From Pseudomonadota bacterium (lineage in GTDB: Bacteria > Pseudomonadota > Gammaproteobacteria > Burkholderiales > Rhodocyclaceae), in the NCBI GenBank assembly GCA_963205435.1, contig CAUJIV010000028.1, forward strand, positions 49,540 to 113,539: DNA of 64,000 nucleotides, written 5' to 3'. Numbering within the stretch: the stretch's first letter is position 1; every line of letters begins with the position of its first letter. This document shows positions 1 to 64,000 of this stretch, in pieces. The position numbers and the translations under genes were made by a program. A model generated the notes under the pieces. It searched no databases, had not been told where the DNA came from, and worked only from the letters and a program-made list of their open reading frames with translations.

Positions 1-264
1 GTAGTACTCGCGCGCCAGCTCCTCGAAACCGAACTCGGCCTCGCCGCAAGCCTCCCAGAGGAAAGCCTCGTCGATGCCGGCCGACCCCGCCTGCGCCCGC
101 TCGAGCAGCTCGCCCGGCGCAGGCGCCGCGAAGCGCAGCAGCACGCTGGCCGCCTTCACCTTGACGCGGCGGCCGCTGGCGGTCTCGACCTGCAGCGAAG
201 TCGCGTTGTCGGCGAGCACGGCGCCGGCCTTGAAGGCGCCGTCCTCTTCGAACAGGACGTTCAT
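1..264 (-). CDS. RNB-family exoribonuclease (RNase II-like), N-terminal part only, runs off left edge
   Basis: Minus-strand reading from CAT at 264: MNVLFEEDGAFKAGAVLADNATSLQVETASGRRVKVKAANVLLRF..., open to the window edge; resembles the N-terminus of betaproteobacterial RNB proteins. Confidence 0.55.
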   Translation of the reverse strand, partial: MNVLFEEDGAFKAGAVLADNATSLQVETASGRRVKVKAASVLLRFAAPAPGELLERAQAGSAGIDEAFLWEACGEAEFGFEELAREYY

Positions 265-296
265 GGGAAGGAGGGAGGGGAGGAAGCCGCCGGCGA

Positions 297-1187
297 TTAT
301 AAACGACGCGCCACGGCGAGCAGCACCTCGTTGCGCATGGCGTAGCCCGTCTCCTCGCGCCAGGGCGCCAGTTCCGGCGCCAGCTCCGTTTCCAGCCGCG
401 CCAGCGTCTCCTGCGGCAGGCGCGCCAGCCCCTGGGCGGCGCCGCCGGCGAGGTCGCGAAAGGTCTGCCAGTAGTCGAGCGGCGCGGCGAAGGCGCAATC
501 GAGGGAATGGGCGGCGATCGAGTCGACCTCGAGGCCGGCGCCGGCGAGCGCGCGCCGCAGCGTCTCGCGCTCGCCGAAGCGGAAGGGCGACAGGCGCTCG
601 ACCTTCGGCGGTGGCAGGACGCGGCGGATGCCGCGCAGGGCGCAGGCCACCAGCGGCACGCGCGCCTCCGCGCCCCACACCGAGAAGACGGCCTGCCCGC
701 CCGGCTTCAGCACGCGGCGCATCTCGGCCAGCGCGCGCGCGGCGTCGGGAAAGAACATCAGGCCGAGGCCGCACAGCAGTCGGTCGAAGGCGGCATCGGC
801 GAAGGCCAGCCGCTCCGCGTCGGCGGCGGCGAACAGCAGGCGCCCGTCGCCGCCGGCGCGCCGGCGGCCTTCCGCCAGCGCCCCCTCGGCGATGTCGCTC
901 GCCACCACCAGCCCTGCCGTCATGCGGCGGGCGGCGGCGCCGGCCAGCACCCCCGGCCCGCTGGCCAGGTCGAGCACGCGCTGGCCGTCTTGCAGCGCGG
1001 CCGCGTCGAGCAGCGCCGCATGCAGCGCGGTGCGCGCCGCCGCGCTCTCGGCGTAGCGCGCGGCGATCAGGTTGTAGCCGGCGCGCTCCTCCCGCTTGTG
1101 GCGGCGCGGATCGAAATTCGCCGGGAGGACCGCGGCGTCCTTCGGGCGACCGCCGCTTGCCGGCGCATCAGGATCGTCGGCCTTCAT
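297..1187 (-). CDS. class I SAM-dependent methyltransferase
   Basis: ORF with VLDLASGPGVLAGAAA motif I and FDRLLCGLGLMFFPDAARALAEMRRVLKPGG; start placed at MKADDPDAP inside the longer track ORF. Confidence 0.85.
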   Translation of the reverse strand: MKADDPDAPASGGRPKDAAVLPANFDPRRHKREERAGYNLIAARYAESAAARTALHAALLDAAALQDGQRVLDLASGPGVLAGAAARRMTAGLVVASDIAEGALAEGRRRAGGDGRLLFAAADAERLAFADAAFDRLLCGLGLMFFPDAARALAEMRRVLKPGGQAVFSVWGAEARVPLVACALRGIRRVLPPPKVERLSPFRFGERETLRRALAGAGLEVDSIAAHSLDCAFAAPLDYWQTFRDLAGGAAQGLARLPQETLARLETELAPELAPWREETGYAMRNEVLLAVARRL

Positions 1188-1753
1188 CGGCCGAGCCCGG
1201 CGAAATCGATGATCAGGTCGAGATGGTCGTCCCAGCGCGTGAAGCTGTGGTCGCCCCCTTCCAGCACCACTTGCCGCGCGCCGGCGTATTTCGCCACCGC
1301 CTGGCGGTAGTCGAGCACCTCGTCGCCGGTTTCGGCCAGCAGCAAGAAATCCTGCGGCCGCGACAGGCGTGGCACCTCGAGCGCGCGCAGCTCCCCGATG
1401 TATTCCGGCCGGAACTCGAAGGTCTCTCCGCTGTAGAGATTGGTCTGCGGGCCGACGAACTCGGCAAGGGAGAGGTGCGCCACCACGGCCGGGTTCACCA
1501 CCACCGCCCGCAAGCCGTGCTTCTCGGCCAGCCAGGTGGCGTAATGGCCGCCGAGCGAGCTGCCCACCAGGGTCGCCGGCGCCGCGGCGGCGGCGATCTG
1601 CCGCTCGGCCAGGCGGACGGCCTCGCGCGGCGAGGGCGGCAGCTGCTCGCACCAGAACGCTTGGCCGAGGCCGCGCGCCGCCATGCGTGCCCGCAGCCGC
1701 TGCGCCTTGCTCGACTTGGGCGACGAGCGGAAACCGTGCAGGTAAACGATCAT
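1184..1753 (-). CDS. YqiA/YcfP-type alpha/beta-fold esterase
   Basis: MIVYLHGFRSSPKSSKA..., GSSLGGHYATWLAEKHG nucleophile elbow; overlaps the downstream methyltransferase start by 4 nt. Confidence 0.85.
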   Translation of the reverse strand: MIVYLHGFRSSPKSSKAQRLRARMAARGLGQAFWCEQLPPSPREAVRLAERQIAAAAAPATLVGSSLGGHYATWLAEKHGLRAVVVNPAVVAHLSLAEFVGPQTNLYSGETFEFRPEYIGELRALEVPRLSRPQDFLLLAETGDEVLDYRQAVAKYAGARQVVLEGGDHSFTRWDDHLDLIIDFAGLGR

Positions 1754-1790
1754 GCCAGCGGTGGAGGATTCTTGCGCACGGCCGCAATCA

Positions 1791-1921
1791 TGCCACCAGA
1801 ACCCGCCCTTCGTGCGCACGGCGAACCGGACGCTCTCGCCAATGCGCGCTTCTCCGACGTGCTGGAGCCGCAGTTCTGTTACCTGGTCGATTCGGTCAAG
1901 GTCGAGCCGTTGCGGGAATGA
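1791..1921 (+). CDS. possible small ORF or gene remnant (43 aa)
   Basis: MPPEPALRAHGEPDALANARFSDVLEPQFCYLVDSVKVEPLRE; second half has strongly GC-biased third positions; no clear Shine-Dalgarno. Confidence 0.3.
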
Positions 1922-1974
1922 GGGGGCGGAAGCCCATCGTGGATGGCCGAAGTCCCCACATTCCCGGCGGGCTT

Positions 1975-2003
1975 TTGCAGGTTTTCGTGCGGCGGCCTAG
2001 AAT
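1975..2003 (+). promoter_or_regulatory. sigma70-like promoter for RND efflux operon
   Basis: TTGCAG - 17 nt - TAGAAT, about 67 nt upstream of the adaptor start. Confidence 0.5.
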
Positions 2004-2069
2004 CGCGTGTCCTGCCACCCGCGAGCGACGCGCAGCCGCCGGCGCCCGCCGCACGCCAACCACACGCTC

Positions 2070-3161
2070 ATGGGCATGAAAAAAAGCTCCCTGCTCCTCC
2101 TCCTCATCCTTGCCCTGGTCCTCGGCGGCATCTTCGGCGGCAAGGCCTGGCTGGATCGCCGCGCCGCCGCGGCCGCCGCCAGCCAGGGCTGGCCGGCCGC
2201 GACGGTGGCCACCGCCGTGGCCCAGGAGGCGCGCTGGGACGCGCGCATGCAGGCGGTCGGCACCCTGCGCGCGCTGGAGGGCACGCAGATCACGGCGCAG
2301 ATCGCCGGCAACGTCGTCACGATCGGCTTCGAGTCGGGCCGCGCCGTGAAGAAAGGCGAGCTGCTGGTGCAGCTCGACGACTCCACCCAGCAGGCGCAGC
2401 TGCGCAGCGACGAGGCGCAGCTGCAGCAGGCGCGCCTCGACCTCGAGCGCATGGAAAAGCTCTTCGCCAGCCGCGCCGTCAGCCAGCGCGAGCTGCAGGA
2501 CGCGCAGATGCGCCACAGCGTGGCGGCGGCGGCGGTCGACAGCGATCGCGCCACGCTGGCCAAGCTGCGCATCACGGCGCCCTTCGGCGGCGCGCTCGGC
2601 ATCCGCCAGGTGAGCGTCGGCCAGTACGTCTCGCCGGGCACCGCTATCGTCGACCTGCAGCGCTGGAAGCCGCTGCTGCTCGACTTCACGCTGCCGCAGA
2701 ACCTGCTGAGCCAGCTGCGGGTGGGGCAGGAGGTGGCCTTTCGCGTCGACGCCTTCCCCGGCAGCAGCTTCGCCGGCAAGGTGAGCGCGCTCGGCGCGCA
2801 GATCGACCCGGACACGCGCAACGTGCCGGTGCAGGCGCGGCTCGACAACGCCGACGAGCGCCTGCGCCCCGGCCTCTTCGGCCACGTCAGCCTCGGGCTG
2901 GGCGAGGCGACCAGCGGCGTCGCCGTGCCGCAGACGGCGATCAGCTACAGCACCTTCGGCGACACCGTCTTCGTCGTGCAGGAGGCGGCCGACGGCGGGC
3001 GCAGCGTGCAGGCGCGGGTGGTCCATGTGCTGGCCGAGCGCGACGGCGAGGTGCTGCTCGACGCGAAGCAGCTCGCCGCCGGCAGCGAGGTCGTCACCGC
3101 CGGCCAGAACAAGCTGCGCGACGGCGCCGCCGTCAAGGTGGACAACAGCGTCAGGCCCTGA
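2070..3161 (+). CDS. RND efflux periplasmic adaptor (membrane fusion) subunit
   Basis: MGMKKSSLLLLLILALVLGG signal/anchor; VGTLRALEGTQITAQIAGNVVTIGFESGRAVKKGELLVQLDD lipoyl-like domain; adjacent RND permease. Confidence 0.92.
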   Translation: MGMKKSSLLLLLILALVLGGIFGGKAWLDRRAAAAAASQGWPAATVATAVAQEARWDARMQAVGTLRALEGTQITAQIAGNVVTIGFESGRAVKKGELLVQLDDSTQQAQLRSDEAQLQQARLDLERMEKLFASRAVSQRELQDAQMRHSVAAAAVDSDRATLAKLRITAPFGGALGIRQVSVGQYVSPGTAIVDLQRWKPLLLDFTLPQNLLSQLRVGQEVAFRVDAFPGSSFAGKVSALGAQIDPDTRNVPVQARLDNADERLRPGLFGHVSLGLGEATSGVAVPQTAISYSTFGDTVFVVQEAADGGRSVQARVVHVLAERDGEVLLDAKQLAAGSEVVTAGQNKLRDGAAVKVDNSVRP

Positions 3162-3171
3162 GCGCCGCGCC

Positions 3172-6100
3172 ATGAAGTTCACCGACCTGTTCATCCGCCG
3201 CCCGGTCATGGCGAGCGCGCTCAGCCTCGTCATCCTGCTGCTCGGCCTGCGCGCGTGGACGGACATGAGCACGCGCCAGTTCCCGCGCATCACCAGCACC
3301 GTCGTCACGGTCAGCACCCTCTACCCGGGCGCCAGCCCGGAGACCGTACAGGCCTTCATCACGGCGCCCCTGCAGCAGGCCATCGCCAGCGCGCCGGGCA
3401 TCGACTACATGACGGCGACCAGCGAGACCGGCCAGTCCACCATCACCATCAACATGCGCCTCAACTTCGACCCGGACGCCGCCGTGGCGCAGACGCTGGC
3501 CAAGGTGAACCAGGTGCAGAACCAGCTGCCGGCCGACAGCATGCAGCCGACCATCCGCTCGACGGTGGGCGGCGCCACCGCCCTGATCTGGATCTCCTTC
3601 CGCGGCGAGGGCATGAGCCCCGAGCAGGTGAACGACTACGTGGTGCGCGTGGCCAAGCCGCGCATCGAGGGCGTGCCCGGCGTCGGCGAGGCCGGCATCT
3701 CCCCGGGCGGCACCGATCCGAGCGGCAACGCCTACGCCCTGCGCGCCTGGCTCGACCCGGTGCGCATGGCGGCGCGCGGCGTCACCTCGAGCGACGTCTC
3801 GAACGCGCTCTCCGCCAACAACTACGTCTCCGCCGCCGGGCAGACGCGCAACAGCCAGAGGCAGGTGAGCCTCACCGCCAGCACCTCGCTCAACGACCTC
3901 GAGCAGTTCCGCCAGCTCGTCGTGCGCCGCAGCGGCGACACCGTGATCCGCCTGCAGGACGTCGCCGACGTCCGCCTCGGCACGCAGAACTACAACCAGA
4001 TGGCCTTCTTCAACGGCGAGCCGGCGGTGTTCGTCGGCGTCGAGGCGACGCCCGAGGCCAACGAGCTCGACGTCACGCGCGGCGTGCACGAGGTCCTGCG
4101 CGAGCTGGAGGCCGGCAAGCCGCCCGGCATGCACATCGACCTCGCCTACGACAGCAGCAAGTTCATCAACGCCTCGCTCGAGGAGGTGTTCGTCACCATC
4201 GGCGTCACCCTGCTGGTGGTGGTGCTGGTGATCTTCCTCTTCCTCGGCGCGCTGCGCTCGCTGCTGCTGCCGGCAGTGGCGATCCCGCTGTCGATCATCG
4301 GCGCCGGCGTCATCATGCTGGCGCTCGGCTTCACCATCAACCTGCTGACCCTGCTCGCCGTGGTGCTGGCCATCGGCCTGGTCGTCGACGACGCCATCAT
4401 CGTGCTGGAGAACATCCAGCGCCTCATCGACGAGGGCCTGCCGCCGCTCGAGGCGGCGCTGCGGGGGGCGCGCGAGCTGGCGGCGCCGATCCTGGTGATG
4501 ACCACCACCCTGGTCGCCGTGTACCTGCCGATCGGCTTCATCGGCGGGCTGACCGGCAGCCTGTTCACCGAGTTTGCCTTCACCCTCGTCGCCACCGTGG
4601 TGGTGTCGATGGTGGTGGCCCTGACGCTGACGCCGATGCTCTGCTCGCGGGTGCTGCGCCACACGCCACCGCGCGGCCTGACCCATCTGCTCGACGCGGG
4701 CTTCCACGCCCTGCGCCGCCGCTACGACCGCTCGCTCGAGGTGGTGCTCGGCATGCGCGGCGCCGTGCTGCTGGCGGTGGCCGCCGTGCTCGCCAGCATC
4801 CCGCTGCTGTTCCTCGGCAGCCGCGGCGAGCTGGCGCCGACCGAGGACCAGGGCACCGTGATGGTGGCCGGCGTCGGCCCGGCCACGGCGACGCGGCAGT
4901 ATCTCGACGCCTACAACGCGCAGATCGAGCGGATCCTCTCCAGCTACCCGGAAACGGCGCTGGTCTGGCAGATCAGCGGCGTGCCGCCCTCGGGCGGCGC
5001 CGGCGCCAACGCGGTCTTCGGCGGCTCCAACCTGAAGGACTGGGGCCAGCGCGACCGCACCCTGATGGAGCTGGTGCCGCTGGTGCAGCGCGACCTCGGC
5101 GCCGTCACCGGGCTGGAGGCCTTCGCCTTCTCCGAGCCGGCGCTGCCCGGCTCCTCGGGCGGCCTGCCGATCCAGTTCGTGCTGACGACGACGCAGGACT
5201 ACGGGCAGCTCGACCAGGCGGCCGGCCAGCTGATCGGCGCCGCCCTGCAGACCGGCAAGTTCGCCTTCCTCACCAAGAACCTGCGCATCGACGCGCCGGC
5301 GGTGTCGCTCGAGATCAAGCGCGACGCGGCGGCCAGCCTCGGCCTCGACATGCGGGAGATCGGCCGCAACCTGAGCGCGCTGCTGAGCGAGAACTTCGTC
5401 GGCCGCTTCGACATGAGCGGGCGCAGCTACCAGGTGATCCCGATGGTGCCTGACGCCCTGCGCGCCGACCTCAATGCGCTCGACGGCTACTACCTGCGCA
5501 CCGCCAGTGGCAAGCTGGTGCCGCTCGGCACGGTGGTCGAGGCGCGCCGCCGCGTCGAGCCCGAGTTCCTGCCCCAGTTCCAGCAGCTCAACGCCGCCAC
5601 CGTGCAGGGCGTCATGGCGCCCGGCGTCACCCTCGGCGAGGCGCTGGGCGAGCTGCGCGCCCTCGCCGCGACGACGCTGCCGGCCGGCTACGGCATCGAC
5701 TACGCCAGCGAGTCGCGCCAGTTCATGCAGCAGGGCAGCTCGCTGATCCTCACCTTCGGCCTCTCCATCCTGCTCGTCTACCTGCTGCTGGCGGCCCAGT
5801 TCGAGAGCTTCCGCGATCCGCTGATCGTCATGGTCTCGGTGCCGATGTCGATCTTCGGCGCCCTGGCCTTCATCTACTTCGGGGCGGCCACGCTCAACAT
5901 CTACACCGAGGTGGGGCTGATCACCCTGATCGGCCTCATCACCAAGCAGGGCATTCTCATCGTCCAGTTCGCCAACGCCCTGCAGGCAAGCGAGGGCCTC
6001 GGCGCCGTCGAGGCGGTGAAGAAGGCCTCGAGCATCCGCCTGCGGCCGATCCTGATGACGACGGCGGCCATGGTGTTCGGCGTCGTCCCGCTGCTGCTGG

Positions 6101-6264
6101 CGAGCGGGCCGGGCGCGGTCAGCCGCTTCCACATGGGCCTGGTGATCGCCTCGGGGCTGGCCATCGGCGCCCTCATCTCGCTCTACGTCGTGCCGGTGAT
6201 CTACACCCTGCTCGCCGCCGACAAGCGGCAGCCGGTCGAGGCGGCGGCCGGCGCGGCGGCCTGA
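3172..6264 (+). CDS. RND efflux transporter permease (AcrB/MexF-like, 1030 aa)
   Basis: MKFTDLFIRRPVMASALSLVILLLGL..., AIGLVVDDAIIVLENIQR, multiple TM segments. Confidence 0.96.
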   Translation: MKFTDLFIRRPVMASALSLVILLLGLRAWTDMSTRQFPRITSTVVTVSTLYPGASPETVQAFITAPLQQAIASAPGIDYMTATSETGQSTITINMRLNFDPDAAVAQTLAKVNQVQNQLPADSMQPTIRSTVGGATALIWISFRGEGMSPEQVNDYVVRVAKPRIEGVPGVGEAGISPGGTDPSGNAYALRAWLDPVRMAARGVTSSDVSNALSANNYVSAAGQTRNSQRQVSLTASTSLNDLEQFRQLVVRRSGDTVIRLQDVADVRLGTQNYNQMAFFNGEPAVFVGVEATPEANELDVTRGVHEVLRELEAGKPPGMHIDLAYDSSKFINASLEEVFVTIGVTLLVVVLVIFLFLGALRSLLLPAVAIPLSIIGAGVIMLALGFTINLLTLLAVVLAIGLVVDDAIIVLENIQRLIDEGLPPLEAALRGARELAAPILVMTTTLVAVYLPIGFIGGLTGSLFTEFAFTLVATVVVSMVVALTLTPMLCSRVLRHTPPRGLTHLLDAGFHALRRRYDRSLEVVLGMRGAVLLAVAAVLASIPLLFLGSRGELAPTEDQGTVMVAGVGPATATRQYLDAYNAQIERILSSYPETALVWQISGVPPSGGAGANAVFGGSNLKDWGQRDRTLMELVPLVQRDLGAVTGLEAFAFSEPALPGSSGGLPIQFVLTTTQDYGQLDQAAGQLIGAALQTGKFAFLTKNLRIDAPAVSLEIKRDAAASLGLDMREIGRNLSALLSENFVGRFDMSGRSYQVIPMVPDALRADLNALDGYYLRTASGKLVPLGTVVEARRRVEPEFLPQFQQLNAATVQGVMAPGVTLGEALGELRALAATTLPAGYGIDYASESRQFMQQGSSLILTFGLSILLVYLLLAAQFESFRDPLIVMVSVPMSIFGALAFIYFGAATLNIYTEVGLITLIGLITKQGILIVQFANALQASEGLGAVEAVKKASSIRLRPILMTTAAMVFGVVPLLLASGPGAVSRFHMGLVIASGLAIGALISLYVVPVIYTLLAADKRQPVEAAAGAAA

Positions 6265-6267
6265 GCC

Positions 6268-7092
6268 TCAGGGGCGCGACCAGTCCACCAGGCCGGCCCA
6301 GGCGGTGCCGAGCACGATGGCGCCGAAGGCGATGCGATACCAGGCGAACAGGGTGAAGTCGTGCGTGCTGATGTAGCGCAGCAGCCAGCGCACGCAGAGG
6401 AAGGCCGAGGCGAAGGCGGCGGCGAAGCCGACCGCCCACATGCCGAGGTCGCCGGCGTCGAGCAGGTGGCGCTCCTTCCATAGCTGGTAGGCGCTGGCGG
6501 CGAACAGGGTCGGCACGGCGAGGAAGAAGGAGAACTCGGTGGCCGCCTTGCGCGACAGGCCGAAGAGCAGGCCGCCGATGATGGTGGCGCCCGAGCGCGA
6601 GGTGCCGGGGATGAGGGCGAAGGCCTGGGCGAAGCCGAGCTTGAGGGCGTCCCGCCAGTCCAGGTCGTCCACCGATTCGACGCGCACCACGTGCTCGCGC
6701 CGCTCGGCCCAAAGGATGACGAAGGCGCCGACGATGAAGGCCAGCGCCACCGGCAGCGGCTGGAACAGGTGCGCCTTGATCGCCTTGCCGAAGGCCAGGC
6801 CGAGGAGCGCCAGCGGCAGGAAGGCGATGGCCAGGTTGGCGACGAAGCGGCGCGCCGCCCGCTCGCCGCCGAGCCCCGCGGCGGCGGCGGCGAAGCGCGC
6901 CCGGTATTCCCAGCAGACGGCGAGGATGGCGCCGGTCTGGATGACGATCTCGAAGAGCTTGCCGCGCTCGTCGTTGAAGCCGAGCAGGTCGCCGGCGAGG
7001 ATCAGGTGGCCGGTCGAGGAAATCGGCAGGAACTCGGTCAGGCCCTCGACGATGCCGAGCAGCAGGGCATGCAGCAGGGTGGTGCCGTCCAT
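6268..7092 (-). CDS. uppP: undecaprenyl-diphosphatase
   Basis: [29 protein letters not shown] and [35 protein letters not shown] signatures. Confidence 0.97.
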
Positions 7093-7109
7093 AGGGCGGC
7101 GATGGTAGC

Positions 7110-7880
7110 ATGGGGCGGCATCGCCACGTCACGGGAGGCAGGGCCATCGAGATTCCGCGACAACTCGTCGAGCGCCTGGCGCGGGCGCGCCGCGTCGCCG
7201 TCCTCACCGGCGCCGGCATCTCGGCCGAGTCGGGCATCCCGACCTTCCGCGACGCCCTCGACGGCCTCTGGGCGAACTACGATCCCCTCGAACTGGCGAC
7301 GCCGCTCGGCTTCGCGCGCAATCCCGGACTGGTGTGGCGCTGGTATGCCGAGCGGCGCGCGCGCATCGCCGCGACGCGGCCGAATCCCGGCCATGCCGCG
7401 CTGGCCGCGCTCGAGGCGCGCTGCGCGGACTTCACCCTGGTGACGCAGAACATCGACGGCCTGCACCAGCGCGCCGGCTCGCGCCGGGTGATCGAGCTGC
7501 ACGGCAACATCGCCCGCGTCAAGTGCTCGGCCGAGGAGAAGCGGGTCGAGACCTTCGACCCGCAGGCGGCGCCGCCGCGCTGCGTCTGCGGCGCCTACCT
7601 GCGGCCCGACGTGGTGTGGTTCGGCGAGATGCTGCCGGCCGACGCCCTGGCGCGGGCGGAAGCGGCGGCCGAACGCTGCGAGCTGTTCTTCAGCATCGGC
7701 ACCTCCGCCCAGGTCTATCCGGCCGCCGACCTGCCGCTGCGCGCCCGCGCCGCCGGCGCCGTGCTAGTCGAGATCAATCCGCAACGCACGCCGCTGACCG
7801 AGCGCGCCGACTTCTTCCTGCAGGGCGCGGCCGGGGAGGTGCTGCCGGCGCTGCTCGGCAAGCCGGGCCTCAATTCCTGA
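7110..7880 (+). CDS. NAD-dependent protein deacylase (sirtuin)
   Basis: [50 protein letters not shown]. Confidence 0.95.
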
Positions 7881-10110
7881 GCAGCCCCTTCAGGAGGTCG
7901 CCGGCCTTGCCCTTGGCCTTCTCGTCGACCTTCTCGCCCACCTTTTCCCTGACCTTCTCCTCGACCCTGGCCTTGACCGCGTCCGCCGCCAGGCTGCCGA
8001 ATTCGATGTTCCAGGCGAGCTGGTCGAAGGGACCGCTCAACCGCACCGGCACCGTCAGCCCCTTCAGGTGCTCGAGCTCCTTGCCGCCCTGGCCGCCGGC
8101 GCTGGCGACCACGCTGGCGCGAGCGAGGTAGTCGATGCGCTCCTCGCCGAGGTCGATGTCGCCGGCGCCGCCGAGGCGGAGGAAGGGCGACTTCATGCTG
8201 AGGTCGTCATTGCGGGCGACGCCCCTGGCGATGCGAAAGCTGGCGCTCAGCTCGGAGAAGTCGGTCTTCTCCTCGCGCCGCGCCTGCTGCACGGCGTCCT
8301 TGCGCGCCGAGAGGATGGCCTTGCTCTCGCGCAGCTTTTTCGCCAGGTTGATGCCCTTGATGGCGCCATCGCGCAGGCTGAGGCTGGCCGTGCCGGCGAG
8401 GCTCTTCTTCATGGCGCGGACGCTGGCGCCGGCGGTCGTGACATCGAGCGCGACGTTGCCGCGCCCTTCCAGCACGTCGCGGTCGAGGGCGTCGCGCAGC
8501 AGCGGATTGATGTTCACGTTGGCCAGGTTTTGCCTCAGCGTCACCTGGTTGCCGGCGGCACTCAGCGACAGCGCCCCCTGCAGGCTGCCTTCGTAGAGCT
8601 TGGCCGAGAGCGGCGCGGCATCCAGCCGGCCGCTGGCGGCCTTCACCTCGATGCGCACGTTGGCGGCCTTGACGTTCGACACCTGCAGCTGGCCGATCTT
8701 CAGCGTGCCGCTGGCGTCGAGCGCCTTCAGCGCCGAGAAGTCGAGCGGCTGGTCCTGCGCCGGCCCGCCCTCGCTGGCCGCCTTGCCTGTCGCGGTCTTC
8801 GGCGGCAGGTACTTGTCCAGGTCGAGCCGGTCGATGTCGACGTCGAAGTTCAGCGCCAGCGGGCTGAAGCGGGAGATGTTCACCCTGGCGGCGATCCTGC
8901 TCTCGTCGAGCCGGGCGTTGGCGTGCATCGCCGCCGTCCGGCCGCCGAGGTCGGCGCGCAGGCCGCCATCGAACGGCAGTCTGACGCTCTTCATCGGCAT
9001 GCGCGGATGTGACAGCTCGAGCGCGCCGCCGATGGCCGGCAATTCGACGCTGCGCTTGTCGAGGCTGGCCGTCAGCGCCGAGGCGAGCCGGCCCTTCAGC
9101 GCCGCTTCGTCCTGCCTCGCGTCGACATCGAGGGCGAGCTTGTCCGCCCGCAAGGACTGGTTGCTGCCCTCGACACCCGAGAGGGCGATCCTGGCATCGA
9201 GGGCGCGCCGGGCGCCATTCAGCCTGAGCGTGGCGTTGATCGCCGCGCCGCTGGCCTTGTCCGCCGCCAGCGCCAGTTGCGGCGCCTCCAGCCGCGCCTC
9301 GAAGGCGTCGCCGCCTTCCTTGCCCTTTGCCGTCAGCAAGAGCCGGTCCACCGCCAGCTTATCGACGCCGGTGAACTGCAGGGCGGCGGCGGTCAGTGCC
9401 AGGTCGAGTCCCTTCAGCTCGGCGATGTCGCCGTTCAAGCGCAGGTCGAGCTTCGTGCCGCCATAGCTTTTCCGGTCGAGGTCGTAGCGGTATTCGCCCA
9501 TCGCCGTCAGCCGCGCCGCCAGCAGTGGCTGCTTGCCCGCCAGCTTCGCCGACAACTCGAGCTTGCCATTGGCGGCATTGGCCAGGCGACCCGTCGCCAG
9601 GTCGAGGCCGGACAGCGCCAGCTCCTGCCCGCTCGTCTCGTCGCGCCAGGCCAGCTCGGCGTTGGAGAGCTTCACCCCGGCGATGTCGAAGCGCGTCGGC
9701 TCCGACGGCTCGTCCTTGCCGAGCAGGTCGTCGATGTTGAGGCGGCCGTCCTTGCCGCGCACCAGTCGCGCCTTGACACCGTCGAGCGCGATGGTGTCGA
9801 CCACCACCTGCTTCGACAGCAGCGGCAGCAGGCGCAGGGAAACGCGCGCGTCCTCGACCGCGGCGAACACCTGCTCGCTGCCGTGCTCCGACAGCGTCGC
9901 CTTGCCGAGGCGCACGGCGATCGCCGGGAACAGGGAGAGGGAGAGGTCGCCGTCGATCTTCAGCGTGCGGCCCTTCTTCTCCTTGACCAGCTCGGTGATC
10001 TCGCCCTTCCAGCGCGCGGCGTCGAAGGTGGCGAGGACATAGGCGCCGGCGGCGATCAGCAGGGCGAGCAGCCCACCGAGGACGAAGGCGGCGATCCTGA
10101 AGGCTTTCAT
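7870..10110 (-). CDS. AsmA family protein
   Basis: N-terminal TM MKAFRIAAFVLGGLLALLIAAGAYVLATFDAARWKGEITELVKEKKGRTLKIDGDLSLSLFPAIAVRLG; typical AsmA C-terminus. Confidence 0.92.
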   Translation of the reverse strand: MKAFRIAAFVLGGLLALLIAAGAYVLATFDAARWKGEITELVKEKKGRTLKIDGDLSLSLFPAIAVRLGKATLSEHGSEQVFAAVEDARVSLRLLPLLSKQVVVDTIALDGVKARLVRGKDGRLNIDDLLGKDEPSEPTRFDIAGVKLSNAELAWRDETSGQELALSGLDLATGRLANAANGKLELSAKLAGKQPLLAARLTAMGEYRYDLDRKSYGGTKLDLRLNGDIAELKGLDLALTAAALQFTGVDKLAVDRLLLTAKGKEGGDAFEARLEAPQLALAADKASGAAINATLRLNGARRALDARIALSGVEGSNQSLRADKLALDVDARQDEAALKGRLASALTASLDKRSVELPAIGGALELSHPRMPMKSVRLPFDGGLRADLGGRTAAMHANARLDESRIAARVNISRFSPLALNFDVDIDRLDLDKYLPPKTATGKAASEGGPAQDQPLDFSALKALDASGTLKIGQLQVSNVKAANVRIEVKAASGRLDAAPLSAKLYEGSLQGALSLSAAGNQVTLRQNLANVNINPLLRDALDRDVLEGRGNVALDVTTAGASVRAMKKSLAGTASLSLRDGAIKGINLAKKLRESKAILSARKDAVQQARREEKTDFSELSASFRIARGVARNDDLSMKSPFLRLGGAGDIDLGEERIDYLARASVVASAGGQGGKELEHLKGLTVPVRLSGPFDQLAWNIEFGSLAADAVKARVEEKVREKVGEKVDEKAKGKAGDLLKGLLRN

Positions 10111-10240
10111 GCTTCCTCCCTTCCGGACAGGGCGGCCTTCAGCTTAGCAGAGAAAGCGACAAGGGCAGCGGCGCCGCTTGCGGCGGCAGGGGAATCCCGC
10201 GAAACTACGGCTTCCGCTCCCGAACAAGAAAGGAACCCAC

Positions 10241-10684
10241 ATGAGCTTCATCAGCGAGTTCAAGGAATTTGCCATGAAGGGCAACGCCGTCGACCTGGCG
10301 GTCGGCGTCATCATCGGCGGCGCCTTCGGCAAGATCGTCGACTCCCTCGTCAAGGACGTCGTCATGCCGGTCGTCGGCCGCCTGCTCGGCGGCGTCGATT
10401 TCAAGCACCTCTACATCAATCTCGGCAGCCAGAGCTTCGAGACCCTCGAGGCGGCGGAGAAAGCCGGCGCGCCGCTGCTCAAGTACGGCGCCTTCTTCAA
10501 CACCGTGGTCGACTTCCTCATCATCGCCTTCGCCATCTTCATGGCGATCAAGGTGATGAACCGGCTCAAGCGCGCGGACAGCGCGGCCGAGGCGGCGCCG
10601 GAGACCAAGGAGTGTCCCTACTGCCGGTCGGCCATCGCGACACAGGCGACGCGCTGCCCGCAGTGCACCTCGCAACTGCAGTAG
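10241..10684 (+). CDS. mscL: large-conductance mechanosensitive channel with C-terminal zinc-ribbon motif
   Basis: [44 protein letters not shown]-terminus [24 protein letters not shown]. Confidence 0.97.
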
Positions 10685-10696
10685 GCCGCCGCCTTG

Positions 10697-10717
10697 CGCC
10701 GGGCGTCGCGCCCGGCG
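10697..10717. terminator. hairpin between convergent mscL and usp genes
   Basis: CGCCGGGCG-TCG-CGCCCGGCG perfect 9-bp stem; no long T-run, so terminator function uncertain. Confidence 0.4.
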
Positions 10718-10721
10718 GCGT

Positions 10722-11144
10722 CTATTTCACGAGCGTCACCGGGATCTGCGACAGCTGGATGACCTTCATGGTCACCGAGCCGAGGACGAGGCCGGTGATG
10801 GCGCCGAGGCCGCGCGTGCCCATGACGATGGCGTCGCAGTCCTTGTCGCGCGAGAACTTGAGAATGACATCGGCCGGCGCGCCGAACAGGCCGTGGCTCT
10901 TGTGGCGCACGCCGGCGCGCTCGAACAGCGTGATCGCCGGGCGCATCACCGCTTCCCCCTCCTCGAGCTGGCGCAGCATCTCGACGCGGCGCCGCGCCTT
11001 GGGACTGCCCTTCGACAGCGGGTGCGGCTGGACATGCAGCAGCAACACGCTGGCATCCAGCCCTTCCGCGCAAAGCGAGATGGCATGGCGCACCGCGCGC
11101 TCGGCGGATTTCGAGCCGTCAATCGGCAACAGCAGTTTCAGCAT
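10722..11144 (-). CDS. universal stress protein (UspA family)
   Basis: MLKLLLPIDGSKSAERAVRHAISL ... DAIVMGTRGLGAITGLVLGSVTMKVIQLSQIPVTLVK. Confidence 0.93.
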   Translation of the reverse strand: MLKLLLPIDGSKSAERAVRHAISLCAEGLDASVLLLHVQPHPLSKGSPKARRRVEMLRQLEEGEAVMRPAITLFERAGVRHKSHGLFGAPADVILKFSRDKDCDAIVMGTRGLGAITGLVLGSVTMKVIQLSQIPVTLVK

Positions 11145-11233
11145 CGGGTCGCTCTCCTTCCGCGAACTATTATGTCAGCTTTGCCGACGCACCTGTTCGC
11201 GCGGCATTTCCTGACGGCGCCGGCCGGCTCCTT

Positions 11234-12142
11234 TCACTCGCCGCGGTCCCAGTAGGGATCGGGACCGAAGCGCTCGAGCAGGAAGTCGATGAAGGCGCGC
11301 ACCTTGGCCGGCAGATGATGGGTCGGCAGGTAGAGCGCATAGACATGGCGCTCGACCGGGATGTATTCCGACAGCACGGCGCGCAGGCGCCCCGCCTGCA
11401 GTTCCCGGCCGATGATGAAGGTGGGCAGCAGGGCCAGCCCCAGTCCGCCGAGCACGGCCTGCGACAGGGCCTCGTCGTCGTTGATGCGCAGCCGGCCCGA
11501 CACCGGCACGGCGATGTCGCCCTCCGGCCCGGTGAAGCGCCACAGCCCCTGCTCGCCGGAATGGGTGTAGTCGAGGCAGTTGTGGCCGGCGAGGTCCTGC
11601 GGGATGCGCGGCACGCCATGCCGCTCGAAATACTCGGGCGTCGCGCACAGCCGTCGCCGCACCGGCGCCAGGCGGCGCGCCACCAGGCTGGCGGGCAGGT
11701 CGCGGGCGACGCGCACGACGACGTCGTAGCCTTCCTCGGCCAGATGGACGGGCCGATCGGCGACGGTCATGTCGATGTCCAGCTCGGGGTAGCGGGCGAG
11801 GAACTCGGCCAGCGCCGGCGCCACGTGCAGGGTGCCGAAGGCCACCGAAGCGGCCAGCTTGAGCACGCCGCGCGGCTGCGCGTGCAGGCTGCTTGCCACC
11901 TGCTCGGCGCGCACCGCCTCGTCGAGGATGCGGCTGCAATGCTCGGCGTAGGCGGCGCCGACTTCGGTCATGCTCAGGTGCCGCGTGCTGCGGTTGAGCA
12001 GGCGGGCGCCGAGGGACTTCTCCAGCTTGGCCACGGCCTTGCTCACGGCCGAGCGCGACATGCCGAGCCGACGCGCCGCGGCGGCAAAGCTGCCGCCCTC
12101 GACGACATGGGCATAGACGGCCATGAGATTCAGGTCCTGCAT
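11234..12142 (-). CDS. LysR family transcriptional regulator
   Basis: MQDLNLMAVYAHVVEGGSFAAAARRLGMSRSAVSKAVAKLEKSLGARLLNRSTRHLSMTEVG helix-turn-helix. Confidence 0.95.
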   Translation of the reverse strand: MQDLNLMAVYAHVVEGGSFAAAARRLGMSRSAVSKAVAKLEKSLGARLLNRSTRHLSMTEVGAAYAEHCSRILDEAVRAEQVASSLHAQPRGVLKLAASVAFGTLHVAPALAEFLARYPELDIDMTVADRPVHLAEEGYDVVVRVARDLPASLVARRLAPVRRRLCATPEYFERHGVPRIPQDLAGHNCLDYTHSGEQGLWRFTGPEGDIAVPVSGRLRINDDEALSQAVLGGLGLALLPTFIIGRELQAGRLRAVLSEYIPVERHVYALYLPTHHLPAKVRAFIDFLLERFGPDPYWDRGE

Positions 12143-12146
12143 GGTT

Positions 12147-12162
12147 TGATTGTAGCCAATCA
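12147..12162. promoter_or_regulatory. candidate LysR operator (inverted repeat)
   Basis: TGATTG-TAGC-CAATCA perfect 6-bp arms just upstream of the lysR start. Confidence 0.4.
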
Positions 12163-12172
12163 GGCAACAGTC

Positions 12173-12201
12173 TTGTTCTGAGACGCTTTCTTATCTAGAA
12201 T
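12173..12201 (+). promoter_or_regulatory. sigma70-like promoter reading toward nspC
   Basis: TTGTTC - 17 nt - TAGAAT; divergent from lysR, about 500 nt upstream of nspC. Confidence 0.5.
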
Positions 12202-12362
12202 CTCTCCTGCTTCTACCATTGGAAGCTGGCCCTTGGCCAATCGGGTCAGGGGTTCCGGCTGCCACGAAGGGTTGCACTGCGCGGGGGGAGGCCCCCTGCC
12301 ATTCGGGACTGTCCGAGAGGTTTTCGGGCTTTTTGCAGCATCTGCTGGTTGGAGAGGACGCC

Positions 12363-12430
12363 ATGTCAAGCGACGCCCTGTTCCAATTGGGGATAGTTTC
12401 AGTCTGTCTGAACGGCTCCCAAACGGACAT
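12363..12430 (+). other. candidate structured RNA element in nspC leader
   Basis: Nested complementary arms ATGTC/GACAT, TTGGG/CCCAA, TTCAG/CTGAA with 5-nt apical loop TCTGT; non-coding context. Confidence 0.3.
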
Positions 12431-12703
12431 TTTGCCTAGCCGGCCTTCGGTGACGGCACGCTACCCGTTGCGCAAGCCGGCGCGAAGCGCCACAGCCGCC
12501 ATGCGCCGTTCGGCGCGTCGCGGCATGAAGAGCGACCTGCCGCCGCCAACCTGCCCCGACCCCATCCGGCGAAATCCCTCGCTGCCCGAGCGGCAGCGGC
12601 ATTCCTGAAACATTGCCGGGGTTCGCCGCCCGCCCGTTCCGGCCAGCGCCACCGCCAGGGCGCGCTGCCGGCTCCGCGGCGCAGGCTGCCGACCCTGGAC
12701 GTC

Positions 12704-13810
12704 ATGACCGACATGATCCGGACACCCTATTACCTCATCGACAAGGCCCGCCTGCAGGACAACCTGAGGCGCATCGACGCCTTGCGCAAGGCTTCCGGCG
12801 CGAAGGTGCTGCTGGCGCTGAAATGCTTCGCCGCCTGGTCGGTGTTCGACCTGATGCGCGAGCACATGGACGGCACCACCTCCTCCTCGCTCAACGAGGT
12901 GCGGCTGGGGCGCGAGAAATTCGGCGGTGAGACGCATGCCTACAGCGTCGCCTGGGCCGAGCACGAGATCGGCGAGGCCGCGGATCTCGCCGACAAGGTG
13001 ATCTTCAACAGCCTCGGCCAGCTCGAGCGCCATGCCGCGCGCGTTGCCGGCAAGCCGGTCGGGCTGCGCCTCAATCCGGGCGTCAGCGCCTCGGCCTTCG
13101 ATCTCGCCGACCCGGCGCGTCCCTTCAGCCGGCTCGGCGAGCATGACGCCGGCCGGGTGGCGGCGGCGATCGGGCGCATCGACGGCTTCATGATCCACAA
13201 CAACTGCGAGAACGACGACTTCGAGCGCTTCGACGCGCTGCTGGGCGAGGCCGAGGCGCGCTTCGGCGCGCTGTTCGCGCAGGTGCGCTGGATCAGCCTC
13301 GGCGGCGGCATCGCCTTCACCGCGCCCGGCTATCCGCTCGAGCGGCTCGCCGCGCGGCTGCGCGACTTCGCCGCCCGCCACGGCGTGCAGGTCTATCTCG
13401 AGCCCGGCGAGGCGGCGGTGAACGACTGCGCCAGCCTGGAAGTCACGGTGCTCGACACGCCGGACAACGGCAAGCCGCTGGCGGTGGTGGACGCCTCGAC
13501 CGAGGCGCACATGCTCGACCTGCTGATCTACCGCGAAAACGCGCGCATCGAGCCGGACGCCGGGCCGCACCGCTACCTCGTCTGCGGCCGCTCCTGCCTC
13601 GCCGGCGACGTCTTCGGCGAGTTCGCCTTCCCGGCGCCGCTGCAACCCGGCAGCCGCCTTTCGATCCGCAACGCCGCCGGCTACACCATGGTCAAGAAGA
13701 ACTGGTTCAACGGCCTCGCCATGCCGGCCATCGCCGTGCGGGAAACCGACGGCAGCGAGCGCCTGGTGCGCAGCTTCTCGTACCGGGAATATGCCAACAG
13801 CCTTTCGTGA
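12704..13810 (+). CDS. nspC: carboxynorspermidine decarboxylase
   Basis: MTDMIRTPYYLIDKARLQDNLRRIDALRKASGAKVLLALKCFAAWSVFDLMREHMDGTTSSSLNEVRLG; ALR/ODC-like PLP fold with LVCGRSCLAGDVFGEF. Confidence 0.93.
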   Translation: MTDMIRTPYYLIDKARLQDNLRRIDALRKASGAKVLLALKCFAAWSVFDLMREHMDGTTSSSLNEVRLGREKFGGETHAYSVAWAEHEIGEAADLADKVIFNSLGQLERHAARVAGKPVGLRLNPGVSASAFDLADPARPFSRLGEHDAGRVAAAIGRIDGFMIHNNCENDDFERFDALLGEAEARFGALFAQVRWISLGGGIAFTAPGYPLERLAARLRDFAARHGVQVYLEPGEAAVNDCASLEVTVLDTPDNGKPLAVVDASTEAHMLDLLIYRENARIEPDAGPHRYLVCGRSCLAGDVFGEFAFPAPLQPGSRLSIRNAAGYTMVKKNWFNGLAMPAIAVRETDGSERLVRSFSYREYANSLS

Positions 13811-13844
13811 CCAGCGAACGCTTTCAAGGGGGAGGGACACCAGC

Positions 13845-15104
13845 ATGAAGCGCAACATCCTGATCATCGGCGCCGGCGGCGTCGCCCATGTCGCCGCCCA
13901 CAAGCTCGCCCGCAACTGCGCGACATTCAGCGAGCTGCACATCGCCACGCGCACGCCGCGCAAGGCCGAGGCCATCATCGCCTCGATCCGCGCGCGCGGT
14001 GGCCAGCGCGCCCTGCCCGAGATGCGCGCGCACGCCCTCGACGCCTTCGACATTGCCGCCACCCAGGCGCTGATCCGCGCCAGCGGCGCCGGCATCGTGC
14101 TCAACCTCGGCTCGGCCTTCCTCAACATGCCGGTGCTCGAGGCCTGCCTCGCCACCGGCGCCGCCTACATCGACACGGCCATCCACGAAGAGCCGCGGCG
14201 GATCTGCGAGCAACCGCCGTGGTACGCCAACCACGAATGGAAGCGCCGCGAGGCCTGCGCCGAAGCCGGCGTCACCGCCATTCTCGGCGCCGGCTTCGAC
14301 CCCGGCGTCGTCAATGCCTACGCCCGCCTGGCGGCCGACGAGTTTTTCGACCGCATCGACTCGATCGACATCATCGACATCAACGCCGGCAGCCACGGCC
14401 GCTATTTCGCCACCAACTTCGACCCGGAAATCAATTTCCGCGAGTTCACCGGCACCGTCTGGTCCTGGCAGGGCGGCCACTGGCGCAGTGCCAGGATGTT
14501 CGAGCACCGGCGCGAGTGGGAGCTGCCCGTGGTCGGCCGCCAGGTCACCTACCTGACCGGCCACGACGAGCTGCACTCCCTCTCGCAGCACCTCGACGTG
14601 CCCGACATCCGCTTCTGGATGAGCTTCAGCGACCACTACATCAACGTGTTCACCGTGCTGAAGAACCTCGGCCTCCTCTCCGAGCAGCCGGTGCGCACCG
14701 CCGAGGGGCTGGAGGTAGTGCCACTGAAGGTGGTCAAGGCGGTGCTGCCCGACCCGTCCTCGCTCGCCGCCGGCTACACCGGCAAGACCTGCATCGGCAA
14801 CCTGGTACGCGGCGTCAGGAACGGCCGGCCGCGCGAGATCTTCCTCTACAACATCGCCGACCACGCCCGCAGCTACCGCGAGGTCGGCAGCCAGGCGATC
14901 GCCTACACGGCCGGCGTGCCGGCGGCGGCGGCGGCGCTGCTGGTGGCGCAGGGCGACTGGGACGTGCGCCGCATGGCCAACGTCGAGCAACTGCCGGCGC
15001 GCCCCTTCCTCGACCTGGTGGCCGAGCTCGGCCTGGAGACCCAGGTGCGCGAAGGCGGCCAGGACAAGCCGGTGGCCGTCGCCCGCGCCCGCGCGGCGGC
15101 CTGA
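13845..15104 (+). CDS. saccharopine dehydrogenase family protein, probable carboxynorspermidine synthase/dehydrogenase
   Basis: MKRNILIIGAGGVAHVAAHKLARNCATFSELHIATRTPRKAEAI; adjacent to nspC. Confidence 0.92.
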   Translation: MKRNILIIGAGGVAHVAAHKLARNCATFSELHIATRTPRKAEAIIASIRARGGQRALPEMRAHALDAFDIAATQALIRASGAGIVLNLGSAFLNMPVLEACLATGAAYIDTAIHEEPRRICEQPPWYANHEWKRREACAEAGVTAILGAGFDPGVVNAYARLAADEFFDRIDSIDIIDINAGSHGRYFATNFDPEINFREFTGTVWSWQGGHWRSARMFEHRREWELPVVGRQVTYLTGHDELHSLSQHLDVPDIRFWMSFSDHYINVFTVLKNLGLLSEQPVRTAEGLEVVPLKVVKAVLPDPSSLAAGYTGKTCIGNLVRGVRNGRPREIFLYNIADHARSYREVGSQAIAYTAGVPAAAAALLVAQGDWDVRRMANVEQLPARPFLDLVAELGLETQVREGGQDKPVAVARARAAA

Positions 15105-15117
15105 GGGCGCGCGGCAG

Positions 15118-15909
15118 CTACAGCTCCAGCCCGCGCGGCTTGCGGCCGGCGTGGCGGAACATGCGGTCGTACAGCGCATTCGGCAGCAGCCGCATCAGGC
15201 GCGCGACCACGGCCATCTGCCAGGGCACGACGGCGTGGGCGCGACCGGCGTCGATGACGCGGGCGATGCGGCGCGCGGCGGCGTCCGCCGGCAGGATGAA
15301 GGGCATGCGATAGGGGTTCGCCGCCGTCATCGGCGTGGCGACATAGCCGGGACTGACGGTGACGACCTTGACGCCGCTGCCGCGCAACTCGATGCGCAAG
15401 GCCTCGAGATAGGTGATGGCGGCGGCCTTCGAGGCGCTGTAGGCGCCGGCGCCGGGAATACCGCGCGCGCCGGCCACCGAGGCGATGCCGACGAGGCGGC
15501 CGCGGCGCGCCTGGCGCATCGGCACGATGAAGGGCTGGAAGGTGGCAGCGATGCCCGCCACATTGGTCTGCAGGACCCTCGAGAGCGCGGCGATGTCCTC
15601 GAAGTGCTCGGTCAGCGTGCCGACCGAGACGCCGGCGTTGGCGATGACGATGTCGGGGACGCCGAAGCGCGCCATGAAGTCCAGCCCGGCCGCCCGCATC
15701 GCCGCCGCGTCGGCGACATCGGTGGCATACAAGGCCGGCGCGCCGGGCAGGCGGCAGGCGACTTCATCGAGCGCCGCGCGGCGCCGCGCCACCAGGCCGA
15801 GCCGGGCGCCGGCGGCAGCATAGTGGGCGGCGAGGGCGGCGCCGATGCCGGACGAGGCGCCGGTGATGAACACCCGCGAACCGGGACCGCGGATTTCGGC
15901 GGAGGCCAA
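15118..15909 (-). CDS. short-chain dehydrogenase/reductase family oxidoreductase
   Basis: VFITGASSGIGAALAAHYA, IANAGVS, YSASKAAAITYLEALRIEL. Confidence 0.93.
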   Translation of the reverse strand: MASAEIRGPGSRVFITGASSGIGAALAAHYAAAGARLGLVARRRAALDEVACRLPGAPALYATDVADAAAMRAAGLDFMARFGVPDIVIANAGVSVGTLTEHFEDIAALSRVLQTNVAGIAATFQPFIVPMRQARRGRLVGIASVAGARGIPGAGAYSASKAAAITYLEALRIELRGSGVKVVTVSPGYVATPMTAANPYRMPFILPADAAARRIARVIDAGRAHAVVPWQMAVVARLMRLLPNALYDRMFRHAGRKPRGLEL

Positions 15910-15972
15910 TTTGCGGAAGGAAACGAGCCGCGAAGGGCCCTTGCGGGCGGGGCCGGCGCTGCGCGGGCCGGG

Positions 15973-16608
15973 CTACTTCTTCTTCGACCGCTCGGCGCGC
16001 GCCCTGGCGACCAGCTCGTCGAGCGTCTGCATCAGCCCCTCCGGGCTGCCGGTCATGGAAACCGAGGTGACGTACTTGCCGTCGACCACCAGCGTCGGCA
16101 CGCCGGTGATGTCGTAGGCCTGGGTCAGCTGCACGGCGCGCTTGGTCTTGCTCTGCACGGAGAAGGACTTCCAGGCCTCGGCGAACCTGGCGCGGTCGAC
16201 GCCCATCTTCGCCATCCAGTCGAGCTGGGTCTTCTCGTCGTTGAGGTTGACGCGGTCGATGTGGATGGCGTCGAACACCTCGCCATGCAGCTTGTCCAGC
16301 AGGCCGAGCGCCTCCAGCGTGTAGAAGGTGCGCGCGTTGGGCATCCAGCGCTCGGTCGGCACGGCCGGGATACGGCGGAACTCGACGTCCTTCGGCAGGC
16401 TGGCGGTCCACTTCCTGAGGAAGGGCTCGAGGTCGAAGCAGTGCGGGCAGCCGTACCAGAAGAACTCGATGACCTCGATGCGCTGGCCGGTTTCGACCGG
16501 CTGCGGCTTGGCCAGCAGCTTGTAGGCGGGGCGGCCCTGGGCGAACGCCCCCCAGGCGACGAGGGCGAGGGAAAGGCCGATCAGGCCCAGCCACTTGTTC
16601 AAGCGCAT
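15973..16608 (-). CDS. dsbA: thiol:disulfide interchange protein DsbA
   Basis: Signal peptide; EVIEFFWYGCPHCFDLEPFLRKW CPHC active site. Confidence 0.95.
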   Translation of the reverse strand: MRLNKWLGLIGLSLALVAWGAFAQGRPAYKLLAKPQPVETGQRIEVIEFFWYGCPHCFDLEPFLRKWTASLPKDVEFRRIPAVPTERWMPNARTFYTLEALGLLDKLHGEVFDAIHIDRVNLNDEKTQLDWMAKMGVDRARFAEAWKSFSVQSKTKRAVQLTQAYDITGVPTLVVDGKYVTSVSMTGSPEGLMQTLDELVARARAERSKKK

Positions 16609-16627
16609 GTCTTCTCCTTGGTTGGAT

Positions 16628-17215
16628 TCAGTTGGTGTCCTTGCCGTCCTTGACTCTGACCACGCTGGCCTCGATTCCGTTCTCCGCCAGCAGGCTGCGC
16701 GCCCTCGCCATCTGGTCCGGATTGGCATAGGGGCCGATGCGCACCCGGTGCAGGACGCCCTTTTCCGGCAGCGTCACCTGCTGCACGCTGGCCTCCAGTC
16801 CCATCAACGCAAGTCGCGCCTTCAGGTTGTCGGCATCGGCCGGCTTCTGGAAGGCGCCGGCCTGGAGGAACAGCGCCTCGCCGGATTGCGCCGGCGCGGC
16901 GGCGGCCTTGGGCGGCGCCTGCGGCAGCGGCTCCTCGCTGCCGGGCAGGATGGTGTAGAAATCGAAGCGCGGCTTCTCCGGCGGCTTGTCGCCGGGCTTG
17001 CCCGGCAGGGGTTCCGGCGCCGCCGGAGCGGCGGCCTGGCCGCCGGCGACGGCCCGCTCGGTCGCCGGCCGCGTCTCCTTGTTCTGGAAGGGGATCGGCG
17101 TCTTGTTCAGGTACCAGACGACGCCGGCGGCGACCAGCACGCCGATCACGAGGCCGATGAACAGGCCGATCAGGGTGCCACCCGCCTGCCCGGATTTTCC
17201 CGAATCGATCCGCAT
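16628..17215 (-). CDS. SPOR domain-containing membrane protein
   Basis: TM GGTLIGLFIGLVIGVLVAAGVVWYLNK; C-terminal FLQAGAFQKPADADNLKARLALMGLEASVQQV...VRIGPYANPDQMARARSLLAENGIEASVVRVKD. Confidence 0.93.
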   Translation of the reverse strand: MRIDSGKSGQAGGTLIGLFIGLVIGVLVAAGVVWYLNKTPIPFQNKETRPATERAVAGGQAAAPAAPEPLPGKPGDKPPEKPRFDFYTILPGSEEPLPQAPPKAAAAPAQSGEALFLQAGAFQKPADADNLKARLALMGLEASVQQVTLPEKGVLHRVRIGPYANPDQMARARSLLAENGIEASVVRVKDGKDTN

Positions 17216-17223
17216 CCCGCTCC

Positions 17224-18957
17224 TCACATGCTGTCCGGCGCGCTGACGCCGATGATGGCCAGGCCGTTGGCCAGCACCTGGCGCACCGCCAGGCACAGGG
17301 CCAGGCGGGCCTCGCGCAGCTTCGCCTCGTCGACCAGGAAGCGCTCGGCATTATAGTAACTGTGAAATTCGCCGGCCAGCTCCTTCAGGTGGAAGGCGAC
17401 CAGATGCGGCGCGCATTCGCGCGCGGCGTTCTCCACCACCTCCGGGAACTCGGCGAGGCGCGCGCACAGCGCCAGCTCGCGCTCGGCCGCCAGCGGCGAC
17501 AAGTCAACCGTCGCCAGTCGCGCCGGCTCGCCCGCCCATTGCGCCAGCACGCTGGCGATGCGGGCGTGGGCGTACTGGATGTAGAACACCGGGTTCTCGT
17601 TGGTCCGCGACTTGGCCAGATCGAGGTCGAAGTCGAGGTGCTGGTCAGATTTCCTCAGCACGTAGAAGAACCGGCAGGCGTCGTTGCCGACTTCCTGGCG
17701 CAGCTCGCGCAGCGTGACGAACTCGCCGGCGCGCGTGCTCATCGAGGTCTTGCGGCCCTCGCGGTAGAGCACGGCGAACTGCACCAGCGCCACCTCGAGC
17801 CGGCCCGGATCGAGGCCGAGCGCCTCGACCGCGCCCTTGACGCGCGGGATGTAGCCGTGGTGGTCGGCGCCCCAGATGTCGATGATGCGGTCGAAGCCGC
17901 GCTCGTACTTGTTGAGATGATAGGCGATGTCCGAGGCGAAATAGGTGTACAGGCCGTTCTCGCGCTGGACGACGCGGTCCTTCTCGTCGCCGAAGGCGGT
18001 CGAGCGGAACCAGCGGGCGCCGTCCTGCTCGTAGACGTGGCCCTGCGCCGCCAGCCGCGCCACGGCCTGCTCGACCAGGCCGGTGTCGAACAGCGAGCGC
18101 TCGGAGAACCAGACGTCGAAATGCACGCCGAACTGGGCCAGGTCGTCGCGCGCGTCGCTGAGCTGCTCGGTCAGGGCGAAGTCGTGCACGTAGGCGTAGT
18201 CCTCGCCGAGCAGGCGCTTGGCGCCGGCAATGAGGGCGTCGAGGTGGCCTTCGGCGTCGGCCGCCGCCTCGGGCGCGCCGTCGAGCAGGCGGGCGGGGTC
18301 GCGCCGGTAGTGCGCGCCATGCGCCTTCTGCATGGCCGCCGCCATGGCGCGCACGTAGTCGCCGCGATAGGCGTTCTCGGGGAACGGCAGCGTCGAGCCG
18401 TGCAGCTCCAGGTAGCGCAGCCAGGTCGACAGCGCCAGGATGTCCATCTGGCGACCGGCGTCGTTGACGTAGAACTCGCGCGTCACGCGGTAGCCGGCGA
18501 AGTCGAGCAGGCTGGCGAGGCTGGCGCCGTAGGCGGCGCCGCGGTCGTGGCCGACATGCAGCGGCCCGGTCGGGTTGGCCGAGACGAACTCGACCTGCAC
18601 CTTCTGCCCGCCGCCGAGCGCGCTGCGGCCGTAATCGGCGCCCTGCGCCAGCACCGCATGCACCACCTGGCGGCGCGCCGCCGGCGTCAGGGTGAAGTTG
18701 ATGAAGCCGGCGCCGGCCACCTCGGCGCGGACGACCAGAGGCGAGGGCGGCAGCTCGGCGACGAGCCGGGCGGCGATGTCGCGCGGGCTGCGCTTGAGCG
18801 GCTTGGCCAGCTGCAGGGCGAGGTTGCAGGCGAAGTCGCCATGGCCCGCCTGCCGCGGCCGCTCGAGCTGGATGGCCGTCGCGCCGCATTCCGGCGCGAC
18901 GGCCTCGAGGGCCGCGCGCAGGAGCGCCTTCAGTTCGGATCGGATGTCTGCTGCCAT
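17224..18957 (-). CDS. argS: arginyl-tRNA synthetase
   Basis: MAADIRSELKALLRAALEA..., VEFVSANPTGPLHVGHDRGAAYGASLASLLDFAGY; start re-set inside longer track ORF. Confidence 0.97.
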   Translation of the reverse strand: MAADIRSELKALLRAALEAVAPECGATAIQLERPRQAGHGDFACNLALQLAKPLKRSPRDIAARLVAELPPSPLVVRAEVAGAGFINFTLTPAARRQVVHAVLAQGADYGRSALGGGQKVQVEFVSANPTGPLHVGHDRGAAYGASLASLLDFAGYRVTREFYVNDAGRQMDILALSTWLRYLELHGSTLPFPENAYRGDYVRAMAAAMQKAHGAHYRRDPARLLDGAPEAAADAEGHLDALIAGAKRLLGEDYAYVHDFALTEQLSDARDDLAQFGVHFDVWFSERSLFDTGLVEQAVARLAAQGHVYEQDGARWFRSTAFGDEKDRVVQRENGLYTYFASDIAYHLNKYERGFDRIIDIWGADHHGYIPRVKGAVEALGLDPGRLEVALVQFAVLYREGRKTSMSTRAGEFVTLRELRQEVGNDACRFFYVLRKSDQHLDFDLDLAKSRTNENPVFYIQYAHARIASVLAQWAGEPARLATVDLSPLAAERELALCARLAEFPEVVENAARECAPHLVAFHLKELAGEFHSYYNAERFLVDEAKLREARLALCLAVRQVLANGLAIIGVSAPDSM

Positions 18958-19066
18958 GGGCGTTTTCGGGAAACAGCGCGGATTATACTCGCCGCCCCTT
19001 GTCGCCCGCCGGCGGCCGCCGGCGGAATCTGGGTAGAATCGGCGTTTTCCCGCAACCGCCGCCAGC

Positions 19067-20584
19067 GTGCGCCTCTTCCGCCTCCTGAAAATCATCAGCG
19101 TCGGCCTGCGCTTCGGCCTCGACCAGCTGGTGCTCGAGCAGCCGCGCGGCGAGCGGCTGGCGCGGCTGCTGCGCCGGGTCCTGTTCTGGCGCGACCTGTC
19201 GGCGCCGCGCGCGCTGCGGCTGCGCCTGGCGCTGGAGGCGCTCGGGCCGATCTTCGTCAAGTTCGGCCAGGTGCTGTCCACGCGGCGCGACCTGCTGCCG
19301 GTCGACCTCGCCGACGAGTTGGCCCTGCTGCAGGACCGCGTGCCGCCCTTCCCCTCCGCGCAGGCGCTGGCGGTGCTCGAGCGCGCCCTGGGCCGCAAGG
19401 TGGGCGAGGTGTTCGCCGAGTTCACGCCGGAGCCGGAGGCCAGCGCCTCGGTGGCGCAGGTGCATTTCGCCCGCCTGCCCGACGGCCGCGAGGCGGCGGT
19501 GAAGATCCTGCGCCCCGGCATCGAGCACGTCATCGCCCACGACGTCGCCCTGCTGGAGGCCGGCGCCGGCCTGATCGAATGGCTGTGGCCGGACGGCCGC
19601 CGGCTGAAGCCGCGCGAGGTGGTGGCCGAATTCGCCAAGCACCTCGAGGACGAGCTCGACCTGATGCGCGAGGCGGCCAACTGCTCGCAGCTGCGGCGCA
19701 ACTTCCTGCGCTCGCCGCTGCTCGCCGTGCCGGAGGTGCACTGGGAGTGGTGCTCGGCGCAGGTGATGGTGATGGAGCGCATGCACGGCACGCCGATCGG
19801 CCAGATCGAGGCGCTGCGGACAGCCGGCATCGACCTTAGCGCGCTGTCGCGCGCCGGCGTCGAGATCTTCTTCACCCAGGTCTTCCGCGACGGCTTCTTC
19901 CACGCCGACATGCACCCGGGCAACATCCTCGTCACGCCCGCCGGCCAGTACGTGGCGCTCGACTTCGGCATCATGGGCACGCTGACCGAGACCGACCAGG
20001 ACTACCTGGCGCAGAACTTCCTCGGCTTCTTCCGCCGCGACTACAAGGCGGTGGCGCAGGCGCACATCGACGCCGGCTGGGTGCCGGCGGACACGCGCAT
20101 CGACGAGTTCGAGGCCGGCATCCGCGCCGTCTGCGAGCCGGTGTTCGACCGGCCGCTGAAGGACATTTCCTTCGGCCGCACCCTGCTGCGCCTGTTCCAG
20201 ACCGGGCGCCGCTTCAACGTCGAGATCCAGCCGCAGCTGGTCATGCTGCAGAAGACGCTGCTCAACATCGAGGGGCTCGGCCGCCAGCTCGACCCGGAGC
20301 TCGACCTGTGGACCACGGCGAAGCCCTTCCTCGAGCGCTGGATGGCCGAGCGCGTCGGGCTCAAGGGGCTGGCCAACCACCTGCGCCGCGAGGCGCCGCT
20401 GTGGGCCGGCCTGCTGCCTCAACTGCCGCGCCTGGCGCACCAGGCGCTCGAGCGCCAGCCGCACGAGGCGCTGCGCGTCGAGCTGGCCCTTTTGCGCCGC
20501 GAGAAGCGGCGGCAGACCTTCTGGCTGCGCGCCATCACCCTGCTGCTCGTCGTCCTGATCGCCGCGCAGCTGCTTTGGCTATAA
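19067..20584 (+). CDS. ubiB: ubiquinone biosynthesis regulatory protein kinase UbiB
   Basis: GTG start; [51 protein letters not shown], two C-terminal TM. Confidence 0.96.
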
Positions 20585-20621
20585 TCCGCCGTCCTCCACG
20601 AAGCGCCCGACCGCCGCCGCC

Positions 20622-22175
20622 ATGCTGCTCTGGTTCGTCGCCCTCTACCTGATGGTCTCGGTCGGCATCGGCCTGCTCGCCGCCACGCGGGTGCACAACG
20701 TCAAGGATTTCGCCGTCGCCGGCCGCTCGCTGCCGCTGCCGGTGGTCACCGCCACCGTGTTCGCCACCTGGTTCGGCGCCGAGGCGGTGTTCGGCGTCTC
20801 CGCCACCTTCGTCAAGGAGGGCCTCACCGGCGTGGTGGCCGACCCCTTCGGCTCCTCGCTGTGCCTGATCCTCGCCGGCATCCTCTTCTCGCGCTACCTC
20901 TATCGCCTCAACATCCTCACGCTGGGCGACTTCTACCGCATCCGCTACAACCGCGCGGCCGAGGTGCTGACGACGCTGTGCATCGTCACCTCCTACCTCG
21001 GCTGGGTGGCGGCGCAGATCAAGGCGCTCGGCCTGATCTTCTTCGTCGTCACCGACGGCGCCCTGAGCCAGACAGCCGGCATGGTGATCGGCGCCGCCAT
21101 CGTCGTCACCTACACCACCTTCGGCGGCATGTTCTCGGTGGCCATCCTCGACTTCGTGCAGATGGCCGTCTCGCTGGGCGGCCTGCTCTTCATCGCCTGG
21201 GTGGCGAGCGGCAAGGTGGACGGCGGCACGGCCACGGTCGTCAGCCACGCCGCCGCCGCCGGCAAGCTGGACTTCTTCCCCGAGGCCGATCCGCTGAAAT
21301 GGGTCGCCTTCCTCGGCGCCTGGGTGACGATGATGCTCGGCTCGATCCCGCAGCAGGACGTCTTCCAGCGCGTCACCTCGGCGAAGAGCGCGCGCATCGC
21401 CCTGTGGGGCTCGGTGCTCGGCGCCTCGATCTACTTCTGCTTCACCTTCGTGCCGATGTTCATCGCCTACTCGGCGACGCTGATCGACCCGGCCCGCTTC
21501 GGCGGCATGATCGAGCAGGACTCGCAGCTGGTGCTGCCGACGCTGGTGCTGCAGCACATGCCGCTCGCCGCCCAGGTGCTGTTCTTCGGCGCCGTGCTCT
21601 CGGCCATCATGAGCTGCTCCTCGGCGACGCTGCTCGCTCCCTCGGTCAGCTTCGCCGAGAACGTCGTCCGCGGCTTCTGGCCGGAGATGAGCGGCCGCCG
21701 CTTCCTCTGGGTCATGCGCGCCAACCTGGTCGGCTTCGCCTGCCTGGTGCTGGCCTTCGCGCTGAATTCCAGCGCCTCGATCCTGCAGATGGTCGAGAGC
21801 GCCTACAAGGTGACGCTGGCCGGCGCCTTCGTGCCGCTGATCGCCGGCATCTTCTGGAAGCGCGCCACCTCGCAGGGCGCGCTGGCGGCGATCTTCGGCG
21901 GCCTGCTGGCCTGGCTGCTGGTCGAGGCGCTGGTGGCCGGCGGCGAGGGCGCCGGCGTCTATGGCTACGCGCTGATCGGCGACGACGCCATCCCGCCGCA
22001 ACTCGTCGGCCTCGCCGTTTCCGCCCTCGGCATGCTCGCCGGCTCGCTGCTGCCGCAATGGATCGCCCATCCGGCGCCGGCGCGCCATCCCCACCACGCC
22101 GCCGCGCAAACCCACCACGCCGCCGCGCCGGCGCACCATCCGCACGCCGATCAGCCCCCGCGCCAGCCGGGCTGA
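20622..22175 (+). CDS. sodium:solute symporter family protein with His-rich C-terminal tail
   Basis: About 13 TM segments; DFAVAGRSLPLPVVTATVFATWFGAEAVFG; tail RHPHHAAAQTHHAAAPAHHPHADQPP. Confidence 0.93.
   Translation: MLLWFVALYLMVSVGIGLLAATRVHNVKDFAVAGRSLPLPVVTATVFATWFGAEAVFGVSATFVKEGLTGVVADPFGSSLCLILAGILFSRYLYRLNILTLGDFYRIRYNRAAEVLTTLCIVTSYLGWVAAQIKALGLIFFVVTDGALSQTAGMVIGAAIVVTYTTFGGMFSVAILDFVQMAVSLGGLLFIAWVASGKVDGGTATVVSHAAAAGKLDFFPEADPLKWVAFLGAWVTMMLGSIPQQDVFQRVTSAKSARIALWGSVLGASIYFCFTFVPMFIAYSATLIDPARFGGMIEQDSQLVLPTLVLQHMPLAAQVLFFGAVLSAIMSCSSATLLAPSVSFAENVVRGFWPEMSGRRFLWVMRANLVGFACLVLAFALNSSASILQMVESAYKVTLAGAFVPLIAGIFWKRATSQGALAAIFGGLLAWLLVEALVAGGEGAGVYGYALIGDDAIPPQLVGLAVSALGMLAGSLLPQWIAHPAPARHPHHAAAQTHHAAAPAHHPHADQPPRQPG
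22091..22127 (+). repeat. 16-nt direct repeat inside the symporter His-rich tail
   Basis: CCACCACGCCGCCGCG at 22091-22106 and again at 22112-22127. Confidence 0.85.
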
Positions 22176-22185
22176 GCCGCGCCCG

Positions 22186-22710
22186 ATGGCGCTGTCGAAC
22201 CGATTCCGTCGCTTCAAGGCCGCGGTCTTCGCGCTGCTCGGCGCCAGTCTCGTCCTCTACGCCCTCGTCGGCCGTCCGAGCGAGATCATCGATACGGCCG
22301 CCTGGCTGGTGCTGCTGGCCCTCTTCGAGATCGAAACGGCGCACGGCAGGCTGCTGACGCCGGCCCGCGTGCGCCTGATCCACGCGCTGCGCCCGCTTGC
22401 CGGCGCCGCCGTGCTGGCCGCCGCCATCGAATACCTGCTCGAGTCCGAATGGCTCGACGCCTTCAACGCCTGGCTGTGGATCGCCGTGGTGATCCTGCTG
22501 GAGATCGAGGTGCGCGCGCCACGGGCGGTGGCGCGGCGGCGCGAGTCCTTCCTCGTCGCCGCCACGGTCCTCTATGCCGCCCTGCTGATGCTGGTGCCGG
22601 CCTGGCTCTGGCAGGGCGAGTGGCTGGCGGCCTGGGACGCGACGCTCTGGCTGGCCGCCTTCTTCGCCATCGAGCTGAACGTGCTGGACCGCGGCCGGGC
22701 TATGCTGTGA
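22186..22710 (+). CDS. hypothetical integral membrane protein
   Basis: Multiple hydrophobic segments; co-oriented between symporter and VanZ genes. Confidence 0.75.
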   Translation: MALSNRFRRFKAAVFALLGASLVLYALVGRPSEIIDTAAWLVLLALFEIETAHGRLLTPARVRLIHALRPLAGAAVLAAAIEYLLESEWLDAFNAWLWIAVVILLEIEVRAPRAVARRRESFLVAATVLYAALLMLVPAWLWQGEWLAAWDATLWLAAFFAIELNVLDRGRAML

Positions 22711-22714
22711 AGCC

Positions 22715-23773
22715 ATGAAAAGCCCGCATTCGCCCCTCGCCCGCTACCTCGCCGTCGCCTACGCCCTGCTGGTCGCCTACGCCAGCCTGCACCCCTTCAC
22801 CGGCTGGCGCGACAGCGGCGCGCCGCTGTTCGCCTATCTCGCGGCCGCCTGGCCGCGCTACCACACCGGCTTCGACCTCGCCGTCAACATCCTCGCCTAC
22901 CTGCCGCTCGGCTTCCTGCTGGTGCCGGCGCTGGCCGGCCGCTTCGGCGTCGCCGCGGCGGCGCTGCTGGCCTTCCTCGCCGGCGGCGCGCTCAGCTTCG
23001 CCATGGAGACCCTGCAGAACTTCCTGCCGAGCCGCGTGCCGTCCAACATCGACCTCGCCTGCAACGCCATCGGCGCGGCGATCGGCGCGGCGGCCGGCAT
23101 CAACTGGGGGCGGGAGCTGCTCGACGGCGGCCGCCTGCACCGCCTGCGCGCGCGCCTGGTGGTGCCCGGGCGGGCGGGCGATTTCGGCCTGGTGCTGCTC
23201 GGCCTGTGGCTGCTCGCCCAGCTCAACCCCGAGCTCCTGCTGTTCGGCACGGGCGACCTGCGCAGCCTCTTCGACCTGCCGCCGCTGCCCTACTCGGCGC
23301 GGCGCTTCGCCGTCATCGAGGCGGCGGTCGCCGGCGGCGGCGCGCTCGCCGCCGGGCTCCTCTGCTGCTCGCTGCTGCGCGCCTGCGTCCGTCCCCTGGC
23401 GGCCGGGCTGCTGCTGGCGGCGCTGGCCGTCAAGGCCGGCTCCGGCGCCGTGCTGGTCAACACGGCGCAATTCCTGCAGTGGGTCACGCCCGGCAATGCG
23501 CTCGGCTTCGCCGCCGGCCTCGTTGCCCTGCTCGCCGCCAGCTTCCTGCCGCCGCTGCCGCAGCGCATGATCGCCGCGCTGGCCCTGCTGTTCGTCACCG
23601 CGCTGGTCAACCTGGCGCCGGAGAATCCCTATCTGGCCGCCTCGCTCGCCGTCTGGCAGCAGGGGCACTTCTTCAATTTCAACGGGCTGACGCGGCTGGT
23701 CTCCAGCCTGTGGCCCTTCGCCGCGCTGGCCAGCCTGATGCTGCCGCGGCCGAGGCCGCAAGCCCGCGCATGA
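22715..23773 (+). CDS. VanZ family protein
   Basis: YASLHPFTGWRDSG...FDLAVNILAYLPLGFLLVPAL...LSFAMETLQNFLPSRVPSNIDLACNAIGAAIGA. Confidence 0.9.
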   Translation: MKSPHSPLARYLAVAYALLVAYASLHPFTGWRDSGAPLFAYLAAAWPRYHTGFDLAVNILAYLPLGFLLVPALAGRFGVAAAALLAFLAGGALSFAMETLQNFLPSRVPSNIDLACNAIGAAIGAAAGINWGRELLDGGRLHRLRARLVVPGRAGDFGLVLLGLWLLAQLNPELLLFGTGDLRSLFDLPPLPYSARRFAVIEAAVAGGGALAAGLLCCSLLRACVRPLAAGLLLAALAVKAGSGAVLVNTAQFLQWVTPGNALGFAAGLVALLAASFLPPLPQRMIAALALLFVTALVNLAPENPYLAASLAVWQQGHFFNFNGLTRLVSSLWPFAALASLMLPRPRPQARA

Positions 23774-23783
23774 GGACGCCGCC

Positions 23784-24128
23784 ATGAGCGATTCCCTGAT
23801 CACGCTGCGCGAGCAGCTGCGCGCCTTCGCCCGCGAGCGCGAGTGGCAGCGCTTCCACACGCCGAAGAACCTGGCGATGGCGCTGATCGTCGAGGCGGCC
23901 GAGCTGGTCGAGCACTTCCAGTGGCTCAGCGGCGAGGAGAGCCTCGCCCTGCGCGACGAAGCCAGGCGCGAGGCGATCCGCGACGAGCTGGCCGACGTGC
24001 TGATCTACCTGATCGAGCTGGCCGATGTGCTGGAGGTAGATCTCGCCGCCGCGGCGCGGGCGAAAATCGCCAAGAACGCGCTGAAATACCCGGTCGGGCA
24101 GGCGCGCGGCAAGGCCAAGGAGCGCTGA
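23784..24128 (+). CDS. MazG-like nucleotide pyrophosphohydrolase
   Basis: NLAMALIVEAAELVEHFQWLSGEES...DELADVLIYLIELADVLEVDL EExxE..ExxD pattern. Confidence 0.93.
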   Translation: MSDSLITLREQLRAFAREREWQRFHTPKNLAMALIVEAAELVEHFQWLSGEESLALRDEARREAIRDELADVLIYLIELADVLEVDLAAAARAKIAKNALKYPVGQARGKAKER

Positions 24129-24288
24129 TGCGCTCCGGAAATAACCATGATGGCGCATCGCGATCGCCCGGCAGGCCCGCCGCCCGTCCGGCGGACATAT
24201 AATGGAGCGACCTGCGGGCGCCCGGCCGCCCCGATCCGCCGGGCGCAAACGAAGGCTTCCAATAATTCCTTACCCACGGAGATCCGAC

Positions 24289-24597
24289 ATGAGCTATTAC
24301 AAGCACCACGTCTTCTTCTGCACCACGCAGCGCGAGGCCGGCCACATCTGCTGCAACGCGGCGGGCGCCTCGCAGATGAAGGACTACGCCAAGGACCGCA
24401 TCGGCGAGCTCGGCCTGAAGGGCCCCGGTCAGATCCGCATCAACACCGCCGGCTGCATGGACCGCTGCGAGCAGGGGCCGGTGATGGTGGTCTATCCGGA
24501 AGGCGTCTGGTACTCCTACAAGGGCAAGGAGGACATCGACGAGATCATCAACGAGCACCTGGTCAAGGGCAAGGTCGTCGAGCGCCTGAAGATCTGA
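24289..24597 (+). CDS. thioredoxin-like [2Fe-2S] ferredoxin
   Basis: MSYYKHHVFFCTTQREAGHICC...INTAGCMDRCEQGPVMVVYPEGVWY. Confidence 0.93.
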   Translation: MSYYKHHVFFCTTQREAGHICCNAAGASQMKDYAKDRIGELGLKGPGQIRINTAGCMDRCEQGPVMVVYPEGVWYSYKGKEDIDEIINEHLVKGKVVERLKI

Positions 24598-25265
24598 TGC
24601 TCCGCGCCGAGCGCGTGCTGCTCGACGGCCCGGCCGGCGCCATCGAGACCTTCGTCGATCCGCCGCCGGATGCGGCGGCGTCCCTTGGCGGCGGTGCGCC
24701 CGCCGAAGGCATCGCCCTCATCGCCCACCCCCATCCCCTGTACGGCGGCTCGGCGGACAACAAGGTGGTCACCACGCTGGCGAAGGCCCTGCGCGAGCTC
24801 GGCTGCGTCACCCTGCGGCCGAACTTCCGCGGCGTCGGCGCCTCGGCCGGCGCCCATGACCACGGCAACGGCGAGACCGACGACCTGCTCGCCGTCCACG
24901 CCTGGGCGCGGGCGCGCTACGGCGCCGAACTGCCCTTCCATCTCGGCGGCTTCTCCTTCGGCGCCTACGTCGCGGCGCGCCTCGCCAAGCGCCTGGCCGA
25001 GGCCGGCGACCCGGCGCGCCGCCTGGTGCTGATCGGCACGGCCGCCGGCTTCGTCGAGGGCAGCCGCCGCTACGTCACCGAGGCGGTGACGCCCGACACC
25101 ATCGTCATCCACGGCGACCGCGACGAGGTGGTGCCGCTGGCCAACGTGCTGGCCTGGGCCGAGCCGCTCGATCTGGTGGTCAGCGTGGTGCCCGGCGCCA
25201 GCCATTTCTTCGACCGCAAGCTGCACTTCATCCGCCGCATCGTCGCCTCGCAGTGGGCACGCTGA
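24597..25265 (+). CDS. alpha/beta hydrolase
   Basis: [27 protein letters not shown]...[16 protein letters not shown]...[15 protein letters not shown]; start overlaps preceding stop. Confidence 0.9.
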
Positions 25266-26176
25266 GCGTCTCGGGCCTGCGCAAGTCCTATGGCGAAGCG
25301 CTCGTCCTCGCCGGGCTGTCCTTCGAGCTCGCCCGCGGCGAATGCTACGGCCTGCTCGGGCCGAACGGCGCCGGCAAGACCACCACGCTGCGCTGCGCGC
25401 TCGGCCTCACCGCGCCCGACGCCGGCGCCATCCGCCTCGCCGGCCTGCCAGTACCCGAACGCGCGCGCGAGGCGCGCATGCGCGTCGGCATCGTGCCGCA
25501 GATGGACAACCTCGACCCGGACTTCACCGCGGCGGAAAACCTGCTGGTCTACGCGCGCTACTTCGGCCTCGCCGACGCCGAGGCGCGCCGGCGCATCCCC
25601 GGTCTGCTCGAGTTCGCCGGGCTGGCCGGCCGCGCCGACGCCCGCATCAGCGCGCTCTCCGGCGGCATGAAGCGGCGCCTGACGCTGGCGCGCGCGCTGG
25701 TGAACGACCCGGACATCCTCTTCCTCGACGAGCCGACCACCGGCCTCGACCCGCAGGCGCGCCACCTGATCTGGGAGCGGCTGAAGCAACTGCAGCAGCA
25801 GGGCAAGACGGTGCTGCTGACGACCCACTTCATGGACGAGGCCGAGCGCCTGTGCCAGCGCCTCGCCATCATGGACGGCGGCCGCCTGATCGCCGAGGGC
25901 AGCCCGCGCGCGGTGATCGCCGCCCACATCGAGCCGGAGGTGGTCGAGGTCTTCAGCGAGCTGGGCGAGGCGAGCGCCGCCGACTGGGCGCGCGCCGAGG
26001 CGGCGCGCCTCGCCTCGCGCGTCGAGATCGTCGGCGAGACGGTCTTCTGCTACCTCGAGGAATCGCGCCCCCTGCTCGACCACCTCGCCGGACGCCGCGG
26101 CCTGCGCTACCTGCACCGGCCGGCCAACCTCGAGGACGTCTTCCTCAAGCTGACCGGGCGCGAGCTGCGCGACTGA
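25253..26176 (+). CDS. ABC transporter ATP-binding protein (NodI-like)
   Basis: Walker [12 protein letters not shown], signature LSGGMKRRL, Walker [13 protein letters not shown]; paired with NodJ-like permease. Confidence 0.95.
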
Positions 26177-26177
26177 C

Positions 26178-26957
26178 ATGGGGAACTTCCGCCGTCCGCG
26201 GCTCAGCCTGCGCTTCATCCCCGTCTGGCGGCGTAACTTCCTCGTCTGGCGCAAGCTGGCCATCCCCTCCATCCTCGGCAACCTGGCCGACCCGATGATC
26301 TACATGCTCGGCCTCGGCTACGGCCTCGGCAGCCTGCTGCCCGAGGTCGGCGGCGTCTCCTACATCGCCTTCCTCGCCGCCGGCGCCGCCTGCTTCTCGA
26401 CGCTGAACGCCGCCACCTTCGAGGCGCTCTACTCGGCCTTCTCGCGCATGCAGGTGCAGAAGACCTGGGAGGCCATCCTCAACGCGCCGATGGACCTCGA
26501 CGACCTGCTGCTGGCGGAGCTGGTGTGGGCGGCGAGCAAGGCGGCGGTCTCCGGCGCCGCCATCCTCGGCGTGGCGGCGGCGCTCGGCCTGGTCGCCTCG
26601 CCCCTGGCGCTGTGGTCGCTGCCGCTGATCTTCCTCGCCGGGCTGACCTTCGCCACGCTCGGGCTGATCGTGACGGCGCTGGCGCCGAGCTACGACTTCT
26701 TCATGTACTACTTCACGCTGTTCATCACGCCGATGACCCTGATCTCCGGCGTATTCTTTCCGATGGAGCAACTGCCGGACGCCTTCCAGGCGCTGGCCGG
26801 CGCGCTGCCGCTGTCGCATGCCGTCGATCTGCTGCGACCGCTGTTCCTCGGCCAGGCGCCGGCGCGGGCCGCGCTGCACGTCGCTGTCCTCGCCGGCTAC
26901 GCCCTCGCCGCCTTCTGGCTGGCGCTCGGCCTGGCGCGGCGCCGGCTGCTCAAGTAG
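26178..26957 (+). CDS. ABC transporter permease (NodJ-like, ABC-2 type)
   Basis: RNFLVWRKLAIPSILGNLADPMIYMLGLGYGLG; LISGVFFPMEQLPDAFQALAGALPLSHAVDLLRPL. Confidence 0.93.
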   Translation: MGNFRRPRLSLRFIPVWRRNFLVWRKLAIPSILGNLADPMIYMLGLGYGLGSLLPEVGGVSYIAFLAAGAACFSTLNAATFEALYSAFSRMQVQKTWEAILNAPMDLDDLLLAELVWAASKAAVSGAAILGVAAALGLVASPLALWSLPLIFLAGLTFATLGLIVTALAPSYDFFMYYFTLFITPMTLISGVFFPMEQLPDAFQALAGALPLSHAVDLLRPLFLGQAPARAALHVAVLAGYALAAFWLALGLARRRLLK

Positions 26958-26975
26958 CCCGGCGCCGCCCTGCGG

Positions 26976-26981
26976 TAGAAT
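26976..26981 (+). promoter_or_regulatory. -10-like hexamer TAGAAT immediately upstream of cutA
   Basis: TAGAAT ends 9 nt before the ATG at 26991. Confidence 0.35.
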
Positions 26982-26990
26982 CGGCCGGGC

Positions 26991-27323
26991 ATGGACGCCC
27001 TTCTCGTCATCACCACCCTGCCCGACGCCGAGGCGGCGCGCGCGCTCGCCCGCCGCCTGGTCGAGCAGCGCCACGCCGCCTGCGTGAACATCCTTTCGCC
27101 GTGCCAGTCCGTCTATCGCTGGCAGGGCCGGCTGGAGGAGGCGCGGGAGGTGCCGCTGCTGGTCAAGACCAGCGCGGCGCGCTACGGCGCCCTCGAGGAG
27201 GCGATCCGCGCCGGCCACCCCTACGAACTTCCCGAGATCATTGCTGTCCCTGTGGCGAGGGGGCTGCCCGCCTATCTCGACTGGGTGGCGAATGAAACCT
27301 CGCCCGGTTCCGAATCCTGCTGA
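26991..27323 (+). CDS. cutA: divalent-cation tolerance protein CutA
   Basis: LVITTLPDAEAARALARRLVEQRHAACVNILSPCQSVYRWQGRLEEAREVPLLVKT. Confidence 0.96.
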   Translation: MDALLVITTLPDAEAARALARRLVEQRHAACVNILSPCQSVYRWQGRLEEAREVPLLVKTSAARYGALEEAIRAGHPYELPEIIAVPVARGLPAYLDWVANETSPGSESC

Positions 27324-27337
27324 GTCCGCACCCAGAC

Positions 27338-29113
27338 ATGCTGCGCCGCCTTTTCGTCCTGCTCCTGCTCGGCCTGTCCGTCGCCGGCGCCGCCGCCGAG
27401 GAGCTGCTCGAGGTGGACAAGGCCTTCCGGCCGTCCGCGCGCGTGCTCGACGCCGGCACCCTCGAGGTGCGCTACGACATCGCCAAGGGCTATTACCTCT
27501 ATCGCGACAAGTTCCGCTTCGCGCTGGAACCGGCCGCGGCGCAGGCCGGCGCGCCGCAGATGCCGCAAGGCAAGGTCATCAACGACGAGTTCTTCGGCGA
27601 CGTCGAGACCTACCGCAGGCAGGCCGTCATCCGCCTGCCCTTCAGCGCGCCGGAAGGGCTCGAATCGCTGACCCTCAAGGCGACCTCGCAGGGCTGCGCC
27701 GACCTCGGCGTCTGCTACCCGCCCAACGAGCAGACGCTGCAGGTGAGCCTCGCCGCCATGAGCAGCCTGCCGCCGGCGCAGGCCGCCAATGCGGCGGACG
27801 TCGTCGTCGACGAACTTCCCGGGGACGAATCCTCGCAGCTGGCGGCCCTGCTGAAGAACGCCGGCTTCTGGCTGGTCCTCAGCACCTTCTTCGGCGCCGG
27901 CCTGCTGCTGGCGTTCACCCCCTGCGTCTTCCCGATGTACCCGATCCTGTCGGGCATCATCGTCGGCCACGGCGACCGCATCAGCAAGGGGCGGGCCCTG
28001 GTCCTCTCGCTGGCCTACGTGATCGGCATGGCGGTGACCTACGCTGCCGCCGGCGTCGCCGCCGGCCTGTCCGGCTCGATGCTGTCCTCGGCGCTGCAGA
28101 ACGCCTGGGTGCTGGGCGGCTTCGCCCTGCTGTTCGTCGTCCTCTCGCTGTCGATGTTCGGCTTCTACGAGCTGCAGCTGCCGACCTTCCTGCAAAGCCG
28201 CCTTTCGGAAGAATCCGGCCACCTGCGCGGCGGCTCGCTGCACGGCGTCGCCGCCATGGGCGCCCTCTCGGCGCTGATCGTCGGCCCCTGCGTGGCGGCG
28301 CCGCTGGCCGGCGCCCTGCTCTACATCGCGCAGACGCACGACGCCGTGCTCGGCGGCGCGGCGCTGTTCGCCATGGCCCTCGGCAAGGGCGTGCCGCTGG
28401 TCGCCGTCGGCGTGTCGACACGCTCCCTGCTGCCGCGCGCCGGTCCCTGGATGGACGCGGTCAAGAAGGCCTTCGGCGTCATGCTGCTGGCGCTGGCCAT
28501 CTGGCTGGTCTCGCCGGTGCTGCCGGCCTGGGCGCACCTCGGCGCCTGGGGCCTGCTCGCCATCGGCACCGCCATCTTCCTGCGCGCCCTCGACCCGCTG
28601 CCGCCGCAGGCGCGCCGGGGCGCGCGCCTGTGGAAGGGCGTTGGCGTGGTGCTGCTGATCGTCGGCGCCAGCCAGGTGGTCGGCGCCGTCGGCGGCAGCA
28701 GCGACCCGCTCGCCCCGCTCGGCTTCCTGCGCGGCGCGCGACTGGCGGCCGAGCACCCGCCCTTCGAGCGCGTCGCCAGCCTCGCCGAGCTGGACGCCCG
28801 CCTCGCCAGCGCCGGGCGGCCGGTGATGCTCGACTTCTACGCCGACTGGTGCGTCTCCTGCAAGCAAATGGAGAAATACACTTTTTCCGATCCCGCCGTC
28901 GCCGAAAAGATGCGCCGCATGACCCTCCTGCAGGTCGATGTCACCGCCAACACGGACGAACACAAGGCGCTGCTCAAGCGCTACGGCCTGTTCGGCCCGC
29001 CCGGCATCCTCTTCTTCGACCGCCAGGGCCGGGAGCGCCCCGGCCTGCGCGTGATCGGCTTCCAGCCGGCCGAGAAGTTCGGCAAGACGCTGGAGGCCGG
29101 CCTGGCCGGTTGA
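27338..29113 (+). CDS. dsbD: thiol:disulfide interchange protein DsbD
   Basis: N-terminal DsbC-binding-like domain, TM domain LLLAFTPCVFPMYPILSGI, C-terminal DFYADWCVSCKQMEKYTF. Confidence 0.97.
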   Translation: MLRRLFVLLLLGLSVAGAAAEELLEVDKAFRPSARVLDAGTLEVRYDIAKGYYLYRDKFRFALEPAAAQAGAPQMPQGKVINDEFFGDVETYRRQAVIRLPFSAPEGLESLTLKATSQGCADLGVCYPPNEQTLQVSLAAMSSLPPAQAANAADVVVDELPGDESSQLAALLKNAGFWLVLSTFFGAGLLLAFTPCVFPMYPILSGIIVGHGDRISKGRALVLSLAYVIGMAVTYAAAGVAAGLSGSMLSSALQNAWVLGGFALLFVVLSLSMFGFYELQLPTFLQSRLSEESGHLRGGSLHGVAAMGALSALIVGPCVAAPLAGALLYIAQTHDAVLGGAALFAMALGKGVPLVAVGVSTRSLLPRAGPWMDAVKKAFGVMLLALAIWLVSPVLPAWAHLGAWGLLAIGTAIFLRALDPLPPQARRGARLWKGVGVVLLIVGASQVVGAVGGSSDPLAPLGFLRGARLAAEHPPFERVASLAELDARLASAGRPVMLDFYADWCVSCKQMEKYTFSDPAVAEKMRRMTLLQVDVTANTDEHKALLKRYGLFGPPGILFFDRQGRERPGLRVIGFQPAEKFGKTLEAGLAG

Positions 29114-29185
29114 TGGCTCTCAAACACCGCCCGGCGGTTCGCGGTTAGAATCCCCGCACCTTCATCGTCCCCTTTTGCCCGCACG

Positions 29186-29779
29186 GTGTTTACCGGAATC
29201 GTCGCCGCAACCGGCAGGATCGCCGGGCTGCAGGCCCTCGAAAAGGGCCTGCGCCTGACCATCGAGGCGCCCGGTCTCGATCTCTCCGATGTGGCCGTCG
29301 GCGACTCGATCGCCCACGGCGGCGTCTGCCTGACGGTGGTCGAGAAGGACGGCTCGCGTTACAAGGTCGATGTCTCGCGCGAGACGCTCGACTGCACCGT
29401 CGGCCTCGACGCGCCGGGCGAAGTCAATCTGGAGAAGGCGCTGCGCCTGGCCGACCGCCTCGGCGGCCACCTGGTGACCGGCCATGTCGACGGCGTCGGC
29501 GAGGTACTGAAGTTCGAGCGCATCGGCGAGAGCCACGAGCTGGCGGTGCACGCGCCGCGCGAGCTGGCGAAATACATCGCGCGCAAGGGCTCGATCACGG
29601 TGGACGGCGTCAGCCTGACGGTCAATCGCGTCGCCGGCACGGAGTTCTCCGTCAACCTGATTCCGCACACGGTGGCGATGACGACGCTGAAGCGTCTGCA
29701 GGCCGGCAGCCGGGTCAATCTCGAGATCGACCTCATCGCCCGCTACGTCGAGCGCATGATGGACCGGGAGGCGGCATGA
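29186..29779 (+). CDS. ribE: riboflavin synthase alpha subunit
   Basis: [16 protein letters not shown] (GTG start); [40 protein letters not shown]. Confidence 0.97.
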
Positions 29780-30885
29780 GCGCGCTCTCGCCGATCAAGG
29801 ACATCATCGCCGACATCCGCGACGGCCGCATGGTCATCCTGGTCGACGAGGAGGACCGCGAGAACGAGGGCGACCTCGTGCTGGCCGCCGAATACGTCAC
29901 GCCCGAGGCCATCAACTTCATGGCCAAGCACGGCCGCGGCCTGATCTGCCTGACGCTGACCGAGGCGCGCTGCCGCCAGCTGGAGCTGCCGCTGATGGTG
30001 CGCGAGAACCGCTCCTCGCACGGCACCGCCTTCACCGTCTCGATCGAGGCGGCCGAGGGCGTCACCACCGGCATCTCGGCGCACGACCGCGCCCGCACCG
30101 TGCAGGCCGCCGTGGCGCGGCGGGCCAGCCCGGGCGACATCGTCCAGCCCGGCCACATCTTCCCGCTGATGGCGCAGAACGGCGGCGTGCTGGTGCGCGC
30201 CGGCCATACCGAGGCCGGCTGCGACCTCGCCCAGCTGGCCGGCTGCGAGCCGGCCGCCGTGATCTGCGAGATCCTGAAGGACGACGGCACCATGGCGCGG
30301 CTGCCCGATCTGGTCGAGTTCGCCAGGGCGCACGGCCTGAAGATCGGCGCCATCGCCGACCTGATCCGCTACCGCAGCGAGAATGAGGCGCTGGTCGAGC
30401 GCATCGCCGAGAAGAACGTCTCCTGCATGCACGGCGAGTTCCACCTCGTCGCCTACCGCGACAAGACCGCCGGCGACGTGCATCTGGCCCTGGTCAAGGG
30501 GCACATCGACCCGGAAGCGGAAACCCTGGTGCGCGTGCACGAGCCGATCACCGTGCTCGACTTCCTCGACTGCCACAGCGACCGCCACAGCTTCAGCATC
30601 GACCGCGCCATGCGCACCATCGCCGCCCATGGCAACGGCGTCCTCGTGCTGCTGCGCCGGGCCAGTTCGACGCCGGACCTGGTCGCCGCCCTGCAGGACG
30701 ACGACGCCGCGACGCGACCGGCCGTCAAATGGGATCCGCGCCTCTACGGCACCGGCGCGCAGATCCTGCGCGACCTCGGCGTGCGCCGCATGAAGCTGCT
30801 CGCCAGCCCGCGCCGCATGCCGAGCATGGCCGGCTTCCAGCTCGAGATCACCAGCTACCTGTCGCCGGAAGAGGCGGCCGGCTGA
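29776..30885 (+). CDS. 3,4-dihydroxy-2-butanone-4-phosphate synthase with degenerate GTP cyclohydrolase II-like domain
   Basis: [38 protein letters not shown]-terminal half lacks the CDCG cysteine motif of functional RibA. Confidence 0.95.
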
Positions 30886-30956
30886 GAATCGGAGCGGGCT
30901 GGGCGCGCGATGCGCGTCGAGCCCCCCGCATGGCAATCCGCAGACAAGGCACGACC

Positions 30957-31430
30957 ATGGCACGCTACGACGACATCGAGGAATTCGAGCCCGACCTGAA
31001 CGGCGCCGGCCTGCGCATCGGCATCGCCATGAGCCGCTTCAACGGCGACATCGGCGAGGGGCTGCTCGGCGGCTGCGCGGCGGAGCTGGCGCGCCTCGGC
31101 GTGCGCCCCGCCGACATGCTGATCGTCACCGCCCCCGGCGCGCTCGAGCTGCCGCTGCTGCTGCAGACCATGGCGCAAAGCGGGCGTTTCGACGCGCTGG
31201 TGGCGCTCGGCGCCGTCATCCGCGGCGAGACCTACCATTTCGAGGTCGTCTCCAACGAGTCGGCGCGCGGCATCACCGACGCGCAGCTCGCCACCGGTGT
31301 GCCGATCGCCAACGGCGTGCTCACCACCGAGGACGACGACCAGGCGCTGGCGCGCATGATGCAAAAGGGCATGGAAGCCGGCCAGGCGGCGGTGGAGATG
31401 GCCAACCTCCAGCGACGGCTGAAGAAATGA
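30957..31430 (+). CDS. ribH: 6,7-dimethyl-8-ribityllumazine synthase
   Basis: [48 protein letters not shown]...[15 protein letters not shown]. Confidence 0.97.
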
Positions 31431-31518
31431 AGCGGCCAGCACCCCCGGCGCCGTCATCCCCGGCCAGCCCTCGGGCCGCGCCGCGAACGCCGCGCGAAAC
31501 GCGCGCGGCGGCGCGAAA

Positions 31519-31980
31519 ATGAAGTCCCCCCGCCGCCGCGCCCGGGAATTCGCCCTGCAGGGCCTCTACCAGTGGCAGCTCAGTGGCAACGCCCTGCCGG
31601 CGATCGAAGCCCACTTGGCGACAACGCCTGGTTTCGGGAAAATGGACGCCGCGCTGTTCGAGCTCTTGCTGCGCGGCGCCATCGAGGAGGCGGAAGATCT
31701 GCAGGCGCTGATCGAGCCGCAGCTCGACCGCCCCTATGCCGGGCTCTCGCCGGTGGAGCGCGCCATCCTGCTGCTCGCCGCCTTCGAGCTGAAGCGGCAT
31801 GCCGCCGCGCCCGGCAAGGTGGTGATCAACGAGGCGATCGAACTGGCCAAGAGCTATGGCGGAACCGACGGCCACAAATATGTCAATGGCGTGCTGGACA
31901 AGCTCGCCGCAGTGATGCGGCCCGCCGAAGTCGCCCGACCCGGCGGAGTCCGAAAACCCCGCAAAAAGGAGGAAACATGA
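31519..31980 (+). CDS. nusB: transcription antitermination factor NusB
   Basis: RRRAREFALQGLYQWQLSG...VERAILLLAAFELK...VVINEAIELAKSYGGTDGHKYVNGVLDKLA. Confidence 0.97.
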   Translation: MKSPRRRAREFALQGLYQWQLSGNALPAIEAHLATTPGFGKMDAALFELLLRGAIEEAEDLQALIEPQLDRPYAGLSPVERAILLLAAFELKRHAAAPGKVVINEAIELAKSYGGTDGHKYVNGVLDKLAAVMRPAEVARPGGVRKPRKKEET

Positions 31981-32258
31981 GCAAGCAACCCATCGTGCGC
32001 GCCAACCCGCAGACAGCCGAGGACAAGCAGACAAAGCACTACGTCGCCGACTGGTGGGTCTATCTCGGCCTGGCCTTTTTCATCGGCGGACTGATCGCCA
32101 TGACCTATTTCCTGACCCTGCGCGGCGACGCCATCAATGAATTCGGCAAGCCGGGCAGCCATACCGAGATGCCGACGGTGAAGGCGCCGGCCGGCACGGC
32201 ACAGGCCGCTCAGCAGGCCGCGCCAGCCAGCCCGGCTGCCGCCGAAGAAAAGAAATAA
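31977..32258 (+). CDS. small single-TM hypothetical protein
   Basis: MSKQPIVRANPQTAEDKQTKHYVADWWVYLGLAFFIGGLIAMTYFLTLRGDAINEFG; good RBS GGAGGAAAC; overlaps nusB stop. Confidence 0.8.
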   Translation: MSKQPIVRANPQTAEDKQTKHYVADWWVYLGLAFFIGGLIAMTYFLTLRGDAINEFGKPGSHTEMPTVKAPAGTAQAAQQAAPASPAAAEEKK

Positions 32259-32279
32259 GCCGCCTCGCCGGCTGCCGCC

Positions 32280-33239
32280 GTGCCCTCGGAATTCGCGCTG
32301 ATCGCGCGGCATTTCACGCGCCCGGCGCGCCACACGGTGCTGGGCATCGGTGATGACGGCGCGGTGGTGCGGCCGGCTCCCGGCATGGACCTGGTGATCG
32401 CTACCGACATGCTGGTCGCCGGCACCCACTTCGACGGCCAGGCCGATCCCGACGCGATCGGCTGGAAGGCGCTGGCGGTCAATCTCTCCGACCTGGCGGC
32501 CATGGGCGCGCAGCCGCGCTGGGCGGTTCTCGCCGCGGCGCTGCCCGCCGCCGATGAAGACTGGGTCGCCGCCTTCGCCGACGGCCTGTTCGCCTGCGCC
32601 GAGGCCTTCGACGTAGACGTCATCGGCGGCGACACCACGCGCGGGCCGCTCAACATCACGCCGACCGTCTTCGGCGAGCTGCCGCAAGGACAAACACTGA
32701 CCCGCGCCGGCGCGCGGGCCGGCGACGAGCTGTGGCTCTCCGGCGCTCCGGGGCTGGCCGCCCTGGGGCTGCGCCACCGGCAGGGCCGGGCGCAGCTGCG
32801 CGAGGAGATGGCCGGGCACTGCCTGGCGGCGCTCGACCGGCCGCAGCCGCGCGTGGCGCTCGGCCTCGCCCTGCGCGGCCTGGCCACGGCGGCCATCGAC
32901 GTCTCCGACGGCCTGCTGGCCGACATCGGCCACATCTGCGAGCGCTCCGGCCTTGCCGCCGATATCGCATTCGAGTCCCTGCCGCGAGCGGCCCTGGAGG
33001 CCTGCGACGACGTCGACCTGGCCCGGCAATGCCTGCTGGCGGGTGGCGATGACTACGAGCTGGCTTTCGCGGCTCCCCACGAATGCCGCGAGAAAATCCT
33101 CGCCCTGGGCGAGCGCCTCGACCTGCCGCTCAGCCGCATCGGCCGGTTCCGCGCCGGCACGGCCGGAGAAGTGCTGCTGCGCGATGCCGATGGCAGGCCC
33201 ATGCCGGTCGCGCAACGCGGCTTCGATCACTTTGCCTGA
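32280..33239 (+). CDS. thiL: thiamine-monophosphate kinase
   Basis: GTG start; VLGIGDDGAVV, LVIATDMLVAGTHFDG, VAIDVSDGL-type motif, VIGGDTTRGP. Confidence 0.96.
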   Translation: MPSEFALIARHFTRPARHTVLGIGDDGAVVRPAPGMDLVIATDMLVAGTHFDGQADPDAIGWKALAVNLSDLAAMGAQPRWAVLAAALPAADEDWVAAFADGLFACAEAFDVDVIGGDTTRGPLNITPTVFGELPQGQTLTRAGARAGDELWLSGAPGLAALGLRHRQGRAQLREEMAGHCLAALDRPQPRVALGLALRGLATAAIDVSDGLLADIGHICERSGLAADIAFESLPRAALEACDDVDLARQCLLAGGDDYELAFAAPHECREKILALGERLDLPLSRIGRFRAGTAGEVLLRDADGRPMPVAQRGFDHFA

Positions 33240-33307
33240 AGCGCGCACATGCTGCATCAAGCGCGACGCGTCGCGGCGCCGGTCGTGATTGCCGGGACGG
33301 CCTTGTC

Positions 33308-33790
33308 ATGAAGCCTGATCTCAAGTTCCTCTTCGCCCACCCGGCCCATTTCATCGCCCTGGGTATTGGCAGCGGCCTGTCGCCTGTGGCTCCCGGCACG
33401 GCCGGCACCCTGGCCGCCTGGCTGCTCTTCCCCCTGATCCGGCCGCATTTCTCCGACACCGGCTTCCTCCTCTTCCTGCTGGCGGCCTTCGCCGTCGCCG
33501 GCCTCGCCGCCGGACGGGCCGGCCGCGCGCTGGGCGCCGCCGACCATCCGGCCATCGTCTGCGACGAAATCGTGCCCTTCTGGCTGGTCCTGCTGATGAC
33601 GCCGGCAGGCTGGCCCTGGCAGCTGGCGGCCTTCGCCGCCTTCCGCTTCTTCGACATCGCCAAGCCGCAGCCGGCCCGCTGGATCGATGAACACATGAAA
33701 AGCGGCCTCGGCGTCATGCTCGACGACCTCGTGGCTGCCGGCTATGCCCTGCTCGCCCTCGCCCTGCTCAAGCTCGTCGTCGATGGATAG
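33308..33790 (+). CDS. pgpA: phosphatidylglycerophosphatase A
   Basis: GIGSGLSPVAPGTAGTLAAW, ADHPAIVCDEIVPFW, FRFFDIAKPQPARWID. Confidence 0.96.
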   Translation: MKPDLKFLFAHPAHFIALGIGSGLSPVAPGTAGTLAAWLLFPLIRPHFSDTGFLLFLLAAFAVAGLAAGRAGRALGAADHPAIVCDEIVPFWLVLLMTPAGWPWQLAAFAAFRFFDIAKPQPARWIDEHMKSGLGVMLDDLVAAGYALLALALLKLVVDG

Positions 33791-34277
33791 GGAACTGGAA
33801 ACGCTGGCGCGGGCGGTCGGCCAGGCGCTGCTGGCAAGAAAGTTGATGCTTGCTTGCGCGGAATCCTGCACGGGAGGCTGGGTCTCCCAGGTCGTCACGG
33901 CGATCGACGGCAGTTCGCAGTGGTTCGAGCGCGGGCTGGTCACCTATTCCAATGCCGCCAAGCAGGAACTCCTCGGCGTGCGCGCAGCCACCCTGCGGCG
34001 CGACGGCGCCGTCAGCGAGGCCGTCGTCCTCGAGATGGCGGCGGGGGCGCTAAAGCTCAGCCATGCCCAGGCGGCGCTGGCCGTCTCGGGTGTCGCCGGT
34101 CCTTCCGGTGGCTCACCGGATAAGCCAGTGGGCACCGTATGCTTCGCCTGGGTGCTGCAGGACGGGACATCGATGGCGGAGACGATGCGTTTCTCCGGCG
34201 ACCGCGAGGCGGTGCGCAGGCAGTCGGTCATCCACGCCTTGCAAGGCCTGCTGAGGACGCTTTCAAGCAAGCACTGA
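33783..34277 (+). CDS. CinA family nicotinamide-nucleotide amidohydrolase
   Basis: MLACAESCTGGWVSQVVTAIDGSSQWFERGLVTYSNAAKQELLGV; AVSGVAGPSGGSPDKPVGTV. Confidence 0.94.
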   Translation: MDRELETLARAVGQALLARKLMLACAESCTGGWVSQVVTAIDGSSQWFERGLVTYSNAAKQELLGVRAATLRRDGAVSEAVVLEMAAGALKLSHAQAALAVSGVAGPSGGSPDKPVGTVCFAWVLQDGTSMAETMRFSGDREAVRRQSVIHALQGLLRTLSSKH

Positions 34278-34383
34278 CTAACTGATAATATTATGTTTTA
34301 AAATGATATTATGACTTGCGCTGGCTGGAGGCGATCAGGCAAGGAGTGTGCCATAATTCAACCGCACTGATTGAGGAATGACC

Positions 34384-35406
34384 ATGGATGACAACAAGAG
34401 CAAGGCGCTTTCGGCGGCTCTGGCGCAAATCGAGAAACAGTTCGGCAAGGGCTCGATCATGCGGCTTGGCGACGGCGAGGTGGATCGCGATCTCCAGGTC
34501 GTCTCGACCGGCTCGCTCGGCCTCGACATCGCACTGGGCGTCGGCGGCCTGCCGCGCGGCCGCGTCGTTGAGATCTACGGGCCCGAGTCTTCGGGCAAGA
34601 CAACGCTCACCCTGCAGGTCATCGCCGAGATGCAGAAGCTCGGCGGCACGGCCGCCTTCATCGACGCCGAGCACGCGCTCGACCCGCAGTATGCCGCCAA
34701 GCTCGGCGTCAACGTCGCCGACCTGCTGATCTCCCAGCCCGACACCGGCGAACAGGCGCTGGAGATCGCCGACATGCTGGTGCGCTCGGGCGGCATCGAC
34801 GTCGTGGTGATCGACTCGGTCGCGGCGCTGACGCCGAGGGCCGAGATCGAGGGCGAGATGGGCGACCAGCTGCCCGGCCTGCAGGCGCGCCTGATGAGCC
34901 AGGCCCTGCGCAAGCTCACCGCCAACATCAAGCGCACCAATACCCTGGTCATCTTCATCAACCAGATTCGCATGAAGATCGGCGTCATGTTCGGCAATCC
35001 CGAGACGACCACCGGCGGCAACGCGCTGAAGTTCTATTCCTCGGTGCGCCTCGACATCCGCCGCACCGGCAGCATCAAGAAGGGCGACGAGGTGATCGGC
35101 TCGGAGACGCGCGTGAAGGTGGTCAAGAACAAGGTGGCGCCGCCCTTCCGCCAGGCCGAATTCGACATCCTCTACGGCGAGGGCATCTCGCGCGAGGGCG
35201 AGATCATCGAGCTGGGCGTCAGCCACAAGCTGATCGAGAAATCCGGCGCCTGGTACTCCTACAACGGCGAGCGCATTGGCCAGGGCAAGGACAACGCGCG
35301 CGAATACCTGAGGGAGCATCCGCAGACGGCGCGCGAGATCGAGAACAAGGTGCGCGCCGCCGTTGGCGTCGCCGAGCAGCAGCCGCTGGCCGCGGCCGAG
35401 GCTTGA
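34384..35406 (+). CDS. recA: recombinase RecA
   Basis: [46 protein letters not shown] spacing favours the second ATG (track start is 34378). Confidence 0.98.
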
Positions 35407-35837
35407 GCGGAGAACTGAAAGCGAAGGCGCTGCGGCTGCTCGCCCGGCGCGAGCACTCCCGCGCCGAGCTGGCACGCAAGCTCTCCGCCGAGCCGGCGGC
35501 CGACAGCCTCGACGCGGTGCTCGACCAGCTCGAGGCGGCCGGCCTGCTCTCCGACCGGCGCTACGCCGAGTCGCTGGTTGCCGCGCGCTCGGCGCGCTAC
35601 GGCAGCGCCCGCCTGCGGCAGGATCTCAGGTCGCGCGGCATCGCCGACGAGATCATCGCCGCCGCCCTGTCCGGCGAGGCCGGCGACGAGTTCGCCCGGG
35701 CGCGCCACATCTGGCAGCGCAAGTTCGGCCGCATGCCCGCCGACCGCGCCGATTACGCGCGCCAGGCGCGCTTCCTGCAGGCCCGCGGCTTCGCCGGCGA
35801 CGTCATCCGCCAGGTGCTGAAGGGGAAGGACGCATGA
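35403..35837 (+). CDS. recX: regulatory protein RecX
   Basis: [22 protein letters not shown]...[20 protein letters not shown]; directly follows recA. Confidence 0.94.
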
Positions 35838-36556
35838 GCCTGCTCAGGGTCGCCGGCCTGCGCAAGAAGTACAAGTCGCGCACTGTCGTCAAGGACGTCT
35901 CCTTCGAGGTGCGCAGCGGCGAGGTGGTCGGCCTGCTAGGACCCAACGGCGCCGGCAAGACCACCTGCTTCTACATGATCGTCGGCCTGGTGAGCGTCGA
36001 CGGCGGCGAGATCGACATCGACGGCAGGCGGCTCACCCACATGCCGATCCACCGCCGCGCCCGGCTCGGCCTGTCCTACCTGCCACAGGAGATCTCGGTG
36101 TTCCGCAAGCTCAGCGTGGCCGACAACATCCGCGCCGTCCTCGAGCTGCAGCCCCTCTCCGAAGAGCAGATCGAGCAGCGCCTCGACGAGTTGCTCGGCG
36201 AGCTGCACATCGAGCAACTGCGCGACAACACCGCCGTCTCGCTCTCCGGCGGCGAGCGTCGCCGCGTCGAGATCGCGCGCGCGCTCGCCACCAGCCCGGC
36301 CTTCATCCTGCTCGACGAGCCGTTCGCCGGCGTCGACCCGATCGCCGTGCTCGACATCCAGAAGATCATCCGCTTCCTCAAGGAGCGCGGCATCGGCGTG
36401 CTGATCACCGACCACAACGTGCGCGAGACGCTGGGCATCTGCGACCACGCCTACATCATCAACGAGGGCGAGGTGCTGGCCGCCGGCAGGCCGGAGGAAA
36501 TCGTCTACAATGAAAGCGTGCGCAGGGTCTACCTGGGCGAGCACTTCCGCCTGTAG
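35834..36556 (+). CDS. lptB: LPS export ABC transporter ATP-binding protein LptB
   Basis: [74 protein letters not shown]. Confidence 0.97.
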
Positions 36557-36592
36557 CGCCCGAAACCGACCGCGCCGCCCCGCTACCGGCCG

Positions 36593-38005
36593 ATGAAACA
36601 AGCGCTCCAGCTCAAGATCTCGCAGCACCTGGCCCTGACGCCGCAGCTGCAGCAATCGATCCGTCTGCTGCAGCTGTCTACCCTCGAGCTGAACCAGGAG
36701 ATCGAGAACATCCTGCAGGAGAACCCGCTGCTCGAACGTGAGGACGAGCCGGCGACGGTCTTCGCGCCGGCGGGCGAGGCACCGCAGCCCGCTGCCGGGC
36801 CGGTGGACGGTGGCACCGCCACGGCGGATTACGACGAGGCCGGGCGCGACGACTGGCCGGTCGAGATGGCCGCCGCCGCGCCGCGCGACGAGCGCAACGA
36901 CGACGAGCCCGGCTACGCCGAGGTCCAGGCGGCGGCCACTTCGCTGCGCGATCACCTCTGCGACCAGCTGGCGATGCTGCTGCTGCCGGAGCGCGATCGC
37001 AGCCTGGTGCGCCTGCTGATCGAGGCGCTCGACGACGACGGCTACCTCGCGCAAAGCCTCGAGGAACTGGCCGGGCTGCTGCCCGACGAGCTGGAAGTGG
37101 ATGTCGACGAGCTGCAGATCGCCCTGCGCCACCTGCAGAACTTCGATCCGCCCGGCGTCGGCGCGCGCAATGCCGCCGAGTGCCTGGCGCTGCAGCTGGA
37201 CGGCCTGCCGCCGGCGCCGGTGCGCGAGCTGGCGCTGCAGATCGCGCGCAATCACCTCGACCTGCTGGCGGCGCGCGACTATGCGCGGCTGAAGAAGGCG
37301 ACCGGCTGCGGCGAGGAGGCGCTGCGCGAGGCGCAGGCGCTGATCCGCTCGCTCAATCCGCGCCCCGGCGCGCAGTTCTCGCCGGCCGAGACGCGCTACG
37401 TGGTGCCCGATGTCATCGTGCGCAAGGTGCGCGGCCAGTGGTCGGTGTCGCTCAACGGCGAGGCGCTGCCGCGGCTGCGCATCAACCGCCTCTACGCCGA
37501 GATCCTCAAGGGTAACCGCGGCTCCGGCCTGGCCGGCCAGCTGCAGGAAGCGCGCTGGCTGATCAAGAACGTGCAGCAGCGCTTCGAGACCATCCAGCGC
37601 GTCTCGCAGGCCATCGTCGACCGCCAGCGCCAGTTTTTCGACCACGGCGAGGTGGCGATGCGGCCGCTGACCCTGCGCGAGATCGCCGACCAGCTCGGCC
37701 TGCACGAGTCGACCATCTCGCGCGTGACGACGCAGAAATACATGGCAACGCCGCGCGGCGTCTACGAGCTGAAGTATTTCTTCGGCAGCCACGTCGCCAC
37801 CGAGGCCGGCGGCGCCGCCTCGTCGACCGCCATCCGCGCCCTCATCCGCCAGCTGGTCGGCGCCGAGGACGGCAGGAAGCCGCTGTCCGACGCCCAGCTC
37901 GCCGAGATCCTCGGCCAGCAGGGCATCATGGTGGCGCGCCGCACCGTCGCCAAGTACCGCGAGGCGCTCAACATCCCGCCGGTCAGCCTGAGAAAGACCA
38001 TTTGA
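36593..38005 (+). CDS. rpoN: RNA polymerase sigma-54 factor
   Basis: [38 protein letters not shown]; RpoN box [10 protein letters not shown]. Confidence 0.98.
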
Positions 38006-38075
38006 GCGGCATCATCCGGTTCAACCCGCTGCCGCGGCGGCCGACGCCGCGGCGCATTTTCGCCAAGGAGCCCGC

Positions 38076-38396
38076 ATGAACATCAACATCACCGGACACC
38101 ACCTCGAGGTCACCCCGGCCATCCGCGACTACGTCCAGGCCAAGCTCGGACGCGCCATCCGCCGCTTCGACCACGTCACGGCGGCGCATGTCATCCTGTC
38201 GGTGGAGAAGCTGCGGCAGAAGGCCGAGGTGACGGTGCACCTGCGCGGCAAGGACATCTTCGTCGAGGCGCAGGACGAGAACCTGTATGCCAGCATCGAC
38301 GCCCTCGCCGACAAGCTCGACCGCCAGGTGGTCAAGCACAAGGAAAAGATCGGCAGCCATGCGCATGAAGGAATCAAGCGGCAGCCCGCCGAATAG
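38076..38396 (+). CDS. hpf: ribosome hibernation promoting factor
   Basis: MNINITGHHLEVTPAIRDYVQAKLGRAIRRFDHV. Confidence 0.95.
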   Translation: MNINITGHHLEVTPAIRDYVQAKLGRAIRRFDHVTAAHVILSVEKLRQKAEVTVHLRGKDIFVEAQDENLYASIDALADKLDRQVVKHKEKIGSHAHEGIKRQPAE

Positions 38397-38529
38397 GCCG
38401 TCGCAGCGGGCTGCCCCAGGCCGGGCTTTCCGGGTATAATTCTCCGCTTCGGCAAGCCCAGCGAGCCCCCGCCCCCCTGCCCTGACGCCGCGCGTATCCT
38501 GTCTCCCTCCCTCCGGTGGCCCGTCCGCA

Positions 38530-39015
38530 ATGAACCAGATCGCCAAGCTCCTGCCGCTCGCCAACGTCGAGGCCGGGCTGGAGGCCAGCAGCAAGAAGCG
38601 CGTCTTCGAGCAGGCCGGCATCCTGTTCGAGAACAACCAGGGCATCGGCCGCAGCGTCGTCTTCGACAGCCTCTTCGCGCGGGAGAAGCTCGGCTCGACC
38701 GGGCTCGGCCAGGGCGTGGCCATCCCGCACGGCCGCATCAAGGGGCTGAAGGAGGCGACCGGCGCCTTCCTGCGCCTGTCCGCCCCGGTGCAGTTCGACG
38801 CCCCCGACGGCAAGCCGGTCAGCCTGCTGTTCGTCCTGCTGGTGCCGGAACAGGCCACCGAGCAGCACCTGCAGATCCTCTCCGAGCTGGCGCAGATGTT
38901 CTCCGACCGCGGCTTCCGCGAGCAACTGCTCGCCGCGACCGATGCCGCCGCCCTCCATTCGCTGTTCTGCCGCTGGGAACCCCATGCAGCAGGCGAACGT
39001 CGCGCGGCTGTTTGA
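38530..39015 (+). CDS. ptsN: PTS IIA-like nitrogen regulatory protein
   Basis: [29 protein letters not shown] phosphoacceptor His region. Confidence 0.96.
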
Positions 39016-39916
39016 CTACCACCGGGAATCGCTCCAGCTGCTGCACGTCTGCGGCAATCTCGACACGCCCATCCGCGTCAACCTGCCGCACGCCTCGCCG
39101 GCCGACCTGATCGGTCACCTCAACCTGATCCATCCCGACCGCATCCAGGTCATCGGCGCGGCGGAAATCAACTGGAGCGGCAAGCAGCACGCGATCCGCG
39201 TCTCGCGCCACATGCACGAGATCATCGCGGCGCGCCCGCCCGCCGTCATCGTCGCCGACGGCTGCCCGGTGCCGGCCTACGTGCAGGAGGCCTGCGCGCA
39301 ATCGGATACCGCCCTGTTCTCGACGCCGCAATCGGCCGCCGCGGTCATCGACCTGCTGCGCATCTGGCTGTCGCGCCACCTCGCCGAAACCGTGGAGCTG
39401 CATGCCGTCATGATGGACGTGCTCGGCATGGGCGTGCTGATCACCGGCGACTCGGGCGTCGGCAAGAGCGAGCTGGCGCTGGAGCTGATCTCGCGCGGCC
39501 ACGGCCTGGTCGCCGACGACGTCGTCGAGATCGCCCGCGTCGCGCCGAATTCCCTCGAGGCGCGCTGCCCGCCGATGCTGCGCGACTACCTCGAGGTGCG
39601 CGGCCTCGGCGTGCTGAACATCCGCACCATCTTCGGCGAGTCGGCCAGCCGGCGCAAGATGAAGCTGAAGCTGATCGTGCACCTGCTGCGGCCGCAGAAG
39701 GGCGCGCCGGACATCGACCGCCTGCCGCTGGGGGCAGAGACCGAGGAGATCCTCGGCGTGCCGGTGCGCAAGGTCAGCATTCCCGTGGCGGCCGGCCGCA
39801 ACCTGGCCGTGCTGCTGGAGGCCGCCGTGCGCTCGACCATCCTGCTGCTGCGCGGCATCGACAGCACGCAGGAGTTCGTCGAGCGGCACAAGCGGGCGAT
39901 GGAAGGCGGCGGCTGA
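38984..39916 (+). CDS. hprK: HPr kinase/phosphorylase
   Basis: Walker [46 protein letters not shown]. Confidence 0.97.
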
Positions 39917-39998
39917 GGCCTGTCAACCCGGCCGGCGGCAGCACGTTGTTGTTTCTGCGGCGTTTCGCCGCGCCACCCCTGAACGAGGAGAACCTCAC

Positions 39999-40346
39999 AT
40001 GCACAAGCTGATTCTGGCAGCGGCCGCCTCCCTCCTGGCCGCCAACCTGGCCCTGGCGCAGGCGCCCGCCGCCGGCAACAAGAAAGCGCCTTCGGAAAAG
40101 CAGCTCCAGCAGCAGGAGCGCATGAAGGCCTGCAACCAGGAAGCCGGCGACAAGAACCTGAAGGGCGACGAGCGCAAGAAATTCATGAGCGACTGCCTCA
40201 AGCAGCGCCAGGCCAGCCAGCAGGAGAAAATGAAGCTCTGCAACCAGGAAGCCGGCCAGAAGAGCCTCAAGGGCGACGCGCGCAAGGCCTTCATGAGCGA
40301 ATGCCTGAGGGGCGACAAGGCCGCGGCCGCGCCCGCCCGCCAGTAA
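39999..40346 (+). CDS. PsiF repeat-containing secreted protein
   Basis: Signal peptide; two tandem units ERMKACNQEAGDKNLKGDERKKFMSDCLK / EKMKLCNQEAGQKSLKGDARKAFMSECLR. Confidence 0.92.
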   Translation: MHKLILAAAASLLAANLALAQAPAAGNKKAPSEKQLQQQERMKACNQEAGDKNLKGDERKKFMSDCLKQRQASQQEKMKLCNQEAGQKSLKGDARKAFMSECLRGDKAAAAPARQ

Positions 40347-40367
40347 GCCACGCCATCCTTCGCAGCA

Positions 40368-40411
40368 CCCGCCCCGGCGCAGCCGCTCGGTTGTGCCGGA
40401 GCGGGTTTTTT
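40368..40411 (+). terminator. rho-independent terminator
   Basis: CCCGCCCCGGCGCAGCC-GCTC-GGTTGTGCCGGAGCGGG followed by TTTTTT. Confidence 0.85.
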
Positions 40412-40449
40412 GACACAATCGGCGCACGCTTTCCTCCGTATCAAGGCAG

Positions 40450-41103
40450 ATGCGCCGCGTCCTCCTCCTGCTCGCCTTCCCCTGCAGCTTCTTCCTCGCC
40501 TGCGCCAGCGCGCAGGCCTTCCGTTTCTCCGGCGACGAAGGCAAGGGTGAGGCCGAGACGCAGGCGCGCAATGCGCGCATCGACCAGCTGGTGGCCGCGC
40601 CCTGCCGGCAGCAGCTGAAGAACCGCAGGATCATGCTGGTCATCGCCGAGCAGACCGCCAATGGCTTCAACACCGTGCAAAGCCGCTACGGCCCGCATTA
40701 CCAGGCGATCAACCACCGCCTGCGCGCGCTCGGGCTGAAGACCTACACCCAGGAGCAGATCCGCGCCCGCATCGCCCAGGCCGAGATCGAGGCGCACTTC
40801 CGCAACGACCCCGACGCCGCCCTCGCCGCCTCGAAGAAGCTCGGCGCCGACTTCATCCTGCGTAGCCTCATCACGACCCAGGCCGGCATCAACCCGGTGC
40901 TGAACATCAACGAGGTCGCCGTGCGCATGAGCTTCACCCTCGTCTCCGCCGGCGGCCGCGTCATTTCCAGCGTCAGCGCCAGTGACGCGTCCTACGCCGG
41001 CGGCGACACCCTCGGCATGGCGCTCACCCTGGTCAACGAGCAGGCCGACGAAGTCGTCGCCCGGCTCTACAACGACTACTGCCGCGCCGGCGGCAAGAAT
41101 TAG
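40450..41103 (+). CDS. secreted hypothetical protein, possible CsgG/LpoB-like fold
   Basis: N-terminal signal sequence; KKLGADFILRSLITTQ...VRMSFTLVSAGGRVISSVSASDAS; next to CsgG-like gene. Confidence 0.7.
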   Translation: MRRVLLLLAFPCSFFLACASAQAFRFSGDEGKGEAETQARNARIDQLVAAPCRQQLKNRRIMLVIAEQTANGFNTVQSRYGPHYQAINHRLRALGLKTYTQEQIRARIAQAEIEAHFRNDPDAALAASKKLGADFILRSLITTQAGINPVLNINEVAVRMSFTLVSAGGRVISSVSASDASYAGGDTLGMALTLVNEQADEVVARLYNDYCRAGGKN

Positions 41104-41120
41104 CCAACGGAGACTGCCGC

Positions 41121-41912
41121 ATGAAAACGCCCCTTTGCCTCGCCTTCCTCATGGCCCTGGCCGGCGCCGCCGCCGCCCAGCCGACCTTCGACAGCCCGTC
41201 GCCGACCCAGGGCGGCAGCACCTCGCGCAAGGCCAACGAGATGGCCGACAAGGGCATGTACAAGCCGGTCGAGTACGCCAACGCGGCCAAGCCCGGCCCG
41301 ATGATCATCGTCATTCCTGGCGAGATCAAGAGCAACAACGCCAGCTTCACCCAGAAATTCGGCCCCAACAACATCGCCGACTTCGCCGAGCTCGAGCTGG
41401 GCAAGGCCAACTTCAAGGTCCTCGAGCGCACGAACCTCGGCCCGCTGCTGCAGGAATTCCAGCTCGCCTACAACCTCGGCGATCCCGCGGAAGCGCGCAA
41501 GTTCCTGCAGAAGGGCAAGCTGAAGTCGACCAAATGGGTGCTGAAGTTCGACATCCTCAAGGCCGAGCAGGTGGCGCAGGCCCAGGAAGGCTTCAGCGGC
41601 AGGCCGAGCGGCGCGCTGATCGGCATTCTCGGTGGCGGCCGCGGCGCGGCGGTCGGCGATGTCGCCGTCAGCTCGGTGCAGACGGGCGAATCCTCCGGCG
41701 TCTGGATCATCGGCATGCGCTACAAGATCATCGACGCCAACACCACCGAGCAGGTGGCCACCGGCTACACCGAGGAGAAGATGGAGCTCGGCGCCAAGTC
41801 GTCCTCGGTGCTCGGCTTCTCCGGCGGCGAATCGGGCGGCCTGACGCTGGACGGCATGGTGCAGCGCCTGGTGCAGAAGAACGTCTGGGAAATCGACTCG
41901 AAGCACAAGTGA
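41121..41912 (+). CDS. CsgG/HfaB-like secreted protein
   Basis: Signal peptide; FAELELGKANFKVLERTNLGPLLQEFQLAYN...ALIGILGGGRGAAVGDVAVSSVQTGESSGVWIIGMRYKIIDANTTEQVATGY. Confidence 0.7.
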   Translation: MKTPLCLAFLMALAGAAAAQPTFDSPSPTQGGSTSRKANEMADKGMYKPVEYANAAKPGPMIIVIPGEIKSNNASFTQKFGPNNIADFAELELGKANFKVLERTNLGPLLQEFQLAYNLGDPAEARKFLQKGKLKSTKWVLKFDILKAEQVAQAQEGFSGRPSGALIGILGGGRGAAVGDVAVSSVQTGESSGVWIIGMRYKIIDANTTEQVATGYTEEKMELGAKSSSVLGFSGGESGGLTLDGMVQRLVQKNVWEIDSKHK

Positions 41913-41929
41913 CGGCCTTCCCCGCGTCC

Positions 41930-41945
41930 CCTTGCCATGGCAAGG
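41930..41945. repeat. intergenic inverted repeat, element copy 1
   Basis: CCTTGCCATGGCAAGG perfect palindrome followed by AGTGACGCAGGTTCGC. Confidence 0.6.
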
Positions 41946-42061
41946 AGTGACGCAGGTTCGCGGGCCATGCCCGCGCCATGCACTGAATGTCCCGCCTCGG
42001 GGCGGTCCTCCTGCGGCGGGGCCCGCACTTCCGACCGCAGCAAGCTGAGGGAGCAGCCGGC

Positions 42062-44386
42062 ATGAGCGAATTGAAGAAGCTCGGCAAGTACGAGATCCGC
42101 CGCGAGCTGGGCCAGGGCGCCATGGGTATCGTCTACGAGGGCTTCGACTCGATGATCGCCCGTCGCGTCGCGCTGAAGACGCTGCGCCGCGAGCAGCTCG
42201 ACCGCGCCGAGGCCGAGGAAGTCCTCGCCCGCCTCAAGCGCGAGGCGCAGGCGGCGGGGCGCCTTAACCACCCGAGCATCGTCCAGGTCTACGAGTACGG
42301 CGAGGAAGGCGGCACCGCCTTCATCGCCATGGAGTTCGTCGAGGGGCGCGAGCTGAAGGATGCCTTCGACGCCAACGAGCGCTTCCCGATGGCCGAGATC
42401 GTGCGCATCATGGAGCAGCTGCTCGCCGCCCTCGACTACTCGCACGGCAACGGCGTCGTGCACCGCGACATCAAGCCGTCCAACATCATCCTGCTCAAGG
42501 ACGGCACGGTGAAGGTCGCCGACTTCGGCATCGCCCGCATCGAGTCCTCCAACCTGACCCAGGCCGGCTCGGTGCTCGGCACGCCGAGCTACATGTCGCC
42601 CGAGCAGTTCATGGGGCAGACCGTCGACGGCCGCTCGGATCTGTTTTCCGCCGGCGTCATCCTCTACCAGTTCCTGACCGGCGAGAAGCCGTTCACCGGC
42701 GCGCTCACCACCATCATGCACAAGGTGCTGAAGGAGGAGCCGCCGGCGCCCTCGGCGCTCAACGTGCAGGTGCCGCTGCCCTTCGACGCGCTGATCCGCA
42801 AGGCGCTGGCCAAGCGCCCGGACGAGCGCTTCCAGAGCGGGCGCGAATTCACCGCCGCCCTGAAGGCGGCCGCCGCCGGCGGGGCCGCGCGGGCGGCGGC
42901 CGAGGATGCCACCCTCGTCAATGCCGACGACAAGACCCTCGTTGTCGAAAGAACCCTGCTGGCGCCGCAATCGCCGGCGCCGCCAGTTCCGTCTGCCGCA
43001 GCGCATTCGAGCGCGCCGCCCGCCGCCAAGTCTTCGCCGCGCCTGGCGCTGGCCCTGGCTGCCGCCCTTGCCGTCATCGGCCTCGGCGCCACGACACTGT
43101 TCCTGATGTCGCGCACGGACGAGGCGCCGGCGCCCGCCGCGCAAACTGCGTCACCGCAGGCAACGCAGGCCGCTGATGCGCCGGCCGACCCGAACCTGAT
43201 GACCATCGCCGCGCTCGGCCTGGCCGACCCGGACGATCCGCGCTACCGGGGCGACAAGGGCCTGCTCGAGGCCGCCCTGCGCGAGGACGCGCGGCGCCAG
43301 CTCGTCGAAAAGGCCCTCGGCCTCTACGTCGCCCAGGCCTCGCTCGACAGGAACTATGCGCTGGTCAGCGACAGGCTGCTCGCCCGCAGCGGCGAGTTCA
43401 TCCAGGCGGTGCTGGAAGAGGATGCGCCGCGGCTCGGCAAGGACGGCCTGATGTCGATCGCCACCCGCGCCGCGGTGCGGGTGCGCGACCTGCAGAAATC
43501 GCTCAACCAGATGTCGCGCGAGGAGCGCATCGACTTCATCCGCAACAACGGCGACCCGAAGATCTCGGTGGCGATCAGCGTGCGCGGCGCCGAGAACGAG
43601 GGCGCCGCGCCGCAGCGCTCGCCGCTGGCGGAGAACCTGCTCAAGGAGCGCATCCAGTCCTTCGGCTTCCGCCTGTGGAACGACGACATGGCGCCGGACG
43701 GCAAGGGCGGCGCCGACTTCGCCGTCACCGGCGAGGCCCGCTTCCGCAAGCTCTCCGCCAAGCTCGCCGCCTCGGGCATCACCATCGAGAAATTCGTCCT
43801 CGCCTCATGGACGGTCAAGGCCACCGACAAGGCCAGCGGCGAGGAAATCTACTTCAACACGCAGATCCCGGAGAAGACCAGCTGGGCGAGCGAGGACGAG
43901 GCCATGCGCGACGTCGGCCGCCTGGTCGGCGAGGAACTCTCCCGCGGCCTGTTCCTCGCCCACTACCACTTCGGCGGCCGCCAGGCGCGGCTGCGCCTGC
44001 AGGGCCTGCCGGACAAGCAGACGGCGCAGCTGCTTCAGCGAGAGCTGAACGGGCTGTTCGGCGTGCTCACGGCGAACCCGGCGCCGGCCGGCGCCGGCGA
44101 GGCGGCCTTCGACCTCGAGCTCTCCGGCGGCCTGTCCAGCCCGGCCGAGCTGGTGCGGGCGGCGGTGCTGAAGCCTCTCAACCGCAAGCTCGGCGGCCAG
44201 TGCCTCGACCTCATCGGCGCCGGCGGCGAGGGCGAAGTCGTCGTCGCCCTGTCGGCGGCCTGCCGCGAGGCGGCCGTCCTCTCGCGCCTCGACAGCCTGC
44301 CGCCGGCGGCGCTGATCGAGGCGCCGGCCGGCCGGCGCGAGGCGCTGGTGAAGAATCCGGAGACGCTGAAGAAGATCGCCATCTGA
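42062..44386 (+). CDS. transmembrane Ser/Thr protein kinase with large extracytoplasmic domain (774 aa)
   Basis: GQGAMGIVYEG, VALKTL, VVHRDIKPSNIILL, VADFGIARI, GTPSYMSPEQ; single TM LALALAAALAVIGLGATTLFLMS; about 410-aa C-terminal domain. Confidence 0.93.
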   Translation: MSELKKLGKYEIRRELGQGAMGIVYEGFDSMIARRVALKTLRREQLDRAEAEEVLARLKREAQAAGRLNHPSIVQVYEYGEEGGTAFIAMEFVEGRELKDAFDANERFPMAEIVRIMEQLLAALDYSHGNGVVHRDIKPSNIILLKDGTVKVADFGIARIESSNLTQAGSVLGTPSYMSPEQFMGQTVDGRSDLFSAGVILYQFLTGEKPFTGALTTIMHKVLKEEPPAPSALNVQVPLPFDALIRKALAKRPDERFQSGREFTAALKAAAAGGAARAAAEDATLVNADDKTLVVERTLLAPQSPAPPVPSAAAHSSAPPAAKSSPRLALALAAALAVIGLGATTLFLMSRTDEAPAPAAQTASPQATQAADAPADPNLMTIAALGLADPDDPRYRGDKGLLEAALREDARRQLVEKALGLYVAQASLDRNYALVSDRLLARSGEFIQAVLEEDAPRLGKDGLMSIATRAAVRVRDLQKSLNQMSREERIDFIRNNGDPKISVAISVRGAENEGAAPQRSPLAENLLKERIQSFGFRLWNDDMAPDGKGGADFAVTGEARFRKLSAKLAASGITIEKFVLASWTVKATDKASGEEIYFNTQIPEKTSWASEDEAMRDVGRLVGEELSRGLFLAHYHFGGRQARLRLQGLPDKQTAQLLQRELNGLFGVLTANPAPAGAGEAAFDLELSGGLSSPAELVRAAVLKPLNRKLGGQCLDLIGAGGEGEVVVALSAACREAAVLSRLDSLPPAALIEAPAGRREALVKNPETLKKIAI

Positions 44387-44401
44387 GGCGACCGCCGGCG
44401 C

Positions 44402-45295
44402 TCAGCCGACCTGGAACTCGACCGTCTCCGTTTCCGCGTCGCAGGCGTGGCCGAAACTGATGTGGCCGCGGCCGCGCAGGATGACTTCCTCGCGCTTGAG
44501 GACGAACTCGGCCTCGCCCTCGAAGGTGACGTAGGTGCCGTTGGTGCTCTGGTCGACGAGCACGAACTTCTCGCGCCGCCGCTCGATGCGGGCATGGCTG
44601 CGCGAGGCGCGGCGGTCGTTGATGACCAGGTCGCTGTCGGCGCCGCGCCCCAGCGTCACGCCGTCGCCGCCGGCGTCGAGCACGCGCTCGCCGCCGCCGT
44701 GGCGCAGCGTCAGCCGCACGACGAGGGGCTCCTTGAGGATGATGCTCTCCGCCTTCATGGTCAGGTCGTCCGACTCCTGCCACAGCACCTCGCAGACGCG
44801 CACGTCGTCGGCCTTGCCCTTCACCGACAGGGCGTCGATGACGCGCGTCGACTGCTGCAGCAGCTCGGGCAGGGCGGCGACCGTCTCGGCCGTGGTGATG
44901 ATCTGGCCGCCCTTGGCCAGGCCGGTCATGCGCGCCGCCGTGTTGACCGTGTCGCCGAAGACGTCGTTGCCCTCCTCGATGGCCGAGCCGCAGTGGAAGC
45001 CGATGCGGATGGCCAGCTTGATGCCGGAAACCGGCGGCAGGTCGTCGATGCGCTGCTGCATGGAGCAGGCAGCGTCCATGGCGACGGCGGCGCTGTCGAA
45101 CACCGCCATCACCTCGTCGCCGATGGTCTTGATGACGCGGCCCTTCAGCTGCTCGGTGGTGAGCATCATGCGCTTGAGGCAGCGCTCGACGATATGCAGC
45201 GCCTCCTGGTCGCCGAGCCTTTCGTAGAGCCGGGTGCTGCCGGCAACATCCGCGAACAGGACGCAGAGCCTGCTTTCGACCTTGCTGGCGCTCAT
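44402..45295 (-). CDS. class III adenylate/guanylate cyclase with C-terminal FHA domain
   Basis: VLFADVAGSTRLYERLG, VIKTIGDEVMAVFDSA, FGDTVNTAARMTGLA; FHA GVTLGRGADSDLVINDRRASRSHARIERRREKFVLVDQSTNGTYV. Confidence 0.94.
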   Translation of the reverse strand: MSASKVESRLCVLFADVAGSTRLYERLGDQEALHIVERCLKRMMLTTEQLKGRVIKTIGDEVMAVFDSAAVAMDAACSMQQRIDDLPPVSGIKLAIRIGFHCGSAIEEGNDVFGDTVNTAARMTGLAKGGQIITTAETVAALPELLQQSTRVIDALSVKGKADDVRVCEVLWQESDDLTMKAESIILKEPLVVRLTLRHGGGERVLDAGGDGVTLGRGADSDLVINDRRASRSHARIERRREKFVLVDQSTNGTYVTFEGEAEFVLKREEVILRGRGHISFGHACDAETETVEFQVG

Positions 45296-45337
45296 GCGGA
45301 TTCCATGGTGACGGCCGTCCTCGAGCGGTCCATCATA

Positions 45338-46255
45338 TCAAAGCCCCTCTCCCCGGCGAAGCGCCGGCAGCAGCGGGTTGTCGAATTCCTCCGGATCGAA
45401 GGCGCGGTCGCCCTGCGGATCGGGTTGCCCGCTCGCGCGCAGGTTGCGGAAGTCGTAGAGCCGCGGGTCGGCCAGATGCGACGGGGCGACGTTGCCGAGC
45501 GCGGCGAAGATCTTCTCGACGCGGCCGGGAAAGCGTCGATCCCAGTCGCGCAGCAGCGCCTTGACCTGCTTGCGCTGCAGCTGTTCCTGTGACCCGCACA
45601 GGTCGCAGGGGATGATGGGGAAGCGGCGCAGCCGCGACCATTCCTCGAGATCGCGCTCGCGGCAATAGGCCAGCGGGCGGATGACGATATGGCGGCCGTC
45701 GTCGGAAACCAGCTTCGGCGGCATCGCCTTCAGCTTGCCGCCGAAGAACAGGTTGAGGAACAGCGTCTCGACGATGTCGTCGCGGTGGTGGCCGAGCGCG
45801 ATCTTGCTGGCCTTCAGCTCGCTGGCGACGCGGTAGAGCACGCCGCGGCGCAGGCGCGAGCACAGCGAGCAGGTGGTCTTGCCCTCGGGAATGACGCGCT
45901 TGACCACCGAGTAGGTGTCCTGCTCCTCGATGTGGAAGGGCACGCCCAGGCCCTCGAGATAGGCCGGCAGCACCTCGGCGGGAAAGCCCGGCTGCTTCTG
46001 GTCGAGATTGACGGCGACCAGCTCGAAGCGCACCGGCGCGATCTCGCGCAGCTGCAGCAGGATGTCGAGCAGGGCGTGGCTGTCCTTGCCGCCGGACAGG
46101 CAGACCATGACGCGGTCGCCTTCCTCGATCATGTTGAAGTCGGCGATCGCCTGGCCGACGTTGCGTCGCAGGCGCTTGGCCAGCTTGTTGGCCTCGAAGC
46201 GGGACTTTCCGTCCAGCGCCGGGTCGAAGAGATCCTTCAGGCGCGGCGAGCTCAT
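45338..46255 (-). CDS. ttcA: tRNA 2-thiocytidine(32) synthetase TtcA
   Basis: [19 protein letters not shown]-loop; [20 protein letters not shown]. Confidence 0.95.
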
Positions 46256-47001
46256 AGGCTGAGGCTGCGCCCGCCGTCCACCGCCAGGATCTGGCCGGTG
46301 ACGTAGGGCGCCTCGGCGAGCAGGAAGAGCACGCCGCGGGCGATGTCGGCAGGGTCGCCGCGGCGCTTGAGCAGGGTGCGCTCGATGATGGCGGCGCGCG
46401 CCGAATCATCGAATGAATCGTCCTCCGGCCAGAGGATCGGCCCCGGCGCGATGGCGTTCACCCGCACCTGCGGGCCGAGCTCGAGCGCCAGCGCCCGCGT
46501 CAGCCCCGACAGGCCGGCCTTGGCGGCGCAATACAGCGGGTAATCCTTCAGCGGCAGCGCGTCGTGGATGTCGGTGATGTTCACGATGGCGCCGCCCGCC
46601 GCCGCGAGATGGGGCGCCGCCGCCTGCGAGAGGAACAGCGGCGCCTTCAGGTTGCTGCCGACCAGGTCGGCCCAGTCGTCCTCGCCGATGCTGCCGAGCG
46701 GCGTGGCATGGAAGCTGGAGGCGTTGTTCACCAGCGCATCGAGCCGGCCGAAGAGCCGCAGCGTCTCGTCCACCAGGCGCGGCAGCCCGGCGGTGTCGAG
46801 CAGGTCGGCCTGCAGGACCTGCGCCGAGCCGGGCCGCGCCGCATTCAATTCCGCGGCGAGCCCCTGCGCGGCCTCCAGCGAACGATGGCAATGCAGGGCA
46901 AGGCGGGCGCCCTCGGCGTGCAGGACGCGCGCGATCACGGCGCCGACGCGGCGCGCGGCGCCGGTGACGAGCACCACCTTGTCTTGCAGGCCGGAGTTCA
47001 T
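46252..47001 (-). CDS. SDR family oxidoreductase, pteridine reductase (FolM-like)
   Basis: [64 protein letters not shown]. Confidence 0.9.
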
Positions 47002-47021
47002 TGAACCCTCCCGCGGCCCAC

Positions 47022-47037
47022 CTCCCAAGGAAGGGAG
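47022..47037. repeat. intergenic inverted repeat, element copy 2
   Basis: CTCCC-AAGGAA-GGGAG followed by TGACGATCGTTCGC. Confidence 0.5.
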
Positions 47038-47116
47038 TGACGATCGTTCGCCGTCGGGCGGCTCCATGGGGTTGGCTGCGCCGCTCCTGGGGCGGCCCGG
47101 CGGGCGAGGCTCGGGT

Positions 47117-47491
47117 TCAAGGCGCGGCCTTCTCGTAGGCCAGTCCGAGCCGCCGCGCCAGCGCGCCGAGGCGCTTGTCCCGCGTCCATAGGCACGCACC
47201 CGCGGTGAGGGCGGTGGCTGCCAGCAGATGTGCGTCGATATAGCCCATGCCGTGCCCCATCAGCTTGTGGCGATCGATGAAGAACAATGCCTCGTCTTCG
47301 CGCGCCAGCCGCGCCTGCGGCAATGCGCCCAGCAGGCCGAGAATGCTGCTTCGCGACTTGAGATTGCCGCAGGCCAGTTCCCCGATGACAAAAGGGTGGC
47401 TGAGGACAAGGCCGGATTGCAGGAGGGCGGACACCTCGGCATCTTTCCGGCGCAGATGATCGACCCATACCAAAGTGTCGAGCAGAATCAC
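47117..47491 (-). CDS. PIN-domain toxin (VapC family)
   Basis: MILLDTLVWVDHLRRKD, FVIGELACGN, YIDAHLLAATALTAGACLWTRDKRL acidic PIN residues. Confidence 0.92.
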   Translation of the reverse strand: MILLDTLVWVDHLRRKDAEVSALLQSGLVLSHPFVIGELACGNLKSRSSILGLLGALPQARLAREDEALFFIDRHKLMGHGMGYIDAHLLAATALTAGACLWTRDKRLGALARRLGLAYEKAAP

Positions 47492-47688
47492 GGCTTCGCT
47501 GCGGAGCGGCGACGCGGGACGGGACGCAAATCGGGTTGACTGCCGCCCAGTTGCGCCAGCCGGCGGGCGCTTTCGCGCTGGATCAGCGCGGTCAGGGCCT
47601 CGCGCAGCAAGGCGGAACGCTCCTGCACGCCAGACAGCGCCTGGGCGCGCTCCATCAAGGCATCATCAAGGTTGATCGTGGTGCGCAT
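47488..47688 (-). CDS. VapB-type ribbon-helix-helix antitoxin
   Basis: MRTTINLDDALMERAQALSGVQERSALLREALTALIQRE; overlaps toxin start by 4 nt. Confidence 0.9.
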   Translation of the reverse strand: MRTTINLDDALMERAQALSGVQERSALLREALTALIQRESARRLAQLGGSQPDLRPVPRRRSAAKP

Positions 47689-47722
47689 GGCGATTTCCGT
47701 TCAGGATTGGTGCTCAAGTATA

Positions 47723-47736
47723 GCATCATTTGATGC
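47723..47736. promoter_or_regulatory. candidate VapB operator
   Basis: GCATCA-TT-TGATGC perfect inverted repeat, adjacent to minus-strand TATACT -10-like box. Confidence 0.5.
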
Positions 47737-47805
47737 GCTATTTGGCGTACGGACGCGCCTTCCCGTTTGCCAATTGCAGCAGAATCAGGCAGATTCGGTG
47801 CCGCC

Positions 47806-48951
47806 ATGAGCCTGCCTGCGCCCGATGCCGCCGCTGCCGAAAACAGTGCCCGCCTGACGGCGCAGATTGCTTCGGAAATCGAACAGGCCGGCGGCTGGCT
47901 GTCCTTCGCCCGCTACATGGAACTGGCGCTGTATGCTCCCGGGCTGGGCTATTACAGCGGCGGCGCGCGCAAGTTCGGCGCGGCGGGCGACTTCGTCACC
48001 GCGCCCGAGCTCTCGCCGCTCTTCGCCGAGGCGCTGGCGCGGCAGGCGGCGCCGCTGCTCGCGGCGAGCGCGCCCTGCCTGCTCGAGGCCGGCGCCGGCA
48101 GCGGCGCGCTGGCCCTCGGCCTGTTGCGCGCCCTCGAGCGCCTGGGCGCCCTGCCCGAGCGCTACGACATCCTCGAGCTGTCGGGCGAGCTGCGCGCCCG
48201 ACAGCAGGCAGCCCTCGCCGCCGCGCCGCATCTTGCCGCGCGGGTGCGCTGGCTCGACCGCCTGCCCGAGCATTTCAGCGGCGTGGTCGTCGCCAACGAG
48301 CTGCTCGACGCCCTGCCGGCGCATCTCGTCGCCTGGCGCGAGGACGGTATTTTCGAGCGCGGCGTCGAAGGGGCTGGGGAGGGTCTTGCCTGGAGCGAGC
48401 GGCCGGCGCAGGGCGCCCTGCTCGCGGCGGCGCAGGAACTCTCAGCCTCCTTGCAGCCGCCCTATCTGTCCGAGATCGGCCTCGCGGCGCGCGCCTGGGT
48501 GGCGAGCTGGGGGCGCATCCTGCGGGCGGGCGCGCTGCTCCTGATCGATTACGGCTTCCCGCGGCGCGAGTACTACCACCCGCAGCGCGACAGCGGCACG
48601 CTGATGTGCCACTATCGCCACCGCGCCCATGCCGATCCGTTCTGGCTGCCCGGCCTGAACGACCTCACCGTCCATGTCGATTTCACCGCCATCGCCGAGG
48701 CCGGCCACGATGCGGGGCTCGAGGTGCTCGGCTACGCCAGCCAGGCGCAGTTCCTGCTGAATTGCGGCATCACCCGGCTGCTGGAAAGCCTCGGCGAAAC
48801 CCCGGGCGCCCGGGCCGCGCAGGCCGCCGCCGTGCACAAGCTGATCAGCCCGGCCGAGATGGGGGAACTGTGCAAGGTGCTGGCACTGGGCAGGGGAATC
48901 GCCGGCCCGCTCGCCGGCTTCGCGCAGGGCGACCGCACGCACGCCCTCTAA
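47806..48951 (+). CDS. MidA/NDUFAF7-family SAM-dependent methyltransferase
   Basis: [64 protein letters not shown]. Confidence 0.92.
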
Positions 48952-48987
48952 CGGTAGATTGATCGAGAACAGGCCCTAGGCGGGTCT

Positions 48988-49422
48988 CTACTTGAGCAGC
49001 AGGCGCTCGAGGCAGGCGCGGATGCCCTCCGGCATGGCCGCCGGCTTGTTCTTCGCCCGGTCGACGAAGACATGCACGAAAAAACCCTGGGCCGCCGGTT
49101 TCTCCTCGTCGGGGCGGAACAGCCCGATCTCGTAGCGCACCGAGGAATTGCCGAGCTGGGCGACGCGCAGGCCGGCGTCGATGGTCTCGGGAAAGGCCAG
49201 CGGCCGGTGGTAGCGGCAGCCGGACTCGACGCAGTAGCCGACCACCGGGCCGCCGTGGATGTCGAGGCCGCCCTCGCGGATCAGGTACTCGTTGATGACG
49301 GTGTCGAAGTAGGCGTAATAGACGACGTTGTTGATGTGGCCGTAGACGTCGTTGTCCATCCAGCGCGTCGGGATCGAGACGAAGCGGGGATAGGCGCTGC
49401 GGCGCTCATGAGCGGCGGTCAT
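48988..49422 (-). CDS. acyl-CoA thioesterase (YbgC/4HBT family)
   Basis: [35 protein letters not shown] hotdog-fold motif. Confidence 0.93.
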
Positions 49423-49494
49423 GCGCGCATTTTATATGCCTTGTTGCTTGGGTCTGAACAGACAAGCCGCGTGGCGGCTGAACGGAAACAGTCA

Positions 49495-49515
49495 CCCCTT
49501 CCCTCGGGGAAGGGG
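49495..49515. repeat. intergenic inverted repeat, element copy 3 (opposite orientation)
   Basis: CCCCTTCCC-TCG-GGGAAGGGG 9-bp stem; minus strand continues GGGGTGACTG. Confidence 0.55.
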
Positions 49516-49531
49516 TCGGGGGGATGGGCCC

Positions 49532-49738
49532 CTATTCCTGGCAGAGATAGACGTTGCGCAGGAAGGCCTCGGCGTCCCGCTCGGCCTCGCGGCTGCCGCG
49601 CGACTGCGGCAGCGCTTCCTGCAACGCCAGGCCGGGTTCGGGCCGCGGCAGCCAGTTGGCGAAGAGCACCTCCTCGCCATACTCCTCCCGCAGTTCAACG
49701 ATGCGCTTTCCCGTGCTCATGTCCATGTAGATGACCAT
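49532..49738 (-). CDS. hypothetical small protein
   Basis: MVIYMDMSTGKRIVELREEYGEEVLFANWLPRPEPGLALQEALPQSRGSREAERDAEAFLRNVYLCQE; coding-like composition, RBS-like GGAGGT upstream. Confidence 0.6.
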   Translation of the reverse strand: MVIYMDMSTGKRIVELREEYGEEVLFANWLPRPEPGLALQEALPQSRGSREAERDAEAFLRNVYLCQE

Positions 49739-49845
49739 GCTGACCTCCGCTGCCCGTCTCGTGCATCGGGACGTCAACCTGCTTAACGGCCGGGAACGAA
49801 AAAAGTTGAACGCCTGCGCAAATTTCCTGCCGCCGCGCGACCCGG

Positions 49846-50649
49846 CTAGAGACCTTTCTCGTCCAGCCAGGCGAGGATGCGCTCAGCCACCCGCTCCCAC
49901 CCGCATTCAAGCATCAAACCGTGGCCCATGCCGTTAAATATTTCCGCTTCGACGCCGTAATGGCGCGCCGTCAGCTCGACCTGCGAGGAGGGGATCAGGC
50001 TGTCGTGCTCGGCGCCCAGCACCAGCAGCGAAGGCAGGCGCCTGCGGCTCTTCAGCGGCAGGTTGAACAGGGTCATGTCCCAGATGGCGCGGTGCGACTC
50101 GGGCTGCATGCGCCGGTACCAGCGGGCGAGCCGGGCCTCGTCCACCGGCTGGGCGAACAGCGCCGCGCGCAGCGTGTCCGGCGCCGCGCGGCCGCCGCCG
50201 AGCAGGCGGTTGAGCTCGCCCATCAGCCCGGGCTTCTGCAAGGCCAGCCCGAGCGCCGCCGCCCACAGGCCCTGCGGCGGCACCGAGGACAGCAGCACCA
50301 CGCCGGCCGCCTCGTGGCGCTCGAGATACTTCTGCGCCACCATGCCGCCCATGGAATGGGCCACCAGCACCGGCGGCGCCGGCAGGCGCTCGGCCACCGC
50401 CGCGGCATCGCGCACGTACTGGTCGATGCCGAAGCTGTCCAGCCGCTCGCGCCCGGGCGAGGCGCCGTGGCCGGAAAAGCTGACGGCGTGGCTGGCGAAG
50501 CCGTTGCCGGCGAAGTAGGGCAGGAAGTACTCGTCCCAGCACCAGGCGGCGGCATAGGCGCCGTGCAGGAACAGCAAGGGCGTGCGCCGCGGCTTTCCCG
50601 GCGGCGAACGGCTGATGACTTCCAGCCCGGCGAAGTCCCTGCCGCTCAA
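49846..50649 (-). CDS. alpha/beta hydrolase
   Basis: PLLFLHGAYAAAWCWDEYFLPYFAGNGF...VLVAHSMGGMVAQKYLE...GMGHGLMLECGWERVAERILAWL; probable TTG start overlapping the GST stop. Confidence 0.85.
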   Translation of the reverse strand: MSGRDFAGLEVISRSPPGKPRRTPLLFLHGAYAAAWCWDEYFLPYFAGNGFASHAVSFSGHGASPGRERLDSFGIDQYVRDAAAVAERLPAPPVLVAHSMGGMVAQKYLERHEAAGVVLLSSVPPQGLWAAALGLALQKPGLMGELNRLLGGGRAAPDTLRAALFAQPVDEARLARWYRRMQPESHRAIWDMTLFNLPLKSRRRLPSLLVLGAEHDSLIPSSQVELTARHYGVEAEIFNGMGHGLMLECGWERVAERILAWLDEKGL

Positions 50650-51263
50650 TTCGGCACCGCCATGCCGCGCTGCACCGCCGGGCGGCCGGCGATCGCCCTG
50701 AACCAGCGCCGCACGTTCGGGTAGTCGTCCAGGTCGATCTCCTGCCAGTCGTGGCGCGCCACCCAGGGGTAGGTCGCCATGTCGGCGATCGAGTACTCGC
50801 CGGCGAGGTAGGCCGCCTGGCCGAGGCGGGCGTCGAGCACGCCGTAGAGCCGCGCGGTCTCGCGCGTGTAGCGGCTGATGGCGTAATCGACCCGCTCCGG
50901 CGCGAAGCGCAGGAAGTGGTGGGCCTGGCCGAACGTCGGCCCGATCCCGCCCATCTGGAACATCAGCCACTGCAGCGCCTCGTACTTGCCGCGCGCCGCG
51001 GCGGGCAGGAAGCGCCCCGTCTTGCCGGCCAGGTAGACGAGGATGGCGCCCGATTCCATCAGGCTGATCGGCTTGCCATCGGGGCCGTCCGGATCGACGA
51101 TCGAGGGGATCTTGCCGTTCGGATTGAGGGCGAGGTAGGCCGGCGTGAACTGCTCGCCCTGCATGATGTCGATCTTGCGCACGCGATAGGGCAGGTGGCA
51201 TTCCTCGAGCATGATGGCAACCTTGCGGCCGTTGGGCGTGCCCCAGGTGTATAGTTCGATCAT
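50646..51263 (-). CDS. glutathione S-transferase family protein
   Basis: MIELYTWGTPNGRKVAIMLEECHLPYRVRKIDIMQGEQFTPAYLALNPNGKIPSI...SLMESGAILVYLA. Confidence 0.95.
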   Translation of the reverse strand: MIELYTWGTPNGRKVAIMLEECHLPYRVRKIDIMQGEQFTPAYLALNPNGKIPSIVDPDGPDGKPISLMESGAILVYLAGKTGRFLPAAARGKYEALQWLMFQMGGIGPTFGQAHHFLRFAPERVDYAISRYTRETARLYGVLDARLGQAAYLAGEYSIADMATYPWVARHDWQEIDLDDYPNVRRWFRAIAGRPAVQRGMAVPN

Positions 51264-51273
51264 CGGCTTCTCC

Positions 51274-52191
51274 TCACTGCCCATGCTGAAGTGGCTGCTG
51301 GTCGTGCTGGTCGCCGTGCTGGTCGGCGCCCTCTTCCTGCCGCGCCTGGCCGCCCTGCGCGGCGGCAGGCTGCCCGGCGACATTCGCCTGCGCTTCAAGG
51401 GACGCGACTGGCATTTTCCCTTCGGCAGCGCCCTGCTGCTCTCCGCCCTCGCCACCCTGCTGCTGCGATTCCTCTGAGCCTTCCGCGAATTCCAGCCAGC
51501 CCTGCGGGGTCCACTGGAACAGCTTGCGCGTCACCGGCCGGCCCTGGTGGCGCTCGACCGTGTCCACCGTCTCGCGCAGCTGGGCGATCTTCGCCGGCTC
51601 CAGCGTGGCGGTCATCACCACGACGTCGCGCGTCGGCATGCCGAGGATCAGCGCCTCGCCCAGGGCCAGCGTCAGCTCGGCCCAGCGCCAGTGCAGCAGG
51701 ACGCGGCTGGCGGCATAGTCGTCGCGGGTGTCGATGACCCGCAGCCAGGGCAGCTTGCCCACCTGCTTGAGCGGAATCTCGCCGTAGAGGCGGTCGAGGT
51801 TGGCCAGGGCCCTCTGGTGCAGGCGCTCGGCGTCCATGCCCCAGGACTTCATCATGCCCTGCGAGACGAGCTGCGTGCCTTCCTTGAACTCGAGCGCGTA
51901 CATGACGCGGACGTCGGCGACGAAATCGCTCGCCACCAGGGCGTTGTCCTCGAACCAGGCGGGCGGCCTGTCCCCGCCCATGCGCGCCAGTTGCACGGCC
52001 AGCCGCTTCGCCGCCTGGTCGAGATAGCGCTTGCCGATCAGCACCGGGCGCAGCGCATCGAGCGCCTCCTCGGCGCTGTGCTCGGGCGGCGGCGCCTTTC
52101 CTGCCGCCGCCTCGTCGGCGCCGGACTGCTGCGCTCGCGCGCCGGCGGCGGCGAGGAACACGGCCAGCAGCAGGGCCAGCGCCCGCTTCAC
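51274..52191 (-). CDS. secreted hypothetical protein with Q/G/E-rich C-terminal tail
   Basis: GTG start, signal peptide [45 protein letters not shown]; last ~65 codons antisense to the DUF2905 gene. Confidence 0.78.
51283..51477 (+). CDS. DUF2905-type small membrane protein
   Basis: [64 protein letters not shown]. Confidence 0.85.
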   Translation: MLKWLLVVLVAVLVGALFLPRLAALRGGRLPGDIRLRFKGRDWHFPFGSALLLSALATLLLRFL

Positions 52192-53417
52192 GACGCTTCC
52201 CCGTCCGGCCGCAGCGCCTGGCGCACGGCCGCCACGCGCGCCTCGCGCACGCGCTCGGCGATGCGCGCCTTGTCCGCCGTGGCGGCGGCGATGACGCCGG
52301 CATCGACGCCCTGCGCCGCCCGCAGCGCCCGCCGCAGCAGGTCGCCCGCCGGCCAGGGCCGCTCCTCCCAGCCGGGCCGGCCGCGGAAATCGCATTCGCA
52401 GGCCTCCAGCAGCTGGCCGAAGCGCCGCGGGCGGCGCAGGGCGTCGGCGCGCATCAGCAGGTCGGCGAGGGTGGCCGGCCGCAGCGCGGCGGCGTCATGG
52501 ACCAGGCCGTGCTCGCGCGCCGTCAGCACGGCGAGGTCGCGGCAGTCGGTCGGCGCGCGCAGCCGCGCGCTGACGGCGGCGGCGAGCGCCGCGCCGGCGG
52601 CCTCGTGGCCGTGGTGGCGCGGCCATTCTGCCGGCGGCGTCTGCCCCTTGCCGAGGTCGTGCAGCAGGACGGCGTAGCGCACCGGCAGGCCGTGGTGGCG
52701 CGCCGCCGCCAGGTCGAGGGCGCGCAGCACATGGACGCCGGTGTCGATCTCGGGATGGTGCTCGGCCGGCTGCGGCACGCCGAAGAGGCGATCGAGCTCG
52801 GGCAGGATGCGCGCCAGCGCGCCGCACTCGCGCAGCAGCGCGATCATGCGCGAGGGCCGCGCCTCCATCAGCCCGCGCGCCAGCTCCTGCCAGACGCGCT
52901 CCGGCACGAGGTGGTCGACCTCGCCGCTGTCGCTCATCGCCCGCATCAGCGCCAGCGTCTCCTCGGCGACCGCGAAATCGGCGAAGCGGGCGGCGAAGCG
53001 CGCTACCCGCAGCACCCGCACCGGGTCCTCGGCGAAGGCCGGGCCGACGTGGCGCAGCCGCCGCGCGGCGAGGTCGGCGCGGCCGCCGAAGGGGTCGACC
53101 AGCGCGCCGCTCTCGTCCTCGGCGATGGCGTTGATGGTCAGGTCGCGCCGGGCGAGGTCCTGCTCCAGCGTGACGTCGGCGGCGGCATGGAAGACGAAGC
53201 CGCGGTAGCCCGGCGCGCTCTTGCGCTCGGTGCGCGCCAGGGCGTACTCCTCCTGCGTCTCGGGGTGGAGGAAGACGGGGAAGTCGCGCCCGACCGGGCG
53301 GAAGCCGCGCGCCAGCATCTCCTCGGGGGTGGCGCCGACGACGACGTGGTCGCGGTCCTGCACCGGCAGGCCGAGCAGGCGATCCCGCACCGCGCCGCCG
53401 ACGACATAGGTTTTCAT
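52188..53417 (-). CDS. cca: multifunctional CCA tRNA nucleotidyltransferase
   Basis: [50 protein letters not shown] domain HDLGKGQTP. Confidence 0.97.
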
Positions 53418-53427
53418 CGCACCGCGC

Positions 53428-54393
53428 TCAGTCCGAGCGGCGCGCCCTGACGCGAAAGCCGTAGAAGCGCTGGCGCGGCGTCTGCCTGCCGAGATACTCC
53501 GGCGCCACCGCCTCCAGCGCCGCCGGCTGCAGGCCGAAGGGCAGGGGCGGGCAGTCGCGGCAGACGCTGTCGACATCCATCGAGTCGAGGTTGTCCACCG
53601 ACAGCGGCGGATTCGGCAGCAGTTCGAGCAGCCCGGCCTGCAGCCGCGCGAAGGCCTCGGGCAGAGGCAGGATCGGCCGCGGCTTGCCGATCGCCTTGCC
53701 GGCATGGCGCACCAGCTCGGCCAGGGTGTAGACGCGCGGCCCGCAACAGCCATAGGCCTGGCCGAAGCTGTCGCGCCGGCCGAGGCTGGCGACCATGGCC
53801 TGCGCCACGTCGTCGACATGGACCGGCTGGAACTTCGCCTGCGCATTGCCCAGCGGCAGCAGCGGCAGGCGGCGCTGCAGGTCGGCGAAGAGATTGAGGA
53901 AGGCGTCCCCCGGCCCGAACATCACCGAGGGACGGAACACCGTCAGGTCGAGCGACTCTCCGGCGGCGCGCAGCACCGCCTCGCCCTCGCCCTTGGAGCG
54001 CAGGTACTGGCTGGGGCCGCCCGGGTCGGCGTTGAGCGCCGAGACGTGCAGCAGGCGGCGCACGCCGGCGGCGCGGCAGGCCGCGGCGATCTTGCGCGGC
54101 AGCTCGACGTGGGCGCGGGCGAAGTCGGGCCCGTAGGGCAGGCCGTAGCGGCTGTGCAGGACGCCGACCAGGTTGATGACCGCGTCCCGGCCGGCGATCA
54201 GCGCGCCGAGGCGGGCCTCGTCATGCACGTCGGCCTCCACCACCTCGACGGTGGGCAGGACCAGCAGGTGGCGGGCGCGCTCGCGGCGCCGCGTCGGCAC
54301 GCTCACGCGCCAGCCCTGCGCGACGAGCAGGCGGGCCAGCCGGCTGCCGAGGAAACCCGAGCCGCCGAGGAGGAGCGCGTTCTTCATGGCCAT
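53428..54393 (-). CDS. complex I NDUFA9-family NAD(P)-binding protein
   Basis: [55 protein letters not shown]. Confidence 0.92.
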
Positions 54394-54465
54394 GGCGTTC
54401 AGCAGGAAAAAACGACAGGCGAATTCTACCTGCTGCCGCGGCGGCGATGGCCCGGCGGCGCGCCC

Positions 54466-56439
54466 TCAGGGCAGGTCTTCGATCCTCGGCGCATCGCCGC
54501 CCTTCGGCCTGATGAAGCCGAGCCGGCGCTTGAGCGACTGCGGCCGGCCGTCGAACAGCGCCGAGTAATACACGGTGTTGCTCATCACCTTCTTGACGTA
54601 GTCGCGCGTCTCGTTGAAGGGAATGGTCTCGGCGTAGATGGCGCCCTCCAGCGGCCGCGCGCCGTCGCGCCACTTGCGCGCGCGGCCCGGACCGGCGTTG
54701 TAGGCGGCCGAGGCCAGCACCGGGTGGCTGTCGAGCTCGTCGAGCACCATCTTCAGGTAGCTGGTGCCGAGAGTGACGTTGATGTCGGCGTCGCCGGTCT
54801 GGCCGGGGTGATAGTCCTTGAGGCCGATCTTCCGCGCCACCCAGCTCGCCGTCTTCGGCATCAGCTGCATCAGGCCGCGGGCGCCGACCACCGAGCGGGC
54901 GTTGCTGACGAAGCGGCTCTCCTGCCGCATCAGGCCGTAGACCCAGCCCTCATCCAGCTGCAGGGCGCGCGCCTTCGGCTCGACGTGCTCGCGGTAGGGC
55001 GCCAGGTAGCGCATCGAGTAGTCGTGCAGCGCCAGCGTGCGGTCTGCGGTGTTGATGGCGCGGTCGAAGATCTCGTTGCGCCTCGCCAGCTCGGCGGCGG
55101 CCAGCAGCCGGGCGTCGTCCATGCCGCGCAGGGCCCAGTTCCATTCGCGCACGCCTTCCGTCCGCAGGTCGAGGCGGAACAGCGCCAGGGCGCGGCGGAT
55201 GTCGGGCCGCCCGGCGATGGCGGCGACCTCCTCGCCGCCCGGCTTGCCCGCCTGCGGCGGCAGCACGATCGGCCTTCCCAGCTCGTCGTCGGCCAGGTTG
55301 CCGTAGAAATTCGGCTGGCCGGCGATGCGCTGGAACAGCGCCCGCGCCTGCTCCTTGCGGCCGAGGGCCGCCTCGGCGCGGCCGAGCCAGTAGGTCCAGT
55401 CGGGCTTGGCCTGCATCTCCTGCGGCATCTGCCCGATGCCTTCCTTCACCACGGCCCAGTCCTGCGCCCGCAGCGCGGCGCGCACCTTCCACGCCGCCTC
55501 CTCGTCCGTCAGCGGGAAGTCGCCAGCGGCGGCATACCAGCCGAGCGCCTCGGGCATGTGCCTGAGCGCCGCCTGCCAGCCGAGCTGGGCCTGGATGTAG
55601 GCATCGTCCGCCGCCGGGAAGCTGCCCCTGATCGCCTGCCACTGCCGCGCCGCCTGCGGCGGGTCGTTGCGGGCGATGCGCTGGACGGCGAACAGCGCCA
55701 TCTCGCGGCCGAGCCGGCTGGCGGCGAAATCGGCCGGCAGCATGGCGAGGTGGCGCATCGGCTTGTCGGCGATCGCCGCCAGCTGCTTCGCCGAGGGCGC
55801 CTGCCCGGGCGGCAGCCAGGCCGCGGCGGCGGCGGCGGCGGCGAGCTTCCTCGCCTCCAGCAGGCGGCGCAGGCGCTGCCAGATGTCCTCGCTGTCCAGC
55901 CGCCGCTCGGCGACCAGCCGCGCCATCAGGGGCTGGCAGGACTCGGGCAGCTCGCTTGCGCCAAACCACAGCGGCCGCGCTTCCTCGAGCGCGGCCGCAT
56001 CGCCCCGGCGCAGGCGGTCCTGCAGGGCATAGCAGGCGATCTCCTGGTCGGCCTGGACCAGCGCCGGATACTCCGTCTCGAACAGCGCCCATTCGCCCCG
56101 CTTGCCCAGCGCCTTCAGCCATTCGCCGCGCAGCCTGTCGGCGAGGTAGCTGCCGCGCTGGCGGTCGAGGAAGCCTCCCACCTCGCCCGCATCGGCCTCG
56201 TCGAGGCGCAGCCGCAGCGCCCAGTACTCTACATAGGCTTCGAGCTCGTGGCCGCGCGCCGCCTCGAGCTGGCGGGCAAGGCGGACGCGATCGCCGCGCT
56301 GGGCGGCGTCGCGCGCCGCGAGGATCGCCTCGTCGCCGCCGGCGCCGTGGCCCGCCGCCGCCGCGCCGGCCAGCAGCAGCGCGCACAAGGCGCGGCGCAT
56401 TCGATATAGTTGCCGCAACGCTTTCCTCATCCTTGCCAA
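54466..56439 (-). CDS. soluble lytic murein transglycosylase
   Basis: GLMRQESRFVSNARSVVGARGLMQLMPKTASWVARKIGL...ASAAYNAGPGRARKW Slt catalytic domain. Confidence 0.95.
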   Translation of the reverse strand: MARMRKALRQLYRMRRALCALLLAGAAAAGHGAGGDEAILAARDAAQRGDRVRLARQLEAARGHELEAYVEYWALRLRLDEADAGEVGGFLDRQRGSYLADRLRGEWLKALGKRGEWALFETEYPALVQADQEIACYALQDRLRRGDAAALEEARPLWFGASELPESCQPLMARLVAERRLDSEDIWQRLRRLLEARKLAAAAAAAAWLPPGQAPSAKQLAAIADKPMRHLAMLPADFAASRLGREMALFAVQRIARNDPPQAARQWQAIRGSFPAADDAYIQAQLGWQAALRHMPEALGWYAAAGDFPLTDEEAAWKVRAALRAQDWAVVKEGIGQMPQEMQAKPDWTYWLGRAEAALGRKEQARALFQRIAGQPNFYGNLADDELGRPIVLPPQAGKPGGEEVAAIAGRPDIRRALALFRLDLRTEGVREWNWALRGMDDARLLAAAELARRNEIFDRAINTADRTLALHDYSMRYLAPYREHVEPKARALQLDEGWVYGLMRQESRFVSNARSVVGARGLMQLMPKTASWVARKIGLKDYHPGQTGDADINVTLGTSYLKMVLDELDSHPVLASAAYNAGPGRARKWRDGARPLEGAIYAETIPFNETRDYVKKVMSNTVYYSALFDGRPQSLKRRLGFIRPKGGDAPRIEDLP

Positions 56440-56450
56440 ATCTCCCGCGC

Positions 56451-57074
56451 ATGGCCGATGCCGCCGCTGAACCGCGCGCCTTCCGCGCCGCCCTGCGCGC
56501 CCGCCTGATCGCCGCGCGCGAGGCGCTGCCGCCGGCCCTGCACGCGGAATTGTCCCGCCGCATTGAACGGCATCTTGCCGGCCTGCTTGAGGCGCTCGCG
56601 CCCGCCGTGCTCGCCTTCTGCTGGCCGCATCGCGGCGAATTCGACGCCCGCGCCCTGGTCGCGGCGCGGATCGAAGGCGGCCTGCGCGCCTGCCTGCCGA
56701 TCGTGGTGGACAGCGGCCTGCCGCTGGAATTCCGCGAATGGGCGCCCGCCAGCGAGATGATGGCCGGCCGCTACGGCATTCCCGTGCCGGCCGGAGGCGC
56801 CCGCCTGCGGCCCGACGCCATCCTCATGCCGCTCAACGCCTTCGACGCGAGCGGCTGCCGCCTCGGCTACGGCGGCGGCTATTTCGACCGCAGCCTCGCC
56901 GCGCTCGCGCCGCGCCCGCGCGCCGTCGGCGTCGGCTTCGAGCTGGCCCGCGTGGACAGCCTCGACCCGCAGCCTCACGACCAGCCGATGGACTTCATCG
57001 TCACCGAGGCCGGCGCCTTCGAACGGGCCGCCGGCCGCCTGCGTCCGTTCGCGCCGCCGCGGCAACGCGGCTGA
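56451..57074 (+). CDS. 5-formyltetrahydrofolate cyclo-ligase
   Basis: PDAILMPLNAFDASGCRLGYGGGYFDRSLA. Confidence 0.95.
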   Translation: MADAAAEPRAFRAALRARLIAAREALPPALHAELSRRIERHLAGLLEALAPAVLAFCWPHRGEFDARALVAARIEGGLRACLPIVVDSGLPLEFREWAPASEMMAGRYGIPVPAGGARLRPDAILMPLNAFDASGCRLGYGGGYFDRSLAALAPRPRAVGVGFELARVDSLDPQPHDQPMDFIVTEAGAFERAAGRLRPFAPPRQRG

Positions 57075-57111
57075 ATTCCGCGCGGCGCGACGCAACGGTG
57101 CGGCGAAACAT

Positions 57112-58620
57112 TCAACCGAGGAACATCCGGTAAGCCGGATTCTTCGACTCATCCTGCCAGGCATAGCCGAGGCGCCTGAGAAAGGCGCGGAAGGCCGGTT
57201 TGTCGCGCGGCGGCACCTGCATGCCGACCAGCACGCGGCCGCTGTCGGCGCCGTGGTTGCGGTAATGGAACAGCGAGATGTTCCAGCCCGCGCTCATGCT
57301 GTCGAGGAAGTTCATCAGCGCGCCGGGGCGCTCGGGAAACTCGAAGCGGTAGATCAGCTCGTGGTCGACCGGCGCGTGGCCGCCGACCATGTGGCGCACG
57401 TGCAGCTTGGCCATCTCGTCCTCGGTCAGGTCGAACGTGGCGAGGCCGTGGCGGCGCAGCGACTCGACCAGCCGCAGCGACTCGGCGCGGTTGCCGACCT
57501 GGACGCCAACGAAGACGTGGGCAGCGGCCGGATCGGCGTAGCGGTAGTTGAATTCGGTGACGTTGCGCGGCCCGAGCAGGCGGCAGAACTTCCTGAAGCT
57601 GCCCGGCGTCTCGGGAATCGTCACCGCCAGCACCGCCTCGCGCTGCTCGCCGACCTCGGCGCGCTCGGCGACGAAGCGCAGGCGGTCGAAGTTGGTGTTG
57701 GCGCCCGAGGCCACCGCCACCAGCGTCCGCTTGCGCGGCTTTTGCTTCGCCGCCCAGGCCTTGGCGCCGGCGATCGCCAGGGCGCCGGCCGGCTCGAGGA
57801 TCGAGCGGGTGTCCTCGAAGACGTCCTTGATCGCCGCGCAGATCGCGTCGGTGTCGACGGTGACGACCTCGTCGACCACCTTGCGGCAGAGGCGGAAGGT
57901 GGTCGCGCCGACCTGCTTCACCGCCACGCCGTCGGCGAACAGGCCGACCTGGGCGAGGCGCAGGCGGCGGCCGGCGGCGAGCGAGCGCGCCATGGCGTCG
58001 GCGTCCGCCGGCTCGACGCCGATCACGCGGATCTGCGGCCGCAGCCGCTTGACATAGGCGCCGATGCCGGCGATCAGGCCGCCGCCGCCGACCGGCGCGA
58101 AGATGGCGTCGATCGGCCGCGGATGCTGGCGCAGGATCTCCATGCCGATGGTGCCCTGGCCGGCGATCACCTCGGCGTCGTCGTAAGGGTGCACGAAGGC
58201 CAGCCGGCGCCGCTTCTCCAGCTTCTTCGCCTCGCCGTAGGCCTCGTCGTAGCTGTCGCCGGCGAGCACCACCTCGGCGCCGCGCGCCGCCACGGCGGCG
58301 ACCTTGATCTGCGGCGTCGTCACCGGCATGACGATCACCGCCCGGCAGCCCAGCTTCTGCGCGGCCAGCGCCACGCCCTGGGCGTGGTTGCCGGCCGAGG
58401 CGGTGATGACGCCGCGCCGCAGCGCCGCCGCCGGCAGGCGCGCCATCTTGTTGTAGGCGCCGCGCAGCTTGAAGGAGAACACCTCCTGGGTGTCCTCGCG
58501 CTTCAGCAGCAGCTCGCTGCCCAGGCGCGCCGAGAGCAGCTCGGCGCGCTCGAGCGGCGTCTCGACCGCCACGTCATACACCCGCGCGTTGAGGATCCGT
58601 TCCAGGAAATCGTCCGCCAT
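57112..58620 (-). CDS. ilvA: threonine ammonia-lyase, biosynthetic
   Basis: LLLKREDTQEVFSFKLRGAYNKMARL PLP Lys region; two C-terminal ACT-like regions. Confidence 0.97.
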   Translation of the reverse strand: MADDFLERILNARVYDVAVETPLERAELLSARLGSELLLKREDTQEVFSFKLRGAYNKMARLPAAALRRGVITASAGNHAQGVALAAQKLGCRAVIVMPVTTPQIKVAAVAARGAEVVLAGDSYDEAYGEAKKLEKRRRLAFVHPYDDAEVIAGQGTIGMEILRQHPRPIDAIFAPVGGGGLIAGIGAYVKRLRPQIRVIGVEPADADAMARSLAAGRRLRLAQVGLFADGVAVKQVGATTFRLCRKVVDEVVTVDTDAICAAIKDVFEDTRSILEPAGALAIAGAKAWAAKQKPRKRTLVAVASGANTNFDRLRFVAERAEVGEQREAVLAVTIPETPGSFRKFCRLLGPRNVTEFNYRYADPAAAHVFVGVQVGNRAESLRLVESLRRHGLATFDLTEDEMAKLHVRHMVGGHAPVDHELIYRFEFPERPGALMNFLDSMSAGWNISLFHYRNHGADSGRVLVGMQVPPRDKPAFRAFLRRLGYAWQDESKNPAYRMFLG

Positions 58621-58745
58621 AGGCCGGCAAGGGTATCAGCGCGCCGGCCGATCCTCAAGGCCATGCCCGCCGCAAGGGTTTGATTTGCCGGCGTCTTGCG
58701 CCGCGCTCGGTTAAAATTCCGCCTTTGCCGCCGCGCCCCGACCGC

Positions 58746-61700
58746 ATGACCGCCCGCCTGCGCGAGATCCCCTACAACTACACCTCGTTCTCCGACCGCG
58801 AGATCGTCATCCGCCTGCTCGGCGAGGAGGCCTGGCGCACGCTCGATCGCCTGCGCGCCGAGCGCGTCACCGGCCGCTCGGCGCGCATGCTCTACGAGGT
58901 GCTCGGCGACATCTGGGTGGTGCAGCGCAACCCCTACCTCGAGGACGACCTGCTCGGCGACCGCGGCCGGCGCGAGGCCCTCGTCGGCGCCCTGCGCCAC
59001 CGCCTCGCCGAGGTCGACAAGCGCCGCCAGGGCAACCAGGCCGTCGCCGGCCTGCTCGCCGCCGCCCATGCGGCGGTCGACCGCTTCGCCGCCGCCTTCG
59101 CCGAAACGGCGGAACTGCGACGCCAGACGCTGCACGCGCTGGCCCGCCACACGCGGCGCGACAACATTTGCTTCGACGCCCTCTCGCGCGTCTCCCACGC
59201 CACCGACGCCACCGACTGGCGCGTCGAATATCCCTTCGTCGTGCTCTGCCCCGACGCGGAGGAAGAGCTGCCCGGCCTCGTCAAGGGCTGCATCTCCCTC
59301 GGCCTCGGCCTCATCCCGCGCGGCGGCGGCACCGGCTACACCGGCGGCGCCGTGCCGCTGGAAGCCCGCTCGGCGGTGATCAACACCGAGAAGCTCGACC
59401 GCGTCGGCGCGCCGCGCGAGCTGACCCTGCCGGGCGCGGAGCGCCCCTGCTTCGTCATCGACTGCGGCGCCGGCACGGTGACGCGCCGCGTCGAGGAGGC
59501 CGCCCAGGCCGCCGGGCTGGTCTTCGCCGTCGATCCGACCTCGGCCGACGCCTCCTGCATCGGCGGCAACATCGCCATGAACGCCGGCGGCAAGAAGGCC
59601 GTGCTGTGGGGCACGACGCTCGACAACCTCGCCTCGTGGAAGATGGTCGATCCCGACGGCAACTGGCTCGAGGTCGAGCGCCTCGGGCACAACCTCGGCA
59701 AGATCCACGACCAGGCGCTGGCCCGCTTCCGCCTGCGGCGCACCGATTCGGCCGCGGGAAGCCTGCTCGCCGAGGAGATCCTCGAGGTGCCGGGCAGCCG
59801 CTTCCGCAAGCGCGGGCTGGGCAAGGACGTCACCGACAAGTTCCTCGCCGGCCTGCCCGGCGTGCAGAAGGAGGGCTGCGACGGCATCATCGCCTCGGCG
59901 CGCTTCATCCTCCATCGCATGCCGCCGGTCGCGCGCACGGTGTGCCTCGAGTTCTTCGGCCAGGTGCGCGAGGCGGTGCCGGCCATCGTCGAGATCGTCG
60001 ACTTCCTCGAGCGCCAGCGGCAGGGCGCCGCGGCGGACGGCGGCGGGGTCATGCTGGCCGGCCTCGAGCACCTCGACGAGCGCTACGTCAGGGCCGTCGG
60101 CTACGCGACCAAGGCGCGCCGCCACGGCCGGCCGAAGATGGTGCTGCTCGGCGACATCGTCGGCGAGGACGAGGGCGCCGTCATGCGCGCCGCCTCGCAG
60201 GTGGTGCGCATCGCCAACGGCCGCGGCGGCGAGGGCTTCATCGCCACCGGCGCCGAGGCGCGCCGCGCCTTCTGGCTCGACCGCGCCCGCACCGCCGCCA
60301 TCGCCCGCCACACCAACGCCTTCAAGATCAACGAGGACGTCGTCATCCCGCTGCCGCGCATGGGCGACTACTGCGACGGCATCGACCGCATCAACATCGA
60401 GCTGTCCACGCGCAACAAGCTGCGCCTGTGCGACGCGCTGGAAGGCTTCCTGCGCGGCGAGCTGCCGCTGCGCGCGCCCGAGGCCGCCCTCTCCGCCGAG
60501 GAGCTGGTCGGCGACCGCCGCCAGCGCGCCCTCGCCCATGTCGCCGCCGTGCGCGCGCGCTGGCAGGGCCTGCTCGACGGCCTCGACGCCCAGGCGCCCG
60601 GCGAGGCCGCCGGCGTCACCGTCTCCCACGCCCTGCAGGACCAGCGCCTGCGCGTCTCCTGGAAGGAGGAGCTGCGGCCGCAGCTGGCCGACATCTTCGA
60701 CGGCGCGCTGTTCCAGCCGCTGGTCGAGCGCATCGACGCCATCCACCGCGAGGTGCTGCGCGGCCGCGTCTTCGTCGCCCTGCACATGCACGCCGGCGAC
60801 GGCAACGTGCACACCAACATCCCGGTCAATTCCGACCACTACGAGATGCTGCGGGAGGCCAGCGCCGCCGTCGACCGCATCATGGCGCTGGCGAGGAGCC
60901 TCGGCGGCGTCATCTCCGGCGAGCACGGCATCGGCATCACCAAGCTCGACTACCTGGCGCCCGAGGAGCTCGCCCCCTTCGCCGAGTACAAGCGCCGCGT
61001 CGACCCGCAGGAGCGCTTCAACAAGGGCAAGCTGCGCCCCGGCGCCGGCCTGGCGCGCGCCTGGACGCCGAGCTTCAGCCTGCTCGGCGTCGAGTCGCTG
61101 ATCCTCGAGCAGTCGGAGATCGGCCGCATCTCGGCCATGGTCAAGGACTGCCTGCGCTGCGGCAAGTGCAAGCCGGTCTGCTCGACCCACGTGCCGCGCG
61201 CCAACCTGCTCTACTCGCCGCGCAACAAGATCCTCGGCACCGGCCTGCTGGTCGAGGCCTTCCTCTACGAGGAGCAGACGCGGCGCGGCGTCTCTCTGCG
61301 GCACTTCGACGAGCTGAACGACATCGCCGACCACTGCACCATCTGCCACCGCTGCCTGAAGCCCTGCCCGGTGGACATCGACACCGGCGACGTCTCCGTC
61401 GCCATGCGCAACTTCCTGCGCGAGCAGGGCCGCAAGAAGTTCGTGCCGGCCAAGGCCGCGGCGATGGCCTTCCTCACCCTCAAGGACCCGGCGACCCTCG
61501 CGCTGATGAGGAAGGGCATGATCGAGTGGGGCTACAGGGCGCAGCGGCTCGGCCACCGGCTGGCGAAATGGAGCGGGCTGGCCGCGCGCAGCAAGCGCCA
61601 GCCGGCCGCCACCCTCGGCCAGCCCTCGCTGCGCGCCCAGGTCATCCACTTCGTCAACCGGCCGCTGCCGCCGCGCATGCCGAGCCGCGCCTCGCGCGCC

Positions 61701-62624
61701 CTGCTCGACATCGAGGACGCCGCCATCGTCCCGGTCATCCGCGACCCGCGCAAGGCCGGCGAGGACGCCGAGGCGGTGTTCTATTTCCCCGGCTGCGGCT
61801 CGGAGCGCCTGTTCTCCCAGGTCGGCCTCGCCACCCAGGCCATGCTCTTCGAGCTCGGCGCGCAGTGCGTGCTGCCGCCCGGCTATCTGTGCTGCGGCTA
61901 CCCGCAGATCGCCGCCGGCGAGGCCGACACCGGACGCAGGATCATCACCGACAACCGCGTGCTGTTCCACCGCGTCGCCAACACCCTCAACTACCTGGAC
62001 ATCAGGACGGTGATCGTCTCCTGCGGCACCTGCATGGACCAGCTGCAGACCTACGAATTCGACAAGATCTTCCCCGGCTGCCGCCTGCTCGACATCCACG
62101 AGTACCTGTACGAGAAGGGCGTCAGCCTGGCCGGCATTCCGTCGCCTGGCCATCCCGAAACGGAGCCGCCTGCTGACAGGGAAGCCGCGCAGGCGGCCGG
62201 TGCGCCGCCGCCTCCTGCCGCGGCAAGGTATCTCTACCACCAGCCCTGCCACGACCCGATGAGGGCGCACAGCGGCGTCCGCGTCGCCCAGGGCCTGCTC
62301 GCAAGCCCCGTGCTGCTCAACGACCGCTGCTGCGGCGAGTCGGGCACCCTGGCGGTGGCGCGGCCCGACGTGTCGACGCAGGTGCGCTTCCGCAAGCAGG
62401 AGGAGATCGAGCGCGACATCGCCCGCCTGCCGGGCGCGGGGCCGGTGAAGATCCTCACCTCCTGCCCCTCCTGCCTGCAGGGCCTGCACCGCTTCGACGA
62501 GGACACCGGCACCGACGCCGACTACATCGTCGTCGAGCTGGCGCGGCGGCTGCTCGGGCCGGACTGGATGGAGAACTACGTCGCCCGCGCGCGCGCCGGC
62601 GGCATCGAGCGGGTGCTGCTGTGA
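58746..62624 (+). CDS. FAD-linked oxidase / 4Fe-4S / CCG-domain oxidoreductase (1292 aa, YdiJ- or DUF3683-like)
   Basis: FAD region [49 protein letters not shown] and [18 protein letters not shown] motifs GYLCCGYPQ and [12 protein letters not shown]. Confidence 0.94.
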
Positions 62625-63265
62625 GCGTCCTCTCCCTCGCCCAGCTCGCCGGCTTTCTCGCCGCCGCCACCCTGATCACCCTCGCCCCCGGCCCGGACAA
62701 CCTGCTCACCCTGAGCCTTGGCATCTCGCGCGGGCGGCGCGCCGGCGTCGGCTTCGGCCTCGGCTGCGCCATCGGCTGCCTCACCCACACCCTGTGGGCG
62801 ACGCTCGGCGTCAGCGCCCTCGTCGCCGCTTCGGACGCCGCCTTCACCGTGCTCAAGCTGGCCGGCGGCGCCTACCTCGTCTGGCTCGGCATCGGCGCCC
62901 TGCGCAGCGCCGGCGCCACGCTCGCCGCCGAGCCCGGCGCGCCGCAGGCCGGCGGCGCCCTGCGCCCCTATCTCGTGCGCGGCTTCATCGCCAACGCCAT
63001 CAACCCCAAGGTCGCCCTCTTCTTCCTCGCCTTCCTGCCGCAGTTCGTCGACCCCTCGCGCGGCAGCGCGGCGGCGCAGACGGCGCTGCTCGGCCTGCTC
63101 TTCGCCGCCCTCACCATCGTCATCTTCGGCGCCATCGGCTGGTACGCCGGCGCGCTCGGCCGCTGGCTGCGCGCGCGGCCCGCCGTCGGCCGCTGGCTCG
63201 ACCGCGCCACCGGCCTGCTCTTCATCGGCATCGGCATCCGCCTCGCCCTCGCCGGCAGGTATTGA
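62621..63265 (+). CDS. LysE family translocator
   Basis: [67 protein letters not shown]. Confidence 0.94.
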
Positions 63266-63270
63266 TCGCC

Positions 63271-63690
63271 ATGCGCCAGCACGCCGAGGCCCTCGTCGTC
63301 GCCACGCGCGGCCGCGGCCTGCACGACATCACCGCCGAAGTCCGCCGCCGCGTCGCCCGGGCCGGCATCGCCGCCGGCCTGCTCACCCTGTTCATCCGCC
63401 ACACCTCGGCCAGCCTGCTGGTGCAGGAGAACGCCGACCCCGAGGTGCAGCGCGACCTCGAGCGCTTCCTCGCCCGCCTCGTGCCCGACGGCGACCCGCT
63501 CTTCCGCCATGTCATGGAAGGGCCGGACGACATGCCGGCCCACGCGCGCGCCGCGCTGACGCAGACCCAGCTCTCGATTCCGGTCGGCGCGGGGGCGCCC
63601 GTCCTCGGCGCCTGGCAGGGCATCTATCTCTTCGAGCACCGCCTGCGCGGCTCGTCGCGCGAAGTCGCCCTGCACCTGATCGGCGAATAG
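63271..63690 (+). CDS. YjbQ/UPF0047 family protein
   Basis: GLLTLFIRHTSASLLVQENADPEVQRDLERFLARLVPDGD...HVMEGPDDMPAHARAALTQTQLSIPV. Confidence 0.94.
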   Translation: MRQHAEALVVATRGRGLHDITAEVRRRVARAGIAAGLLTLFIRHTSASLLVQENADPEVQRDLERFLARLVPDGDPLFRHVMEGPDDMPAHARAALTQTQLSIPVGAGAPVLGAWQGIYLFEHRLRGSSREVALHLIGE

Positions 63691-63865
63691 CCGCCGCGGC
63701 GGCTGCCGATCAGGGCACCAGCGCCAGGCGCACGCCGGCGCGGGCGGCCTCTTTCCTGGGGCCTGCTCTCAACTGATTTCCCCGCTGCCCGGCTTGATCG
63801 CCCGGCGCGCGACTCGAATGCTTCCGATGCAACGAATCATTTGACGCGCTCATAAATGATCCTGA

Positions 63866-64000
63866 TTACCAATGAGCCTCAGCCAACTTTACGAGCCGGT
63901 ACGGCATAGGCGGCGTGTTCGCGGCGGCGGTAGCCAGCCGGGCGAGCATGCTCGCCAGATCGAAACGTCGGTTGAAGCGATAGCTGTATTCGGCCAGATA
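63866..64000 (-). mobile_element. IS1595-type (ISXO2-like) transposase, C-terminal end, truncated by right window edge
   Basis: Minus-strand reading YLAEYSYRFNRRFDLASMLARLATAAANTPPMPYRLVKLAEAHW-stop; IS end possibly near 63758 (GGGGCCTGCTCTCAACTGATTT). Confidence 0.8.

Follow-up and report, generated by a model that had tools for sequence, protein, structure and literature searches.

A conserved leader element of nspC and speD genes suggests a common control of spermidine production

What occupies the long non-coding gap between lysR and nspC in a bacterium of the Rhodocyclaceae, and does it control the genes that follow? The gap lies on contig CAUJIV010000028.1 of assembly GCA_963205435.1, within the 64,000-nt stretch of DNA analysed here (the window), and its length of 561 nt agrees with the approximately 560 nt given in an earlier note made from the sequence alone. 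Downstream of it is an operon in which nspC is followed by a dehydrogenase gene (Table 1). The window NspC scores 383.7 bits, slightly under the curated TIGR01047 cut-off of 409, and the dehydrogenase match to NF043000 falls below the cut-off of that family. By analogy with S. meliloti (PMC13293326), the decarboxylase may act on carboxyspermidine rather than on carboxynorspermidine.

Table 1. Positions of features at the nspC locus, numbered from the first letter of the window.
Feature	Position	Strand	Basis or remark
lysR	11234-12142	minus	divergent from nspC
Non-coding gap lysR/nspC	12143-12703		561 nt
Candidate promoter TTGTTC-17-TAGAAT	12173-12201	+	inferred from sequence
5′ hairpin GTCCGAGAGGTTTTCGGGC and T-run	12311-12334	+	weak terminator of the earlier note
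Conserved speD/nspC leader element (core), ~95 nt	12337-12431	+	alignment A2, covariance model R1
Fold A, arms 12340-12360 / 12374-12394	12340-12394	+	RNAalifold consensus
Shine-Dalgarno (SD) site GGAGAGG of uORF (of speD in speD loci)	12351-12357	+
uORF, 81 codons, MSSDALFQLGIVSVCLNGSQTDIL...	12363-12608	+	SD and ATG; indel phase in homologues
Fold B, 12379-12391 with 12418-12430, inner hairpin 12395-12402/12408-12416	12379-12430	+	covariation
nspC, carboxynorspermidine/carboxyspermidine decarboxylase	12704-13810	+	TIGR01047, E 6e-115
Carboxy(nor)spermidine dehydrogenase, second gene of operon	13845-15104	+	NF043000, E 1.4e-122; PF03435; PF16653

A search of 60 related genomes and of plasmids revealed one conserved block in this region, at 12311-12450, which shares 86% identity with a congener and, over 56-101 nt, 82-95% with unannotated DNA preceding the nspC genes of Chelatococcus, Shinella and Sinorhizobium sp. 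BG8. The interval 12203-12310 had no match in the related genomes and plasmids, and the leader delimited by the earlier note is therefore conserved only in part. The TGGCC and GGGGG hairpins described there (12219-12305) are both present in the window but unmatched even in G002, the closest relative with the locus, where the same search matched only 12311-12450. From an alignment of 56 sequences (A2), the core of the block has the highly conserved consensus CAUCUGCUGGUUGGRGAGGACGCCAUG...UUCCAAUUGGGGAUG...CCCAAACGGAAGA, and the covariance model R1 finds it in the window with 93.8 bits (E 1.3e-21). Rfam 15, at gathering and relaxed thresholds, gave no relevant match in the window or in the element loci tested, the only hits being to tmRNA at an unrelated place in one locus (L075).

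The pattern CTGGTTGGNGAGGANGCCATG matched 96 stretches of GTDB genomes, 80 of which were listed; 76 of those listed are genuine, and the other four (L031, L047, L050, L079) were set aside as unrelated coding matches. In the class to which the window's genome belongs, pattern matches other than the window itself carry 2-3 mismatches, as expected by chance, and were also rejected. The nspC gene lies downstream in 43 of the 76 genuine listed loci, with the element approximately 260-530 nt upstream of it; together with three plasmid loci, 46 nspC loci besides the window are known. Candidatus Desulfobacillus denitrificans is among the organisms that have the locus (L037). A further 3 of the 76 run off the contig. 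In the remaining 30, the element comprises the 5′ UTR and first ~25 codons of speD, identified as such because translation from the element's ATG runs on, in frame, into S-adenosylmethionine decarboxylase (PF02675, 3.3e-34, in the one locus checked with Pfam). speD is the key gene of the other spermidine pathway, and one Chelativorans genome carries the element on both genes (L042, L054).

The covariance model extends the speD association. Of 337 alphaproteobacterial genomes, 19 contain the element, and each of the 14 matches that could be checked is directly followed, on the same strand, by a speD match. Weaker matches on further speD genes keep CAUCURCUGG, the SD site and a GGGGAUGGACUUGG-like sequence, with the sequence in between altered. 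Six alphaproteobacterial speD genes (L208, L218, L219, L226, L228, L232) have diverged leaders that retain CAUCUACUGG, an SD site and, mostly, a GGGGA(UGGACUUGG)-like block, and probably represent, by sequence, a deeper family of the element. The earlier note had proposed a structured leader controlling nspC and had named a lack of conservation upstream of other nspC genes as grounds for abandoning the idea. That lack did not materialise, and a conserved, structured leader that controls nspC has strong support: the element precedes the 46 other nspC genes, recurs on speD, and has covarying stems. The link to polyamines is strengthened by these data, since the element is common to two non-homologous genes of spermidine synthesis. 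No speD is detectable in the window's own genome (~85% complete), so that here the element serves nspC.

The SD site and ATG (12351-12365), the uORF that begins there and the match to speD all went unmentioned in the earlier note. The SD consensus, GGRGAGG, is invariant in the alignment; most of the loci were found with a search pattern that included it, but several relatives found by the covariance model keep it too. The ATG that starts SpeD in speD loci opens, in nspC leaders, a uORF of 47-117 codons that ends approximately 95-240 nt before nspC; the 81-codon uORF of the window gave no match to a protein family. In Rhizobiaceae-type leaders, 8 of 10 alignment gaps within the uORF are multiples of three, and the other two (1 and 14) are a single gap of 15 that has been split; in the spacer behind the uORF, only 8 of 34 gaps are multiples of three. 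Most of these uORFs also retain the same C-terminal end although their lengths vary. Conserved start, ribosome-binding site, in-frame stop and a reading frame under selection were thus all found, and comparison shows the uORF of nspC leaders to be protein-coding. There is also an excess at third codon positions in the uORF tail (529 versus 367 and 320), which comes from non-independent pairs and is reversed in three betaproteobacterial sequences; for these reasons it is treated as suggestive, and the indel phase is relied on instead.

Two further observations concern the uORF. In Sinorhizobium sp. BG8 (L023, 4001-4090), CCCCC stands where relatives have CCCCCC and the uORF stops after 23 codons, while another frame downstream still reads like the peptide of the relatives; this single case could reflect recent decay, a sequencing error or frameshifting. 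A programmed frameshift, considered on the basis of this locus, was dropped because the other homologues all read in one frame. In addition, a second conserved hairpin, CAGCGCC-AA-GGCGCTG, which codes for NSAKAL, lies near the uORF end in L022 and its relatives and occurs in Rhizobiaceae- and Phyllobacteriaceae-type nspC leaders.

Several features of the alignment suggest that the RNA itself is conserved. The bases before the ATG are conserved, but most of that block lay in the search pattern; codons 8-10 lie outside it. All 56 sequences have CAA as codon 8 and GGG as codon 10, and 45 have TTG as codon 9, although these triplets make up 9.7% (CAA), 9.3% (GGG) and 4.4% (TTG) of synonyms in the same nspC genes. 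Where codon 9 changes from TTG to TCG (Leu to Ser), a downstream CAA becomes CGA (Gln to Arg), which amounts to a switch from a U-A to a C-G base pair with a U-G intermediate. The inner hairpin alternates among UCAG/CUGA, CUUGG/CCAAG and GCGC/GCGC types. Covariation in the proposed stems exceeds that of all 500 shuffles and all slid controls. Under a tree-based null, two inner-hairpin and two stem-B pairs rank tenth or better out of all column pairs; the best tree-corrected pair has E = 0.18 over all pairs, or ~0.002 by our own scaling when proposed pairs only are counted. We regard this as moderate statistical support for the stems. As far as comparison of homologues can tell, the rare codons and base-pair covariation show that the element is under selection at the RNA level. 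Of the nested stems in the earlier note, TTGGG/CCCAA and TTCAG/CTGAA are accordingly present, conserved and covarying; the outer ATGTC/GACAT pairing is not conserved, and homologues carry GGAAGA in its place.

The conserved segments can be arranged in two mutually exclusive folds that compete for the same middle segment. Fold A pairs CAUCU.CUGGUUGGRGAGG with CCUCUUCCAAUUGGGGAUG, burying the SD site and leaving the ATG in a loop; 99.4% of its alignment cells are paired, yet the stem is almost invariant, and covariation is uninformative for it. In Fold B, UCUUCC..UUGGG is matched to CCCAA..GGAAGA, which leaves the SD site free. Under strict constraints, which replaced a looser Fold B constraint that had let hybrid structures form, the mean difference between the folds is 0.00 kcal/mol (sd 1.7, n=58), with 53 sequences within 3 kcal/mol. 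For the window the values are -25.2 (Fold A) and -23.0 kcal/mol (Fold B), the outer stem of Fold B being reduced there to 3 pairs. The folds are therefore predicted to be equally stable, which is a computed property and not an observed switch. The window core folds no better than its shuffles (z -0.19), and single-sequence folding in general is mostly no better either, so that folding energy is not evidence by itself. The element does have the alternation expected of a translational riboswitch, with one fold hiding and the other freeing the SD site, as computed structures with partial covariation support.

From these comparisons, it seems reasonably probable that the core is a cis-acting leader and translational switch that provides feedback on spermidine synthesis, in nspC leaders by way of the uORF. 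The balance between folds would be set by the status of the spermidine pathway, through a polyamine or precursor sensed directly or via a protein, and low spermidine would lead to high translation from the shared ATG. On speD, the enzyme would be controlled directly. On nspC, translation of the uORF would be controlled, and its loss would lower expression of nspC and the dehydrogenase gene. The expression platform is most likely translational, involving SD sequestration that acts through the uORF. The weakest step is the connection from uORF to nspC, for which the simplest link would be exposure of an untranslated, C-rich leader to Rho; this choice is made because C-rich, G-poor stretches exceed the coding-sequence average in 38 of 46 nspC loci. 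Counting against the model are the several nspC lineages that do without the element, the distance of 95-240 nt between uORF end and nspC, across which coupling would have to act, and the frameshifted uORF of L023, as well as the near-invariance of the Fold A stem, the E value of 0.18 for the best tree-corrected pair, the shuffle-level folding of the window and its short outer stem in Fold B.

A narrower form of this explanation, to which we give some credence while doubting it overall, is that the RNA is a true riboswitch, with direct binding of spermidine or some other metabolite of the pathway driving the shift between the folds. Its two isoenergetic, mutually exclusive structures, its invariant bases in both unpaired and paired positions and its attachment to two non-homologous genes of one pathway all suit such a function, but an aptamer would be expected to have a larger and more elaborate core, and the related speF RNA bound none of the metabolites tested (PMC1273637). 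It is unlikely, if conceivable, that translation is repressed, or one of the folds stabilised, by a regulatory protein bound to the element. Invariant bases in small hairpins are a usual mark of protein targets and the element acts on two genes, but autogenous control by SpeD is improbable in a genome in which speD is undetectable. Even less inviting is the notion that the nascent peptide MSxDALFQLGM... acts as sensor by stalling the ribosome in response to a polyamine: the N-terminal DALFQ is conserved and the reading frame kept, but residues are given up to preserve base pairs (Leu-Ser with Gln-Arg), those of the inner hairpin are lost or exchanged freely, and the same codons start the full enzyme in speD. 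Finally, the element does encode the SpeD N-terminus in speD loci and might be conserved for that alone, persisting before nspC as a functionless relic; this is very improbable, given that nspC genes without any SpeD domain keep it in alpha- and betaproteobacteria, together with its 5′ UTR, rare codons, covariation and uORF frame.

Upstream of the element, less of the earlier interpretation survives. The CCGA..TCGG hairpin and T-run at 12311-12334 exist in sequence, and are terminator-like only at chance level (1 such site in 11500-14500 versus 1.5 expected). The hairpin matches in position a 5′ hairpin that often directly precedes the element in homologues, where the mean score is 12.3 versus 6.7 in shuffles, individually significant in 18 of 56. 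An sRNA running from ~12203 to this hairpin and T-run is scarcely credible, as the hairpin is at chance level, the closest relative with the locus does not conserve 12203-12310, many homologues lack the T-run after the corresponding hairpin, and the conserved block begins at this place and runs on past it rather than ending there. Attenuation by an intrinsic terminator likewise finds no conserved terminator before nspC, the sole site being the chance-level one upstream of the element.

The TTGTTC-17-TAGAAT sequence was confirmed at its reported position, and a stricter consensus sigma-70 scan found no site. Many homologues have a TATAAG/TACAAT-like box ~30-40 nt before CATCTG; the window lacks a box at that place, which leaves 12173-12201 as its best promoter candidate. 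Homology between the window's TAGAAT and the TACAAT of a relative could not be established by alignment. Adjacent to lysR, 33-36 nt (12143-12178, the TTGTAGCCAATCAGGCAACAGTCTTGTTC region) containing the inverted repeat GATTG-TAGC-CAATC are 92-100% identical in five congeners without nspC, and by their sequence are probably the lysR operator/promoter. The proposed -35 box lies at the edge of this segment, and the nspC cassette may thus have been joined there.

The nspC gene is present in 2 of 16 genomes of the window's genus, both with the element, and the pair of nspC and dehydrogenase genes (12704-15104) occurs sporadically, in these 2 of 16 and in 14 of 300 genomes of Burkholderiales; this patchy occurrence suggests horizontal spread. 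One Burkholderiales NspC (L153) clusters with that of Chelatococcus. Among NspC proteins the element is clustered, requiring 5 changes versus 17.4 in shuffles. It is present in a betaproteobacterial clade and in early branches of an alphaproteobacterial clade and absent from several nested lineages, a pattern consistent with early gain and later losses. No element was found at nspC in S. meliloti, S. medicae, Paracoccus ferrooxidans, Salipiger abyssi, Alloyangia pacifica, Pseudochrobactrum sp. XF203, Neorhizobium sp. SOG26, Ensifer sp. PDNC004 and Agrobacterium salinitolerans. The element, diverged forms included, is far more widespread on speD, which makes capture by nspC the simpler direction, and most likely the nspC operon took over a speD leader with its first ~25 codons.

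Comparisons can be made with known leaders of polyamine genes. The speF RNA (RF00518) is located upstream of ornithine decarboxylase (Corbino et al., 2005; PMC1273637) and is likewise an extended, structured leader of a gene for polyamine synthesis in Alphaproteobacteria, but it lacks meaningful sequence similarity to the element and resides at other loci of the same genomes: its covariance model matches neither the window nor any of 22 element loci tested, and finds RF00518 elsewhere in genomes G616 and G839. The odc1 (uORF-25-1) motif, in which a pair of almost adjacent UUG starts and a uORF of fixed length (11 residues) directly precede ornithine decarboxylase (PMC8632094), shares with the element its occurrence in Alphaproteobacteria, a polyamine gene, a sequestered ribosome-binding site and a conserved uORF. 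The element differs in its ATG, its 47-117-residue uORF and a start 260-530 nt from nspC, and does not belong to that motif. A variant SAM-I riboswitch for spermidine is also a leader RNA on spermidine genes including speD (PMC10853860), but has a SAM-I architecture that the element does not match. Rfam models of the SAM family gave no match to the element at gathering or relaxed thresholds. Mammalian and plant AdoMetDC uORFs respond to polyamines through their peptide sequence, and in enterobacteria the SpeFL uORF peptide senses ornithine by ribosome stalling. These resemble the element in controlling polyamine enzymes through uORFs, but belong to other lineages and are peptide sensors, whereas in the element RNA pairing overrides peptide sequence.

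To our knowledge, few convincing natural polyamine-sensing RNAs exist, and how spermidine is balanced in most Gram-negative bacteria is largely an open question. Openly searchable literature on speD and nspC leaders yielded no description of the element, and an earlier one may exist. Because it overlaps the speD coding start, the element may have escaped searches confined to intergenic regions. The element might represent a novel riboswitch class of the polyamine pathway, extending across the start codon, that controls speD in many Alphaproteobacteria, was captured with its first codons by the nspC operon, where it would work through a uORF, and spread with that operon to Betaproteobacteria, a possibility that we hold only tentatively. 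It looks like a regulatory element on the move from gene to gene, taking along a stretch of coding sequence that thereby turned into a uORF. Overall, the data suggest a previously undescribed common control of spermidine production: a single element on speD and nspC, non-homologous genes of alternative pathways, indicates that the signal is what the two have in common, the end product or the pathway, and yields a directly testable model.
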